Source: Anaerolineae bacterium
Lineage (GTDB): Bacteria > Chloroflexota > Anaerolineae > Aggregatilineales > Phototrophicaceae
NCBI GenBank assembly: GCA_030950085.1
Contig: JAUZRW010000223.1
Location: 1 to 47,350, forward strand
Direction: 5' to 3'
DNA: 47,350 nucleotides
The notes beneath the pieces are model-generated. The model made no database searches, was not told the DNA's origin, and worked only from the letters and a program-made list of their open reading frames with translations. The position numbers were made by a program, and so were the translations under genes. Shown piece by piece: positions 1 to 47,350 of this stretch. Numbering within the stretch: position 1 is the first letter of the stretch; the number at the start of each line of letters is the position of its first letter.

Positions 1-60
1 GATGATGTCAATCAGTTGTTCTTTATTCAGTTGTCTCAATTGCTCGCGTATCTCATTCAT
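1..60 (-). CDS. IS66-family transposase, N-terminal fragment
   Basis: Only about 20 codons are present, reading leftward from an ATG at 58-60 and leaving the window without a stop. The peptide begins MNEIREQLRQLNKEQLIDII, a charged amphipathic helix. Known: IS66 transposases usually start with such a short coiled-coil-like helix rich in Leu, Gln, Glu and Lys. On its own the fragment is too short to assign. The assignment rests on its position just inside the IS66 terminal inverted repeat at 104-116, and on the matching transposase C-terminus in the same orientation at the right edge. Alternative: an unrelated short gene. Confidence 0.6.
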   Translation of the reverse strand, partial: MNEIREQLRQLNKEQLIDII

Positions 61-68
61 GTTTCAGA

Positions 69-992
69 TTGTACCATCTTTTCTCAATTTCCGTTACAAT
101 ACCCCTGAGCAGTTACGAACATTTTTGGCTAGGTGGCGAAATAACAACTTATCACAAATCTGACCGCCATCATGTTTATTTAACACTTGAAGACGAAGGT
201 TTCTCAATTCGTTGTATGGTATGGAGCAATGACCTCAAAAATATTGATTTCCCACTCAGTAAAGGCATTCTGGTTGATGTTTATGGCACACTTGCTGTCT
301 ATGATAGGCAAGCGCAGGTTCAAATTCAGGTTGAAAAAATACGTTTAGTTGACAAAAAAGATGCCCAATTTGATACCGATGTCATACAACACCTTGAAGA
401 ACGCGGATTGTTGCCTCGTCAAAAACAAGATTTACCCTCTGTTATCAGGCGCATTGCACTAATTACCAGCAAAAACAGCGCCGCAGTAGAAGATTTTCGG
501 AGTACCTTTTATAAACATGGCGGCACAGCACAAATTGATATTTTAGATGTTTTGTTACAGGGTGAACAAGCCGCAACCACAATTGTTGAAGCGATTAACC
601 GTGCGAATCAGATGAAACAAATTGATGTCATTGTTTTGACTCGTGGTGGAGGTCGCCATATAGATCTTTCGGTATTTAATGATTATCGAATTGCAGAAGC
701 GATATGTCTTTCAAAGATTCCAGTTATAACAGGTATCGGTCATGAACAAGATGATACCATCGCTGACCGTGTAGCCGATGAATCGAGCATCACACCGACT
801 GGTGCAGCAATTGAACTGGCAAAATTGAGTGTACCAACATTAAATACAACCGCAGAATCAGATAGTCCAACACCCATAGAGCCGCTTTCGATGAAAAATC
901 AAGCATCCCCCCTACTACTCAATCGCACTATTATGATTATTGGCATTATGATTATCATTTTGCTGACAATCCTTGTTATTCGTAGTTTTTAG
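69..992 (+). CDS. xseA: Exodeoxyribonuclease VII large-subunit-like protein, 5'-truncated by IS66, with C-terminal membrane anchor
   Basis: Seen: from base 117 the frame matches XseA. There is an OB-fold segment (WLGGEI, then YLTLEDEGFSIRCMVW), followed by the catalytic-domain motifs TSKNSAAVEDF, RGGGRHIDLSVFND and GIGHEQDDTIADRVADES. The first 16 codons (69-116, TTG start) lie inside the IS66 end, so the native N-terminus, roughly 15-25 residues by comparison with E. coli XseA, is missing. The usual long C-terminal coiled-coil region is also absent. After TPTGAAIEL there are about 50 residues ending in a hydrophobic helix (about residues 285-305) and RSF. Known: XseA with XseB degrades single-stranded DNA; no xseB is in this window. 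Inference: either a pseudogene remnant or an IS-started fusion. The C-terminal anchor predates the insertion and may mark a membrane-tethered variant. The family assignment is secure; function is doubtful. Confidence 0.8.
   Translation: MYHLFSISVTIPLSSYEHFWLGGEITTYHKSDRHHVYLTLEDEGFSIRCMVWSNDLKNIDFPLSKGILVDVYGTLAVYDRQAQVQIQVEKIRLVDKKDAQFDTDVIQHLEERGLLPRQKQDLPSVIRRIALITSKNSAAVEDFRSTFYKHGGTAQIDILDVLLQGEQAATTIVEAINRANQMKQIDVIVLTRGGGRHIDLSVFNDYRIAEAICLSKIPVITGIGHEQDDTIADRVADESSITPTGAAIELAKLSVPTLNTTAESDSPTPIEPLSMKNQASPLLLNRTIMIIGIMIIILLTILVIRSF
104..116. repeat. IS66 terminal inverted repeat (left copy)
   Basis: CCTGAGCAGTTAC at 104-116 pairs exactly with GTAACTGCTCAGG at 47212-47224. GTAA at the outer tip is typical of the IS66 family. 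The flanking octamers differ (GAACATTT after 116, GATGATAG before 47212), so these are ends of two different insertions. Confidence 0.85.
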
Positions 993-1017
993 AGGCAACT
1001 ACAGCACCGTTCATCCT

Positions 1018-1047
1018 GTAGGGGCGAACACACGGGTTCGCCCCTAC
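1018..1047. repeat. Perfect GTAGGGGCG palindrome (dispersed repeat, copy a)
   Basis: GTAGGGGCGAAC (1018-1029) and GTTCGCCCCTAC (1036-1047) form a perfect 12-base-pair stem with a six-base loop. It sits between the convergent ends of the xseA-like gene and the SRAP gene. Related copies lie near 18784, 21344, 29631 and 36881, mostly just after stop codons. It could act as a bidirectional transcription stop, but it has no T-run. Best read as a REP-like dispersed palindrome. Confidence 0.8.
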
Positions 1048-1094
1048 GGAATGTTGCGTTTCCTATTTTTGTAGAGGTCATGAGGTAAGTAACA

Positions 1095-1778
1095 TCAGAA
1101 CATGCTTTGTTGTGTCGGTGGGTCATCGCGTTCAATTAGTGTCGGGTTGTCGTTTCTCACACTGTTAACAGCTTTCGATACTGGATAATGTGCCATTTTA
1201 TCGCCAGCATAGGGTTTCATCAGCAAGCGCAATTCGCCTACATCGGAATCGCCATCAAGCCAAATATCTCGATTTTCGCCATCTAAGATAACGGGCATCC
1301 GATGATGAAGGTGTTCAATCGCTTCATTAGCCTCTGTGGTGAGAATAGTCGCTGTCCACATTTCATCACCATCGGGACTATGCCAGATTTCCCACAAACC
1401 AGCGAACGAGAATACCTCACTATCTTTCACATGGATGTAATGCGGCTGCTTACCATCATCTGTTTTTGTCCATTCATAGAAGCCACTGACTGGAATCAGG
1501 CAGCGACGGCGCTTGAATGCCGCACGAAATGAGGGTTTCTCGTGGGCAGTTTCCGAACGCGAATTAATCATCTTATAGCCAATTTTAGGGTCTTTTGACC
1601 AACTCGGCACCAATCCCCATTTGACAATCATGAGTTCATCCGGCACTTGATTGGTGATAATGGCTACCGGTTGCGATGGCGCAATATTATAACGCGCTGC
1701 AAGTTGCGGCGTATTGCTCAAATTAAATTCTTGCTGAACCAGTTGCGGTTCGGCGGAAAGTACATATCGTCCACACAT
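1095..1778 (-). CDS. SRAP-domain protein (HMCES/YedK family), abasic-site DNA-protein crosslinker
   Basis: Known: SRAP proteins (bacterial YedK, human HMCES) covalently trap abasic sites in single-stranded DNA through the Cys exposed after Met removal. Seen: the protein starts MCGRYVL, placing Cys at residue 2. The other family signatures are in order: INSRSET with Asn about 72 and Arg about 74, CLIPVSGFYEW with Glu about 102, and HLHHRMPVIL with His about 158-159. The length of 227 residues is normal for the family, so it looks complete and active. It begins three bases after the stop of the small membrane protein gene upstream on the same strand. It is therefore probably the last gene of a three-gene operon (2496 down to 1095). 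The motif-based assignment is firm. Confidence 0.96.
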   Translation of the reverse strand: MCGRYVLSAEPQLVQQEFNLSNTPQLAARYNIAPSQPVAIITNQVPDELMIVKWGLVPSWSKDPKIGYKMINSRSETAHEKPSFRAAFKRRRCLIPVSGFYEWTKTDDGKQPHYIHVKDSEVFSFAGLWEIWHSPDGDEMWTATILTTEANEAIEHLHHRMPVILDGENRDIWLDGDSDVGELRLLMKPYAGDKMAHYPVSKAVNSVRNDNPTLIERDDPPTQQSMF

Positions 1779-1781
1779 CAG

Positions 1782-2027
1782 CTATTTCTTCTTCTCTTTT
1801 TTACCCACTTCTGAGATTTGGCGCACCAAGCTAATCGCCGATAATGCCAAACCTAACATCGTACTCGGCGGCACTTTCGGGCATTCATCATTTTCCGTAT
1901 TCTCTTCGGCCTCTTGTGCAAAGAAATAAGCTGATAAAAAGCCTATCGCTGCACCCAAGAAAGCCCCTAGCATATAAGTCTGCGTCTTCCAACTCATCTT
2001 CGGGCGCTTGTTATTCTGTTCCGTCAT
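1782..2027 (-). CDS. Small conserved-looking membrane protein
   Basis: A family is not recognised. The start chosen is the ATG at 2025-2027 because AGGAGG lies eight bases before it; an ATG five codons upstream lacks such a site. This gives 81 residues. Seen: a basic N-terminus, a Gly/Ala-rich hydrophobic helix (about residues 19-38, GAFLGAAIGFLSAYFF), an acidic stretch (EAEENTENDE), a second moderately hydrophobic segment, and a Lys-rich end (KKEKKK). It overlaps the end of the upstream gene by 17 bases and stops three bases before the SRAP gene, so the three are probably co-transcribed. The topology suggests a membrane protein with a basic cytoplasmic tail. No function is inferred. Confidence 0.82.
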   Translation of the reverse strand: MTEQNNKRPKMSWKTQTYMLGAFLGAAIGFLSAYFFAQEAEENTENDECPKVPPSTMLGLALSAISLVRQISEVGKKEKKK

Positions 2028-2496
2028 CGGAAACCTCCTCATCTGTTACTTGCGGAGTATCAAAAGCACTTATCATAGTCATCACAGGTTCAATTGTGCT
2101 ACTGGTATCAATTGTTTTTTGGTTGATATACTCGCTAACATTGTCAATGCGTGTGGCGAGTCCAGCGCTTAAATTTTCTAGTTTGCGTAAAGGGCGCTCT
2201 GTGCTGCTATGAACACGATTCATACCCCACACACTCATAGCGAGAAGCATAAATAGCGGTAAAATACAAAACACGATAGGTATCAGGCATAAAATTATAA
2301 CCGTCCAATCGGCGACTGCTTGTGCGCGAATACGCCATATCGGAGCAGACGGCAATGCAACTATCAGCAGCATTGTCAGGAGTAACAATAATCCCAGAGC
2401 AAAGGGTAAATAAATCTGACGCATTGATTCACGGCGATGAATAACAGCACCTGTTTCTCGTTGCGACTTATCGCTCACACTATTTTCTGCTGACAT
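2011..2496 (-). CDS. Two-pass membrane protein of unknown function
   Basis: 161 residues; no family recognised. Seen: a charged, Ser-rich N-terminus; one hydrophobic helix at about residues 28-49 (YLPFALGLLLLLTMLLIVAL); a short loop; a second helix at about residues 66-88 (IILCLIPIVFCILPLFMLLA); then a roughly 70-residue polar C-terminal region with a possible amphipathic helix (RPLRKLENLSAGLATRIDNV) and an acidic end. Its 3' end overlaps the next gene by 17 bases, a common sign of translational coupling, and it is the first gene of the probable operon with the small membrane protein and SRAP gene. Whether the membrane proteins relate to the SRAP function is not shown by the sequence. Confidence 0.82.
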   Translation of the reverse strand: MSAENSVSDKSQRETGAVIHRRESMRQIYLPFALGLLLLLTMLLIVALPSAPIWRIRAQAVADWTVIILCLIPIVFCILPLFMLLAMSVWGMNRVHSSTERPLRKLENLSAGLATRIDNVSEYINQKTIDTSSTIEPVMTMISAFDTPQVTDEEVSDDGTE

Positions 2497-2799
2497 AATG
2501 CTCCACGCTACCTATAGGAAATTAGACCTATTGTAGCGCAGCTATCAGGGACATAACAGCATCATCCCGTATCACGTTTTGTAATATTCCGTGAAACGTA
2601 TACAAATTTTTACAACCTCACGTAACAATTAAACCAGAAATGCAGTATGCTATGTACAGTATATTGGCATCATTGTGCCAAGACTGTTTTCATGTAGAAA
2701 TATTGATACAAGGTTGCACCAACATTTTATAGTTTCATTCATAGCAACCTGTAGCAAAATCTAATAAACCCTGTCGAAAACGGCAGTTGGGGAGCAATC
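2497..2799. other. Intergenic region before the giant protease gene
   Basis: This 303-base divergent spacer holds no convincing gene. It is AT-rich, with the imperfect inverted motifs CACGTTTTG and CGTGAAACGT near 2573-2600. It must contain the promoters for the minus-strand membrane-protein operon and the giant gene, but no -35/-10 pair is clear enough to call. A ribosome-binding site GGGGAG (2789-2794) lies six bases before the ATG at 2800. Confidence 0.5.
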
Positions 2800-5700
2800 A
2801 TGAACTTAACATCCAAAAAAGCCTTCATTATACTTCTTGTGGCATTTCTTGTTGTTTTATCGTTACCAGCATCAAATCCGCTGGTTCGCGCCCAAGAAAC
2901 AACCCAAGAGCCGATTCCTACTGATGACTCTATCAGTGGAACAGAACCACCGATAGCAACCGAGCAACCTACAGAAGTTGTGACGGAAGCAACGCCTGTT
3001 ACGGTTGTTCCAACAGAAGTGACTCAAGCACCGACTACTGTGGTCACAGACCCGCCTCCAGAAGCGACGGAAGCGCCCACTACTGTGGCGACAGACTCAC
3101 TTCCAGAAGTGACAGCAGAAGTGACGGAAGCACCCACTGCTGCGGCGACAGACTCACTTCCAGAAGTAACAGCAGAAGTGACGGAAGCACCCACTACTGA
3201 ACCTGAAGTGACCAGTGAAGTCACAGAGACGGTCGGTGAAGTCACCCCAGAAGTGACTGAAAGTGTCCCGACAGAAGAAACTATCATTCCTGAAATGACA
3301 TCGTTTAACGATGACTTTGAAGCCTTTACTGGGGATGGATGGCTGCTCTCAAATTGGCAAACGACAACAGACGTTGATAATACCTATCTGAGTAGTTTAC
3401 AAGCAAGTTCTACAGCCGCTGTTGACGGATTTAATCAGGCAAATTTTGAACTGAATGCACAAGTTCGTGTTGACCCCAACAACACAGCCATTATTTCCTT
3501 CCGTTCAGGAACAGAAACCTATCAAGCAATTTTCAATACCGCAGGCAGTAGCCGTCTCTATCGTGGAACGGAACTGCTTGATTTCTATACATTGCCAGCC
3601 AGCACAGAGCCAACATGGTTCAATGTGCAGATAGTCGCAGCTAATGACACTATCATCATTAGTGTGAACGGCGTTGCAGGGATTGTGTATAGCGATGCCA
3701 ACCCACTCGGCGCTGGTCAAGTCAGTTTCGGCACAGGTGATACCAATACAGGCAGCACGAGCATTGACAATGTGACGCTGAATGTTATTGATACGACAAG
3801 TCTGATTATCCCAGCAGAGGCAACGCCTTATTCGACACCAGAAGCAACCACTATTGCGCCAGAAGTAACAGAAATCGTCACTATTGAGCCGGAAATCACA
3901 GCAGAGGCAACTGCCGAAGTCACGCCAGAAGTCACAGCAGAGGCAACCGCTGAAGTCACAGCAGAGGCAACTGCTGAAGTCACGCCAGAAGTCACAGCAG
4001 AGGCAACTGCCGAAGTGACACCAGAAGTCACACCAGAAACAACGCCCGAAGTTGATACAGAGGCGCTTGCATTCGCAAAAATGGATGACCTCTTGCAAGC
4101 ATCACTTTATGGTGTAACCGATATAGCGCAAATGCTTGATAATCTTAAAAACTACGGTTTCTCATTTGATGAAAACAACAATGTCTTCATCCAAATTGTC
4201 GTTGCCGATGAGACAGACCCGATTGATATTGTGCCAGTTGTGGAAAATGCACAGGCGACTGCTTATAGCTTTGGACGTGATAATTCAGTTGTAGCTGTGC
4301 CGATTGCCAATCTCACGACGATTGCCCAAGATGAGCGCGTGATTGCCATGCGTCGTCCGGCATTAGCCATTTCGACAGGCTCGACAGAATCAAGTGCCGA
4401 AGCCCCGACTGGCACGGCTGTAACAAGAGGCTATGACATTCTCGGCGTTCAAGATTGGCATAATGCTGGGTTCACAGGAACAGGTGTCAACATTGCAGTT
4501 ATTGATGTTGGTTTCGCTGGTTCAACGGCGGGTCCAGAATATGCCTGTTTTGACTCAGTCGTCACTGGCACGGGTACGAGTGACCATGGGCTAGGTGTGA
4601 TAGAGATTCTGTGTGACATTGCCCCCGACTCAACGGTCTTTGGGATTACAGCCATCAACTTTGATGCCCTAGGTCCCGCCATCGCTGCAGCACGGAGTTC
4701 TGATGTCGATGCTGATATTATCGTCATCGCACTTGACTTGACCGCTAATCAATCACCGGGCGACGGTACAGGTCGTTCTGATGTTGACCAAGATGATGCT
4801 TATGTACAATTAGCGGCTGCGCGTAATGAAGGCATTGCGATTTTTGCAGCAGCCGGCAATAACGGTATCAATGCACCGGGAGTATTCGCCGGGACTGCGA
4901 CACGCACAAGCCGATATACGGCATTTAATTTCAGTAGCACAATACCCGGCAGCACTGTCACAGTCGTCTTTGAAGCATCGGCGAATGATGAAATTCGTGT
5001 TAGTTGGAGCGATTGGAATGGCTTTGGTGGGAGTGGGCAAAATGGCTCTCCCTTACCGGCCTTCGTTGAAGACTTCGACATCACATTGCAACAAGCTGGC
5101 GGCGGTACAGTAATAGATACAAGAAATGCGAGTCGCCTCAATGTTTTGGATAATCCATCGGCGGCGTTTACCGTATTCCGCCCCAACTGCTTCCCCGGTA
5201 CAGACCCCGGTGCAGATTGGGCATTTACCTGCCAAGTAGAAATCGTCATTACACGAGACAAAGGCGACACGCCTGTTGATTTCCAAGTGCAATTGATTCC
5301 TCAGAAAGCAAGTTATTTTGACTTCGGATTACTTCAATCGTTCGACGAATTGCCAAGCAATGTCTTCATCCAGAGTGTATCCGTTGCAACATTTGCTTCC
5401 GGTACATTAGCACGTCCAGCCGATTCGCCAGATGTGATTGCTGTTGGCGCGGTTTGTGCAACCGAATCATCAAATTTCGCATTGTTACCCACCAGTTCAA
5501 TTGGACCCATATTTGGTGTCAATGGGTCTCAACCGACTTTCCCATCAGCAAATAGTGCGCCTACCATCCCCTTCACCCGTGACGAGATACGTCCGCATCT
5601 TGTGAGTTTCTCGAATGTCGATACTGAGCTATCTGATATCGGCGCAACCGAAGGAAATTGTGATGGCACAATTGATGGCTCGATTGCGACGACAGGATTC

Positions 5701-8700
5701 AGTGGCACATCATCTGCCGTGTCGCATGTCGGGGGTATGGCAGCCTTGCTATTGTCGAACCCATCCATGCAATCAACATTTGATACAGGGTCAGCAGCCG
5801 GTGTTGATGCTCTGCTCGATTATCTACAAACACATTCTGCTGAACTGCCATTAGGGGCTGGTGCCAATAGCTTCGACTCTGATTATGGTGCCGGTCTCTC
5901 AATGCTCGGTGCGCCAGAATTTAACCTGAGCAATGTCCAGAATCCTAGTATCGCACCGGACGCTATTCCAGCAGCTTGTACAGGGACAATTATCTACGTT
6001 GGGCAGGCTCTTGTAGATGGTCTACAAAATGGTTCATTATCGAATCCCTATACCAGCCTTGCATTTGCAATCCAACAAGCAGCAGCAAACGATTGTATCA
6101 TCGTGATGCCGGGCGAATATGTCACGCCATTATTGATACCCTCGACAAAATCAAATATCGGTATCTATAGCTATAACTCCATCACTGGTGCGGCCTTCCC
6201 TGCATCAATCATTCGTGTAGCAGCGCAGTATGACAATGGCACATACACGATGGCAACCGGCTATGATACGACTGGTGGCACAGTCACCAAAACATTCCCT
6301 AGTCAGGCTGGTGTCTATCTGGATTCAGCCAGCAATATCACCTTCTACGGCTTCCATTTCGTAGCGTCTAACACCTTCTTGACCGATTCAAGTCCGCATC
6401 AGGCTTTTGTTGCCTTCAATAGTAACGGACTCGTGTTGCAGAACAACATCTTTGGTGCTGGTACGTCAGATGGCAGTGTATATGGTGGTTGGACAGATGG
6501 CGATACTACGCCCGTTTCGATTTTCAACAGCGATAGTATCTTGCTCCAAACCAATACCTTTAGCGGCAATACGGCGGGCTTTACAGGCAGTAACTTCGCT
6601 TTCCCATCTATTGCCCTTATAGACTCTGGTATTATTGGCTCTGAAGCGCAATTGATTGACAATTCGTTTGTCAACAATATAGCAACTGCCGTAGGTGGCA
6701 TCACAGACCTTTGGCCAAGCGTGTTTTTCGCCAATAATAGTGCGCTGGATATGGTGGCAAATGACTTCAATGGCAATACGGCAAGTACAGTCGTCGCAGT
6801 ACAAACCTTTGATGAAACTACGACAACTTTCCCCTTGCGGATGGCGAGCAATCTATTCATCAACAATGTACCCGGTGGAACAACTGGTGCGCCAATTATC
6901 CATGCTTATCATGTACCCAATCTATCGGTCATCAACAATACATTTGGCAATAATGTCACGGTTGGTTTCAGCAGTATCGTGGGACGCGGTAATCGCCTAG
7001 CCAACGGTTTCGGAACGCTGGCATCGGGCGATGTCCATATGGACTTCTTCAATAATTTGGTTTACACCACAACAACAACATCAGGGATTTACACATCGCC
7101 GGGTGATGCCATTACAGCTTGCAATAACCTTGCAGGCGGTGGTGCTGCAACAGTCCGTAACTGGTGGTGGACAACTTATAGTGGTACTTGCAGTACCGAG
7201 ATGGCTGCGAATAGCAATCTCCTCAATGTTGACCCTCTAAACGACTTTGTTGGGTCTGGTACTGGTTCACTCACCATGAATGATGTCAACTTCTGGGGCT
7301 TGCGCCAAACAAGCAGTGGACCAGATACGTTTAGCCAAGGCATTGACCGTAGTAATGTCACTGTGGGTAGCGATGTTGACCTAGCCTCTGCCCCATTTGA
7401 TAGAGACATTAACAATAATAATCGTGTCATTGACCTTTCGAGTTGGGAAGAAGGCAATGCAACCGATACAGGGACTTATCTTCTTGATATTGGTGCCTTC
7501 GAGTTCAATCTGCTTGACCTTGCCATTGACCAATACAGCCCTTATACACCGGTTGGTGTACCGGGCGGTGTACCTACGGCTGCTGACCTACCGATATTTG
7601 ATGAAGACAATGGAAATGCAGGAGCTAATAGCAGTCCGATTATTATCGACCTGAATAATGCAGTACGTGGGGGTTTTGGTCAATTGACCTTTGCGCTACA
7701 GCAACTACCGACTATCTATGGGACGCAATGTGGCAGTGCATATACAGATGCCAACAGAGGGTCTGTTCTCGGTCAAGGCATCAACAATGGTCTGCTATTC
7801 TACTGCCCACCGCAGCACTTCTATACTGATACGACACGCACGCCCTTAGAAAGCACCACCCCACCCGACCCGGCTGACTTCCCTGGTGGCGTTCCCGGCG
7901 ATCCAAATAATAATTTGAGTGGTACAGTTTTCACTTATGCCGACGATGATGCGTGGCCGGATTATATCATCTACACCTATACCATCAGTGATGAAAGTGG
8001 CGCTCAAGAAATAGGGACGGTTCTGATACAAATTAATGCCGTGAACGACACTGCCTTAGATGCAGCACCCGCTATTGTATTGGGTGATGGAACACCCGAA
8101 GACGATATTTTCCGTGTGACAGGCAACGTCGGCACGACCATTGTTCTGGATATAGATGCTCCTCCAACAGAATCTGTACAAGGTGTGTTACGCCCATTTG
8201 CATCGTTCACAAACAATTACTTCTTGTCAGAACTCACGAATCCTGAGTTTAACGACACAACAAATAACATCTATCGTATGGATTATCCGTTCACTTTCAG
8301 TAACGCAATCATCTACGATGTTGGCGATGGTATTATTAGTAGCCTGTCACTCGTCAATTCACGGATGGAAATCGGGCTAAACGATAATAATACAGGGTCA
8401 GCGATTGTTAGTTACACTGCTACAGATGCCAATGGCAATCCTATGGAAGTTCGCATTCTCGTGCGTGCAGTCAGTCGTATTCCGGTAGATGTCGGTTTGT
8501 ATGACGATGCTAGTTTTGTCTTTGATTATCGTGATGCTGCTGGTACTACCGAAGGTAACTGGTTAGCAGTAAACATGCCAACTGCTATCAACAATACAAT
8601 CCATCGCACCAATATTTTGGATGATACTGCCACCTTCGGTTTCAAGAACAACTCTGGTTTTGTCCTCTATATGCAGGGTATGGGTGGAGCTGGTTCTTAC

Positions 8701-11700
8701 TTTGATATTGAAATTGAAACGACAATACCCGGATCCCCCCCAACTATAACCAGCGTCTCGCTTAACACCAGTGGATGGTCGCTACTCGCAGGTTCATCGG
8801 CTGTTTACGAGGTAACGGCAGGCGACTTCTACTGTACAACAACCGGTATTCTAAATACGGCAGGCGGTCTCAGTTTGACGAGCATTGTTAACGGCTTCTA
8901 TAACATAACCTGCAACAACGACTCGCATGTCAACCCAGCAACTTATGTTGTGACTGTCACAAACAACTTGCAAGGTCGCTTCATCGTGATTGATGCCTTC
9001 GCTATCATTGATAGCACCTTCGGCACAAATGAGCCGTTGAATGTGGGTTATCACGATGTAGATTCACTACAAGTCCGCAATATCTTTACAGCAAACTGGT
9101 CAGAAATTCGCAGCGGCTTATATACCAATGTGATTGCCATGCGTACCCTAGATGCCAATCCACCTGACCTGACATTCGCAGTGACGGGTGGCTCAGGTTT
9201 CGCACTGGGTACAACATTACAACCGATATCTGGGACTTATACTATCTGTGTTGCAAATCGTGGTACAGGTGCGACAACCTGCCAAGACTTTAACAACACA
9301 CCCGACCCGATAACGCCTTTCCGTAATCGCGTTTTCCGCCCCTTCTATGGGCTAGACCCCAGTGTCATTTATGATGTTACGATTACGAATGTCAACCTCA
9401 ACGTTAATGGTCAATTTGTCATCGACTCGATTGTCGTCTTTGACCCCACGATGCCACCGGAAGCGATGGTTTCTGGTGTTGTTGAAGCGGATGAATTGGA
9501 ATACTTTGCTTATGGTGGCGGTGTTGAAGAATCATGGCGATTGAATCTCCGCGATTTCACTGCAACCGAACAATCATCTATCGGTTTAACCCCTGGTGTA
9601 CCGGGAGCAGGTCCTTACATCGGCTTTGAAATTGACGAGGCGCTCTCCATAATTTACTACTCCTATAGCGAAGTGTACGTTAGCCAACAGGCGATGATTT
9701 GTGTCGATAGAGGCGCAGGTGCTGGAACAAGCATCGCGGATGGTTACGGTAACTGTCTAAAAGTGAACTTATTCACAGGAGACTATACCGCCATTAATGA
9801 CGATGGCACTGATGGCACGAGTGGCAACATGAAAGTTTCAACGGGGACGATTCGGATTGATGAAACATTGTTCAGTCGTCCTTGGTTGGGTACAGATACG
9901 GATGGTATCGCTGGTATTGATGCCCATATCATCGAAATCTTTAGTTTGCATGATAGACGGCTTTATGTGGATCGCCTGATTGCGATTGGTGACACTGTGC
10001 CATTAACCGCCGGAAAATATGAAGAATATACCGAAAACATCGACTATCTCATCCCAGATGGTGGCGGTGCTTATATAGCAGCGACGATTGACCCTCATAC
10101 CAGCCCTGCCCCAACTTTATACACGGGCAACTTCACGCAAGTCACGGGTGTCGGCGCACTCTATGACTCATCACGCGGCATCATGTATACCGAAGAAGTG
10201 GGTAACGTGATTACGTTTGAAATCAACGGAACAGGCTTTGCGCCCATGATTCGCTTTGCACGCGATGGTGGTGCCATCAATATCTGCTGGCTCTCTTATG
10301 CTGGTGCTGTGCCTGCGCCCGAAACTGTTCTGAGTTCAGGGACATGCCAAAACTACGATACAGAAAGTCTCTATGTTGGTCGCAACGTACCGCGCCCAAT
10401 AATGGGGCTACCATCAGACACCTATGCTGTTGCTATAGAGTTCCTAGGCGATAATTTCGACACACGCAATCTTTTCCCAACATCAGTGTTATGGTTTGAT
10501 GGCGTGACAGTCTATGACGAAGACTTGTCCACAAGACTCAACACACTAGAAACAGGTATGACTTACGAGGGCAACTTCAACACGGAATTCACAGCCAATA
10601 ACTTCGCTTACTTTGGCAGCGCATGGCGCTATCTTGCAAGCCCCGTCTACGCGACATACTCCAACCGTGACTTTGACTTTATCAACGTCAATGCCGGGGG
10701 AGCAACTGTCGCATTTAAGACAAGCGGCGCAAATGTCATCGTATTGGATAGACCTTTACGCACAGGCTATGCCCCATTGTACATGTGCGCCCAAGAAGTC
10801 GGCGTAGCAAGCAATCGCTCTTGTGGTCTCGTAGACCCGACAGGGATTGGCTTCCGTAATGAATTCACATTCCAGTTGCCCTCTAACGGGACTTATATCG
10901 TGACGTTGACTGACCTCAATGGTGGTATCTTCTACTTTGATGCTGTTCGCCCTGTCTTGGCAGCAAACGTACTCACGGCTGGCAAATACGATGATGACAA
11001 TCCGTCGATTATGTATGACCGTTCGGCTCAAAATCTGGTACGCAATGGCAATATGGAACGCCTGAATACGACTGAAATCAGCTATTGGACAGATACAGGG
11101 GCGGCGACATCTGATAGATATCTTTTCATTCGTTATACACCGAACTATAGTCGGCGTGTCATGGCGAATGGTGGCGGCGGTATCCAAAGTTTGCCATTCA
11201 CTTTAACCGATGGGAGTACCTATAATTTCGTCGGCTACGTCTATATCCCGTCCACAACAGGCGGTACAGTAACCGTTGATATTGAGACCAGTGATGGTGT
11301 CACCAATGTCTTCTCAACAACTGTCACTGAGGTTAATAAGTGGATTCCGGTTCACTTCAACTTTACGCGAGCAAGCGACTTAGCTGACGTAGTAGTGCGC
11401 TTTACGGGTTCATCAGGTGCAACCTTCTATGTCGATGATGTCGATATCAGCGAAGGCAGTAACTGGCAATCGGTCTGGAATCGCGCCCTCTACTATGGCG
11501 AATATGTCACTGTCAATAAATCGCGTGGCGCTGAAGCTGCATTCCGCTTTACAGGGACGGGTTTCGCACTCGGCGTACCGACACACTCTTTAACAGGTGG
11601 TGAAATGCGCGTGTGTTGGTTGCCCGATGCTGGTGGGACAGCCACAAATGCCGATGTCATTGGCACAGGAACGTGCATGACCTATCAGCAGCAAGCATTC

Positions 11701-14700
11701 GCCGTTATCTATAACAATATCCGCACAATAACGGGGCTATCACTGGATACCTATCGTGTGGTTATCAGCGATGTGGAAGATGGACGTATGAACCATCCGC
11801 ACCCACTTCTAGTCGGTAACGCTCGCAATGCAGCGTTCGGTGTCGGTACTATCACACTCGACTGGGTGGAAATCTTCAACGAAGTACCTCCTGTTATCCC
11901 ATCCGGTGTTTACAGCGAAAGTGCCACAACAGGCACAGGTGAACGTGCTTTGATGGTGCAACCAGCAGACCGTTGGAATACGTTCTCTGGTCCAACATTT
12001 GTCGCGTATAGTGATTTGTCTTATCTGGGCGCAGTGAACCCACTCAACTTGCTAGACCCATTGGCATCTGGGCAGGCGGCAACTGTGAACTTGAACATTG
12101 CCGATACCCAATCGGCAACGGTTATCTTTGATGTCTGGCAAGCCGTACCGTCTGCGAGTGACCAATTACTCGCCTGTGTGGGCGAACCCGAAGGTGAATT
12201 CTACTTTGACGGCACAAGTTACGCATTCCAAGATACCAACGGTGTCCAAAACTGTGCGCTCTTATCAGATTTACGCACAAATCGCTATATCACGCTCAAC
12301 AAGGACATACTGCCTTTGTTGGAAAATACAACTGGCTCTGCGGTCAACCGTACACTGACCATTACAACCTTAACACACGGTCTGCTGCGGATTGATGACT
12401 TCCAAGTATTGGATAGCAATACACTTGTCCCCGGTTACTACGAAGAAAATATCGGCACAAGTATCTTACAACCATCTGATGCCAGTGCTTGGGCAACACA
12501 AACGTCCTTTGTCTATAGCGGTGGCGCGGCATTGCGTGCCTATAACACCAGTGGCGCTCAGGATATCCAAACTCTGACCTTCCAATTCACTGGGACAGGT
12601 GTTTCAGTTATATCATCTTTCGGCACAATTGGCGGTGAGCTAGAACTGAATGTGACAGATGGTGGTACCATTAACATCACAAAAGATTTCGGAGGCTCTG
12701 GTCTCTACACGGGGACACGCCGCCCCTATAATCGTTACGGTGTCTCGTTAGCGGTCGCTGGCTTGCCGCAAGGCACATATACAGCAACACTAACCATCAC
12801 CAATGACAACATTGAGCAAACCATCATTGACGCGATTGAGGTCTACGGCACACTGCCACAACTGGGTAGTTTATACGATGATGCCGATGTGGATGCCAAT
12901 GGAACACCACTTATCGCTTATGGCCCAGTTAACAATTCATGGGTCGAACTCACAGGGACATTGGCAGTTGGCGCGTTAAATCGCACCTTGCACAGTGGTA
13001 ACTTGCGCGGCTCTGTTGCAGCTTTTGAAATTGGTGTAACAGAGCAGGCACGCGGCATTGTGCTGTACTATGATGACCGCAGTACCGCAGTACAAGCTGA
13101 AATCTGTTTCCGAGATGTGTTGGGTATTGCGGCTTATGAGTGTCAAACAGTCACGGTAAATGATAACCTCGACCAGAAAACGATTGTAGCTGCCGCAGGT
13201 GCCGGAAACTATCTTGTGACAGTTGAAAATATCAGTGACACAGGCACGCTCGTACTAGATGCGGTGCAGGTTCTCGAATCGGCACTGACAGAAGGTATCT
13301 ATGATGCGGCTACCCTGTCCGCATTAACACCCGAAACCGATAGCACTAACTTCACTGGTGGCGCGGCACTCAATGGTACAAATATCGAAATGGCAGCTGG
13401 TGAGTTTATTGACCTAACAGTCGATAATATCGGCATTGGTTTTAGCTTCTTGCTGCAACATGCTGCCGGAACTAGCACCAGTTACGAAGTCCGCGTTTAT
13501 GATGTCGGTGATGTCAACAACTGCCGGACAAGCGTAACCCCCGCCGCAGATTGTCTCGAATATGAGCAAGTCCCTGTGGCTGGCGATGTCGTGCCGACTG
13601 TTGGTTCCAGTGCTTTAACCTATGTCGGTATGGAAGGCATGAATGGTGTCAATGATTACATCGTTCAATTGAGAAATACAGGAACAGGTGTTCTGCGCTT
13701 CTCAGAATTCCATGTACTCGGTGATGACAACTCACTGCTCGTCACGGATGTCACGCAACGCTATGAAAACAATGACCCACAAATCCGTTACCTGCCCTTT
13801 GGTAGCACCATTGAAGAGAACAATCGTTTTGGTGATGCTTCTGAACAAAGTCAACACCTCTACCAAACGCAGGGTGCAATCGCGTACTTTGAATTTGATG
13901 ATAGTAGTCAAAAAATTGGCTTTGAGTTTGCCCGTCAAGTTGGCTTGTTTGGCTATGGTCAATCAGAAGTCTGCTTCGGACGCATTGGCATCGACACGCT
14001 GATGGATGTTCGGGCTACCAATTGCCAAACGATTGATAACAACACAGCCAATGCCTATCGTGCAACAAGCAATATCACCACCCCATCGACTGATTACTGT
14101 GGCGCAGGTGGCTGTTGGGCTTCAATCCGTAGTTTGAGTACGCTGCGTTCAACTTTTGACTTTATCCGCTTGTTTGATGCTGATAACCCCTTGTTACAAG
14201 TCGGTTACTATGAAAATAGCACAGACAGCATAGACTATCTCGATGTTGCAGATGGCTACTCCGGTACATGGCAGGCTGATGTTGTCAGTCCGTTTGCCTC
14301 CGGTGGTTTTGTAAATAAAGTATCGGTCAATGATGATACGACGCTGCGTGATGGTTTGGGGCCTGTGGTCACATTCATCATGCAAGGAACTGGCTTCTCA
14401 GCTTACTTTACGAATAACGTCTTTGCTGATGCGGTCAATATCTGTTACATCCCCTATACAGGGACAGAGACAGCACAAGATGCCCTTACTACTGGGATTT
14501 GTCAGGAATTCGATAACCAGTATCCGGCAGTTGTTTACAAAGCAGCTCGCCGTATACTCGGTCTACCCAATGGTCAGTATCGTGTGGCTATCCAAATGCT
14601 GGCTGACAATGGTAGTCCAGCATTCCATCATCCGCTTCATGCCAATATCACCATGGAATTGGATGCTATCGAAATCCATGATACCGATTGGCTGGCGACT

Positions 14701-17700
14701 AACGCCCTAACAGCCGGAACCCGCTATGAAACAAACTATCGTAACCGCGTTATCGACAACAATTTCGCTTATCAGGGAACCGGTTGGATAACAGGCGAGT
14801 CACCGGTTCTCATTGCCTACTCTGGTAGAAACTATGATTTAGTACGTCTGTATGGGGCTGGCATTGTATTCAACACAACGGCTGATGCCGTCACATTTTA
14901 TGCCTATGCTCATCCTGCATTCTCACCCTTCCGCATCTGTGTGATACCGACAGGGAATGTTTATCAAACTGTGTGTCAAGATTATTCACAGACCGTCATT
15001 GGTGCCGGGATTCAAAAGCCCTTCAGCTTCCGCTTTGCGGACTTCGGCATCCAGCCCAGTGCGAATAATGTGGTCACGATTACGACATTATCAAATCGTG
15101 CAGCCTTCTTTGATGCTGTTGAGGTTCAAACAACCTTTGACGATGGCAATACTGTTCCTGAGCCACTGACAGAGGGGACATACGACTCGACGGATGCCAA
15201 TATCTTCTTTAACGATAGTTACGACCAACTCGTTCCTAATGGCAACATGGATAATCTTAGCCGTTGGACACAAGTTGGCGCACCGACGACAGCAGTGTTT
15301 ACGCCAGTCTCTCGTTATCAGGGCATATTTGGCTATTATGTCTCTGCTAATGACGGAGACGGTATCGAAAGCCAAGGTTTTGAACTAATCGGCGATGCCG
15401 GACGCTATACACTGGTCGCACGAGTTCGCGTTCGTGCAGGCAGTGTCAAGGTACGTCTGGTGCAAGGTGGGGATAACTTCAGTATTCCTGAATTCACCAA
15501 TGCCACAGTGACTGTCTCGCCATCCGGTCTGATATGGCAGACTGTCCGTGTCGAATTTAATGTGTCACAAAGTTTCTATACCGGTTACGGCAGTACCACA
15601 AATGATGGTTTGCGCGTTCAATTCCTCGCTGATTCGGATGGTTCAGTCTTCGATGTTGATGATGTCTCAGTCAATTTCGGTGGCGAGTGGCGCGGTGAAT
15701 ATTCGCCAATCTATACTAATGGCAATATCTGGACGAGCAAAACACATGGCGCGAGTTTCACATTCGCCTTTGAAGGCACGGGTTTTGAATTAGGCACTGT
15801 TGCTAACATTCAAGGTGGCGAAATGGAAGTTTGCTACATTACGCAAACAGGCTATACGGCTGGCATTATCACAGGCGATGGCTTCCAAAATGCTAACTGC
15901 TTCACCTATCAACAAGAAAGTGTGATTAGCACGCTGATTGCCCGTCGTGCGGTAACTGGCTTGCCATTCAATACCTATCATGTGCGCGTCCGCGATGTCG
16001 AAGATGGCGATAGCAATGTGCTAATCCTCCGTCCAGTCTGGCAACGCCATCCATTCTTTAACGTCGCAAAAATCGCTATCGACTACATCCGCATCTACAA
16101 TGATGACTATGTAGCCAGTTCAATCCAAGCCGCTCAATATGGCAATCTGACTGTACCACCGGGTTTCTATGAAGAAGATGCGCGTAACGAAACTACTGGT
16201 GAACAATACCTGCGCCTTGCCCCACCTGAGAGTTGGAAGCTAAACGAGGGTCTAATTGCTAGGTTCTATAGTGGACAAAGCTACTATGGTACGATTGATC
16301 AATTTGGACGTGCCACCTTTGCAAGTGCAGGGCAATCGGCAACCCTGTTTGTCGAAGTGCCATCCGATGGGGCAACAATTATTCTCAATACGGGTACTCC
16401 CTCAGTGCTTAACAGCAGTCAACTGCTCATTTGTGCAGGTGATGCTGCAACAGGCGATGGCTTTGATGGCGAAACCGTTTGGGATGGGCGCAATAACAAT
16501 GTTGCTGGGTCAAATGACTGCGTGATACGAGATATCCGCTTCAACAACGTCACGGTTGTCAGTGGTAATGACCTCGCGGCACTAAGTGGCAATAGTCCGG
16601 GTCCGAAACGGGTTATGTTCACGACTGTCGCACGCGGCTTCTTCTACATCGATAGTTATCAGGTTATTTATGGAACGGCATTACCACCGGGTATTTATGA
16701 TAATGCCTTGCCAGATAATCTCTTAGACTTTAATACCACAACATCAACAGAAGTTGATACGACGACCCCTGTTTGTAGCCTTATCCAATTAGATAGTGCG
16801 TGGTGTGTCCGCAAGAGTTTCGCGACTTATGCCCGTTCAACAGCCGTCACCCAATCTCTGGATGCTACCTTAGACTTCAACATACGGGGGACTGGTTTCT
16901 CAGTTGTCACCAATATAACAACTCTCGGTGTCGATTTCAGTATTTGTTATGCGAAAACATTACCCGGTGGTGGTAGACCAAACTTCCCCAGCCGAGCAAG
17001 CATTGCCGATGCTTCGCGTAATCTTATCTGGGCGAATGATATTGCTCTCGAAGTAGGCGGTATCTACTGTGATATTGTCACTAGCAACTATTTCCGGTGG
17101 ACTGCTCGTTTCCCCGATAGGTATCTACCCTTTGGTTATCAATATGGTTTCTCGTATTACGGGCTGCCAGATGATGACTACTCGGTACAAGTCATGATGA
17201 TTGATGACACACTCCTTGCGGCTAGTCCACAAGTCTTGGAAATTGACGCGATTGTTGTCTTTGATGACTACAATGACCTAACTGTGATGACACCGGGTTT
17301 CTATGACAGTGCTGATGCTCCTATCAGTTATGAGGGCGCTCCGTTCTGGCAGACTCTAAGCTATCCATTTGCCTATCCGTTCGGACCCTATGGTCAATCA
17401 GAAGAAATTTCTAAGAATGTCGGTGCCATTGCCCAAATGCAAGTCGATGGCAATGCGATTACGCTCTATCAAACGATGCTAACCAATCGCAGTCGGGATG
17501 TCCGAATCTGTTTGTTGATTACATATGCGACCATTCACTGTACGCAAAGTTCAGATACGACCAATACAGGTATCACGAACCCGCCAGCCAGTGCGCCACC
17601 TTATGCGCTAGCAGTGGATATGGCGAACTTTAGCCAATTTGGTGGACGGAGTTACTTCACTCCCATTATGTTCTACGGGTTAGGTGAAGGTACGCATCAA

Positions 17701-17766
17701 ATCATCCTAGAAAATCGTGACCATAACCGCTTCATAGGCATTGATGCTATTCTTGTCCACGACTAA
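2800..17766 (+). CDS. Giant secreted subtilisin-family (S8) protein with beta-helix and 17 tandem beta-rich units
   Basis: 4988 residues. Seen in order: signal peptide (1 to about 31, ending VRAQ); Thr/Glu/Val/Pro-rich linker (to about 165); a jelly-roll-like domain (about 166-332); a second PEVTAEAT linker (about 341-420); a propeptide-like region; and an S8 protease domain (about 544-1045). The triad is Asp569 (VIDVGFAG), His596 (SDHGLG) and Ser971 (GTSSAVSHVGG), with oxyanion Asn687 (AAGNNG). Next come a right-handed beta-helix-like region (about 1060-1480), closed by DIGAFEF, and Ig/cadherin-like segments (to about 1890). From there to the end are about 17 units, each opening with a GxYE/GxYD motif. 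Many units contain GTGF, a Cys pair and a closing IDAI/LDAV strand. No C-terminal anchor or sorting motif is seen. Inference: a secreted or surface-associated protease whose repeats may bind carbohydrate or build a fibre. Substrate unknown. The triad Asp context is DVG, not the usual D(S/T)G. Confidence 0.93.
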   Translation: MNLTSKKAFIILLVAFLVVLSLPASNPLVRAQETTQEPIPTDDSISGTEPPIATEQPTEVVTEATPVTVVPTEVTQAPTTVVTDPPPEATEAPTTVATDSLPEVTAEVTEAPTAAATDSLPEVTAEVTEAPTTEPEVTSEVTETVGEVTPEVTESVPTEETIIPEMTSFNDDFEAFTGDGWLLSNWQTTTDVDNTYLSSLQASSTAAVDGFNQANFELNAQVRVDPNNTAIISFRSGTETYQAIFNTAGSSRLYRGTELLDFYTLPASTEPTWFNVQIVAANDTIIISVNGVAGIVYSDANPLGAGQVSFGTGDTNTGSTSIDNVTLNVIDTTSLIIPAEATPYSTPEATTIAPEVTEIVTIEPEITAEATAEVTPEVTAEATAEVTAEATAEVTPEVTAEATAEVTPEVTPETTPEVDTEALAFAKMDDLLQASLYGVTDIAQMLDNLKNYGFSFDENNNVFIQIVVADETDPIDIVPVVENAQATAYSFGRDNSVVAVPIANLTTIAQDERVIAMRRPALAISTGSTESSAEAPTGTAVTRGYDILGVQDWHNAGFTGTGVNIAVIDVGFAGSTAGPEYACFDSVVTGTGTSDHGLGVIEILCDIAPDSTVFGITAINFDALGPAIAAARSSDVDADIIVIALDLTANQSPGDGTGRSDVDQDDAYVQLAAARNEGIAIFAAAGNNGINAPGVFAGTATRTSRYTAFNFSSTIPGSTVTVVFEASANDEIRVSWSDWNGFGGSGQNGSPLPAFVEDFDITLQQAGGGTVIDTRNASRLNVLDNPSAAFTVFRPNCFPGTDPGADWAFTCQVEIVITRDKGDTPVDFQVQLIPQKASYFDFGLLQSFDELPSNVFIQSVSVATFASGTLARPADSPDVIAVGAVCATESSNFALLPTSSIGPIFGVNGSQPTFPSANSAPTIPFTRDEIRPHLVSFSNVDTELSDIGATEGNCDGTIDGSIATTGFSGTSSAVSHVGGMAALLLSNPSMQSTFDTGSAAGVDALLDYLQTHSAELPLGAGANSFDSDYGAGLSMLGAPEFNLSNVQNPSIAPDAIPAACTGTIIYVGQALVDGLQNGSLSNPYTSLAFAIQQAAANDCIIVMPGEYVTPLLIPSTKSNIGIYSYNSITGAAFPASIIRVAAQYDNGTYTMATGYDTTGGTVTKTFPSQAGVYLDSASNITFYGFHFVASNTFLTDSSPHQAFVAFNSNGLVLQNNIFGAGTSDGSVYGGWTDGDTTPVSIFNSDSILLQTNTFSGNTAGFTGSNFAFPSIALIDSGIIGSEAQLIDNSFVNNIATAVGGITDLWPSVFFANNSALDMVANDFNGNTASTVVAVQTFDETTTTFPLRMASNLFINNVPGGTTGAPIIHAYHVPNLSVINNTFGNNVTVGFSSIVGRGNRLANGFGTLASGDVHMDFFNNLVYTTTTTSGIYTSPGDAITACNNLAGGGAATVRNWWWTTYSGTCSTEMAANSNLLNVDPLNDFVGSGTGSLTMNDVNFWGLRQTSSGPDTFSQGIDRSNVTVGSDVDLASAPFDRDINNNNRVIDLSSWEEGNATDTGTYLLDIGAFEFNLLDLAIDQYSPYTPVGVPGGVPTAADLPIFDEDNGNAGANSSPIIIDLNNAVRGGFGQLTFALQQLPTIYGTQCGSAYTDANRGSVLGQGINNGLLFYCPPQHFYTDTTRTPLESTTPPDPADFPGGVPGDPNNNLSGTVFTYADDDAWPDYIIYTYTISDESGAQEIGTVLIQINAVNDTALDAAPAIVLGDGTPEDDIFRVTGNVGTTIVLDIDAPPTESVQGVLRPFASFTNNYFLSELTNPEFNDTTNNIYRMDYPFTFSNAIIYDVGDGIISSLSLVNSRMEIGLNDNNTGSAIVSYTATDANGNPMEVRILVRAVSRIPVDVGLYDDASFVFDYRDAAGTTEGNWLAVNMPTAINNTIHRTNILDDTATFGFKNNSGFVLYMQGMGGAGSYFDIEIETTIPGSPPTITSVSLNTSGWSLLAGSSAVYEVTAGDFYCTTTGILNTAGGLSLTSIVNGFYNITCNNDSHVNPATYVVTVTNNLQGRFIVIDAFAIIDSTFGTNEPLNVGYHDVDSLQVRNIFTANWSEIRSGLYTNVIAMRTLDANPPDLTFAVTGGSGFALGTTLQPISGTYTICVANRGTGATTCQDFNNTPDPITPFRNRVFRPFYGLDPSVIYDVTITNVNLNVNGQFVIDSIVVFDPTMPPEAMVSGVVEADELEYFAYGGGVEESWRLNLRDFTATEQSSIGLTPGVPGAGPYIGFEIDEALSIIYYSYSEVYVSQQAMICVDRGAGAGTSIADGYGNCLKVNLFTGDYTAINDDGTDGTSGNMKVSTGTIRIDETLFSRPWLGTDTDGIAGIDAHIIEIFSLHDRRLYVDRLIAIGDTVPLTAGKYEEYTENIDYLIPDGGGAYIAATIDPHTSPAPTLYTGNFTQVTGVGALYDSSRGIMYTEEVGNVITFEINGTGFAPMIRFARDGGAINICWLSYAGAVPAPETVLSSGTCQNYDTESLYVGRNVPRPIMGLPSDTYAVAIEFLGDNFDTRNLFPTSVLWFDGVTVYDEDLSTRLNTLETGMTYEGNFNTEFTANNFAYFGSAWRYLASPVYATYSNRDFDFINVNAGGATVAFKTSGANVIVLDRPLRTGYAPLYMCAQEVGVASNRSCGLVDPTGIGFRNEFTFQLPSNGTYIVTLTDLNGGIFYFDAVRPVLAANVLTAGKYDDDNPSIMYDRSAQNLVRNGNMERLNTTEISYWTDTGAATSDRYLFIRYTPNYSRRVMANGGGGIQSLPFTLTDGSTYNFVGYVYIPSTTGGTVTVDIETSDGVTNVFSTTVTEVNKWIPVHFNFTRASDLADVVVRFTGSSGATFYVDDVDISEGSNWQSVWNRALYYGEYVTVNKSRGAEAAFRFTGTGFALGVPTHSLTGGEMRVCWLPDAGGTATNADVIGTGTCMTYQQQAFAVIYNNIRTITGLSLDTYRVVISDVEDGRMNHPHPLLVGNARNAAFGVGTITLDWVEIFNEVPPVIPSGVYSESATTGTGERALMVQPADRWNTFSGPTFVAYSDLSYLGAVNPLNLLDPLASGQAATVNLNIADTQSATVIFDVWQAVPSASDQLLACVGEPEGEFYFDGTSYAFQDTNGVQNCALLSDLRTNRYITLNKDILPLLENTTGSAVNRTLTITTLTHGLLRIDDFQVLDSNTLVPGYYEENIGTSILQPSDASAWATQTSFVYSGGAALRAYNTSGAQDIQTLTFQFTGTGVSVISSFGTIGGELELNVTDGGTINITKDFGGSGLYTGTRRPYNRYGVSLAVAGLPQGTYTATLTITNDNIEQTIIDAIEVYGTLPQLGSLYDDADVDANGTPLIAYGPVNNSWVELTGTLAVGALNRTLHSGNLRGSVAAFEIGVTEQARGIVLYYDDRSTAVQAEICFRDVLGIAAYECQTVTVNDNLDQKTIVAAAGAGNYLVTVENISDTGTLVLDAVQVLESALTEGIYDAATLSALTPETDSTNFTGGAALNGTNIEMAAGEFIDLTVDNIGIGFSFLLQHAAGTSTSYEVRVYDVGDVNNCRTSVTPAADCLEYEQVPVAGDVVPTVGSSALTYVGMEGMNGVNDYIVQLRNTGTGVLRFSEFHVLGDDNSLLVTDVTQRYENNDPQIRYLPFGSTIEENNRFGDASEQSQHLYQTQGAIAYFEFDDSSQKIGFEFARQVGLFGYGQSEVCFGRIGIDTLMDVRATNCQTIDNNTANAYRATSNITTPSTDYCGAGGCWASIRSLSTLRSTFDFIRLFDADNPLLQVGYYENSTDSIDYLDVADGYSGTWQADVVSPFASGGFVNKVSVNDDTTLRDGLGPVVTFIMQGTGFSAYFTNNVFADAVNICYIPYTGTETAQDALTTGICQEFDNQYPAVVYKAARRILGLPNGQYRVAIQMLADNGSPAFHHPLHANITMELDAIEIHDTDWLATNALTAGTRYETNYRNRVIDNNFAYQGTGWITGESPVLIAYSGRNYDLVRLYGAGIVFNTTADAVTFYAYAHPAFSPFRICVIPTGNVYQTVCQDYSQTVIGAGIQKPFSFRFADFGIQPSANNVVTITTLSNRAAFFDAVEVQTTFDDGNTVPEPLTEGTYDSTDANIFFNDSYDQLVPNGNMDNLSRWTQVGAPTTAVFTPVSRYQGIFGYYVSANDGDGIESQGFELIGDAGRYTLVARVRVRAGSVKVRLVQGGDNFSIPEFTNATVTVSPSGLIWQTVRVEFNVSQSFYTGYGSTTNDGLRVQFLADSDGSVFDVDDVSVNFGGEWRGEYSPIYTNGNIWTSKTHGASFTFAFEGTGFELGTVANIQGGEMEVCYITQTGYTAGIITGDGFQNANCFTYQQESVISTLIARRAVTGLPFNTYHVRVRDVEDGDSNVLILRPVWQRHPFFNVAKIAIDYIRIYNDDYVASSIQAAQYGNLTVPPGFYEEDARNETTGEQYLRLAPPESWKLNEGLIARFYSGQSYYGTIDQFGRATFASAGQSATLFVEVPSDGATIILNTGTPSVLNSSQLLICAGDAATGDGFDGETVWDGRNNNVAGSNDCVIRDIRFNNVTVVSGNDLAALSGNSPGPKRVMFTTVARGFFYIDSYQVIYGTALPPGIYDNALPDNLLDFNTTTSTEVDTTTPVCSLIQLDSAWCVRKSFATYARSTAVTQSLDATLDFNIRGTGFSVVTNITTLGVDFSICYAKTLPGGGRPNFPSRASIADASRNLIWANDIALEVGGIYCDIVTSNYFRWTARFPDRYLPFGYQYGFSYYGLPDDDYSVQVMMIDDTLLAASPQVLEIDAIVVFDDYNDLTVMTPGFYDSADAPISYEGAPFWQTLSYPFAYPFGPYGQSEEISKNVGAIAQMQVDGNAITLYQTMLTNRSRDVRICLLITYATIHCTQSSDTTNTGITNPPASAPPYALAVDMANFSQFGGRSYFTPIMFYGLGEGTHQIILENRDHNRFIGIDAILVHD
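3088..3198 (+). repeat. 57-base tandem repeat in the first Thr/Glu/Val/Pro linker
   Basis: Two nearly identical copies start at 3088 and 3145 (both open GCGACAGACTCACTTCCAGA). They encode DSLPEVTAEVTEAPT-type residues. The repeat is in frame, so copy-number change would lengthen or shorten the linker without breaking the protein. Confidence 0.85.
3901..4020 (+). repeat. 60-base tandem repeat in the second PEVT/AEAT linker
   Basis: Two 60-base copies (3901-3960 and 3961-4020) differ at only about four positions and encode AEATAEVTPEVT-type sequence. Finer 12- and 24-base periodicity is visible inside them. The repeat is in frame and likely to vary by replication slippage. Confidence 0.88.
8488..17766 (+). 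repeat. Higher-order repeat: eight-unit block present twice plus a final unit (protein level)
   Basis: Unit openings (GxYE/GxYD-type) were read at about 8488, 9039, 9466, 10003, 10546, 10972, 11898, 12423, 12856, 13285, 13740, 14190, 14700, 15163, 16150, 16680 and 17284. Unit n resembles unit n+8 best, at an offset of about 4.15-4.43 kb. Unit 5 has NNFAYFGSAW and unit 13 has NNFAYQGTGW. Units 6 and 14 both carry an NGNM-led insert. Units 7 and 15 share a long QSATV/QSATL and LLxCxG pattern. The copies have diverged strongly, so the duplication is old. Confidence 0.75.
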
Positions 17767-17790
17767 GCAGCACTAAAAAACGTTATACCG

Positions 17791-17830
17791 AACTAGCCTG
17801 TACCGAGATGTGCAGGCTAGTTTTCTTTTA
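17791..17830 (+). terminator. Rho-independent terminator of the giant gene
   Basis: AACTAGCCTG (17791-17800) and CAGGCTAGTT (17813-17822) form a perfect ten-base-pair stem with a 12-base loop. A T-rich run follows (TTCTTTTA). It lies 25 bases after the giant gene's stop, so that gene is probably transcribed alone. Confidence 0.9.
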
Positions 17831-17881
17831 GCCTATCCTCTATTATCGTGCCAATATCGAAATATGGATGAAAGATAGCAT

Positions 17882-18772
17882 ATGCTCCTTGATTTTGCCC
17901 CACAAGTACACGATGCACTGCGAACAAACAAACCTGTTGTCGCACTTGAATCAACTTTGATTACACATGGTTTACCCTATCCCACGAATCGAGACACAGC
18001 CCTCGCTATGGAAGCCGCAGTACGCGATAGTGGCGCGATTCCAGCGACTATCGCTATTCTCAACGGAAAAATCACGGTTGGTTTATCAGAAACACAGGTT
18101 GAATCATTGGCGCAAGCTAAAAATGTCCGTAAGTGCAGCCGACGTGATTTACCAATCGCTGTTGGATTAGGCGAAACAGCCGCAACAACTGTCGCTGGCA
18201 CGATGATTGTGGCACACATGGCAGGAATCAACATTTTTGCAACAGGCGGTATTGGAGGCGTTCATCGTGGACATCCATTTGATGTATCCGCCGACTTAAT
18301 AGAATTAGGGCGAACACCCGTTGCAGTGGTCTGTTCTGGTGCAAAATCTATTCTTGATTTGCCCCTAACACTCGAAGTGCTAGAAACCAACGGCGTGCCT
18401 CTTCTTGGTTATCAAACTAGCACATTACCGGCTTTTTACACTCGTGATAGTGGTTTGCCGATAGATGCCCAAGTGAATACAGCCAGCGAAGCCGCAAGTG
18501 TGATTCGTGCCGCACAAAAACTCAATGCACAACATGGAATTCTCATCACTGTAGCTGTTCCAGAAAATGAGGCTCTAGCAGCCGAAATTGCCGAAAAAGC
18601 GATTCTGCAAGCGACAGAAGAAGCTGAATCGCAGGGGATTCACGGTAAAGAAGTAACGCCATTTGTATTAGGGCGCGTTGTTGAATTAACCGATGGCAAA
18701 TCTATGGCAGCAAATCAGGCATTACTCATTAACAATGCCCGTGTCGCCGCCGAAATTGCCAGCCAGTTGTAA
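17882..18772 (+). CDS. psuG: Pseudouridine-5'-phosphate glycosidase
   Basis: Known: PsuG reversibly splits pseudouridine 5'-phosphate into uracil and ribose 5-phosphate, in salvage or breakdown of modified nucleosides. Seen: the 296-residue length is normal. The catalytic Glu region VALESTLITHGLPYPTN (Glu23), the CSRRDLPIAV loop, GGIGGVHRG and CSGAKSILDLPLTLEVLE (Lys about 155) are all present. The C-terminus carries the HGKEVTPFVLGRV motif. No pseudouridine kinase (psuK) or transporter gene adjoins it, so it appears to stand alone; the kinase may be elsewhere. It follows the terminator of the giant gene and ends 12 bases before a dispersed palindrome, so it is likely monocistronic. The assignment is firm. 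Confidence 0.96.
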   Translation: MLLDFAPQVHDALRTNKPVVALESTLITHGLPYPTNRDTALAMEAAVRDSGAIPATIAILNGKITVGLSETQVESLAQAKNVRKCSRRDLPIAVGLGETAATTVAGTMIVAHMAGINIFATGGIGGVHRGHPFDVSADLIELGRTPVAVVCSGAKSILDLPLTLEVLETNGVPLLGYQTSTLPAFYTRDSGLPIDAQVNTASEAASVIRAAQKLNAQHGILITVAVPENEALAAEIAEKAILQATEEAESQGIHGKEVTPFVLGRVVELTDGKSMAANQALLINNARVAAEIASQL

Positions 18773-18783
18773 TTATTCGTAAT

Positions 18784-18809
18784 GTAGGGGCGTATGGCAA
18801 TACGCCCAC
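18784..18809. repeat. GTAGGGGCG palindrome (dispersed repeat, copy b)
   Basis: GTAGGGGCGTAT and ATACGCCCAC face each other with a short loop, between the convergent ends of psuG and the DinB-family gene. Same family as copy a at 1018, with the inner stem bases changed on both arms (GAAC to GTAT with a matching ATAC). Confidence 0.75.
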
Positions 18810-18824
18810 AGCACAGCAGGGTGA

Positions 18825-19328
18825 TTATTTTTTCTCGATGCCATCTCGCGCTTGAAAATAGAAAAACATATCTTGTTCAAATGTTGGCGCACCGTAGCTG
18901 TGGCATAGTTGTAATATCTGTGCGCGATGGTCTGTCCCATGATTGACGACATGCCATAAGGTCTCACGCAGGATACTGCTAGTCTCTTCATCGTTACCAC
19001 GCACGTAGTCAAAACTTGCACTGAGTTCTTCTTCTGTGAGGCGGTCTAAATAAGTCTGCCATTGCATTTCGACATCACTCCATTTCTTGCGAATCGCCTG
19101 AACAGTAGGATAGTCATCTACGGTATATTCAGGGCGTGATAGACCATTAATCCGCGCAAACCAGACAGATTCTGCCCACATCACATGCACTACTTGACGG
19201 TGTACCGACCCCATCGAATACTCGACTTCTTTTTTGAAATCCGCCTCAGAAAGTTGCGCCACACAATCCATCATTTGGTGATGCGCTCGGTAATTGTAAT
19301 CCCAAATGGTCTTAATCCAATCCAGCAT
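18825..19328 (-). CDS. DinB-family protein
   Basis: Known: DinB/YfiT-type proteins are four-helix bundles that bind a metal through three His residues. Many act as thiol-dependent transferases, others are uncharacterised stress proteins. Seen: 167 residues, starting MLDWIKTIWDYN, with the three expected His at residues 48 (VVHVMWAES), 130 (HVVNHGTDH) and 134. The HVVNHxxxHR motif is the family hallmark, so the metal site looks intact. The gene starts ten bases before the stop of the WD40-like gene upstream on the same strand, so the two may be co-transcribed. The substrate cannot be told from sequence. The family name comes from a damage-inducible gene of Bacillus and does not imply a DNA polymerase. 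Confidence 0.93.
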   Translation of the reverse strand: MLDWIKTIWDYNYRAHHQMMDCVAQLSEADFKKEVEYSMGSVHRQVVHVMWAESVWFARINGLSRPEYTVDDYPTVQAIRKKWSDVEMQWQTYLDRLTEEELSASFDYVRGNDEETSSILRETLWHVVNHGTDHRAQILQLCHSYGAPTFEQDMFFYFQARDGIEKK

Positions 19329-19337
19329 AAAATTCTC

Positions 19338-20402
19338 CTATTCATTTTCTGGCACAATGCGCCAGATATCTAAACCTGTATCACAACCAATAACCAAAGT
19401 TGTCCCATCAGCACTCAAGCGAGTCATGTCCGGCTGTGGACGACTGCACTCACGATAGTCGCCGAGTATTGCCTGTTCGCCTGTTGCAATATCCCATGCA
19501 ACGATACTCGGTTCAAAGCCTAAGTTTACAGCAAGCGCTACACTCGCATCAGGGCTTAGAAAATACCACTGTGCGTACTGTCCAGCAAGACCTGCTAAAT
19601 ACTGATTTTCACCTGTTTCAAAATTGAGCAGATACAGCGATTCATTGCGACTATCGCGCCATACAAGATGAGTCGCCTCACTGTTTATTGCCCCAAAAAC
19701 AGCCGCTTCACCTGTGCCATTATCCACTTCATAGACAGTGTCACCTGTTTGGATATTCCACAATTTTACAATGCCATCTCGTGAAGATGTGACGGTATAC
19801 GGCGGCGGAATACGCCCGATTCGTACAATTGCATCAATATCATTGGCAACAACATAGGGTAAAATATCAAATTCATTCGATGCGATGAACACATCTGCTA
19901 CAGAAATAATCGCTTCACTGTCATTCACACGCACTTCCATCCACAATCCGGATGTTTCATCAAGCCATGTACTCAAGAGCAAAATATCTGGCAAAATAAG
20001 AACTGCTTCCAAACCTGTCAAGTCTAACGGGTGTTGTCTAGATACAATGAGAGCATCATCGACTTGTTCAAAGGTGTACAGATAATCATTGTTGTCAAAG
20101 GCTAATTGTGTCGTATAGCGTAGGTCATCGCACGCTGTATCATCAGCACGCAATAAGTCACCCGCAATAGTCCACAGATAAACATGATTTTGATTATCGA
20201 GTGCCGCTAAGTAGTCGCCGTTTGTACTTATGACAAACCAGCCTGTGCCAAATTCACAATCGAGTGTCTCAAAATCAATCTGTGCGATACGTTGTAAACG
20301 ATGAACATTCTCAGCCGTAATCGGTTCTACGTCATCTTGTGCAAAAACGGGGAAAATTAAAAATATGAGTAAAATTAACAGTAAAAATGGGCGCATAAGC
20401 AT
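19338..20402 (-). CDS. Secreted WD40-like beta-propeller protein
   Basis: Seen: a signal peptide (MRPFLLLILLIFLIFPVFAQ), then about 330 residues of beta-rich repeats. One clear WD40 blade reads TSSRDGIVKLWNIQTGDTV; weaker blades include NQNHVYLWTIAGD, PSIVAWDIATGEQ and IGCDTGLDIWRI near the end. The start chosen is the ATG at 20400-20402 because GAGAAAG lies just before it; an ATG at 20394-20396 is equally possible, and a longer frame upstream would bury the signal peptide. Known: such propellers are protein-binding scaffolds, common in Chloroflexota secretomes. Enzyme residues are not evident. It is divergent from the YwiC-like gene and leads into the DinB-family gene. Confidence 0.85.
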   Translation of the reverse strand: MLMRPFLLLILLIFLIFPVFAQDDVEPITAENVHRLQRIAQIDFETLDCEFGTGWFVISTNGDYLAALDNQNHVYLWTIAGDLLRADDTACDDLRYTTQLAFDNNDYLYTFEQVDDALIVSRQHPLDLTGLEAVLILPDILLLSTWLDETSGLWMEVRVNDSEAIISVADVFIASNEFDILPYVVANDIDAIVRIGRIPPPYTVTSSRDGIVKLWNIQTGDTVYEVDNGTGEAAVFGAINSEATHLVWRDSRNESLYLLNFETGENQYLAGLAGQYAQWYFLSPDASVALAVNLGFEPSIVAWDIATGEQAILGDYRECSRPQPDMTRLSADGTTLVIGCDTGLDIWRIVPENE

Positions 20403-20532
20403 CACTTTCTCTAAAGGTTGCTTTATAATATATGACATTTCGCGCATCCGTCTATGATGAACGATACCCTGATATTTGACATATTTCTGCTAATGTAGTG
20501 TCACAATCCTAAGCAAATCTACAGGAATCGTT

Positions 20533-21321
20533 ATGGCAAGTATGGCACGGGTTAATTTACGCTCGATTGCACTCCCTACTGAACATGGTGGATGGGGCTT
20601 CCTGATTGAGCCGATTTTGTTAGCATTATTGATTGCTCCCTCATGGCAAGGGCTGATTCTTGCCGTAGCAGTCGTGAGTTTGTTTCTGTTACATCAACCG
20701 CTAAAAATTGCCATAAAAGATAATCTTAAACGTCGTCGAGTCCCACGCACTCAATGGGCAGAGCGATTTGCCTTGTTGTATGGTGGATTAGGTATTTCGC
20801 TCATTCTGATTCTCACAACTTTCAATGGTGCAAGTTTTCTCTTACCGATGATGGTAGGAAGTATTTTTGCTTTGGTACAAGTTTTCTATGATGGACGTAA
20901 CAAAAGCCGTAACCTCATTCCTGAATTATCTGGCGCGATTGCCTTAGCTGCAACTGCCTCTAGTATGGCATTATTGGCAAATTGGACGCTGATTCCAGCC
21001 TTAATTTTGTGGCTCATTCTATCGACACGCGCCCTAACAGCGATTATCTATGTCCGAGTGCGTTTGCGGATGGCTTACGGTAAACCGCACAATAAGCACT
21101 TTGCGCTCGGATTACACATCATGGCATTAGTCATTTTTACGATTTTCGTTTTCTACGATTTAATGCCTGTCGTGACGGTTTTGGCGATGCTGATATTGGT
21201 GATTCGGGCATTTAAGGGGATACTAGCACCTGCGCCACAAGTCACACCGAAGATTATCGGCTTTACAGAATTAGCCTTCGGGATGATTTATGTGCTGGTC
21301 GTATCTTTTGGTTACTGGTAG
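20533..21321 (+). CDS. YwiC-like integral membrane protein
   Basis: Seen: 262 residues, mostly hydrophobic, with about seven to eight membrane helices. The N-terminal signature LPTEHGGWGFLIEP, followed by a cytoplasmic basic loop (KDNLKRRRVPRTQWAERF), is characteristic of the YwiC-like family. A second conserved-looking loop reads YDGRNKSRNLIPELSGAIALA. Known: the family is named after Bacillus subtilis YwiC, which lies near anaerobic respiration genes; its biochemical role is not established. An AGGA site precedes the ATG at 20533, and an in-frame ATG at 20542 is an alternative start. No respiratory genes are adjacent here, so context gives no further hint. Confidence 0.88.
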   Translation: MASMARVNLRSIALPTEHGGWGFLIEPILLALLIAPSWQGLILAVAVVSLFLLHQPLKIAIKDNLKRRRVPRTQWAERFALLYGGLGISLILILTTFNGASFLLPMMVGSIFALVQVFYDGRNKSRNLIPELSGAIALAATASSMALLANWTLIPALILWLILSTRALTAIIYVRVRLRMAYGKPHNKHFALGLHIMALVIFTIFVFYDLMPVVTVLAMLILVIRAFKGILAPAPQVTPKIIGFTELAFGMIYVLVVSFGYW

Positions 21322-21343
21322 ATGCTGCTATAATCTTCTAAAT

Positions 21344-21371
21344 GTAAGGGCGCAATGCCTTGCGCCCCTAC
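21344..21371. repeat. GTAGGGGCG-type palindrome (dispersed repeat, copy c)
   Basis: GTAAGGGCGCAA (21344-21355) and TTGCGCCCCTAC (21360-21371) form a long stem with one mismatch, 22 bases after the YwiC-like stop codon. A TTG at 21360 inside it could be misread as the start of the following hydrolase gene. Confidence 0.8.
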
Positions 21372-21401
21372 GACATAACTCGCAATCATCAATGTACTCA
21401 A

Positions 21402-22193
21402 ATGATAAATATTCCTACATCAATTATCACAATCGACAATATCAATATTAATCAAGCTATCGCTGGTGAAGGACAACCTGTTCTTTTGCTTCATGGATGG
21501 GGTGTGAATATCACGCTGGTATGGACTCTGGCTGAAAGTCTGATTCGACATGGTTATCGCTGCTATGCCGTCGATATGCCCGGCTTTGGTGACACTGATG
21601 ACCCACCACAAGCATGGACAGTATTTGACTATGCGAATTTCGTCATCAACTATCTTGACTATCATAATTTAGAGCAAGTCTATTTATTCGGACACTCTTT
21701 CGGTGGACGGCTGGGTTTGATATTAGGCGCAGAATATAGTCAGCGCATTATCAAAATGGCACTATCGGACTCTGCCGGAATCCGCGAAGAAACGCCTTTA
21801 TTGCCTAGATTACGCCTCAACACCTACAAAGCAATCCGTGATACGATGAATACAATCGGTCTCAAATCTTTCGCCGAGAATTTGCGCCACCAATATAACA
21901 AACGCTATGCTTCAAGTGATTTTCAAGCAGTGTCTGGTGTCATGCGCCAAACATTCGTGAATGTCGTCAATCAAGATTTACTCGATTATGCGGCACGAGT
22001 CAAAGTAAGTACGATACTATTTTGGGGCGATAAAGACCAAGGTACACCGTTATGGATGGGTCAAAAATTAGAGCAGACTATCCCTGATGCCGGATTAGTG
22101 GTACATCAAGGCGCGGGGCATTATGCTTATCTCGACAATCTAGCTGATACTGTCCGCGTGATGGATTATTTCTTCAAGCAGGAGGCATCATGA
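21402..22193 (+). CDS. Alpha/beta hydrolase
   Basis: Seen: starting at the ATG at 21402 (MINIPTS), 263 residues with the classic fold. There is an oxyanion strand LLLHGWG, the nucleophile elbow GHSFGG (Ser99), an acid in FWGDKDQGTP and a catalytic His in HQGAGHYAYLDN. The cap region (about residues 125-190) is typical of the family. The earlier TTG at 21360 lies within a dispersed palindrome and is unlikely to be the start. Substrate not predictable. The gene is followed after 128 bases by the MurF-like ligase on the same strand, and PIG-L and Ddl genes come later, so a link to cell-wall precursors is possible but unproven. Confidence 0.92.
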   Translation: MINIPTSIITIDNININQAIAGEGQPVLLLHGWGVNITLVWTLAESLIRHGYRCYAVDMPGFGDTDDPPQAWTVFDYANFVINYLDYHNLEQVYLFGHSFGGRLGLILGAEYSQRIIKMALSDSAGIREETPLLPRLRLNTYKAIRDTMNTIGLKSFAENLRHQYNKRYASSDFQAVSGVMRQTFVNVVNQDLLDYAARVKVSTILFWGDKDQGTPLWMGQKLEQTIPDAGLVVHQGAGHYAYLDNLADTVRVMDYFFKQEAS

Positions 22194-22259
22194 GCGCAAA
22201 AGCCACTTCCCCCATGACAATCTTCTCATACCGTCTATAATCTACTGAATATTGCAAAT

Positions 22260-22311
22260 TGTTTACTGCAAACTGTAAACTAACACCTGATACCTTATAC
22301 CTAACACCTGA
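22260..22311. repeat. Short degenerate repeats before the MurF-like gene
   Basis: GTTTAC (22261) and GTAAAC (22275) form a small inverted repeat, followed by the direct repeat TAACACCTGA at 22281 and 22302 (21-base period). These lie just upstream of the ATG at 22322. They may be an operator or simple low-complexity sequence; no binding site is recognised. Confidence 0.55.
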
Positions 22312-22321
22312 AAGCCCTATT

Positions 22322-23974
22322 ATGCAGCTTGTTTTTATTATGGTGATTGCCTTTGTCTGGTTGGCGGGAACGATCTTCCGCATTTATCGGCAAGCACGCT
22401 ATTATCAAATTGAAGAATATAAGAGCAACCGTTACATTCGCTGGCTCTTCTCGGAGCGTGACCGATGGCTACCAACACGACCTGTCGGTGTATTTCTTGT
22501 CGGAATGATTTTCGCCTTTTTCACCGATAGTATTCCCGGCGAAACATCATTTTTGCCGTATATCATTCATATCATTATTGCAGCATTAGCTGTTTATCCA
22601 CCCGATGAGGGCGAAATCAAGAAGGCATTCGTGCGAACACAACGAGCGACTCGCTTATTGGGAGCAGCATTTTTTCTCGCATTTTTGGCAACGATGCTAC
22701 TCTTTGCCCTGCGTCAACTTGCCCCCATACCTACAAGTGACCGTTTTCAGGCTGTATTCATGGGCATTGGCGGAATCGGACTCTTTATATTTGCGCCCAT
22801 CTGGTTAATGCTCGGCAATATCCTCATGACCCCCCTAGAAGGCTTCATGCGCCGCCGTTTTATCAAAAAAGCTGAAAATGTTCTCGCAGTAATTAACCCC
22901 AAAATCATCGGCATTACGGGTAGCTATGGCAAAACTACGACGAAAAATTTTTTGCGCGATATGCTCAATGGGCGTTATAAAACTTATGCCACGCCTAAAA
23001 GTTACAATACGCTCATGGGCGTTTGTCTGGCGATTAACAATGATATGGCAAATGACTACAGCATCGAATATTTCATCAGTGAAATGGGAGCTTATGTTGA
23101 AGGCGAAATTCAGCGCATCACAGAGCTAACACCGCCCGATATTAGTATTGTTGTTGAAGTGGGTCCACAACACCTAGAACGATTTGGCACACTCGAAAAT
23201 GTTGCTGCCGCAAAGTATGAAATCATCAAAGCACTGCCGCAACAGGGACTCGCTATTTTCAATTGGGACAATCCCTATGTGCGCGAGATGTACGACAGGG
23301 GCTATCCTGATAATCGAATCGCTGTCAGCCGTGAACTCTCGCCCGACAATTTACCCGAAAATCCGCCGCGCTTCATCGCATCTGATATTGTTGAAACACT
23401 GAATGGTCTTTCCTTCACTGTAACCGATACCGAAACAAACCAAAGCGAGTTTATCGAAACACCTGTAATTGGCATCCATAATGTGACGAATTTGCTGTTG
23501 ACGATTGCTGTTTGTGTCCATGAGGGTATGTCTCTGCGTGATGTCGCTTTTCGTGCCAAAACATTACAACCTGCCGAAAGTCGCCTCGTGCGCCAAGTCA
23601 CAGATAGCGGAATCACGATTATTAATGATGCTTATAGTGCTAATCCGGTGGGGGTTATCAGTGCGCTCAAAGTGTTGGGATTACACCAATCAGGCAAGCG
23701 ACTATTAATTACACCCGGCATGATTGAACTCGGAGATATGCAAGAAGCGGAAAATCGCAAACTCGGAGAACTTGCTACCCAATACGCATCCGATATTATC
23801 CTTGTTGGCGAAAAACAGACAGCCCCTCTCAAGGCAGGTATTCTCAGCACGGATTTTTCACAGGAGCATTTACAGGTCGTCGATAACTTGTCAGATGCCA
23901 TTGATTGGTATAAAGACAATCTCAAAGCAGGTGATACGGTACTTTTCCTGAATGACTTGCCTGATACCTATTGA
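22322..23974 (+). CDS. Membrane-anchored MurF-like Mur ligase
   Basis: Known: MurF adds D-Ala-D-Ala to the UDP-MurNAc-tripeptide, the last cytoplasmic ligation in peptidoglycan synthesis. Seen: from the ATG at 22322, 550 residues. The first about 170 are mostly membrane helices, roughly five (one opens the protein, another reads LLGAAFFLAFLATMLLFALR). After these come the ligase motifs: P-loop GITGSYGKTTTKN, EMGAYVEGEI, VGPQHLERFGTLENVAAAK, HNVTNLLL and INDAYSANP (compare MurF DAYNANP). Canonical MurF is soluble and about 450 residues long, so the membrane domain is an addition and the usual UDP-substrate N-domain seems replaced. Inference: it may act on a membrane-bound or alternative substrate, or simply be tethered MurF. 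The nearby ddl gene supports a peptidoglycan role. Confidence 0.88.
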   Translation: MQLVFIMVIAFVWLAGTIFRIYRQARYYQIEEYKSNRYIRWLFSERDRWLPTRPVGVFLVGMIFAFFTDSIPGETSFLPYIIHIIIAALAVYPPDEGEIKKAFVRTQRATRLLGAAFFLAFLATMLLFALRQLAPIPTSDRFQAVFMGIGGIGLFIFAPIWLMLGNILMTPLEGFMRRRFIKKAENVLAVINPKIIGITGSYGKTTTKNFLRDMLNGRYKTYATPKSYNTLMGVCLAINNDMANDYSIEYFISEMGAYVEGEIQRITELTPPDISIVVEVGPQHLERFGTLENVAAAKYEIIKALPQQGLAIFNWDNPYVREMYDRGYPDNRIAVSRELSPDNLPENPPRFIASDIVETLNGLSFTVTDTETNQSEFIETPVIGIHNVTNLLLTIAVCVHEGMSLRDVAFRAKTLQPAESRLVRQVTDSGITIINDAYSANPVGVISALKVLGLHQSGKRLLITPGMIELGDMQEAENRKLGELATQYASDIILVGEKQTAPLKAGILSTDFSQEHLQVVDNLSDAIDWYKDNLKAGDTVLFLNDLPDTY

Positions 23975-24089
23975 GTGCTTTCTAAGGTGTAGAACGCTGT
24001 CTTGAAGCAATACCAATCGTACTTGGTTTATGCGGATAGTGGTATCATCTTAAGCAAAGAAAACATGACACTGATTAGGAGTTTTGACG

Positions 24090-24812
24090 ATGAATATTTT
24101 GGCATTTGGCGCACATCCCGATGATATTGAGGCACAATGTGCGGGAACACTAGCGAAGTGCGCGGCGCGTGGCGACAAAGTGACTATGTGTGTGGTCACA
24201 GATGGGCGCGGACGACCCAAAGGCGACCCCGACCAGATGGCAGCGATTCGCCATCAAGAGGCACAAGAATCCGCAGATGTTATCGGCGCAGAATTGGTCT
24301 GGCTGGCTATCCCAGATGGCAAATTACAAGTGTGTGATGAACATTTACACAAGTTTGTTGAAACGATTCGTCGCGCACAACCCGACATCATCCTTACCCA
24401 TCCGCAAGACGATTATCACCCTGACCATCGTTATACGTATCAACTCACACTTGATGCGGCACAAATGGCGCGAGTTCGCAATTACGCCTCTGACTTGCCT
24501 CCATTCCGCGGACGCACACCGATTGCATTTTACGATGGCGTGTTAGGCATGAGTTTCATTCCAGAAGAATGGGTTGATATTACGGATTTCTTTGATGCCA
24601 AAATAGAGATGATGAGCAAGCATGTCAGCCAGATGATGCCCGATACCTATGACCCTAATTTTGTGATGCCGCCAAAAGACGAAAATATGTTTTACCGTAT
24701 GTTAGGATTGCAAAGTGGTTATCGTGGGATGCAATGCGGCGTGCGCTATGCTGAGGCATTCATCTATTGGAAATCTGCAAATCGTGTCGTACCCTATCGC
24801 ATTTTGCCATAA
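24090..24812 (+). CDS. PIG-L/LmbE-family deacetylase
   Basis: Known: this family holds zinc-dependent N-acetylglucosamine deacetylases such as MshB, BshB and PIG-L. Seen: from the ATG at 24090 (AGGAG eight bases before it), 240 residues. The zinc-binding and catalytic motif AHPDD is at residues 8-12, and HPQDDYHPDHR supplies further His and Asp. Both are intact. The substrate is unknown; close homologues in this phylum are often annotated only as PIG-L deacetylases. It lies between the MurF-like and ddl genes on the same strand, with 115 bases before it and about 170 after it. A role in deacetylating an amino sugar of the envelope is plausible but only inferred. Confidence 0.94.
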   Translation: MNILAFGAHPDDIEAQCAGTLAKCAARGDKVTMCVVTDGRGRPKGDPDQMAAIRHQEAQESADVIGAELVWLAIPDGKLQVCDEHLHKFVETIRRAQPDIILTHPQDDYHPDHRYTYQLTLDAAQMARVRNYASDLPPFRGRTPIAFYDGVLGMSFIPEEWVDITDFFDAKIEMMSKHVSQMMPDTYDPNFVMPPKDENMFYRMLGLQSGYRGMQCGVRYAEAFIYWKSANRVVPYRILP

Positions 24813-24889
24813 GCCTTTCTCTGACGATCCCAGTATTTAGTCTGGTTACAATCGCTGAGGCACGCTATATTTGCCCCGTTTTGATAGGG

Positions 24890-24925
24890 AAGCCCCTGTC
24901 GGGGTTTCATCCCGCCTCACACAAA
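24890..24925 (+). repeat. 36-base hairpin element (copy 1)
   Basis: This element has a seven-base-pair stem (AAGCCCC with GGGGTTT) followed by CATC, two variable bases and the tail GCCTCACACAAA. Copies of exactly the same length lie at 39884-39919 (+) and 45689-45724 (-). Here it is between the PIG-L gene and ddl, ending 57 bases before the ddl start. It may end PIG-L transcription, but the conserved tail is not explained by that. Confidence 0.85.
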
Positions 24926-24982
24926 ATGATGATGCAGGATAGTGTTTATCAGTTTATCAAAGATAGGTAGTCAAACAAGATA

Positions 24983-26194
24983 ATGGCAGTCACACGCAAA
25001 ACAATCGTCGGGGTTATCTTTGGTGGGCGCAGTGTCGAGCATGATGTGAGTATCGTCACAGGGCATCAAATTATGAATGCCTTCGATACCACAAAATACG
25101 AAGTCGTCCCGATTTATGTTACCCATGATGGCAAGTGGTTCACAGGTGCGCCACTGTGCGATATTGAAAACTTCAAAGATGGCGAAATCACCTCTTATGA
25201 TGGCGTGAAATCCGCAATTTTATCGCCGGATGTGCGCCATCATGGACTCATCGTCAATCCATTAGCTGGGCGTTTTTCCAAAAGTGAGATTAGACGACTA
25301 GACGTACTATTTCCGGCTGTTCATGGCACTCATGGCGAAGACGGTACATTGCAAGGGCTGTTTGAACTCGCAGATATCCCTTACGTGGGCTATGCGACAC
25401 TGGGCAGCGCCCTCACCAACGACAAAATTCTGACGAAACAAGTCCTCAAGCAAAATGATATTCCGGTGTTGGATAGTATCTTTTTCACCCGTAGCGAGTG
25501 GCTTAATAAGCCAGAGAGTATCTTACAGCGATTGAAAGACGGTTTCGGCTACCCGATGTTTGTCAAACCGGCTACGTTGGGGTCAAGCATTGGCATTACC
25601 CGTGTGGATGACGAATCATTGCTCAGACCAGCTATTGACATTGCCGCTAATTTTGACCGTCGCATCTTGGTTGAACCTGCCGTAACAGATGGCATTGAAA
25701 TCAATTGTGCTGTCATGGGTTATGGCGATGATATTCAAACTTCTGTGCTAGAACAACCGCTTTCGTGGTCAGATTTTTTGGCATTTGAGGATAAATATCT
25801 ACGGGGTAACGAAGGCATGAAAAGTGCAGACCGTATCATCCCTGCCCCACTTTCTGATGACTTGACACGGCGTATCAAAGATTTGTCGATTCAAGCATTC
25901 AAAGCAGTTGATGGACGAGGTATTGTGCGAATTGATTATCTCGTAAAACCCGATAGCAACGAAGTCTATCTTAATGAACTCAACACCATGCCGGGTTCGT
26001 TGTCATTTTATCTATGGCGCGAAACCAATCTGTCTGACTCAGCCGTTGTTGATAAATTAGTCACATTAGCGCGAGATGCCTATGCCGACAAACGCCGCAA
26101 TATGTATGATTACAAAACCAATCTTGTCGCACTCGCTGCCGGACGCGGTCTCAAGGGGGCGAAAGGGACAAAAGGAGTCGCAAGCCATAATTAG
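24983..26194 (+). CDS. ddl: D-alanine--D-alanine ligase family (ATP-grasp)
   Basis: Known: Ddl joins two D-alanines using ATP for the MurF step. Seen: 403 residues. The N-terminal substrate loop GGRSVEHDVS, FPAVHGTHGEDGTLQG, the ATP-grasp lysine region MFVKPATLGSSIG and the metal-binding YLNELNTMPGS are all present. The C-terminal motif reads NTMPGSLSFYLW, where E. coli Ddl has NTSPGMTSHS; this matches a recognised Ddl subgroup but leaves D-Ala versus another second substrate open. The length is above the usual 310-370. It carries a roughly 30-residue inserted stretch around residues 75-95 and a Gly/Lys-rich tail. It ends convergently with the OmpR-type regulator. Family assignment firm, exact substrate less so. 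Confidence 0.93.
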   Translation: MAVTRKTIVGVIFGGRSVEHDVSIVTGHQIMNAFDTTKYEVVPIYVTHDGKWFTGAPLCDIENFKDGEITSYDGVKSAILSPDVRHHGLIVNPLAGRFSKSEIRRLDVLFPAVHGTHGEDGTLQGLFELADIPYVGYATLGSALTNDKILTKQVLKQNDIPVLDSIFFTRSEWLNKPESILQRLKDGFGYPMFVKPATLGSSIGITRVDDESLLRPAIDIAANFDRRILVEPAVTDGIEINCAVMGYGDDIQTSVLEQPLSWSDFLAFEDKYLRGNEGMKSADRIIPAPLSDDLTRRIKDLSIQAFKAVDGRGIVRIDYLVKPDSNEVYLNELNTMPGSLSFYLWRETNLSDSAVVDKLVTLARDAYADKRRNMYDYKTNLVALAAGRGLKGAKGTKGVASHN

Positions 26195-26199
26195 TGGAA

Positions 26200-26221
26200 A
26201 GGGCATTGTGTGTCATGCCCT
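26200..26221. terminator. Hairpin between convergent ddl and regulator genes
   Basis: AGGGCAT (26200-26206) and ATGCCCT (26215-26221) form a seven-base-pair stem with an eight-base loop. It sits six bases after the ddl stop and nine bases before the regulator's stop. The T-run is weak, so it is only a possible bidirectional terminator. Confidence 0.5.
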
Positions 26222-26229
26222 CGATAGTT

Positions 26230-26931
26230 TTAAGATTCATGCCCGACAAAGCGATAACCGACACCATACTCATTGTGAATATACGTCGGATTTTTGGCAT
26301 CAGGTTCAACCTTTCGGCGCAAATGTGAGACATAAATACGCGGGTAATGATGCTCACTTGTATACTCTGGACCCCATACAGTTTCCAATAATTGCTGGAA
26401 ACTCATCACATCACCGGGATTACGGATAAATGTCGCTAACAACTTGAACTCAGTCGGAGTCAAGCGAATGTCATTGCCGCCCACAGAAACACGCCGCGTT
26501 TTCAAATCAACAATGAGATAATCATCATCATAATGGGTAATGGTCTGCGTCGAATCTTCGGACAAACGCGCCCGTCGCAGCAAAGCCTTAATCCGTGCGT
26601 GGAATTCTATTTTGCCTAATGGCTTAATCATGTATTCGTCTGCGCCACGATTGAGTCCCTCAGCAATATCTTGTTCCGTCACCGCATGGGCTGTCATCAT
26701 CAAAATTGGCACATGCGAGATTTCCCGTATGCGTTCGCAGACTGTGAATCCATCCATCAACGGCAAGGCAACATCTAACACGACAAGGTCAGGCAATGTT
26801 TCTTGGAAAGTCTTCAAGCCATCTAAGCCATTTCTCGCTACCATGACATTGAAATTATGACGCTTCAAGTCAATTTGCAATAAGCGCGACAATTCTTCGT
26901 CATCTTCAATAATCAATATAGTTTGCGTCAT
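26230..26931 (-). CDS. OmpR/PhoB-type response regulator
   Basis: Seen: 233 residues. An N-terminal receiver domain (about 1-120) has the acidic pair IIEDDEE, the phosphate-accepting Asp53 in VVLDVALPLMDG, a switch Thr/Ser region (ILMMTAH) and the Lys of YMIKPLG. A C-terminal winged-helix DNA-binding domain (about 135-233) contains RRVSVGGNDIRLTPTEFKLL and the end VRTV-like HLRRKVEPD...GVGYRFVG pattern. Known: such proteins switch genes on or off after phosphorylation by a sensor histidine kinase. No histidine kinase lies beside it. It is divergent from the membrane glycosyltransferase gene across 165 bases, so it may control that gene, its own, or distant targets. Orphan status is seen; targets are inferred. 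Confidence 0.96.
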   Translation of the reverse strand: MTQTILIIEDDEELSRLLQIDLKRHNFNVMVARNGLDGLKTFQETLPDLVVLDVALPLMDGFTVCERIREISHVPILMMTAHAVTEQDIAEGLNRGADEYMIKPLGKIEFHARIKALLRRARLSEDSTQTITHYDDDYLIVDLKTRRVSVGGNDIRLTPTEFKLLATFIRNPGDVMSFQQLLETVWGPEYTSEHHYPRIYVSHLRRKVEPDAKNPTYIHNEYGVGYRFVGHES

Positions 26932-27097
26932 AAGTCAACTCTATCTGTCTATCATTAGCTGAATAATGTGTATTGTATCATTATCAGCATTATTGCGCGA
27001 CAGGCGACCTGTATACTAACTTTCATCTTGGTACAAAATTCAGGCTGTGCTATGCTGTTGCGGCTAATTTTAAGTCGAGTCTGGAATCGGGATATCT

Positions 27098-28717
27098 GTG
27101 CCATATCGTTCGCATGACAATCAACATCGTCATAATTCCCAACTCGGTGTTGGTGGGTCATTCTGGGGTCATAGTCCCCCTCCTATTTCAGAGCGCGTCC
27201 TTGACGCAATTCCCGGCTTTCTAGTTTGGTTTGCTCTAATATTTTCAATTATCTGCGCCATTTTCTTCCCTCGTTTCTTATTATTTTTGGCGACATTACT
27301 GACACTCTATTCTGCTGGACGCTTTCTCTTCGCAGCATATGCCAATCAACTTGGTTTGAAGCAAATTCGTCAGTGGGAAGCAAGAGATTGGCGCAAACAC
27401 TATGAAACACAGCGCAATAAACAGTCGTTAGAATGGGATGCCGTACAGCATGTGGTCATCATCCCAAATTACAATGAACCTATCGACATTCTGCGGCGCA
27501 CACTCGACAGTCTCAAGCAGCAGTGCGAAGCCGATACTCGCATGACAATTGTGTTGGCAATGGAAGCCGGAGAAGATGCTTGTGTTGAAAAAGCTGAGAC
27601 TCTGCAATCTGAATATGCCCAATACTTCAAGCACTTTCATTTTACAGTTCATCCGAGAGGCTTACCCGGCGAGATGCAATGCAAGTCCGCTAATGAAGCA
27701 TGGGCAGCACGTTGGATTAAGCGCAAATTGGTGGATAAACTGGGCTACACTATAGAGCATATTCTTGTAACGACAATGGATGCTGATACACAGTGGCATC
27801 CACAGCATTTTTTCGCATTAACGGCTCTTTTTGCCCTCAATGAGAATCGCCATCAACACTTTTGGCAAGCACCAATTCGCTATCATGGCAATATCTGGGA
27901 TATCAACCCCTTGCTGCGTATCATCAATGCTTATGCCACAGCCTTTGAACTCGCCTATCTCGCCGCGCCGCAATGGAAGGCAATGCCCATGTCGTCTTAC
28001 TCACTCAGCTTAAAACTGCTGCATGACAGTAATTATTGGGATGGTGATGTGATTGCCGACGAATGGCATATGTTCATCAAGGCATATTTTGTGCGTGGTG
28101 GTGATGTAGAAGTCGAAAAAGTGATGTTGCCGTTTTTAGCAGATGCGACAACGGGCAAAAGTCTAGTTGAAGAAATGCGCGAAAAATATCTACAAACGCT
28201 GCGTCATGCGTGGGGCAGCAAAGAAATTGGCTATATGATGGGCAAAATACTCGACCATCCCGAAGTACCCCGTCGTCCGGCACTACGGATGTTGTTGCGC
28301 GTGTCACACGACATTTTACTAGCGGGTGCCGGATGGGTCATTCTAACAGTTGGGTCACAATTGCCTGTGATACTGCATCCAGAAATCGCGCCGTTCAACC
28401 CCCTTGATATTACCGCCAATCCATCGAATGCAGCATCTATTATCGGCACAGGACTACTCGCAAGCCCACTTTGGCTCGCCTTGACAGCCGCCATTCTCAT
28501 TACTGTATTATTGGCAATAGTATTTTGGTTTCAAGATGTACAGGTACGCCCACCTCGTACTCATCCGCAAACGATGACAGAGCGCCTATGGACTCTGCTT
28601 AGCTTCCCGTTGATGCCTCTATTGATGCTAATTGTGCTGGCAATTCCTGTCATTCAGGCACAGACTCGTTTACTGCTCGGAAAACCCCTAAAATTCCGCG
28701 TTAGTAAAAAGGTCTAA
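27098..28717 (+). CDS. Membrane glycosyltransferase, family 2-like
   Basis: Seen: 539 residues from a GTG start. Two N-terminal membrane helices (about residues 37-85), a cytoplasmic GT-A-type domain (about 115-385) and about four C-terminal membrane helices (about 395-525). In the catalytic part: VVIIPNYNEP (start of the fold), TTMDADTQWHP (DxD-type acidic motif), ADEWHMFIK (catalytic acid region) and QTLRHAWGSKEIG, resembling the Q..RW motif of processive synthases. Known: such enzymes build or transfer polysaccharide across the membrane from nucleotide sugars. No partner synthase subunits, exporter or second glycosyltransferase lie nearby, so the product is unknown. It is divergent from the OmpR-type regulator, a possible controller. 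Confidence 0.9.
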   Translation: MPYRSHDNQHRHNSQLGVGGSFWGHSPPPISERVLDAIPGFLVWFALIFSIICAIFFPRFLLFLATLLTLYSAGRFLFAAYANQLGLKQIRQWEARDWRKHYETQRNKQSLEWDAVQHVVIIPNYNEPIDILRRTLDSLKQQCEADTRMTIVLAMEAGEDACVEKAETLQSEYAQYFKHFHFTVHPRGLPGEMQCKSANEAWAARWIKRKLVDKLGYTIEHILVTTMDADTQWHPQHFFALTALFALNENRHQHFWQAPIRYHGNIWDINPLLRIINAYATAFELAYLAAPQWKAMPMSSYSLSLKLLHDSNYWDGDVIADEWHMFIKAYFVRGGDVEVEKVMLPFLADATTGKSLVEEMREKYLQTLRHAWGSKEIGYMMGKILDHPEVPRRPALRMLLRVSHDILLAGAGWVILTVGSQLPVILHPEIAPFNPLDITANPSNAASIIGTGLLASPLWLALTAAILITVLLAIVFWFQDVQVRPPRTHPQTMTERLWTLLSFPLMPLLMLIVLAIPVIQAQTRLLLGKPLKFRVSKKV

Positions 28718-28765
28718 CAAAATACCCTAGTTTCAGACCTGTATTTTGCTATGATTAACACATTA

Positions 28766-28805
28766 CGTCGGGATGACGTTTTATCGAGAATGCGTCGGGA
28801 TGACG
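28766..28805 (+). repeat. Two 13-base direct repeats before the rluB-type gene
   Basis: CGTCGGGATGACG occurs at 28766-28778 and 28793-28805, exactly 27 bases apart, each with an internal CGTC...GACG dyad. The second copy ends 16 bases before the ATG. The spacing suits an operator pair, but similar short sequences also occur as dispersed genomic repeats. Confidence 0.65.
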
Positions 28806-28821
28806 CAGAAGGAAAATTAAC

Positions 28822-29616
28822 ATGGCACAAGAACGTGTACAAAAATTGATGGCACGCGCTAACATCGCCTCGCGCCGCAAAAGTGAGGAAATCATTGAAG
28901 CAGGGCGTGTCACCGTGAATGGCAAAATTATCTCACTTGGCGACAAAGCCGACCCACAAACAGACACCATCGTTGTGGATGGAGAGCGCCTCAAACTCAA
29001 GAATATCGAGAATCGCTACTATGTCTTCCATAAACCGAGCAATGTCTTGTCTACGAATAAAGCACCGGATGGCGATAATCGTCCGACTGTGCGCGAATTG
29101 CTTCCGATAGACGGTCATTTATTCAGTATCGGACGCTTAGATGCCCAAAGTGAAGGGTTGATGGTCTTGACCAATGATGGTGATATAACCAATAAGCTAT
29201 CACATCCGCGTTATGAACATACCAAAACTTACAAAGTGACGGTTTATGGTAAACCCACAGCCGAAACACTTGTCAAATGGGAAAATGGCATTTGGCTGGA
29301 TGGCACACGAACAGCACCCTGTTTTATCCGTGTGTTGGAAGAAAATCCCGAAACGACCATCTTGCGTATCATCATGATTGAGGGGCGTAGAAGACAAATT
29401 CGGCGCGTGGCTGCAATACTTGACCATCCCGTGAAAAAACTCGTTCGTACTCATATCGGACAACTTGGACTAGGCACACTACGACGTGGCGCTTGGTATC
29501 GCCTTGATGATGATGAAGTAAAAGCGATGCTCGTTCCGGCTGAAGAAGTAAAATTCATCCGTCGCAAGAACAAGAAATTTCATGGACGCACACGCTTTGA
29601 AGAAGGCGACCAGTAA
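28822..29616 (+). CDS. rluB: Pseudouridine synthase, RsuA/RluB family
   Basis: Known: this family converts specific uridines in ribosomal RNA to pseudouridine; RluB acts on 23S rRNA and RsuA on 16S. Seen: an S4 RNA-binding domain at about residues 3-60 (RVQKLMARANIASRRKSEEII...VTVNG) and a catalytic domain with the motif GRLDAQSEGLMVLTNDGD, whose Asp107 is the catalytic residue. Later signatures are YKVTVYGKP and GRRRQIRR. The protein is 264 residues, normal length, with a basic tail. The site AAGGAAA precedes the ATG at 28822. It ends just before a dispersed palindrome. The family is certain; RluB rather than RsuA or RluE is a best guess. Confidence 0.93.
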   Translation: MAQERVQKLMARANIASRRKSEEIIEAGRVTVNGKIISLGDKADPQTDTIVVDGERLKLKNIENRYYVFHKPSNVLSTNKAPDGDNRPTVRELLPIDGHLFSIGRLDAQSEGLMVLTNDGDITNKLSHPRYEHTKTYKVTVYGKPTAETLVKWENGIWLDGTRTAPCFIRVLEENPETTILRIIMIEGRRRQIRRVAAILDHPVKKLVRTHIGQLGLGTLRRGAWYRLDDDEVKAMLVPAEEVKFIRRKNKKFHGRTRFEEGDQ

Positions 29617-29630
29617 AAATCTATACAACT

Positions 29631-29656
29631 GTAGGGGCGAACCCGCGTGTTCGCCC
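29631..29656. repeat. GTAGGGGCG palindrome (dispersed repeat, copy d)
   Basis: GTAGGGGCGAAC and GTTCGCCC face each other around a short loop, 14 bases after the rluB-type stop and before the acyltransferase gene. The right arm lacks the final CTAC seen in copy a, so this copy has decayed. Confidence 0.72.
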
Positions 29657-29702
29657 GTTGCACTACGCATAATAAACACATCACAGGAGTCACACGCGCA
29701 AC

Positions 29703-30428
29703 ATGAGCGATGCCGTAGCAGATTTTGTCGCCCGACAACCGCAAATCAACAAACGGCGACGAATCCTGCGCCCGATGTTACGCGCCGTCGGGAGTCTGGT
29801 CTGCAAAGTGGAAGTCACGGGATTAGAGCATGTACCAGATTGTCAGACTCCGACTATCTTGATGATGAACCACATTTCGACCATTGACCCGATTGTTTTC
29901 ACTGCCATCATCGAAAACCGCTATGTGATTTCGATGGCAAAAGCTGAAACACTGGAAAATTGGTTTTTGCGGCGGATTGTACAGTTGTGGGGAAATTTTG
30001 TGATTCGACGTGGCGAAGTTGACCGTGAGGCACTCAATAATGCGATTGATTTGCTCAAGAATCAGCAACTTGTCTTGATAGCACCGGAAGGCACACGCAA
30101 TCCAGAGGGACTCGAAGCTGCCTATAGTGGAATCGCTTATATCGCCCATAAAAGCAATGCAATTATATTGCCCGCAGCGATTAGTGGCGCACAAGATTGG
30201 AGCAAACGCCTGACACGCTTCAAACGCGCTTATGCACGAGTCAATATCGGGCGACCTTTCCGTTTTCGCTTACCAGAGGGCAAACGCCTGACGCGCCCGA
30301 TACGCGAACAGATGACACAAGAGGCAATGTACCAACTCGCCACCGCCTTCCCTGATGAGTACGCTACCCTGCGCGGAGTTTATAGCGACCTGAGCCAAGC
30401 CACGACGGATTATCTTGAATTTGTTTGA
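29703..30428 (+). CDS. 1-acyl-glycerol-3-phosphate acyltransferase (PlsC family)
   Basis: Known: PlsC-type enzymes add the second fatty acid to lysophosphatidic acid in phospholipid synthesis, at the inner membrane face. Seen: the catalytic motif NHISTID (His57, Asp62) and the substrate-binding motif APEGTRNPEG are intact and correctly spaced; the 241-residue length is typical. The N-terminal 40 residues are basic and amphipathic rather than a clear membrane helix. It starts with AGGAG about ten bases upstream of the ATG. Downstream is a long AT-rich gap, so this is probably the last gene of its unit. Some relatives acylate other lipids, so the precise acceptor is not certain. Confidence 0.94.
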   Translation: MSDAVADFVARQPQINKRRRILRPMLRAVGSLVCKVEVTGLEHVPDCQTPTILMMNHISTIDPIVFTAIIENRYVISMAKAETLENWFLRRIVQLWGNFVIRRGEVDREALNNAIDLLKNQQLVLIAPEGTRNPEGLEAAYSGIAYIAHKSNAIILPAAISGAQDWSKRLTRFKRAYARVNIGRPFRFRLPEGKRLTRPIREQMTQEAMYQLATAFPDEYATLRGVYSDLSQATTDYLEFV

Positions 30429-30807
30429 AGAATGATATGATTTGAAGTATCTATCCAATGTCCGAGTCACAAGATCCATCTGTCTGAAGAAGTCTCAAGG
30501 GTCATAATAGATACAATTGATAGTCTGATAGAATAATTGTTTGTCTAAATAGGTGTGAATAATTACTAGCCTCTTTTAGCTCTGCACATTGAATTACTTT
30601 TAGCATATATCACATCTTTAACTTTATTTAGGCACAATTGGATAGAGGCGATTTTTCGTGTTTTTTCAGTAATATTTGTATCTATTCAGAATGATAAATG
30701 ACATGGCATATGAAGTACGTTTGTCACTACTATAAGATTTCTAACAGAGATATTATGATAATATCAGTGAGAATGCAATTATATAAACTGGCAAATGGAG
30801 GACTGTT
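30429..30807. other. AT-rich intergenic region without genes
   Basis: This 379-base stretch is clearly richer in A and T than its neighbours and has no plausible reading frame on either strand. It ends with a strong ribosome-binding site (GGAGG) before the DUF6232 gene at 30808. The composition shift with the following gene suggests acquired DNA, but no repeats or att-like ends were seen. Confidence 0.5.
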
Positions 30808-31188
30808 ATGTCGGAAAAAATACTCTACGAAGATTCAAATATTGTGATAACAAATAAACGAGTATCTGTGAGCGGAGAGACATATCCTGTCAAACAAATT
30901 GCCTCTGTTGGCGTTTATTCAACTAAAGATGATCCGATGGTTTCAACGGAGAATAATAGCGGTTTGCCCGGTGTAATATTCTTTTCTGCGCTAGTGAGTG
31001 GAGTTGCAGGGTCTATGTCAACAGCGTCTATAGGTTGGCTCGTTTTTTTTGTGTTGGTAGGTGGATTTATATTCTATAGTGTTAGTATTAAACCTGTATT
31101 TCATTTACAACTAAGTGTGTCTTCAAAAGAAGTAAACATACTGAGTTCTACTGACAAGGGTATATTCAAACCGTTCATGATTGGATAA
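30808..31188 (+). CDS. DUF6232-type membrane protein
   Basis: Seen: 126 residues. The N-terminus (ILYEDSNIVITNKRVSVSGETYPVKQIASV) has the beta-strand pattern of the DUF6232 family, in which a short soluble domain precedes two membrane helices. The helices here are at about residues 50-68 (GVIFFSALVSGVAGS) and 73-92 (IGWLVFFVLVGGFIFYSV), followed by a beta-rich tail. Known: no function has been established for this family; members are often small proteins beside variable genes. A strong GGAGG site is eight bases before the ATG. The gene is AT-rich like the spacer before it and unlike plsC or glmS, a possible sign of transfer. Confidence 0.75.
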   Translation: MSEKILYEDSNIVITNKRVSVSGETYPVKQIASVGVYSTKDDPMVSTENNSGLPGVIFFSALVSGVAGSMSTASIGWLVFFVLVGGFIFYSVSIKPVFHLQLSVSSKEVNILSSTDKGIFKPFMIG

Positions 31189-31480
31189 ATGAATCAGTCA
31201 TTAATTCCTGAAAAGGTATTTATTCAGCTATCCGTGATAAATGCCTAGCGCAAAGGCACGAAGATGCAAAGACGCAAAGGGTTTTGAACTGGAATCTCTA
31301 TGTTCTCGGTGTCCTCTGTGGTTCAAATTATTCTGAGTTCATGGATAGGCGAACTATTACAACAAACGCGACAGGTCACATCCCTACAGTTCAGAAAGTT
31401 TTGTAGGGATGGCGTACATACCGCCCGTGTTTTTCACAGCTTACTTGTTGGTCTTTTTTGTCAAAATCTCGCTACATGGC
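31189..31480. other. Intergenic region with degenerate dispersed repeats
   Basis: No gene seen. It holds a purine-rich repeat CAAAGGCACGAAGATGCAAA at about 31250-31269 (continuing GACGCAAAGG), then a TGTTCTCGGTGTCCTCTGTG segment near 31301, and an imperfect GTAGGG...CCGCCC palindrome at 31403-31426. CATCCCTACAG at 31379-31389 mirrors the latter. These look like worn dispersed elements and not coding sequence. Confidence 0.5.
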
Positions 31481-31509
31481 TTGCCATTTGTAAGATTTCG
31501 CTATATAGT
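31481..31509 (+). promoter_or_regulatory. Predicted promoter of the glmS transcript
   Basis: TTGCCA (31481-31486) and TATAGT (31504-31509) are separated by 17 bases, matching a housekeeping sigma-factor promoter. Transcription would start near 31516, leaving roughly 50 bases before the ribozyme cleavage site. The position is right for the glmS leader. Confidence 0.6.
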
Positions 31510-31559
31510 GCAATTTAACGTCTATCAACTATAAAAGGATGCTCATTCGTAAGCGGAGG

Positions 31560-31776
31560 AAACAGATAAGCGCCTGAACCTATGAACTAGGTTGACGAGG
31601 TGACGGTTCTCCTGAGCAATCAGGAGCTAACCCGTAAACTTACGGGGAAAATCGAGACATCGGCGGATGCCGTCAGGGTGACAATCCACAACCCTTCTGT
31701 AAAATATTTCCTCCACAAAAACCGAAGTTTCCTGTCAAAGTCGTTTCGTGACAAGCGCCACAAAGCAGGTGACAGG
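31560..31776 (+). promoter_or_regulatory. glmS ribozyme (glucosamine-6-phosphate-activated self-cleaving riboswitch)
   Basis: Known: this RNA cuts itself when glucosamine-6-phosphate binds, and the cut mRNA is degraded, closing a feedback loop on GlmS. Seen: the cleavage-site and core sequence GCGCCTGAACC begins at 31570 (cut expected between 31569 and 31570). AACCTA/TAGGTT forms P2a, followed by the conserved TTGACGAGG. TGACGG (31601) pairs with CCGTCA (31670) as P3, which encloses two extra perfect hairpins (CTCCTGA/TCAGGAG and CCCGTAA/TTACGGG). The signature ATCGGCGGATGCC follows. AGGGT/ACCCT forms P4 and CCTGTC/GACAGG a distal stem. It lies 98 bases before glmS. The ligand and mechanism are inferred from these matches and the gene it precedes. 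Confidence 0.95.
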
Positions 31777-31874
31777 TGGATACCACAATTTACTCAAATC
31801 TATCGCCTTGCTTACCTGATTCACAGTTTATGATGCGGTTCGCAAGTCTGATTTACATCACAAGGAGCAATTTC

Positions 31875-33716
31875 ATGTGTGGTATTGTTGCTTATATTGG
31901 CGCACAAGCGGCAACTTCAATTATTCTCGATGGCTTGCAAAAACTAGAATATCGCGGCTATGATTCCGCCGGAGTCGCCGTGCTACAAAATGGCGCTATT
32001 ACGATGCGCCGCGCTGTCGGCAAACTCCATAACCTGAGTCATTGTGTCGATGAATCCCCGATTAATGGACACATCGGCATCGGTCATACTCGTTGGGCAA
32101 CACACGGCAAACCTGTTGAACACAATGCCCATCCACATATCAGCATGGGCGGCGATTATGTGGTCGTTCATAATGGCATTGTCGAAAATTACCTCGAATT
32201 GCGCGACGAACTCAAGGCAGAAGGGGTCGAATTTCAGTCTGAGACGGATAGCGAAGTGATTGTGCAACTGATAGAACGGCTGGCAGGCAGTGGTCTCAGT
32301 ATGGAAGAGGCTACTCGTCAGACAGTGAAGCAATTACGCGGCGCACATGGTATCGTTGTCATGAGTCGCAAAGAGCCAAATACCCTCATAGCGGTACGAA
32401 TTGGCAATGCCGGCGGTGTCGTACTGGGAATCGGCAGTGATGAGATGTTCATTGCCAGTGATATTCCGGCTATTCACATGCACACTCGCAATATGGTTTT
32501 CCTCGAAAGTCGGCAGATGGCGATTATCAACGCCGACGGCTACACCGTAAAAAATATACAAGGCGATGCCCTAGAAGTCGAAATCCACCATATCCCCTAT
32601 GACCCCGTGAGTGCGGTTAAAGGCGAGTACAAACACTTCATGCAGAAAGAAATTTTCGAGCAGCCGCGCAGCCTCACGGATACGATTCGCGGACGGATTG
32701 ATTTTGACCATTTGGATATCGACTTGCCGGAATTAAATCTAACAGAAGAGCTTGCCAAACGCCTGACGCGCATGGTGACTGTCGCTTGTGGCACGAGTTA
32801 TTATAGCGGCTTAGTCGGCAAATATTTCATTGAACACATGGCACGTCTCCATGTGGAAGTCGATTATGGCAGTGAATATCGCTATCGTGACCCCCTCATT
32901 GATGAAAATACGGCACTGCTTGCCATCACCCAAAGCGGCGAAACTGTGGATACGCTGGCGGCTGTTGAAGAAACGCGTGAAAAAAATGCCGTCGTTTGGA
33001 GTATCGTCAATGCGATAGGCAGTCAGGCAATGCGCGTTGTCGATGGCTATATTGCGATGAATGCGGGACCCGAAATCGGCGTGGCATCTACCAAAGCCTT
33101 CACAACTAGCATTGTTGACCAATATTTACTGGCGCTGCAATTGGGCAAATTACGCGGCACACTATCAGAAGCACAACGGCAGCAATATGTCCGCGATATC
33201 ATCCACATTCCTGATTTAGTGGGGCAAGTCCTCGAATTAGATGCTGACATTCACAAACTCGCCAGTGAGTTCTATAAATTTACAGATTTTCTCTATCTAG
33301 GACGCGGTATCAACTACCCGATTGCCTTAGAAGGCGCGTTAAAACTGAAAGAAATTAGCTATATTCATGCCGAAGGGTATCCCGCAGGTGAGATGAAACA
33401 CGGACCCATTGCCCTCATTGATGAGCAAATGCCTGTGCTTGCGATTGCCCTCCAAGATAATTTGTACGAGAAGATGATTAGTCAGATTGAACAGGCTAAG
33501 GCACGCAACGGCATCGTTATTGCTCTCGCAACAGAAGGCGACGACTTCATTCAGAGCAAAGCCGACCATGTGATTTATATGCCAGAAGTCCCCTACTTGC
33601 TCAGTCCGATAGCGAGTGTGATTCCATTGCAATTACTCGCTTATCATATCGCAGCCTTACGCGGTGCTGATGTTGACCAACCGCGTAATCTCGCCAAAAG
33701 TGTCACAGTAGAATAA
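31875..33716 (+). CDS. glmS: Glutamine--fructose-6-phosphate aminotransferase (isomerizing)
   Basis: Known: GlmS makes glucosamine-6-phosphate from fructose-6-phosphate and glutamine, the first step to UDP-GlcNAc and the cell wall. Seen: the start is fixed at 31875 because the mature enzyme needs Cys at position 2 (MCGIVAYIG); AAGGAG lies eight bases before it. A glutaminase domain (about 1-240; RGYDSAGVA, GHTRWATHG, HNGIVEN) is followed by two SIS sugar-isomerase domains (about 280-613; CGTSYYSG, ITQSGETVDTL, EIGVASTKAFT, GYPAGEMKHGPIALID). The end PRNLAKSVTVE is the usual C-terminal active-site tail. 613 residues, full length. Expression is predicted to be controlled by the ribozyme upstream. 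Confidence 0.98.
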   Translation: MCGIVAYIGAQAATSIILDGLQKLEYRGYDSAGVAVLQNGAITMRRAVGKLHNLSHCVDESPINGHIGIGHTRWATHGKPVEHNAHPHISMGGDYVVVHNGIVENYLELRDELKAEGVEFQSETDSEVIVQLIERLAGSGLSMEEATRQTVKQLRGAHGIVVMSRKEPNTLIAVRIGNAGGVVLGIGSDEMFIASDIPAIHMHTRNMVFLESRQMAIINADGYTVKNIQGDALEVEIHHIPYDPVSAVKGEYKHFMQKEIFEQPRSLTDTIRGRIDFDHLDIDLPELNLTEELAKRLTRMVTVACGTSYYSGLVGKYFIEHMARLHVEVDYGSEYRYRDPLIDENTALLAITQSGETVDTLAAVEETREKNAVVWSIVNAIGSQAMRVVDGYIAMNAGPEIGVASTKAFTTSIVDQYLLALQLGKLRGTLSEAQRQQYVRDIIHIPDLVGQVLELDADIHKLASEFYKFTDFLYLGRGINYPIALEGALKLKEISYIHAEGYPAGEMKHGPIALIDEQMPVLAIALQDNLYEKMISQIEQAKARNGIVIALATEGDDFIQSKADHVIYMPEVPYLLSPIASVIPLQLLAYHIAALRGADVDQPRNLAKSVTVE

Positions 33717-33724
33717 TCACGATT

Positions 33725-33756
33725 GGGGCGTAGTCGATTGCTGCGCCTCATTTCGC
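33725..33756 (+). terminator. Possible terminator of glmS
   Basis: GGGGCGTAG (33725-33733) and CTGCGCCTC (33741-33749) form a nine-base-pair stem (two G-T pairs), nine bases after the stop, followed by ATTTCG. The T-run is weak, and the sequence also resembles a decayed copy of the dispersed palindrome. Confidence 0.5.
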
Positions 33757-33857
33757 TACAAGCACTTTGTAGCAGTATGACACCTAAATTCGTCCAAAAT
33801 CTCAGAATAGAGTACCATAGATTAAGTCGATAATAGAATCATTTAGAAAGTTGTTTA

Positions 33858-35384
33858 ATGCTTGCAATTACTCATGCCTGTGCGTTGGTTGGTCTTGATG
33901 GGCAAATGATTGAAGTTCAAGTCGATTTCAACCCCAGAGCAGGTTTGCCGTCATTTACCATCGTTGGATTACCCGATTCAGCAGTGCGTGAAAGTCGTGA
34001 ACGGGTTCGTGCCGCCATCAAAAATAGTCGCTTAAGATTTCCGGGCAAGGCATACATTGTCAACCTCTCGCCAGCAGATATCCCCAAACATGGACCCGCC
34101 TATGACCTTGCAATCGCTGTTGGTGCATTAGCCGCTACAGACCAAATCCCACTCGAAGCGGTTGAAAATGCGGTATTTGTAGGCGAATTATCGCTAGATG
34201 GGCGCATTCGGCATGTGAACGGTGTACTGCCTATGGCATATGCAGCACAAGTCGCGGGCTTTACAACTATCTATGTTCCGTCAGAAGACGCGCCACAAGC
34301 CGGACTCGTGAACGGTATCGACATTATCCCTCTCGAAACACTCGGCGAATTGGTTGAGCATGTTTATGGATTACAGCCAATTCCAACTTATGCCCGTGAA
34401 GAAATCACACTGCGAAATACGTCAATTCCAGATGGATTAACTGACTTTACAGACGTAAAAGGACAAGAACACGTCAAAAGGGCGTTAGAAATTGCTGCCG
34501 CCGGACATCATAATGTGCGAATGGTGGGGAGTCCGGGTGTCGGCAAGAGTCTATTGGCGCGTGCGATGCCGGGTATCTTACCTTCCCTTACAATAGAAGA
34601 GGCTATCGAAATCACGCGCATTTACTCAGTTGCCGACCAACTCAATGGGGATGGTCTGATACAGGTGCGCCCCTTCCAAGCCCCCCATCATACGATAAGT
34701 CAAGCAGGATTAGTCGGAGGCGGCACAATCCCACGTCCGGGCGCTGTGAGTCTATCACATTTTGGTCTACTTTTTCTCGACGAATGTACAGAATTTAGTT
34801 CAAAGGCGCTTGAGGTGCTGCGTCAACCGATTGAAGACAAAATCGTTACCATCAGTCGCGCCAGAGGGTCGGTGACATTCCCTGCAAATTTCCTACTCGT
34901 CCTCGCCCACAACCCGTGTCCGTGCGGTTATTATGGCGATATGACGCGCACTTGTACCTGTACGCCAAATAATATTAAACGTTACCAAAACAAGTTATCT
35001 GGTCCCTTAATTGACCGCATTGATATTCACATTGAAGTGCCGCGAGTCGATTATGACAAATTGCTTGATTCCAAACAGGGTGAAACATCTGCCGTAGTAC
35101 AAGATAGAGTCGAAGCAGCACGCGAACGTCAAAAAGCACGTTTCAAAGACTATACTGCAATTTTTGCTAATGGTGATATGTCGGCTGGCGAAGTCCAGAA
35201 AATGTGTCAACTCGCTGATGATGCTCGTCAATTACTTGATTTATCTGTGCGAAAAATGCACCTCAGCGCACGAGCCTATCATAGAATTCTCAAGTTGAGT
35301 CGGACGATAGCTGATTTAGATGTGCAAGATATCATTGAGCTAAATCATGTCGCGGAAGCATTACAATATCGCGCACAAGGTTAA
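33858..35384 (+). CDS. comM: ComM/YifB-family AAA+ ATPase (Mg-chelatase-like)
   Basis: Known: ComM is a hexameric helicase that promotes branch migration during integration of DNA taken up by transformation; it is widespread also in bacteria not known to be competent. Seen: 508 residues, normal length. A Lon-like N-terminal domain (GLPSFTIVGLPDSAVRESRE, VNLSPADIPKHGPAYDL) leads to the AAA+ core with Walker A GSPGVGKS (about 223-230), Walker B LLFLDE (about 303-309) and the substrate loop HHTISQAGLVGGG. A Cys cluster NPCPCGYYG...CTCTP (about 350-370) may bind zinc. It stands alone after glmS; no other competence genes are in the window. Confidence 0.96.
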   Translation: MLAITHACALVGLDGQMIEVQVDFNPRAGLPSFTIVGLPDSAVRESRERVRAAIKNSRLRFPGKAYIVNLSPADIPKHGPAYDLAIAVGALAATDQIPLEAVENAVFVGELSLDGRIRHVNGVLPMAYAAQVAGFTTIYVPSEDAPQAGLVNGIDIIPLETLGELVEHVYGLQPIPTYAREEITLRNTSIPDGLTDFTDVKGQEHVKRALEIAAAGHHNVRMVGSPGVGKSLLARAMPGILPSLTIEEAIEITRIYSVADQLNGDGLIQVRPFQAPHHTISQAGLVGGGTIPRPGAVSLSHFGLLFLDECTEFSSKALEVLRQPIEDKIVTISRARGSVTFPANFLLVLAHNPCPCGYYGDMTRTCTCTPNNIKRYQNKLSGPLIDRIDIHIEVPRVDYDKLLDSKQGETSAVVQDRVEAARERQKARFKDYTAIFANGDMSAGEVQKMCQLADDARQLLDLSVRKMHLSARAYHRILKLSRTIADLDVQDIIELNHVAEALQYRAQG

Positions 35385-35573
35385 TGGAGTCACTATAGGG
35401 GCAAACGATATCACAATATCATCTGACCCAAATAGAGTAGGCATGTGATTTAACTATTTTGTGACATACGTTTTGTGCCGATGATAAAATTAGAAGACCA
35501 GACTGTTCTCACACCAAAAACTGTGACACAATTCGCAAAATTACTCTGTAGTCAAACCTAGAAAGAACTTGTG

Positions 35574-36878
35574 ATGCCCAAAAAAGTAATCATGCCTGCG
35601 TTAGGAATGGCACAAGAAAGTGGCTTACTCCTCGCATGGCTAAAAGATGAAGGCGATTCTGTGCAACAGGGCGACCTCATCATGGAAATTGAAACTGATA
35701 AAATTACAGTAGAAATTGAAGCCCCCGTAAGCGGAACGCTCGTTAGCTTTCGGGCAAATCCGGGCGATGATGTCCCTGTCGGTGAAGCTGTCGCTTATAT
35801 CCTTTATGCTGATGAAACACTAGATGATTTGCCATCCACTGCCAAAGTTGAACCTGTTGCAATACAGATAACATCGCCTGAAAAAGTTGCTAATTCGAGT
35901 GGGGTTAGTCCGGTTGCGGCACGTATGATAGCCGAGCATAATATCAATATTGCGGATGTTGCGACGAATAATGGTGAACGTATCACCAAAGCAGATGTTG
36001 AAGCCTATTTGCAAACACCCACTTTAGAGACTAACCACTATCGGCTACTACCGGCTTCCCCAAAAGCACGCCAACTCGCATCTGAAAAAGGCTATGATTT
36101 AACAACCATTGTCGGTTCGGGTCCCGGTGGCGCAGTGCTGGCTCAAGATGTGCTGGACTATATGCCGTCAACTGAAGCAGAAATAATACTGGAAAAAGCC
36201 GATTCTCAGGTCATTAAAACAAGTCGGTTGTGGCAGGTGATGGCAAAGCGCATGACCGAAAGTTGGCGCAATGTCCCACACTTTTATCTCAAGCGTGATG
36301 TTCTAGTTGATGCGCTCATAGATTGGCGTAGTGTGCTTAAGCAGCGAAATATCGCTACTATTACCTATACCGATTTACTGGTCAAAACCTGTGCAATGGC
36401 ACTCCGACAGCATTCCCGACTCAATGGCCACTACCAAAATGAGAGGATATTAGCTAACGATGCCATCAATATTGGTCTAGCAATCGCTATTGATGAAGGC
36501 TTACTCGTTCCAGTGATTCATCATGCGGATAAACTCTCGGTCACAGAGATTGCCCAACGGCGACAAGAATTGGTACAACGAGCAAATGAGAACAAACTTC
36601 AACCCGTGGATATGGCAGATGGCACCTTCACGATTAGTAATTTGGGTATGTTTGGTATCAATGAATTTAGCGCCATCGTTAATCCGCCACAAGTAGCCAT
36701 TCTAGCGATAGGCAATATTCAGCCACGATTAGAGATGGTTGAGGGACAAGTTACCGAAAATCATATCATGACACTGAGCCTATCTTGTGACCATCGCGCT
36801 GTTGATGGCGCACGCGGCGCACAATTTTTGCAAACACTCACAGCATATATGGAAGACCCACGCTTGATGCTCAGTTAG
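35574..36878 (+). CDS. Dihydrolipoamide acyltransferase (E2) of a 2-oxo acid dehydrogenase complex
   Basis: Known: E2 carries the lipoyl arm and transfers the acyl group to CoA in pyruvate, 2-oxoglutarate or branched-chain complexes. Seen: a lipoyl domain (about 1-78) with the modified Lys43 in EIETDKITVE. Two peripheral-subunit-binding domains follow, SPVAARMIAEHNINIADV (about 110-145) and SPKARQLASEKGYDL (about 163-200). The catalytic domain (about 220-434) has His407 in CDHRAVDG. A GTG one codon upstream (35571) is an alternative start; GAAAG fits either. Oddities: two subunit-binding domains with one lipoyl domain, and no E1 or E3 gene adjacent. The MPALGMAQE opening resembles acetoin/pyruvate-type E2s. 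The exact complex cannot be told. Confidence 0.93.
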   Translation: MPKKVIMPALGMAQESGLLLAWLKDEGDSVQQGDLIMEIETDKITVEIEAPVSGTLVSFRANPGDDVPVGEAVAYILYADETLDDLPSTAKVEPVAIQITSPEKVANSSGVSPVAARMIAEHNINIADVATNNGERITKADVEAYLQTPTLETNHYRLLPASPKARQLASEKGYDLTTIVGSGPGGAVLAQDVLDYMPSTEAEIILEKADSQVIKTSRLWQVMAKRMTESWRNVPHFYLKRDVLVDALIDWRSVLKQRNIATITYTDLLVKTCAMALRQHSRLNGHYQNERILANDAINIGLAIAIDEGLLVPVIHHADKLSVTEIAQRRQELVQRANENKLQPVDMADGTFTISNLGMFGINEFSAIVNPPQVAILAIGNIQPRLEMVEGQVTENHIMTLSLSCDHRAVDGARGAQFLQTLTAYMEDPRLMLS

Positions 36879-36880
36879 AT

Positions 36881-36908
36881 GGGAGCGAAGCCTGTGTGGT
36901 CGCCCCTA
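36881..36908. repeat. GTAGGGGCG-type palindrome, imperfect (dispersed repeat, copy e)
   Basis: GGGAGCGAAG and GTCGCCCCTACG face each other just after the E2 stop, between convergent E2 and phosphofructokinase genes. The left arm has decayed relative to copy a. Confidence 0.6.
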
Positions 36909-36956
36909 CGAATAAAATGATTTTCCCTAACGTCGTAACTTAAGACAGTGTGGGGT

Positions 36957-38081
36957 TTACTTATCGCCCAGACAAATGCCTAAATCACGCGCTGTCTTTA
37001 TCCATGGATGGTCAAGTGGGATATTTTTACGGTTGCCAACCACTTTTTCCAGTGGCACAGCCTCAACACCATCGCCGCGTGCAGCAACCATAATGCCATA
37101 GCGCCCCTCACTGATGAAATCAGCACAAGCTGTTCCTAGACGAGTAGCGAGTAAGCGGTCAGCAGCAGATGGAATTCCACCGCGTTGTAAATGACCCAAA
37201 ATCGTCACCCGTGATTCTAAGTGTGTCCGTGCTTCTAGTTCACGGGTCAGTTTATGCGTACTTTCAGACCGTATCGTTTCCAGTTCAGACCGTTTTGCCT
37301 TAAGTTTTTTGCGCTCTTTTTTGTCTTCTGTTTTTTCCAGTTTGGTTTTTACGGCTTGTAACTGCTTGAATATCTCCTTCGACATCGCGCCTTCGGAAAC
37401 CGCCACAATGCTAAAGCGACTCCCGCTACGGAAACGCTTCATGATAGCCTCTGAGACAACATCCATATCGTAAGGAATCTCAGGGATTAAGATGACATCC
37501 GCCCCACCAGAAATACCTGAACCCAATGCCAGCCAACCTGTATTATGCCCCATGACCTCCAGCACGATAATACGATGGTGACTGTGCGCCGTACTATGCA
37601 AACGGTCAAGGGCATCGGTAGCAATCGACAAGGCGGTATCAAAACCAAAGGTCACATCCGTACAAGCGACATCATTATCAATTGTTTTGGGCAAGGTGAT
37701 TACATTAACACCTTTTTGCATCAAGCCATAGGCATTTTTCGCTGTACCGCCACCACCTATACAAACCAGCACATCCAAATGATGCTTACGGCAATTTTCG
37801 ACCACCAAATCAGTCATATCTTTATTCTTGCCACCAATCGGCATTTTCGTTGGCTTATCCCGACTCGTCCCAAGAATCGTGCCACCGACTGTCAAAATGC
37901 CTGATAACGCGCCACCATCTAAACGCACCGTTCGATTCTCCATCAGACCCCGAAAACCATCGCGGAAGCCAATAAGTTTGAAACCATGTGTATTCATCGC
38001 GGCTTTACCGACTCCGCGAATCGCCGCATTCAAACCCGGACTATCACCGCCAGCCGTTAATATCCCAATATACTTTGTCAT
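36957..38081 (-). CDS. pfkA: 6-phosphofructokinase family, GGGGT variant with a helical insert
   Basis: Known: phosphofructokinase commits fructose-6-phosphate to glycolysis. Seen: 374 residues with [16 protein letters not shown] (nucleotide loop), PKTIDND (131-137, catalytic Asp), MGHNTGWLA and GHLQRGG. The nucleotide-loop motif usually written GGDGS/T is GGGGT at 109-113, so the Asp that helps bind Mg-ATP in E. coli Pfk is replaced by Gly. Residues about 236-282 are an inserted, strongly charged helical stretch ([17 protein letters not shown]) that looks like a coiled coil. GGGGT occurs in a known subfamily, so this need not be inactive, but the phosphate donor (ATP or pyrophosphate) is uncertain. 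It is divergent from ftcD. Confidence 0.92.
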
Positions 38082-38298
38082 CTGTTATATTCCTTCCATT
38101 CATTGGATGAATGACCTTATTAGAGATGAGTTTACCGCGTGGGCTGTTCAATTACCAACACCACACAACAAGGAAATCTCGCTAAAAACAAATCCTATTC
38201 CGCAAGTTTCGCCCTATCACATGATGTCAATTGTACCTCAACAGATGATAGCCAATTACACCGTTATAATAATGACAGTACAAACATGAGGAAATAAT

Positions 38299-39204
38299 AT
38301 GCCACCCATTATGGAATGTGTTCCCAATTTCTCGGAGGGACGCAATCAGAAAACGATTAATGCCATTTTACAATCCATTCAAAGCATCGCTGGCATAAAC
38401 CTGCTCCATCATACAAGTGACACCGACCACAACCGAACAGTAGTGACATTTGCTGGCGAACCGTTGCCTGTTGTTGAAGCTGCCTTTGCTGCCATTAAAA
38501 CTGCTTCTGAACTGATTGATATGGAACAACATCAAGGGGTGCATCCCCGTCTAGGTGCTGCGGATGTGATTCCTTTTGTGCCGCTAAAAGATATGACACT
38601 AGCGGATTGTGTCGCCTTCGCCCGTCAATTAGGGCAACGTGTCGGTGAAGAACTGAAATTACCCGTCTATCTATATGAAGCAGCCGCTCTTCATCCTGAA
38701 CGACGCAATCTGGCAACTATACGGCGTGGGCAATACGAAGGTCTCAAAGAAACGATTACACAGATAGAGCGTCAACCAGATTTTGGCTCGACAACAATCG
38801 GCAAAGCGGGTGCCGTTGTTATCGGTGCGCGGAAACCATTAATTGCCTTTAACATTTATCTCACTACTGCGGATGTCACCATTGCACAGCATATCGCCAA
38901 AGCAATCCGTTATTCGAGTGGGGGACTTGCCGGTGTGAAGGCGCTAGGGTTGCTCGTTCAAGGTCAAGCACAAGTCAGCATGAATCTAACAGATTATCGT
39001 CGCACACCCATTTTTCGTGTCGTTGAGATGATTCGCAGCGAGGCACATCGCTATGGAGTCAGCATCCACCATGCCGAACTCATTGGTCTTATCCCCCAAG
39101 ATGCCTTACTCGATTCTGCTCGTTGGTATCTACAATTACAGGATAGTGATAATCGCCAAATTTTAGAGCATTCATTAAATTGGGGGGCATTTTCTATTCC
39201 ATAA
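38299..39204 (+). CDS. ftcD: Glutamate formimidoyltransferase
   Basis: Known: it moves the formimino group of formiminoglutamate, from histidine breakdown, to tetrahydrofolate. Seen: the opening MECVPNFSEGR is the family hallmark. The conserved HHTSDTDHNRTV, HQGVHPRLGAADVIPFVPL, and later FNIYLTTADVTIAQHIAKAIR are present. The 301-residue length corresponds to the transferase domain alone; the cyclodeaminase domain found fused in mammals is absent, as in many bacteria. A GAGGAAA site precedes the ATG. No hut genes or separate cyclodeaminase (fchA) are in the window. Assignment to the family is firm. Confidence 0.96.
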   Translation: MPPIMECVPNFSEGRNQKTINAILQSIQSIAGINLLHHTSDTDHNRTVVTFAGEPLPVVEAAFAAIKTASELIDMEQHQGVHPRLGAADVIPFVPLKDMTLADCVAFARQLGQRVGEELKLPVYLYEAAALHPERRNLATIRRGQYEGLKETITQIERQPDFGSTTIGKAGAVVIGARKPLIAFNIYLTTADVTIAQHIAKAIRYSSGGLAGVKALGLLVQGQAQVSMNLTDYRRTPIFRVVEMIRSEAHRYGVSIHHAELIGLIPQDALLDSARWYLQLQDSDNRQILEHSLNWGAFSIP

Positions 39205-39337
39205 TGTTTGGAACGTTGGCATAACGACTAGTACAGTACATCTTATGGGTTTTTTGTTATAATTATGGCGGTATAGCGGTATAATATAGCTCGCTGAATG
39301 AAGGATTTATCATCCTTTCAATTATGAGGAGTCAAGC

Positions 39338-39874
39338 ATGGCGGATGAAAATGCCGTTATTTTAGTTGTAGATGACAATGAAATGAACCGTGATATGTTA
39401 TCACGGCGCTTGCGACGACAGGGCTATGAGGTTGAGGTTGCCGAAGATGGTGAACAAGCCCTCAATATGGTGAAAGACAAAAACTACAACTTGGTACTGC
39501 TCGATATTATGATGCCCAACATCAGTGGCTATGATGTATTAGAACGTATCAAGTCAGATACCCACACCCAGAGTTTACCCGTTATCATGATTTCAGCCGT
39601 TGATGATCTTGATAGCGTGGTGCGCTGTATCGAACTAGGTGCAGAAGATTACTTGTTCAAACCGTTCAATCCTGTACTGCTCAAAGCACGGGTCGGAGCC
39701 AGTTTGAGCAAGAATCGAGGTCGGATTGATGTTGGCAAAGTCAAAGTTCACCTCAACACAATTGAAAGTGCCGTTGAATCACTTAAAGCAGGTAGTGTGG
39801 AAGACGCATTACAACTACACCTTGATACAATTCAAACAGAGCTTGGCAATATCAAAACCGAACTTGGTGACTAA
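39338..39874 (+). CDS. Response regulator with helical C-terminal extension
   Basis: Seen: 178 residues. A receiver domain (about 1-125) has the acidic pair VVDDNE, Asp56 in LLDIMMPN, the switch Ser in MISAVDD and Lys in YLFKPFNP, so phosphorylation is expected. The last about 50 residues (VKVHLNTIESAVESLKAG...LHLDTIQTELGNI) are a predicted helical segment that may be a phosphotransfer-like bundle or a coiled coil; no DNA-binding domain is present. GAGGAG lies before the ATG at 39338. It is followed by a 36-base hairpin element, a second receiver protein and a Ser/Thr kinase, suggesting one signalling module. No histidine kinase is adjacent. Confidence 0.94.
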   Translation: MADENAVILVVDDNEMNRDMLSRRLRRQGYEVEVAEDGEQALNMVKDKNYNLVLLDIMMPNISGYDVLERIKSDTHTQSLPVIMISAVDDLDSVVRCIELGAEDYLFKPFNPVLLKARVGASLSKNRGRIDVGKVKVHLNTIESAVESLKAGSVEDALQLHLDTIQTELGNIKTELGD

Positions 39875-39883
39875 TAAATCAAA

Positions 39884-39919
39884 AAACCCTTTTTAGGGTT
39901 TCATCGTGCCTCACACAAA
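39884..39919 (+). repeat. 36-base hairpin element (copy 2)
   Basis: The stem is AAACCCT with AGGGTTT, then CATC, two variable bases and GCCTCACACAAA. Relative to copy 1 the innermost C-G pair has become T-A, with both arms changed together. It lies ten bases after the first regulator's stop and 66 bases before the second regulator. Confidence 0.85.
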
Positions 39920-39984
39920 CTTACCCCGTAAGATACTGTCTATTGGGGTCAACATAATAACTTTGTTCAACAAGGATGGACTAG

Positions 39985-40353
39985 ATGGCTAAAATTCTTG
40001 TCGTAGAAGATAATGAAATGAATCTGGATATGTTATCACGTCGTCTGGAACGACGAGGTTATGACGTGATTATTGCCACGGATGGCGCGACAGGAGTCAG
40101 TTTGGCGAAAAGTGACCAGCCCGATTTGATTCTGATGGATATGAGTTTGCCGATTATGGATGGCTGGGAAGCAACTCGTCAGATTAAAGCGGATGATGTT
40201 GCCAAAGTTATCCCCGTTATCGCGCTCACTGCCCACGCCATTGCCGGAGACCGTGAAAAAGCACTGGCGGCGGGCTGTGATGAATACGAAAGTAAGCCTG
40301 TCAAATTCCCACGTCTACTGGCTAAAATTGAAGACTTTCTCGGCAGAGTGTAA
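39985..40353 (+). CDS. Single-domain response regulator (CheY-like)
   Basis: Seen: 122 residues, a receiver domain only. The acidic pair is in VVEDNE, Asp52 in LMDMSLPIMDG is the phosphate acceptor, the switch Thr is in ALTAHA and the Lys in YESKPVKFP. The sequence resembles the DivK/Spo0F-like class found with hybrid kinases. It shares the opening VVxDNEMNxDMLSRRLxRRGY with the regulator upstream, so the two receivers are paralogues. Known: such proteins pass signals by protein contact, not DNA binding. It is 60 bases before a large Ser/Thr kinase on the same strand. A link between the two is inferred from order. Confidence 0.95.
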   Translation: MAKILVVEDNEMNLDMLSRRLERRGYDVIIATDGATGVSLAKSDQPDLILMDMSLPIMDGWEATRQIKADDVAKVIPVIALTAHAIAGDREKALAAGCDEYESKPVKFPRLLAKIEDFLGRV

Positions 40354-40412
40354 TTATCCTCACCGAATTGTTATAAGCCCACAATCGGCTGAAAACTTGG
40401 AGAAACACACGC

Positions 40413-43316
40413 ATGGGAACTGAATCATCAATCTATCGAATCAGCAATCGGTATATTTTACATGCCCCTCTCGGACAAGGTGGGATGGGGACTGTTTACC
40501 GTGCGACAGACCGCTTGTATGGACGTGAAGTTGCTCTCAAACGAGTGTTGACCGATGTGCATAACTTGGATATTGAAGACAGCACCCAAGCCGCCGATTT
40601 TCGCATCGCCTTAGCGCGTGAATTCAAATTATCGGCATCATTACGACACCCAAATATTATCACTGTCCTCGACTATGGTTTCGACGACGAGCAGCAACCT
40701 TATTTCACAATGGAACTGCTGCCAACACCACAAACAATTACGCAAGCTGCGGCTCATTTAACAATCTCGGAGCGCATGGGCTATTTGATGCAAATGTTAT
40801 ATGCCCTCGCATACTTGCATCGGCGTGGCATTGTCCACCGCGATTTGAAACCTGCGAATGTGCTTGTTCAAGATGGCACTGTCAAAGTGCTTGATTTCGG
40901 TTTGTCAATGATGCACGAACGCAATCAAGATGCCACCGAAGATTTGACAGCCGGAACACTCGCATATATGGCTCCTGAAGTTCTCACGGGTGTTCATGGA
41001 AGTATCACCGCAGATTTGTATGCTGTCGGCATGATGGGCTATGAAATGATTGCCGGAGAACATCCATTCAATCTTGCTGAATCGGCTGTACTCATCAATC
41101 AGATTTTAATGGAAATTCCTGATGTTGACGCATTAGATGTGAGTCTAGAATTGGCAACTATTTTTAATCAGTTATTGCAAAAAGACCCCGATGCGCGTTA
41201 CCAAACAGCACAAGAAGTCATTGATAAGCTGAATCAAGTCAGTGCTGCCCCCAACTTATTAGAAACCAAAGCTATCCGCGAAAGTTTTCTACAGGCAGCA
41301 CGTTTTGTCGGGCGTGATACTGAAATGAGAGAATTGACCCATTCACTTAATCAAGCGGTTGATGGTGAAAGTGCGGCGTGGTTATTAGCTGGTGAAAGTG
41401 GTGTCGGCAAGTCACGCATGATAGATGAACTGCGAACTTTGGCATTAGTTAAAGGCGCTCATGTTGTGCGTGGGCAAGCTGTAGAAGTCGGCAGCCGCCC
41501 ATTCCAAATGTGGCAAATGGCATTACGTTGGTTATGTTTGTTGGATGAGAATCTCAGTGATAGCGAAGTTGCCCTGCTCAAAAATTTCATCTCTGATATT
41601 GACACCCTCATTGGACGCGATGTCTCACAAATTGAGGCAAAGTTCATTAAGCCCGATGAAATGCAATCACAAATGCTAATGCTCCTAGAACGAATCTTGC
41701 GGCAGCAAAACCGTCCCTTCGTCATGCTCTTTGAAGATTTGCATTGGGCAGGGAGCGAAAGCCTAGCAGCCCTCACACAGTTCACAAATAGCTTGAACAG
41801 TATACCCGTTCTGGTCATTGGCAGTTATCGAGATGATGAACAACCGGACTTGTATCAGCAGATTCCTGATATGCAAATGCTCAAATTACAACGCCTTGAT
41901 GAAGCTGCCATTGCAGAATTGAGCGCGGCTATGTTAGGTGATGCCGGACGCACACCTCAAGTCCTTGACCTACTCCAACGCGAAACAGAAGGCAATGTTT
42001 TCTTTGTGGTAGAAGTCGTTCGTGCCTTAGCAGAAACCGTCGGTAATCTGGAACAAATCGGACGCATGACTCTACCGGTACAAATTTTTGCTGGTGGTAT
42101 CCAAAGTGCTGTACAACGCCGTCTCAACCGCCTCGACGAAGCGAGTCAGCAATTACTCCAATATGCGGCTGTTATGGGACACGATTTTGATATTGAACTC
42201 CTCAAACGCATCAATACAGAAATTGACATTCAACATTGGCTGGCAAATTGTGTCAATGCGGCTGTCTTAGAAGTCGAAGGGACTGTCTGTCGCTTTGCTC
42301 ACGATAAATTGCGTGTCGCTATCATGGGTCTCGCAAGCGAAGAGCGTCGTAAAGAATTACATCGCCGTATCGCAGAAAATATCGAAACTCGCTATGGTCA
42401 AGATGATAATACACAATTTAGTGCTTTAGCTCATCATTGGGGTAGCGCAGGCGATAGTGCTAAAGAAGAACGCTATGTGACACTAGCAGGCGAACAAACC
42501 TTACGCACAGGCGGTTATCATGAGGCTATTGATTACTTCCGTCGCGCACGTCAACTTGTCAACGACTTAGACCTCACACCCGAAGAGAAACAGCGTAAAA
42601 ATGTGCATTTACGGCAACGCACTGCCGAGTCTCATCTCGGTTTTGGTGACTATGAAACAGCACGGTCACTCTATAGTGAATGTCTTCGGTTCATGGAAGA
42701 ATTAGGGGATAAAGTGGGAGTTGCCACCTCAATGAGTCATCTAGGAGAAGTCGCACTTGTGCTGGATGACTTTGATAAAGCGCGTGAACTCTATACAAAA
42801 AGTCTGGAACTGTATCGAGAGGCTGACAATAAGCATGGAATTGTCCGTGCCTTGAGTCGTCTCGGTGATGTGGCTTATGAATTGGGCGACCAAGATGATG
42901 CTAAAAAACTTTATCAAGATAGTTTGAATCTCTCGCGTGAGATTGGTAAAGATTGGGCAATGGCAGGGTCAGTCCGCGTTCAAACAACCAAAAGCAAAAA
43001 GGTAATCGCCTCATCATCTTTAGAAATGCTCAAAGGCTTACTGCAAGTACAACGCAATCAGAAAAATAGTGCCGAGATGTTCCATACATTGCTACGAATT
43101 GCGCGTGCCTATAAGGATAAGCAAGATTATACTCACGCCCTAGAACTCGCGGCTTTCTTAATCTATTGCCCCGATAATTCGGAGCAGATTCAAGATGATG
43201 CTGATGACCTTGTGCTACAACTTGAAGCGTCAATTAAGGCAGGGGAACGGGAAAAGGCGTGGGAATCAGGTAAAAACAAGAATCTCAAAAAAATGCTAGA
43301 TGAATTATTGAACTGA
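40413..43316 (+). CDS. Ser/Thr protein kinase fused to an AAA ATPase and TPR repeats
   Basis: Seen: 967 residues. A Hanks-type kinase (about 13-275) has the Gly loop GQGGMG, Lys43 (VALKRV), HRDLKPANV (Asp144), DFGLS (161-165) and APEV (188-191), all intact. An ATPase domain (about 297-560) follows, with Walker A GESGVGKS (327-334) and Walker B-like MLFEDLHWAG near 438-447, resembling the AAA_16/PknK type. From about 690, TPR-like helices include YHEAIDYFRRARQL, DYETARSLYSECL, FDKARELYTKSLELY and DQDDAKKLYQDSLNL. No membrane segment or DNA-binding domain is seen. Known: PknK-like proteins integrate signals in large multidomain regulators. The neighbouring receivers suggest a hybrid phosphorylation pathway; targets unknown. 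Confidence 0.95.
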   Translation: MGTESSIYRISNRYILHAPLGQGGMGTVYRATDRLYGREVALKRVLTDVHNLDIEDSTQAADFRIALAREFKLSASLRHPNIITVLDYGFDDEQQPYFTMELLPTPQTITQAAAHLTISERMGYLMQMLYALAYLHRRGIVHRDLKPANVLVQDGTVKVLDFGLSMMHERNQDATEDLTAGTLAYMAPEVLTGVHGSITADLYAVGMMGYEMIAGEHPFNLAESAVLINQILMEIPDVDALDVSLELATIFNQLLQKDPDARYQTAQEVIDKLNQVSAAPNLLETKAIRESFLQAARFVGRDTEMRELTHSLNQAVDGESAAWLLAGESGVGKSRMIDELRTLALVKGAHVVRGQAVEVGSRPFQMWQMALRWLCLLDENLSDSEVALLKNFISDIDTLIGRDVSQIEAKFIKPDEMQSQMLMLLERILRQQNRPFVMLFEDLHWAGSESLAALTQFTNSLNSIPVLVIGSYRDDEQPDLYQQIPDMQMLKLQRLDEAAIAELSAAMLGDAGRTPQVLDLLQRETEGNVFFVVEVVRALAETVGNLEQIGRMTLPVQIFAGGIQSAVQRRLNRLDEASQQLLQYAAVMGHDFDIELLKRINTEIDIQHWLANCVNAAVLEVEGTVCRFAHDKLRVAIMGLASEERRKELHRRIAENIETRYGQDDNTQFSALAHHWGSAGDSAKEERYVTLAGEQTLRTGGYHEAIDYFRRARQLVNDLDLTPEEKQRKNVHLRQRTAESHLGFGDYETARSLYSECLRFMEELGDKVGVATSMSHLGEVALVLDDFDKARELYTKSLELYREADNKHGIVRALSRLGDVAYELGDQDDAKKLYQDSLNLSREIGKDWAMAGSVRVQTTKSKKVIASSSLEMLKGLLQVQRNQKNSAEMFHTLLRIARAYKDKQDYTHALELAAFLIYCPDNSEQIQDDADDLVLQLEASIKAGEREKAWESGKNKNLKKMLDELLN

Positions 43317-43499
43317 TGGGACGCGCTGAATCTCGCTTAATCCACAAAGCGTCGCACTATTTGTTTTTGCTCTAAGTACGACAAATGCTCTATCATATTC
43401 GGATAGTTGTTGATAGGCAGATTTTCCCTAAGCATATCGGATTCCATTCGAAAGGGAACTCGTGTATGTGCTTGATTGCGATGTGAAATCATAAGCAAT

Positions 43500-43883
43500 C
43501 TACTCCACATTGCTGCCAATAGGCAATAATCGAATACGAATACGGGACGGTTCAATAACAACAATACACCCAGCGTCTAAGTGAACCTTGATATTCGGCA
43601 AATTATTATCAATCAAAGCAACTTGTTCAGATGCACGCTGCATCGTACCAAATAGTCTCAGCAAAATAATGGATGGTTTCTTGCTCTGGCGTATCGCTAA
43701 TAACATCCCAAAGTCTGTATCAGAAGATACAATCACTCTGTCCTCGGCGGCGGCTCGGTCAAAGATAATATCGTCATCGGCTCTGCTCATATCATATGCT
43801 GAAACAGGAACAGCATCATGTCCTAATTCTTGAAGTCCATCTGCCACTTTTGCAGACAAGTTATGATCTATTAGAAACTTCAC
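43500..43883 (-). CDS. DUF5615 PIN-like toxin
   Basis: Seen: 127 residues. The opening MKFLIDHNLSAKVADGLQELGHDAVPV and the acidic motif VIVSSDTDFGML are the pattern of DUF5615, a PIN-like nuclease family. Asp6, an acidic cluster MSRADDD and Asp55/57 would supply metal-binding residues. Known: DUF5615 proteins are usually paired with DUF433 proteins as toxin and antitoxin. The start overlaps the stop of the DUF433 gene by four bases (ATGA), a translational coupling. About 180 bases after its stop hold no clear gene. Toxicity is inferred, not shown. Confidence 0.9.
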   Translation of the reverse strand: MKFLIDHNLSAKVADGLQELGHDAVPVSAYDMSRADDDIIFDRAAAEDRVIVSSDTDFGMLLAIRQSKKPSIILLRLFGTMQRASEQVALIDNNLPNIKVHLDAGCIVVIEPSRIRIRLLPIGSNVE

Positions 43884-44107
43884 GGTTTCATCAACGGCAA
43901 GTGGCGCTCATTCAACACAGCAGCAGCATATCGTAAGGCTTCACGAATATCTTCTCGTTCAAGTTCTGGAAAATCCTCCAAAATTTCATCTTCTGTCATA
44001 CCAGCAGCAACTTTGTTCACCACAGTTGCAACAGGCATCCGCAATTCTCGGATACAAGGGACACCGCCCATTTTATTGAAGTCAACTGTAATACGCTCGA
44101 ACGTCAT
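43880..44107 (-). CDS. DUF433-family antitoxin
   Basis: Seen: 75 residues. The family pattern is clear: ITVDFNKMGGVPCIRELRMPV, then VVNKVAAGMTEDEILEDFPELEREDIREALRYAA, a small winged or helix-turn-helix-like fold. Known: DUF433 proteins bind their own promoter and neutralise a DUF5615 toxin. A ribosome-binding site (GGAGGTGA) lies just before the ATG. It is first in the operon, with the toxin overlapping four bases. The pair sits between the signalling cluster and the MOSC gene, typical of a small mobile module. Confidence 0.92.
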   Translation of the reverse strand: MTFERITVDFNKMGGVPCIRELRMPVATVVNKVAAGMTEDEILEDFPELEREDIREALRYAAAVLNERHLPLMKP

Positions 44108-44361
44108 TATTCACCTCCCAAGCAACAAGTTATTTCATTCTTCCCCAAGCATACCAGATTCTATCCCGAAACAGAACAAATACAATTCGCTATATAAAAC
44201 TAGCCTCAAGATTGAGGTTATTCAGGGCAAATCGTGTATATTATTTTCTAACCTGTCGTATCACAAGACATTCACAGTCAGAAATTGCTCTGCGCCTCTG
44301 ATTCTCCGTTGCTTTGTGTTACGCTTTCTCTTGTTCGCTTATCAGGTATTAGGGAGACTCA

Positions 44362-44940
44362 ATGCAAAAAATCGGCACTATCCAATTCGTACAAATCCAA
44401 CGCGAATCACTCAAAGAAGGTGTTGAGCCGAATCGCCGTTACAATCCTGAACCACTCCTGACTGTCGAGAAAATCCGCCTCATGCCCGATGGCATTATCG
44501 GCATTACAGGCTCAGGCGAAAAAATTATTGATGTGCATCATGTCAAGCATCAAGGTTCACGCAATCGTGGCGATAACAATATCTCGATTGGATTTTTACA
44601 AAATTACGATGCGATGCGAAAGCGTTTTGGCGACCACCTGACAGACGGCATCGCAGGTGAAAATATCATTGTGGATGCTGAGGTAGAATTAGCGACATTT
44701 GCCAGTGCAGAACGTTATTTCATCAAGCATGAAGAAGAGATAATCGAATTGTTGGCGGTTATTCCTGCGCCGCCCTGCCGCCCATTCAGTGAATTTTGCC
44801 TAGTCGTGCCGCAGTGTCAGGAAGATATTAAAGCGACATTGCAATTCCTCAGCAATGGTGTTCGTGGCTACTATGCCCTCTTAGCCCATAATGCCGAGTC
44901 TTTCACTGTCCAAGCAGGCGATACGTTGTACATAGAATAA
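44362..44940 (+). CDS. MOSC-domain protein
   Basis: Seen: 192 residues. The central stretch resembles MOSC domains: KIIDVHHVKHQGSRNRGDNN (the H-G and D position before the sulfur site), QNYDAMRKRFGDHLTDGIAGENI (GENI matches the family GEN motif) and VELATF. A Cys in PAPPCRPFSEFCL is present near residue 140, in the region where the family carries its sulfur-binding Cys. Known: MOSC proteins are implicated in sulfur transfer to metal clusters and molybdenum cofactor enzymes. No molybdenum-related genes adjoin. A GGGAGA site precedes the ATG. The fit is moderate. Confidence 0.78.
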   Translation: MQKIGTIQFVQIQRESLKEGVEPNRRYNPEPLLTVEKIRLMPDGIIGITGSGEKIIDVHHVKHQGSRNRGDNNISIGFLQNYDAMRKRFGDHLTDGIAGENIIVDAEVELATFASAERYFIKHEEEIIELLAVIPAPPCRPFSEFCLVVPQCQEDIKATLQFLSNGVRGYYALLAHNAESFTVQAGDTLYIE

Positions 44941-44941
44941 A

Positions 44942-44970
44942 AATCGGGAGCATAGCATCTGCCCCCGATT
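44942..44970. terminator. Hairpin between MOSC and haem-binding genes
   Basis: AATCGGG (44942-44948) and CCCGATT (44964-44970) form a seven-base-pair stem with a 15-base loop, just after the MOSC stop. There is no T-run on the plus strand. It lies between convergent genes and may act as a weak bidirectional terminator. Confidence 0.5.
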
Positions 44971-45002
44971 CACAATTCATTCTTACACTTATCGCAGCAG
45001 CA

Positions 45003-45470
45003 TCAACGGAATGTGGTTAATAAGCCCATAATCAGTTCATCTTTTTCTGCATCCGTTAACTGTGCTGTAGGATGCAACCAAATATACTGCTCAGGTGGCA
45101 TCTTGTCCTTTCTGATTTGTGATCCAACGTCAGAGGCTTCGCCAACATCATCTGTTGAGACATTTAGGCTCTCACGTCCCTCGTTGACATGGTAAACCAC
45201 TAGCATGGACGTCGGCGCAACATAGCTGTACCAAGGCCATACCGTTTCGTTAGAATGACAATCACGACAAGCGCGATTCCACAACTCTTCTGTGCGTGGC
45301 GAATCCCACTGTACAGTATACTCAACAGGTGGGTTATCTGGGAAGCCAAGCACCACAAACTGACCGACTCCAACCACCAAATAGCCAAGAATCAGGCAAC
45401 CTACTACCCAGAGTGTAATTTTGCCCCGGTTCTCTCGATTAAATACGAAGTCTTTGAATTGTTGTATCAT
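45003..45470 (-). CDS. Membrane-anchored haem-binding-domain protein
   Basis: Seen: 155 residues. A membrane helix (about 18-42, ITLWVVGCLILGYLVVGVGQFVV) is followed by an extracytoplasmic domain containing one c-type haem motif CRDCH (Cys68, Cys71, His72). The motif is followed by SNETVWPWYSYVAPTS and later GRESLNVS, the pattern of the Haem_bd family. An RKDKMPPEQY segment near residue 121 contains a Met that might serve as the second haem ligand. Known: haem is attached covalently outside the membrane; function of the family is not established. It is divergent from the membrane protein at 45804 and convergent with the MOSC gene. No cytochrome maturation genes are nearby. Confidence 0.92.
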   Translation of the reverse strand: MIQQFKDFVFNRENRGKITLWVVGCLILGYLVVGVGQFVVLGFPDNPPVEYTVQWDSPRTEELWNRACRDCHSNETVWPWYSYVAPTSMLVVYHVNEGRESLNVSTDDVGEASDVGSQIRKDKMPPEQYIWLHPTAQLTDAEKDELIMGLLTTFR

Positions 45471-45803
45471 GATTAACCTAACGATTCCTCCTACTAATAT
45501 AGAGTATTGTTCACAGTTTAACCTAAATTAATCTTGATTAGAAGGGCTTTTATTTTTTGAATTAGGATATTAAAGGCAAAAAAGAAAATTTCATTAGGCA
45601 ATAGCCTTAAAACAGATTTGAAAATCTACAAACACTCGTTTAACAAAGTAGCCATCATGCCCCTATAGACTCTCGATCACAGTGCAATTTTGTGTGAGGT
45701 GCGATGAAACCCCGAAAGGGGCTTTTTAATCCAGCATCCCACGCTAAACAAAATCTGTTACACTAGCGGCACTTTTAACCTGCTATAAGAGATAAAACAA
45801 GTT
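45471..45803. other. Divergent intergenic region
   Basis: 333 bases with no gene. It is AT-rich and holds the third 36-base hairpin element (45689-45724, inverted). The promoters of the haem-binding and membrane-protein genes must lie here, but none is clear enough to place. Confidence 0.5.
45689..45724 (-). repeat. 36-base hairpin element (copy 3, inverted)
   Basis: Read on the minus strand: AAGCCCC, loop, GGGGTTT, CATC, two variable bases, ACCTCACACAAA. It lies between divergent genes, so it is not positioned as a terminator of an upstream gene, unlike copies 1 and 2. Confidence 0.85.
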
Positions 45804-46703
45804 ATGAAGCCGCATAAGATGTATCAATTTTCACATTTAGGTCGTCCAGTTGACCTTCGTTTTAGGACAAATCGCATTATCTCTATTTTGATGCTTGTAT
45901 CAGGCATTGTTGCCTTTGTTGCTGCATTCATCACAGATATGGGATTTTCCAATGCGCTCTCTGCCTTATTTGTCACCGCATTTGCAACTTTTATAACATG
46001 GGCATTGGCGCGTGAAATTGACCCTGACCACGATTGGTCAGCATTTGTCGCAGTAGTGCTGGTCTGGTTAGCCTTGCTCTACTTTACGGATTCATCATCG
46101 GCAAGACCTATTCCGCAGTTGGGTTGGCTCTCGATGGGGTTAATTTTAGCATCCACGCGAATAGTTAGCCGTATTATTGGTCTCCCATTACGAATAAGCG
46201 ACTCGGTATTGGTCTTGGTGGGGATTGCTATGGCAGTTTTCTTTGATAATTGGGTCATCGCACTCATCCCGATTGCCGCGCTGTTCTTAGATGGTATCAT
46301 GGTGAACCCCTTGCGAAGACATTTAGCATTTTCAGGGCTTGCTAGTGTGATGGTGATACTATGGGTACAATTTCGCGGCTTTCCAGAAACACAAGGTTTG
46401 GCAAGTGCGTACATCGTGGCTGTGACTATCGTGAGTGCTGGTTTTTTCCTGACAATTGCTGCCACACGAAAAATTACCTCTGTTCCTGATTTAGACACTT
46501 ACACACTTGATATTCGGCGTATCCGTGCCGCGATGATTTTGGCGCTTGCTGCTGGATTGGTATCAGTGTTGTGGCATGGCGATAATGCCGTAATCACGTT
46601 ACTACCTTTGTGGTGTGCTATGATTGCTGTGGCAGTATATCGCGTGCCAATTACCGTGCAAGAATGGATGGCTTATCGCAAACGGAAAGTTCAACCTGCA
46701 TAA
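45804..46703 (+). CDS. Polytopic membrane protein of unknown function
   Basis: Seen: 299 residues with about eight membrane helices, for example IISILMLVSGIVAFVAAFI, AFVAVVLVWLALLYF, VLVLVGIAMAVFF, ASVMVILWVQF, AYIVAVTIVSAGFFLTIAA and MILALAAGLVSVLWHG. Loops are short with a few charged residues, and both ends are polar, the C-terminus basic (YRKRKVQPA). No transporter, enzyme or sensor motif is recognised. The ATG at 45804 is preceded by a weak AAGAGA site. A terminator hairpin follows at 46768. No function is proposed. Confidence 0.8.
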   Translation: MKPHKMYQFSHLGRPVDLRFRTNRIISILMLVSGIVAFVAAFITDMGFSNALSALFVTAFATFITWALAREIDPDHDWSAFVAVVLVWLALLYFTDSSSARPIPQLGWLSMGLILASTRIVSRIIGLPLRISDSVLVLVGIAMAVFFDNWVIALIPIAALFLDGIMVNPLRRHLAFSGLASVMVILWVQFRGFPETQGLASAYIVAVTIVSAGFFLTIAATRKITSVPDLDTYTLDIRRIRAAMILALAAGLVSVLWHGDNAVITLLPLWCAMIAVAVYRVPITVQEWMAYRKRKVQPA

Positions 46704-46767
46704 TCTTTATCCGTAGACGAGCAAATCGCATTTTTACATGATGCAATTGAGGTAAATCAAAATAACA

Positions 46768-46796
46768 ATAATGGGGCATCACTCACGCCCCATTAT
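46768..46796. terminator. Bidirectional terminator between convergent genes
   Basis: ATAATGGGGC (46768-46777) and GCCCCATTAT (46787-46796) form a perfect ten-base-pair stem with a nine-base loop. On the minus strand it is followed by TGTTATTTTGATT and overlaps the last codons of the minus-strand hypothetical gene; on the plus strand a T-rich run appears further on. Confidence 0.82.
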
Positions 46797-47160
46797 CATC
46801 ATCTTCTTTTTTATGAACGAGGGTTTCTTGGCTATCAGATTCCTCAAACTCAATCCGAATGTGCTTAATATTGACTCGCACGCTATTTTTGTAAACGCGA
46901 TGAATCCGCTTTTCAAGATAGTCATTATGGCTACGTTGTAATGCCTTCGAGATGAACACTTCCACCTCATCCAACTGGTCATGCAATGTCACCTGAAAGC
47001 GTCGATTTTGCAGATTTTCCATGCCAATATCTTGCCAGAAAACCACTACTGACGCATCAAGAATTTCTTGCAATTGAGGTCGATTAGGATATTGTTCATT
47101 GCCCCATACTCGTTCGTGAAACTGTACATAATCCATAAATGTTTTGGGTACATCCAGCAT
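46783..47160 (-). CDS. Hypothetical protein
   Basis: No family recognised. Starting at the ATG at 47158-47160 because GAGGAAA lies just before it (an ATG four codons upstream overlaps that site), the protein has 125 residues. Seen: an N-terminal helix-rich part with aromatic residues (TFMDYVQFHERVW), a mixed centre (DASVVVFWQDIGMENLQNRRFQVTLHD) and a beta-rich part (VRVNIKHIRIEFEES) ending in an acidic/Lys tail. No signal peptide or membrane segment. The IS66 copy begins 51 bases upstream, so the native promoter is probably disrupted or replaced. Confidence 0.72.
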   Translation of the reverse strand: MLDVPKTFMDYVQFHERVWGNEQYPNRPQLQEILDASVVVFWQDIGMENLQNRRFQVTLHDQLDEVEVFISKALQRSHNDYLEKRIHRVYKNSVRVNIKHIRIEFEESDSQETLVHKKEDDDNGA

Positions 47161-47211
47161 GGCTTTCCTCATTTTTGGTTAAGACGATACTCTAAAATAC
47201 CTTGATGATAG

Positions 47212-47350
47212 GTAACTGCTCAGGTAGGTATAAAGGGTCGTCCAAGCAGAGCCTCATAAATAACTTGGATGACATTTTGCCCCTGTTTACGGGCAGTTGA
47301 GATATAACTGCGAATATCACAGAAAGTTTCAGCACCGAGACGAGTACGAA
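47212..47350 (-). mobile_element. IS66-family insertion sequence, partial, transposase-end side
   Basis: The end GTAACTGCTCAGG (47212-47224) is the exact inverse of the left-hand copy's end. The transposase C-terminus runs up to it, its TGA stop lying within the repeat at 47220-47222. The element continues past the right edge. Flanking bases 47204-47211 (GATGATAG) do not match those beside the left copy (GAACATTT), so this is a separate insertion, in the same orientation. Confidence 0.87.
47220..47350 (-). CDS. IS66-family transposase, C-terminal fragment
   Basis: Seen: reading leftward from the right edge, 43 codons ending in TGA. The peptide includes RTRLGAETFCDIRSY followed by ISTARKQGQNVIQVIYEALL and GRPFIPT. 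Known: IS66 transposases end with a GAExFCxIRSYxSTxRKQG motif and a GRP or GHP tail, which matches closely. The stop codon lies inside the terminal inverted repeat, as is usual when a single gene fills the element. The N-terminal part lies outside the window; the short fragment at 1-60 is from another copy. Confidence 0.9.
   Translation of the reverse strand, partial: RTRLGAETFCDIRSYISTARKQGQNVIQVIYEALLGRPFIPT

Follow-up and report, generated by a model that had tools for sequence, protein, structure and literature searches.

The stretch of DNA considered here, hereafter the window (47,350 nucleotides), encodes a giant protein whose C-terminal part had been read in a first-pass annotation as about 17 repeated units behind an S8 protease. 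This raises the questions of how such an array was assembled and what it contributes to the protease. The annotation had proposed a two-level repeat, in which an eight-unit block of about 1450 residues was duplicated after its units had diversified, leaving the seventeenth unit as the start of a third block. The answer developed below builds on what computation shows, i.e. the pairing and alternation of the units, collinear orthologues at a shared locus, predicted folds and intact catalytic residues.

Protein layout and the protease domain

The reading frame and the regions preceding the units were laid out as follows:

2800..17766, + strand: giant S8 protease ORF, 4988 residues (uninterrupted frame)
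2800..2895, + strand: putative Sec signal peptide, residues 1 to about 32 (translation read by eye)
3014..3199, + strand: Pro/Thr/Glu-rich linker repeats, first set (Tandem Repeats Finder)
3337..3708, + strand: weak 3-keto-disaccharide hydrolase/LamG-like domain, residues 180–303 (Pfam PF06439, below cut-off)
3888..4052, + strand: Pro/Thr/Glu-rich linker repeats, second set (Tandem Repeats Finder)
4414..5925, + strand: S8 protease domain (D569, H596, N687 and S971 invariant in 13 sequences)
5971..7554, + strand: right-handed beta-helix region (Pfam matches in homologues; weak PDB matches)
7555..8478, + strand: possible Ig-like linker region, tentative (Big_9 at E 0.16)

To judge from its sequence, the protein is probably exported. 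The PF06439 match had E values of 0.025 in the whole protein and 0.00068 in a fragment, both under the family cut-off. Within the beta-helix region, DUF1565 was matched in three and Beta_helix in two of the 14 homologues scanned with Pfam, and the window copy had no Pfam match; its weak PDB matches were phage tail fibre and spike proteins.

The full-length protein returned no S8 match at E ≤ 1 in Pfam or NCBIfam, and the isolated domain scored 22.7 bits with the Pfam S8 profile against a cut-off of 21.8. The same profile matched all 13 aligned homologous sequences at E ≤ 0.1, and neither the catalytic D569, H596 and S971 nor the oxyanion N687 was substituted in any of them. Subtilisins were missed by phmmer with the S8 region alone; a profile built from the 13 sequences retrieved subtilisin BPN' chains with E values down to 2.3e-13. 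The domain thus shares the catalytic D, H, N and S and their surrounding motifs with S8 subtilases such as subtilisin BPN', and differs in its giant C-terminal extension and in a spacing of 284 residues between N687 and S971. In subtilisin, the corresponding spacing is about 66 residues, and the window domain therefore carries a large insertion. The first-pass assignment as a giant S8 protease is borne out by these matches: by motif and profile the protein is an S8 protease, for which proteolysis is predicted. It marks, among uncultured Anaerolineae, a family of giant proteases that largely escapes standard profiles.

Alternatively, the protein may be mainly a structural adhesin or surface coat, with an S8 domain that only processes the protein itself. 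We regard this reading as rather unlikely. Its bulk is indeed non-catalytic, comprising the beta-helix region and the jelly rolls described below, with Pro/Thr/Glu-rich linkers. Against this stands the invariance of the catalytic D, H, N and S across 13 diverged homologues, which does not decide the matter because self-processing would fit it equally.

Unit pairing, alternation and predicted fold

A self-BLAST of the whole protein yielded no off-diagonal rows, and the units were therefore cut at anchors picked by eye and scored pairwise. As annotated, the array comprises 17 units, which span window positions 8485 to 17763. They are listed with the classes (E and O) defined below; pairwise and profile scores underlie units 1 to 16, and any other evidence is given in brackets:

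8485..9036, + strand: unit 1, constant first unit (also unit scan)
9037..9465, + strand: unit 2, class E
9466..10002, + strand: unit 3, class O
10003..10545, + strand: unit 4, class E, partner of 12
10546..10971, + strand: unit 5, class O, partner of 13
10972..11895, + strand: unit 6, class E with insert, partner of 14
11029..11409, + strand: CBM4_9-like insert in unit 6 (Pfam PF02018, 30.2 bits, cut-off 25.9)
11896..12423, + strand: unit 7, class O, partner of 15
12424..12855, + strand: unit 8, class E, without cysteine, partner of 16 (also cysteine count)
12856..13284, + strand: unit 9, class O
13285..13746, + strand: unit 10, class E
13747..14193, + strand: unit 11, class O
14194..14706, + strand: unit 12, class E, partner of 4
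14707..15165, + strand: unit 13, class O, partner of 5 (also modelled alone)
15166..16152, + strand: unit 14, class E with insert, partner of 6
about 15223–15630, + strand: insert in unit 14 (bounds taken from the 6/14 alignment)
16153..16680, + strand: unit 15, class O, partner of 7 (also modelled in 15–17)
16681..17286, + strand: unit 16, class E, partner of 8 (also modelled in 15–17)
17287..17763, + strand: unit 17, conserved C-terminal end unit (14-sequence alignment; CBM35-like model)

Each unit n had been said to resemble unit n+8 best, in eight pairs offset by about 4.15–4.43 kb. The measured start spacings of nine pairs (4161–4431 bp) agree with that range, and the translation reads NNFAY in both units 5 and 13 and NGNM in both units 6 and 14. 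The QSATV/QSATL segment held to be common to units 7 and 15 is out of register, as QSATL aligns with QAATV, and QSATV with DGATI.

With single-sequence BLOSUM62 scores, the unit eight positions away was the best partner for 10 of the 17 units (4–8 and 12–16), with shuffle Z values of 28.0 for 4–12, 20.5 for 5–13, 40.9 for 6–14, 25.3 for 7–15 and 7.6 for 8–16. Profile–profile scores from six orthologues likewise gave 10 of 17 (4–7 and 12–17); here, unit 8 favoured unit 2 over unit 16, and four of the five pairs from 4–8/12–16 were reciprocal. Deeper profiles, with 6 to 17 sequences per position, raised the number to 11 (4–8 and 12–17) and made all five pairs reciprocal, with scores of 262 (4–12), 298 (5–13), 474 (6–14), 287 (7–15) and 135 (8–16). 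None of 20,000 random unit orders equalled the offset-8 score sum, and partners share 30–36% identity over aligned whole units. The n+8 signal is real over these five units.

The remaining three of the eight pairs did not hold up. Neither 1–9, 2–10 nor 3–11 were best partners by single-sequence, six-orthologue or deeper profile scores; in the last, 1–9 scored 66 (ranks 6th/5th), 2–10 scored 90 (ranks 6th/3rd), under the E–E average of 104, and 3–11 scored 24 (ranks 12th/13th). Unit 17, which had been likened to units 1 and 9, does have these as its two best matches (96 for unit 9, 78 for unit 1), and unit 9 itself prefers 13 and 5. At the DNA level, a direct-repeat search of 8485–17766 gave four short families, whose spacings nowhere came near 4.2 kb, so the unit copies are old; Tandem Repeats Finder (longest period 500) found nothing within the array.

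Beneath this pairing lies a second regularity. With deeper profiles, offsets 1–12 other than 8 scored 69–79 when even versus 38–49 when odd; at offsets 13–16, each with four pairs or fewer, this excess was not kept. With offset-8 pairs removed, mean scores were 79.5 for even–even, 36 for odd–odd and 31 for even–odd comparisons (104, 51 and 41, respectively, with deeper profiles), and 1 of 20,000 label shuffles reached as high an alternation. Positions 2–16 thus form two alternating classes, E and O, and the array reads U1-(E-O)x7-E-U17. The O class is looser than the E class, and unit 1 is nearest to units 16, 17, 14 and 8. This lower repeat level had been missed in the first-pass annotation.

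Pairing at a fixed distance might also reflect convergent constraint on the positions of a periodic rod rather than duplication, since regular contacts in a rod could favour like units at fixed spacing, and the E/O alternation itself bespeaks position-dependent constraint or ancestry. The identity of 30–36% across aligned whole units, a domain insert at the identical place in units 6 and 14 and the failure of units 1–3 to pair with 9–11 make convergence highly improbable. Partner units 6 and 14 show what convergence would not give, a rare insert in common and, in the trees below, a grouped history.

The units 15–17 were modelled jointly from 12 sequences (mean pLDDT 77, pTM 0.80) and unit 13, of class O, alone from 19 sequences (pLDDT 87, pTM 0.83). 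The best structural match of the three-unit model, at Z 13.9, lay over unit 17, with CBM35 entries at Z 10.4–11.9; matches mainly covered unit 17 and some unit 16, for which the best Z was 11.9. The best match of unit 13 was to a carbohydrate esterase 2 (Z 12.6), and jelly rolls of the CBM35, CBM6, CBM36 and CE2 types were among the best matches of both models. The modelled members of both classes are accordingly predicted to be CBM35/CBM6-like (galactose-binding-like) jelly rolls. Compared with CBM35/CBM6/CBM36 modules and the CE2 N-terminal jelly roll (PDB 2w1w, 2waa and 3nqh), the predicted fold is alike over 110–119 residues (Z 11.0–13.9), whereas identity is 8–19%, most window units carry a cysteine pair and the units form a long ordered array. 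Foldseek returned 50 PDB matches for the three-unit model at E ≤ 0.001 (best 7.7e-11), with no TM-score above 0.30; they include glycosidases, Cry insecticidal proteins and receptor ectodomains. Because Cry proteins and receptor domains also have this fold, it gives no function by itself, and the three-unit model would support fixed neighbours and fold, not binding.

The unit 17 profile had no match at E ≤ 1 among PDB sequences, Pfam CBM6 and CBM35 matched neither the whole protein nor seven fragments (units 1–8, 10–11 and 14–17), and the window unit fragments matched no Pfam CBM family, the insert in unit 6 excepted; carbohydrate binding therefore rests on the fold. Among the 12 units 6 and 14 of the 17-unit orthologues, CBM_6 was matched once and CE2_N once. 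The insert in unit 6, above the CBM_4_9 cut-off when scanned alone, scored 24 bits, below it, in the full protein. Units 6 and 14 align over the insert, and CBM_4_9 was found at E ≤ 0.01 in 4 of these 12 orthologue units; window unit 14, scanned as a fragment, had no such match. The insert is confined to the 17-unit type, where units 6 and 14 carry it.

Cysteines were even in number in 254 of 255 units and odd in one, with exactly two in 215 and none in 16; the 20 ORF records behind these counts include close relatives and pieces of one gene (L070/L071; L045/L072). This suggests one disulfide per unit, a rule from which unit 8 mostly departs. In 177 of 234 units, an acidic residue close to the start was accompanied by a hydrophobic-D/N motif towards the end; CBM6, CBM35 and CBM36 modules have a structural calcium site of this kind. 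Separately, the basic two-cysteine hairpins of L036 were considered as a DNA-level mobile element and rejected, as a direct-repeat search of the unit region gave one alike pair (77%).

Length variants at a shared chromosomal locus

A first scan of the genome collection with units 4–8 found no relative, and the unit 17 alignment picked up 12 loci; a units 4–8 search of 200 genomes gave 19 matches, own genome included. L046 (G050, E 1.4e-4 in that search) was excluded after visual inspection of its translation and is unscored in the tables. Unit matches under 12 bits were omitted, except for the weak middle unit of L041 and L044. The unit 17 profile had one match in the window's own genome. Within the family it matched 28 of 98 genomes, spread over 13 of 24 genera; for the order the figure was 29 of 154, the extra one at E 1.4e-4, and for genomes drawn across the class 9 of 396, of which seven belong to the same family and two matched at E 7.2e-4.

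Collinear 17-unit orthologues were found in six genomes of five genera, i.e. the window and five others whose open frames span 4964 to 5331 residues, at 30–41% pairwise identity. A 15-unit form, which lacks units 6–7 and the insert in unit 14, occurs in eight genomes, all from one genus (four records complete, the others pieces), a 10-unit form in two genomes, a 14-unit form with 14–15 three times in tandem in one, and a 5-unit form (1-2-3-16-17) in one, whose contig stops inside the gene. Relatives with 15, 14 or 10 units always start with 1-2-3 and end with 17. Unit 17 is last, at the stop codon, in all 17 locus-group ORF records that have a 3' end, the 10- and 5-unit forms included; it is thus an end unit and not, as proposed, the start of a third block.

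Two neighbouring genes recur at these loci:

1095..1778, − strand: SRAP gene, conserved upstream neighbour (Pfam)
17882..18772, + strand: PsuG (Indigoidine_A) gene, conserved downstream neighbour (Pfam)

Of the 30 loci searched, 9 have SRAP on the upstream side of the homologous gene and 15 have PsuG on its downstream side, with two of these 15 being one and the same record; jointly, SRAP and PsuG cover the 17-, 15-, 14- and 10-unit types. L034 has SRAP together with WD40 and hydrolase neighbours and lacks PsuG. Neither gene was found within the flanks covered for the distant set or for the 5-unit form, which is on a short contig. Given the same neighbours, the 10- to 17-unit variants are orthologues at one locus.

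The class order U1-(E-O)n-E-U17 holds with n = 7 in the 17-unit, n = 6 in the 15-unit and n = 1 in the 5-unit form; in the 10- and 14-unit forms it is broken once, by E-E. Training of the class profiles was by position on 17- and 15-unit proteins, so that the labels of the 14-, 10- and 5-unit forms are the sole test of the classes. Beyond the locus group, L067 comes close to alternating with per-unit profiles but not with class profiles. The distant set comprises nine giant ORFs, six of them with S8 found, and class profiles call mostly E in it. The first unit is unit 1-like, sometimes very weakly, and the middle hardly matches; the last is unit 17-like in eight of nine, with class profiles scoring higher there in L064 and L065.

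Order of duplications and possible function

A tree of the constant parts (S8 plus units 1, 2, 3, 16 and 17; 23 rows, without L047, L067, L069, L071 and L072) was rooted on the distant set. It joined the 17-unit proteins in one clade at only 85/80, so that their monophyly is to be taken as probable, and placed as sister a clade (93/94) in which the 15-unit proteins (100/99) stand beside the 5-, 10- and 14-unit forms (88/87). Doubled units of the 4-5/12-13 type also occur in the 15-unit relatives, six units apart, and units 8–11 are recognisable in both 17- and 15-unit proteins. As both features are found in both types, they probably predate the 17/15 split. Units 6–7 are confined to the 17-unit clade.

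Trees of the units had been proposed as a check in the first-pass annotation. In the 4/12/6/14 tree, from which 4 of 59 rows were omitted (the sixth unit of L040, the fourth and sixth of L041 and the sixth of L044), A06 and A14, as units 6 and 14 are labelled in the 17-unit type, cluster in a single clade (98/87) that excludes the unit 14 copies of the other forms. Joining A14 with the others' unit 14 in one clade was not rejected (p-AU 0.080), and joining A06 to the others' unit 14 gave p-AU 0.047. In a 4/12 tree that omits both L036 rows and the A, C, L047 and L070 rows of 6/14, none of four tested groupings was rejected (p-AU 0.13 to 0.16). The 5/13 and 7/15 trees did not settle the event order: copies in 17-unit proteins were not resolved in the former, and the latter, which has no outside root, set five of six A07 units apart (98/96) from A15, B, C and D, a split that would also be expected from an early duplication. 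In the seven 15-unit records with a scored second 5/13-type unit, the A05 profile outscored the A13 profile, which would count against simple descent of unit 13. The unit trees are short and poorly resolved, and the formal tests are borderline.

When species were permuted, pairing within the same protein was reached in 11 of 720 permutations for 6/14 and 2 of 720 for all five pairs; singly, the counts were 72/720 for 4/12, 379/720 for 5/13, 148/720 for 7/15 and 186/720 for 8/16. Together with the position of L033 in the 4/12/6/14 and 4/12 trees, this makes gene conversion between the blocks likely in places, and such conversion could make A06 and A14 seem younger than they are.

These results bear on the proposed copying of one eight-unit block, with unit 17 as one unit of a third and the 15-, 14- and 10-unit forms as later deletions. 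A multi-unit duplication after diversification stands, and the demonstrable block is five units (4–8 with 12–16). The near-constant offset of 4.16–4.43 kb over five consecutive pairs, the best matches of unit 17 to 9 and 1, the unrejected grouping of A14 with the others' unit 14 and the rootless 7/15 tree are compatible with a single eight-unit event, and 1–9, 2–10 and 3–11 are narrowly the best of the six matchings of 1–3 to 9–11 (132 versus 121). However, units 1–3 are not closest to 9–11, with 3–11 at the low score given above, unit 17 is the end unit even in the 10- and 5-unit forms, extra losses of units 6–7 and of the insert would be needed in the sister clade, and A06 groups with A14. 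We consider the single event unlikely. Staged duplications in the middle of the array fit better, in view of the A06+A14 clade and the insert confined to its members, albeit with borderline tree tests, and the pairs do not seem to have one common history.

Under staged duplication, the ancestor would probably have had 15 units, with the 4-5/12-13 doubling already present. In the window lineage, 14–15, with the CBM4_9-like insert already in 14, would have been copied to between 5 and 8, producing the n+8 pattern across units 4–8, and perhaps part of 12–13 overwrote 4–5. Relatives would have kept 15 units, shrunk to 10 or come to carry the 14–15 pair thrice. The array would thus consist of constant ends and a middle that changes by gain or loss of domain groups.

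As to function, a stiff rod of 17 carbohydrate-binding-like jelly rolls would bind extracellular or cell-wall polysaccharide multivalently, and polymer binding in a biofilm or cell wall would keep the protease on a protein-rich matrix. A polymer-tethered extracellular protease is what we infer, together with its export, its carbohydrate binding and substrate, and the order of the duplications. The account as a whole, i.e. a vertically inherited tethered protease with constant ends, staged growth of the middle and polymer binding, appears to us reasonably probable.

In lactococcal cell-envelope proteinase, the accessory domains are not known to form an alternating jelly-roll array. That enzyme resembles the window protein in being a large extracellular cell-wall-bound protease, as described in PMC7783315. 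Literature searches on proteins of this kind listed no description of the family, and as far as they show, the family is new, and so are its alternation framed by constant ends and its series of lengths at a single locus. The protein is a clear bacterial giant repeat protein whose growth can be traced at one locus across genera.

More speculatively, the rod might be a position-coded molecular ruler, in which each position has its own conserved identity and the reach of the protease is tuned by groups of units; we judge this improbable. If it were true, mostly whole E-O dyads would be gained or lost at one locus, and the 10-, 14-, 15- and 17-unit forms would be natural length variants. Position-specific function is testable, because partners have diverged to 30–36% identity while their order persists across five genera (six genomes).

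Repeat proteins are known to grow by copying several domains together, frequently within the middle of the repeat region (Bjorklund et al. 2006, PMC1553488), and nebulin is given there as expanding mainly by seven domains at a time. Compared with such nebulin-type repeats, the window holds a bacterial protease with jelly-roll units, a demonstrable doubling of five units only and copies 30–36% identical. According to PMC10665226, the A-band of titin has domain super-repeats with position-specific conservation inside the super-repeat; it is built of Ig and FnIII domains, whereas the window has two CBM-like jelly-roll classes and constant end units. Reciprocal pairing of unit n with n+k along a block, by which super-repeats of the nebulin/titin kind are recognised, was found here in five consecutive pairs, 4–8 with 12–16.

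Unit order in relatives of the giant protease

In the 14-unit relative L040, which comes from one genome, units 7–12 consist of the 14–15 pair repeated three times in tandem, with units labelled by profile match to the positions of the window protein. The three copies clustered with each other in trees, and this triplication is an independent expansion. The five-unit form L066 has the order 1-2-3-16-17; its gene runs off the contig end, and neither SRAP nor PsuG, the conserved neighbour genes, was found beside it on this contig, which ends inside the gene.

Another, more distant group of nine giant ORFs (L060–L065 and L067–L069) carries the S8 domain in six cases. The first unit resembles unit 1, the last mostly resembles unit 17, and the middle units are different. 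Within the retrieved flanks, neither SRAP nor PsuG was found around this group.

Cysteines in the units

Unit 8 (window 12424–12855) is devoid of cysteines in most members, in which it differs from nearly all other units. A pattern search of the orthologue L036 (genome G096) identified 11 short basic two-cysteine segments, such as CTSFKRGKC, spread over different units:

ORF residues about 2556–5281, basic two-cysteine segments of L036

No comparable basic series was found among the other proteins in the same pattern-search list.

Protease domain and linkers

The oxyanion asparagine and the catalytic serine of the S8 domain are separated by a long stretch (residues 688–970; window 4861–5709), where an inserted domain is probable.

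The Pro/Thr/Glu-rich linkers contain tandem repeats at the DNA level, which look far younger than the domain array:

Window 3014–3199, linker tandem repeat
Window 3888–4052, linker tandem repeat
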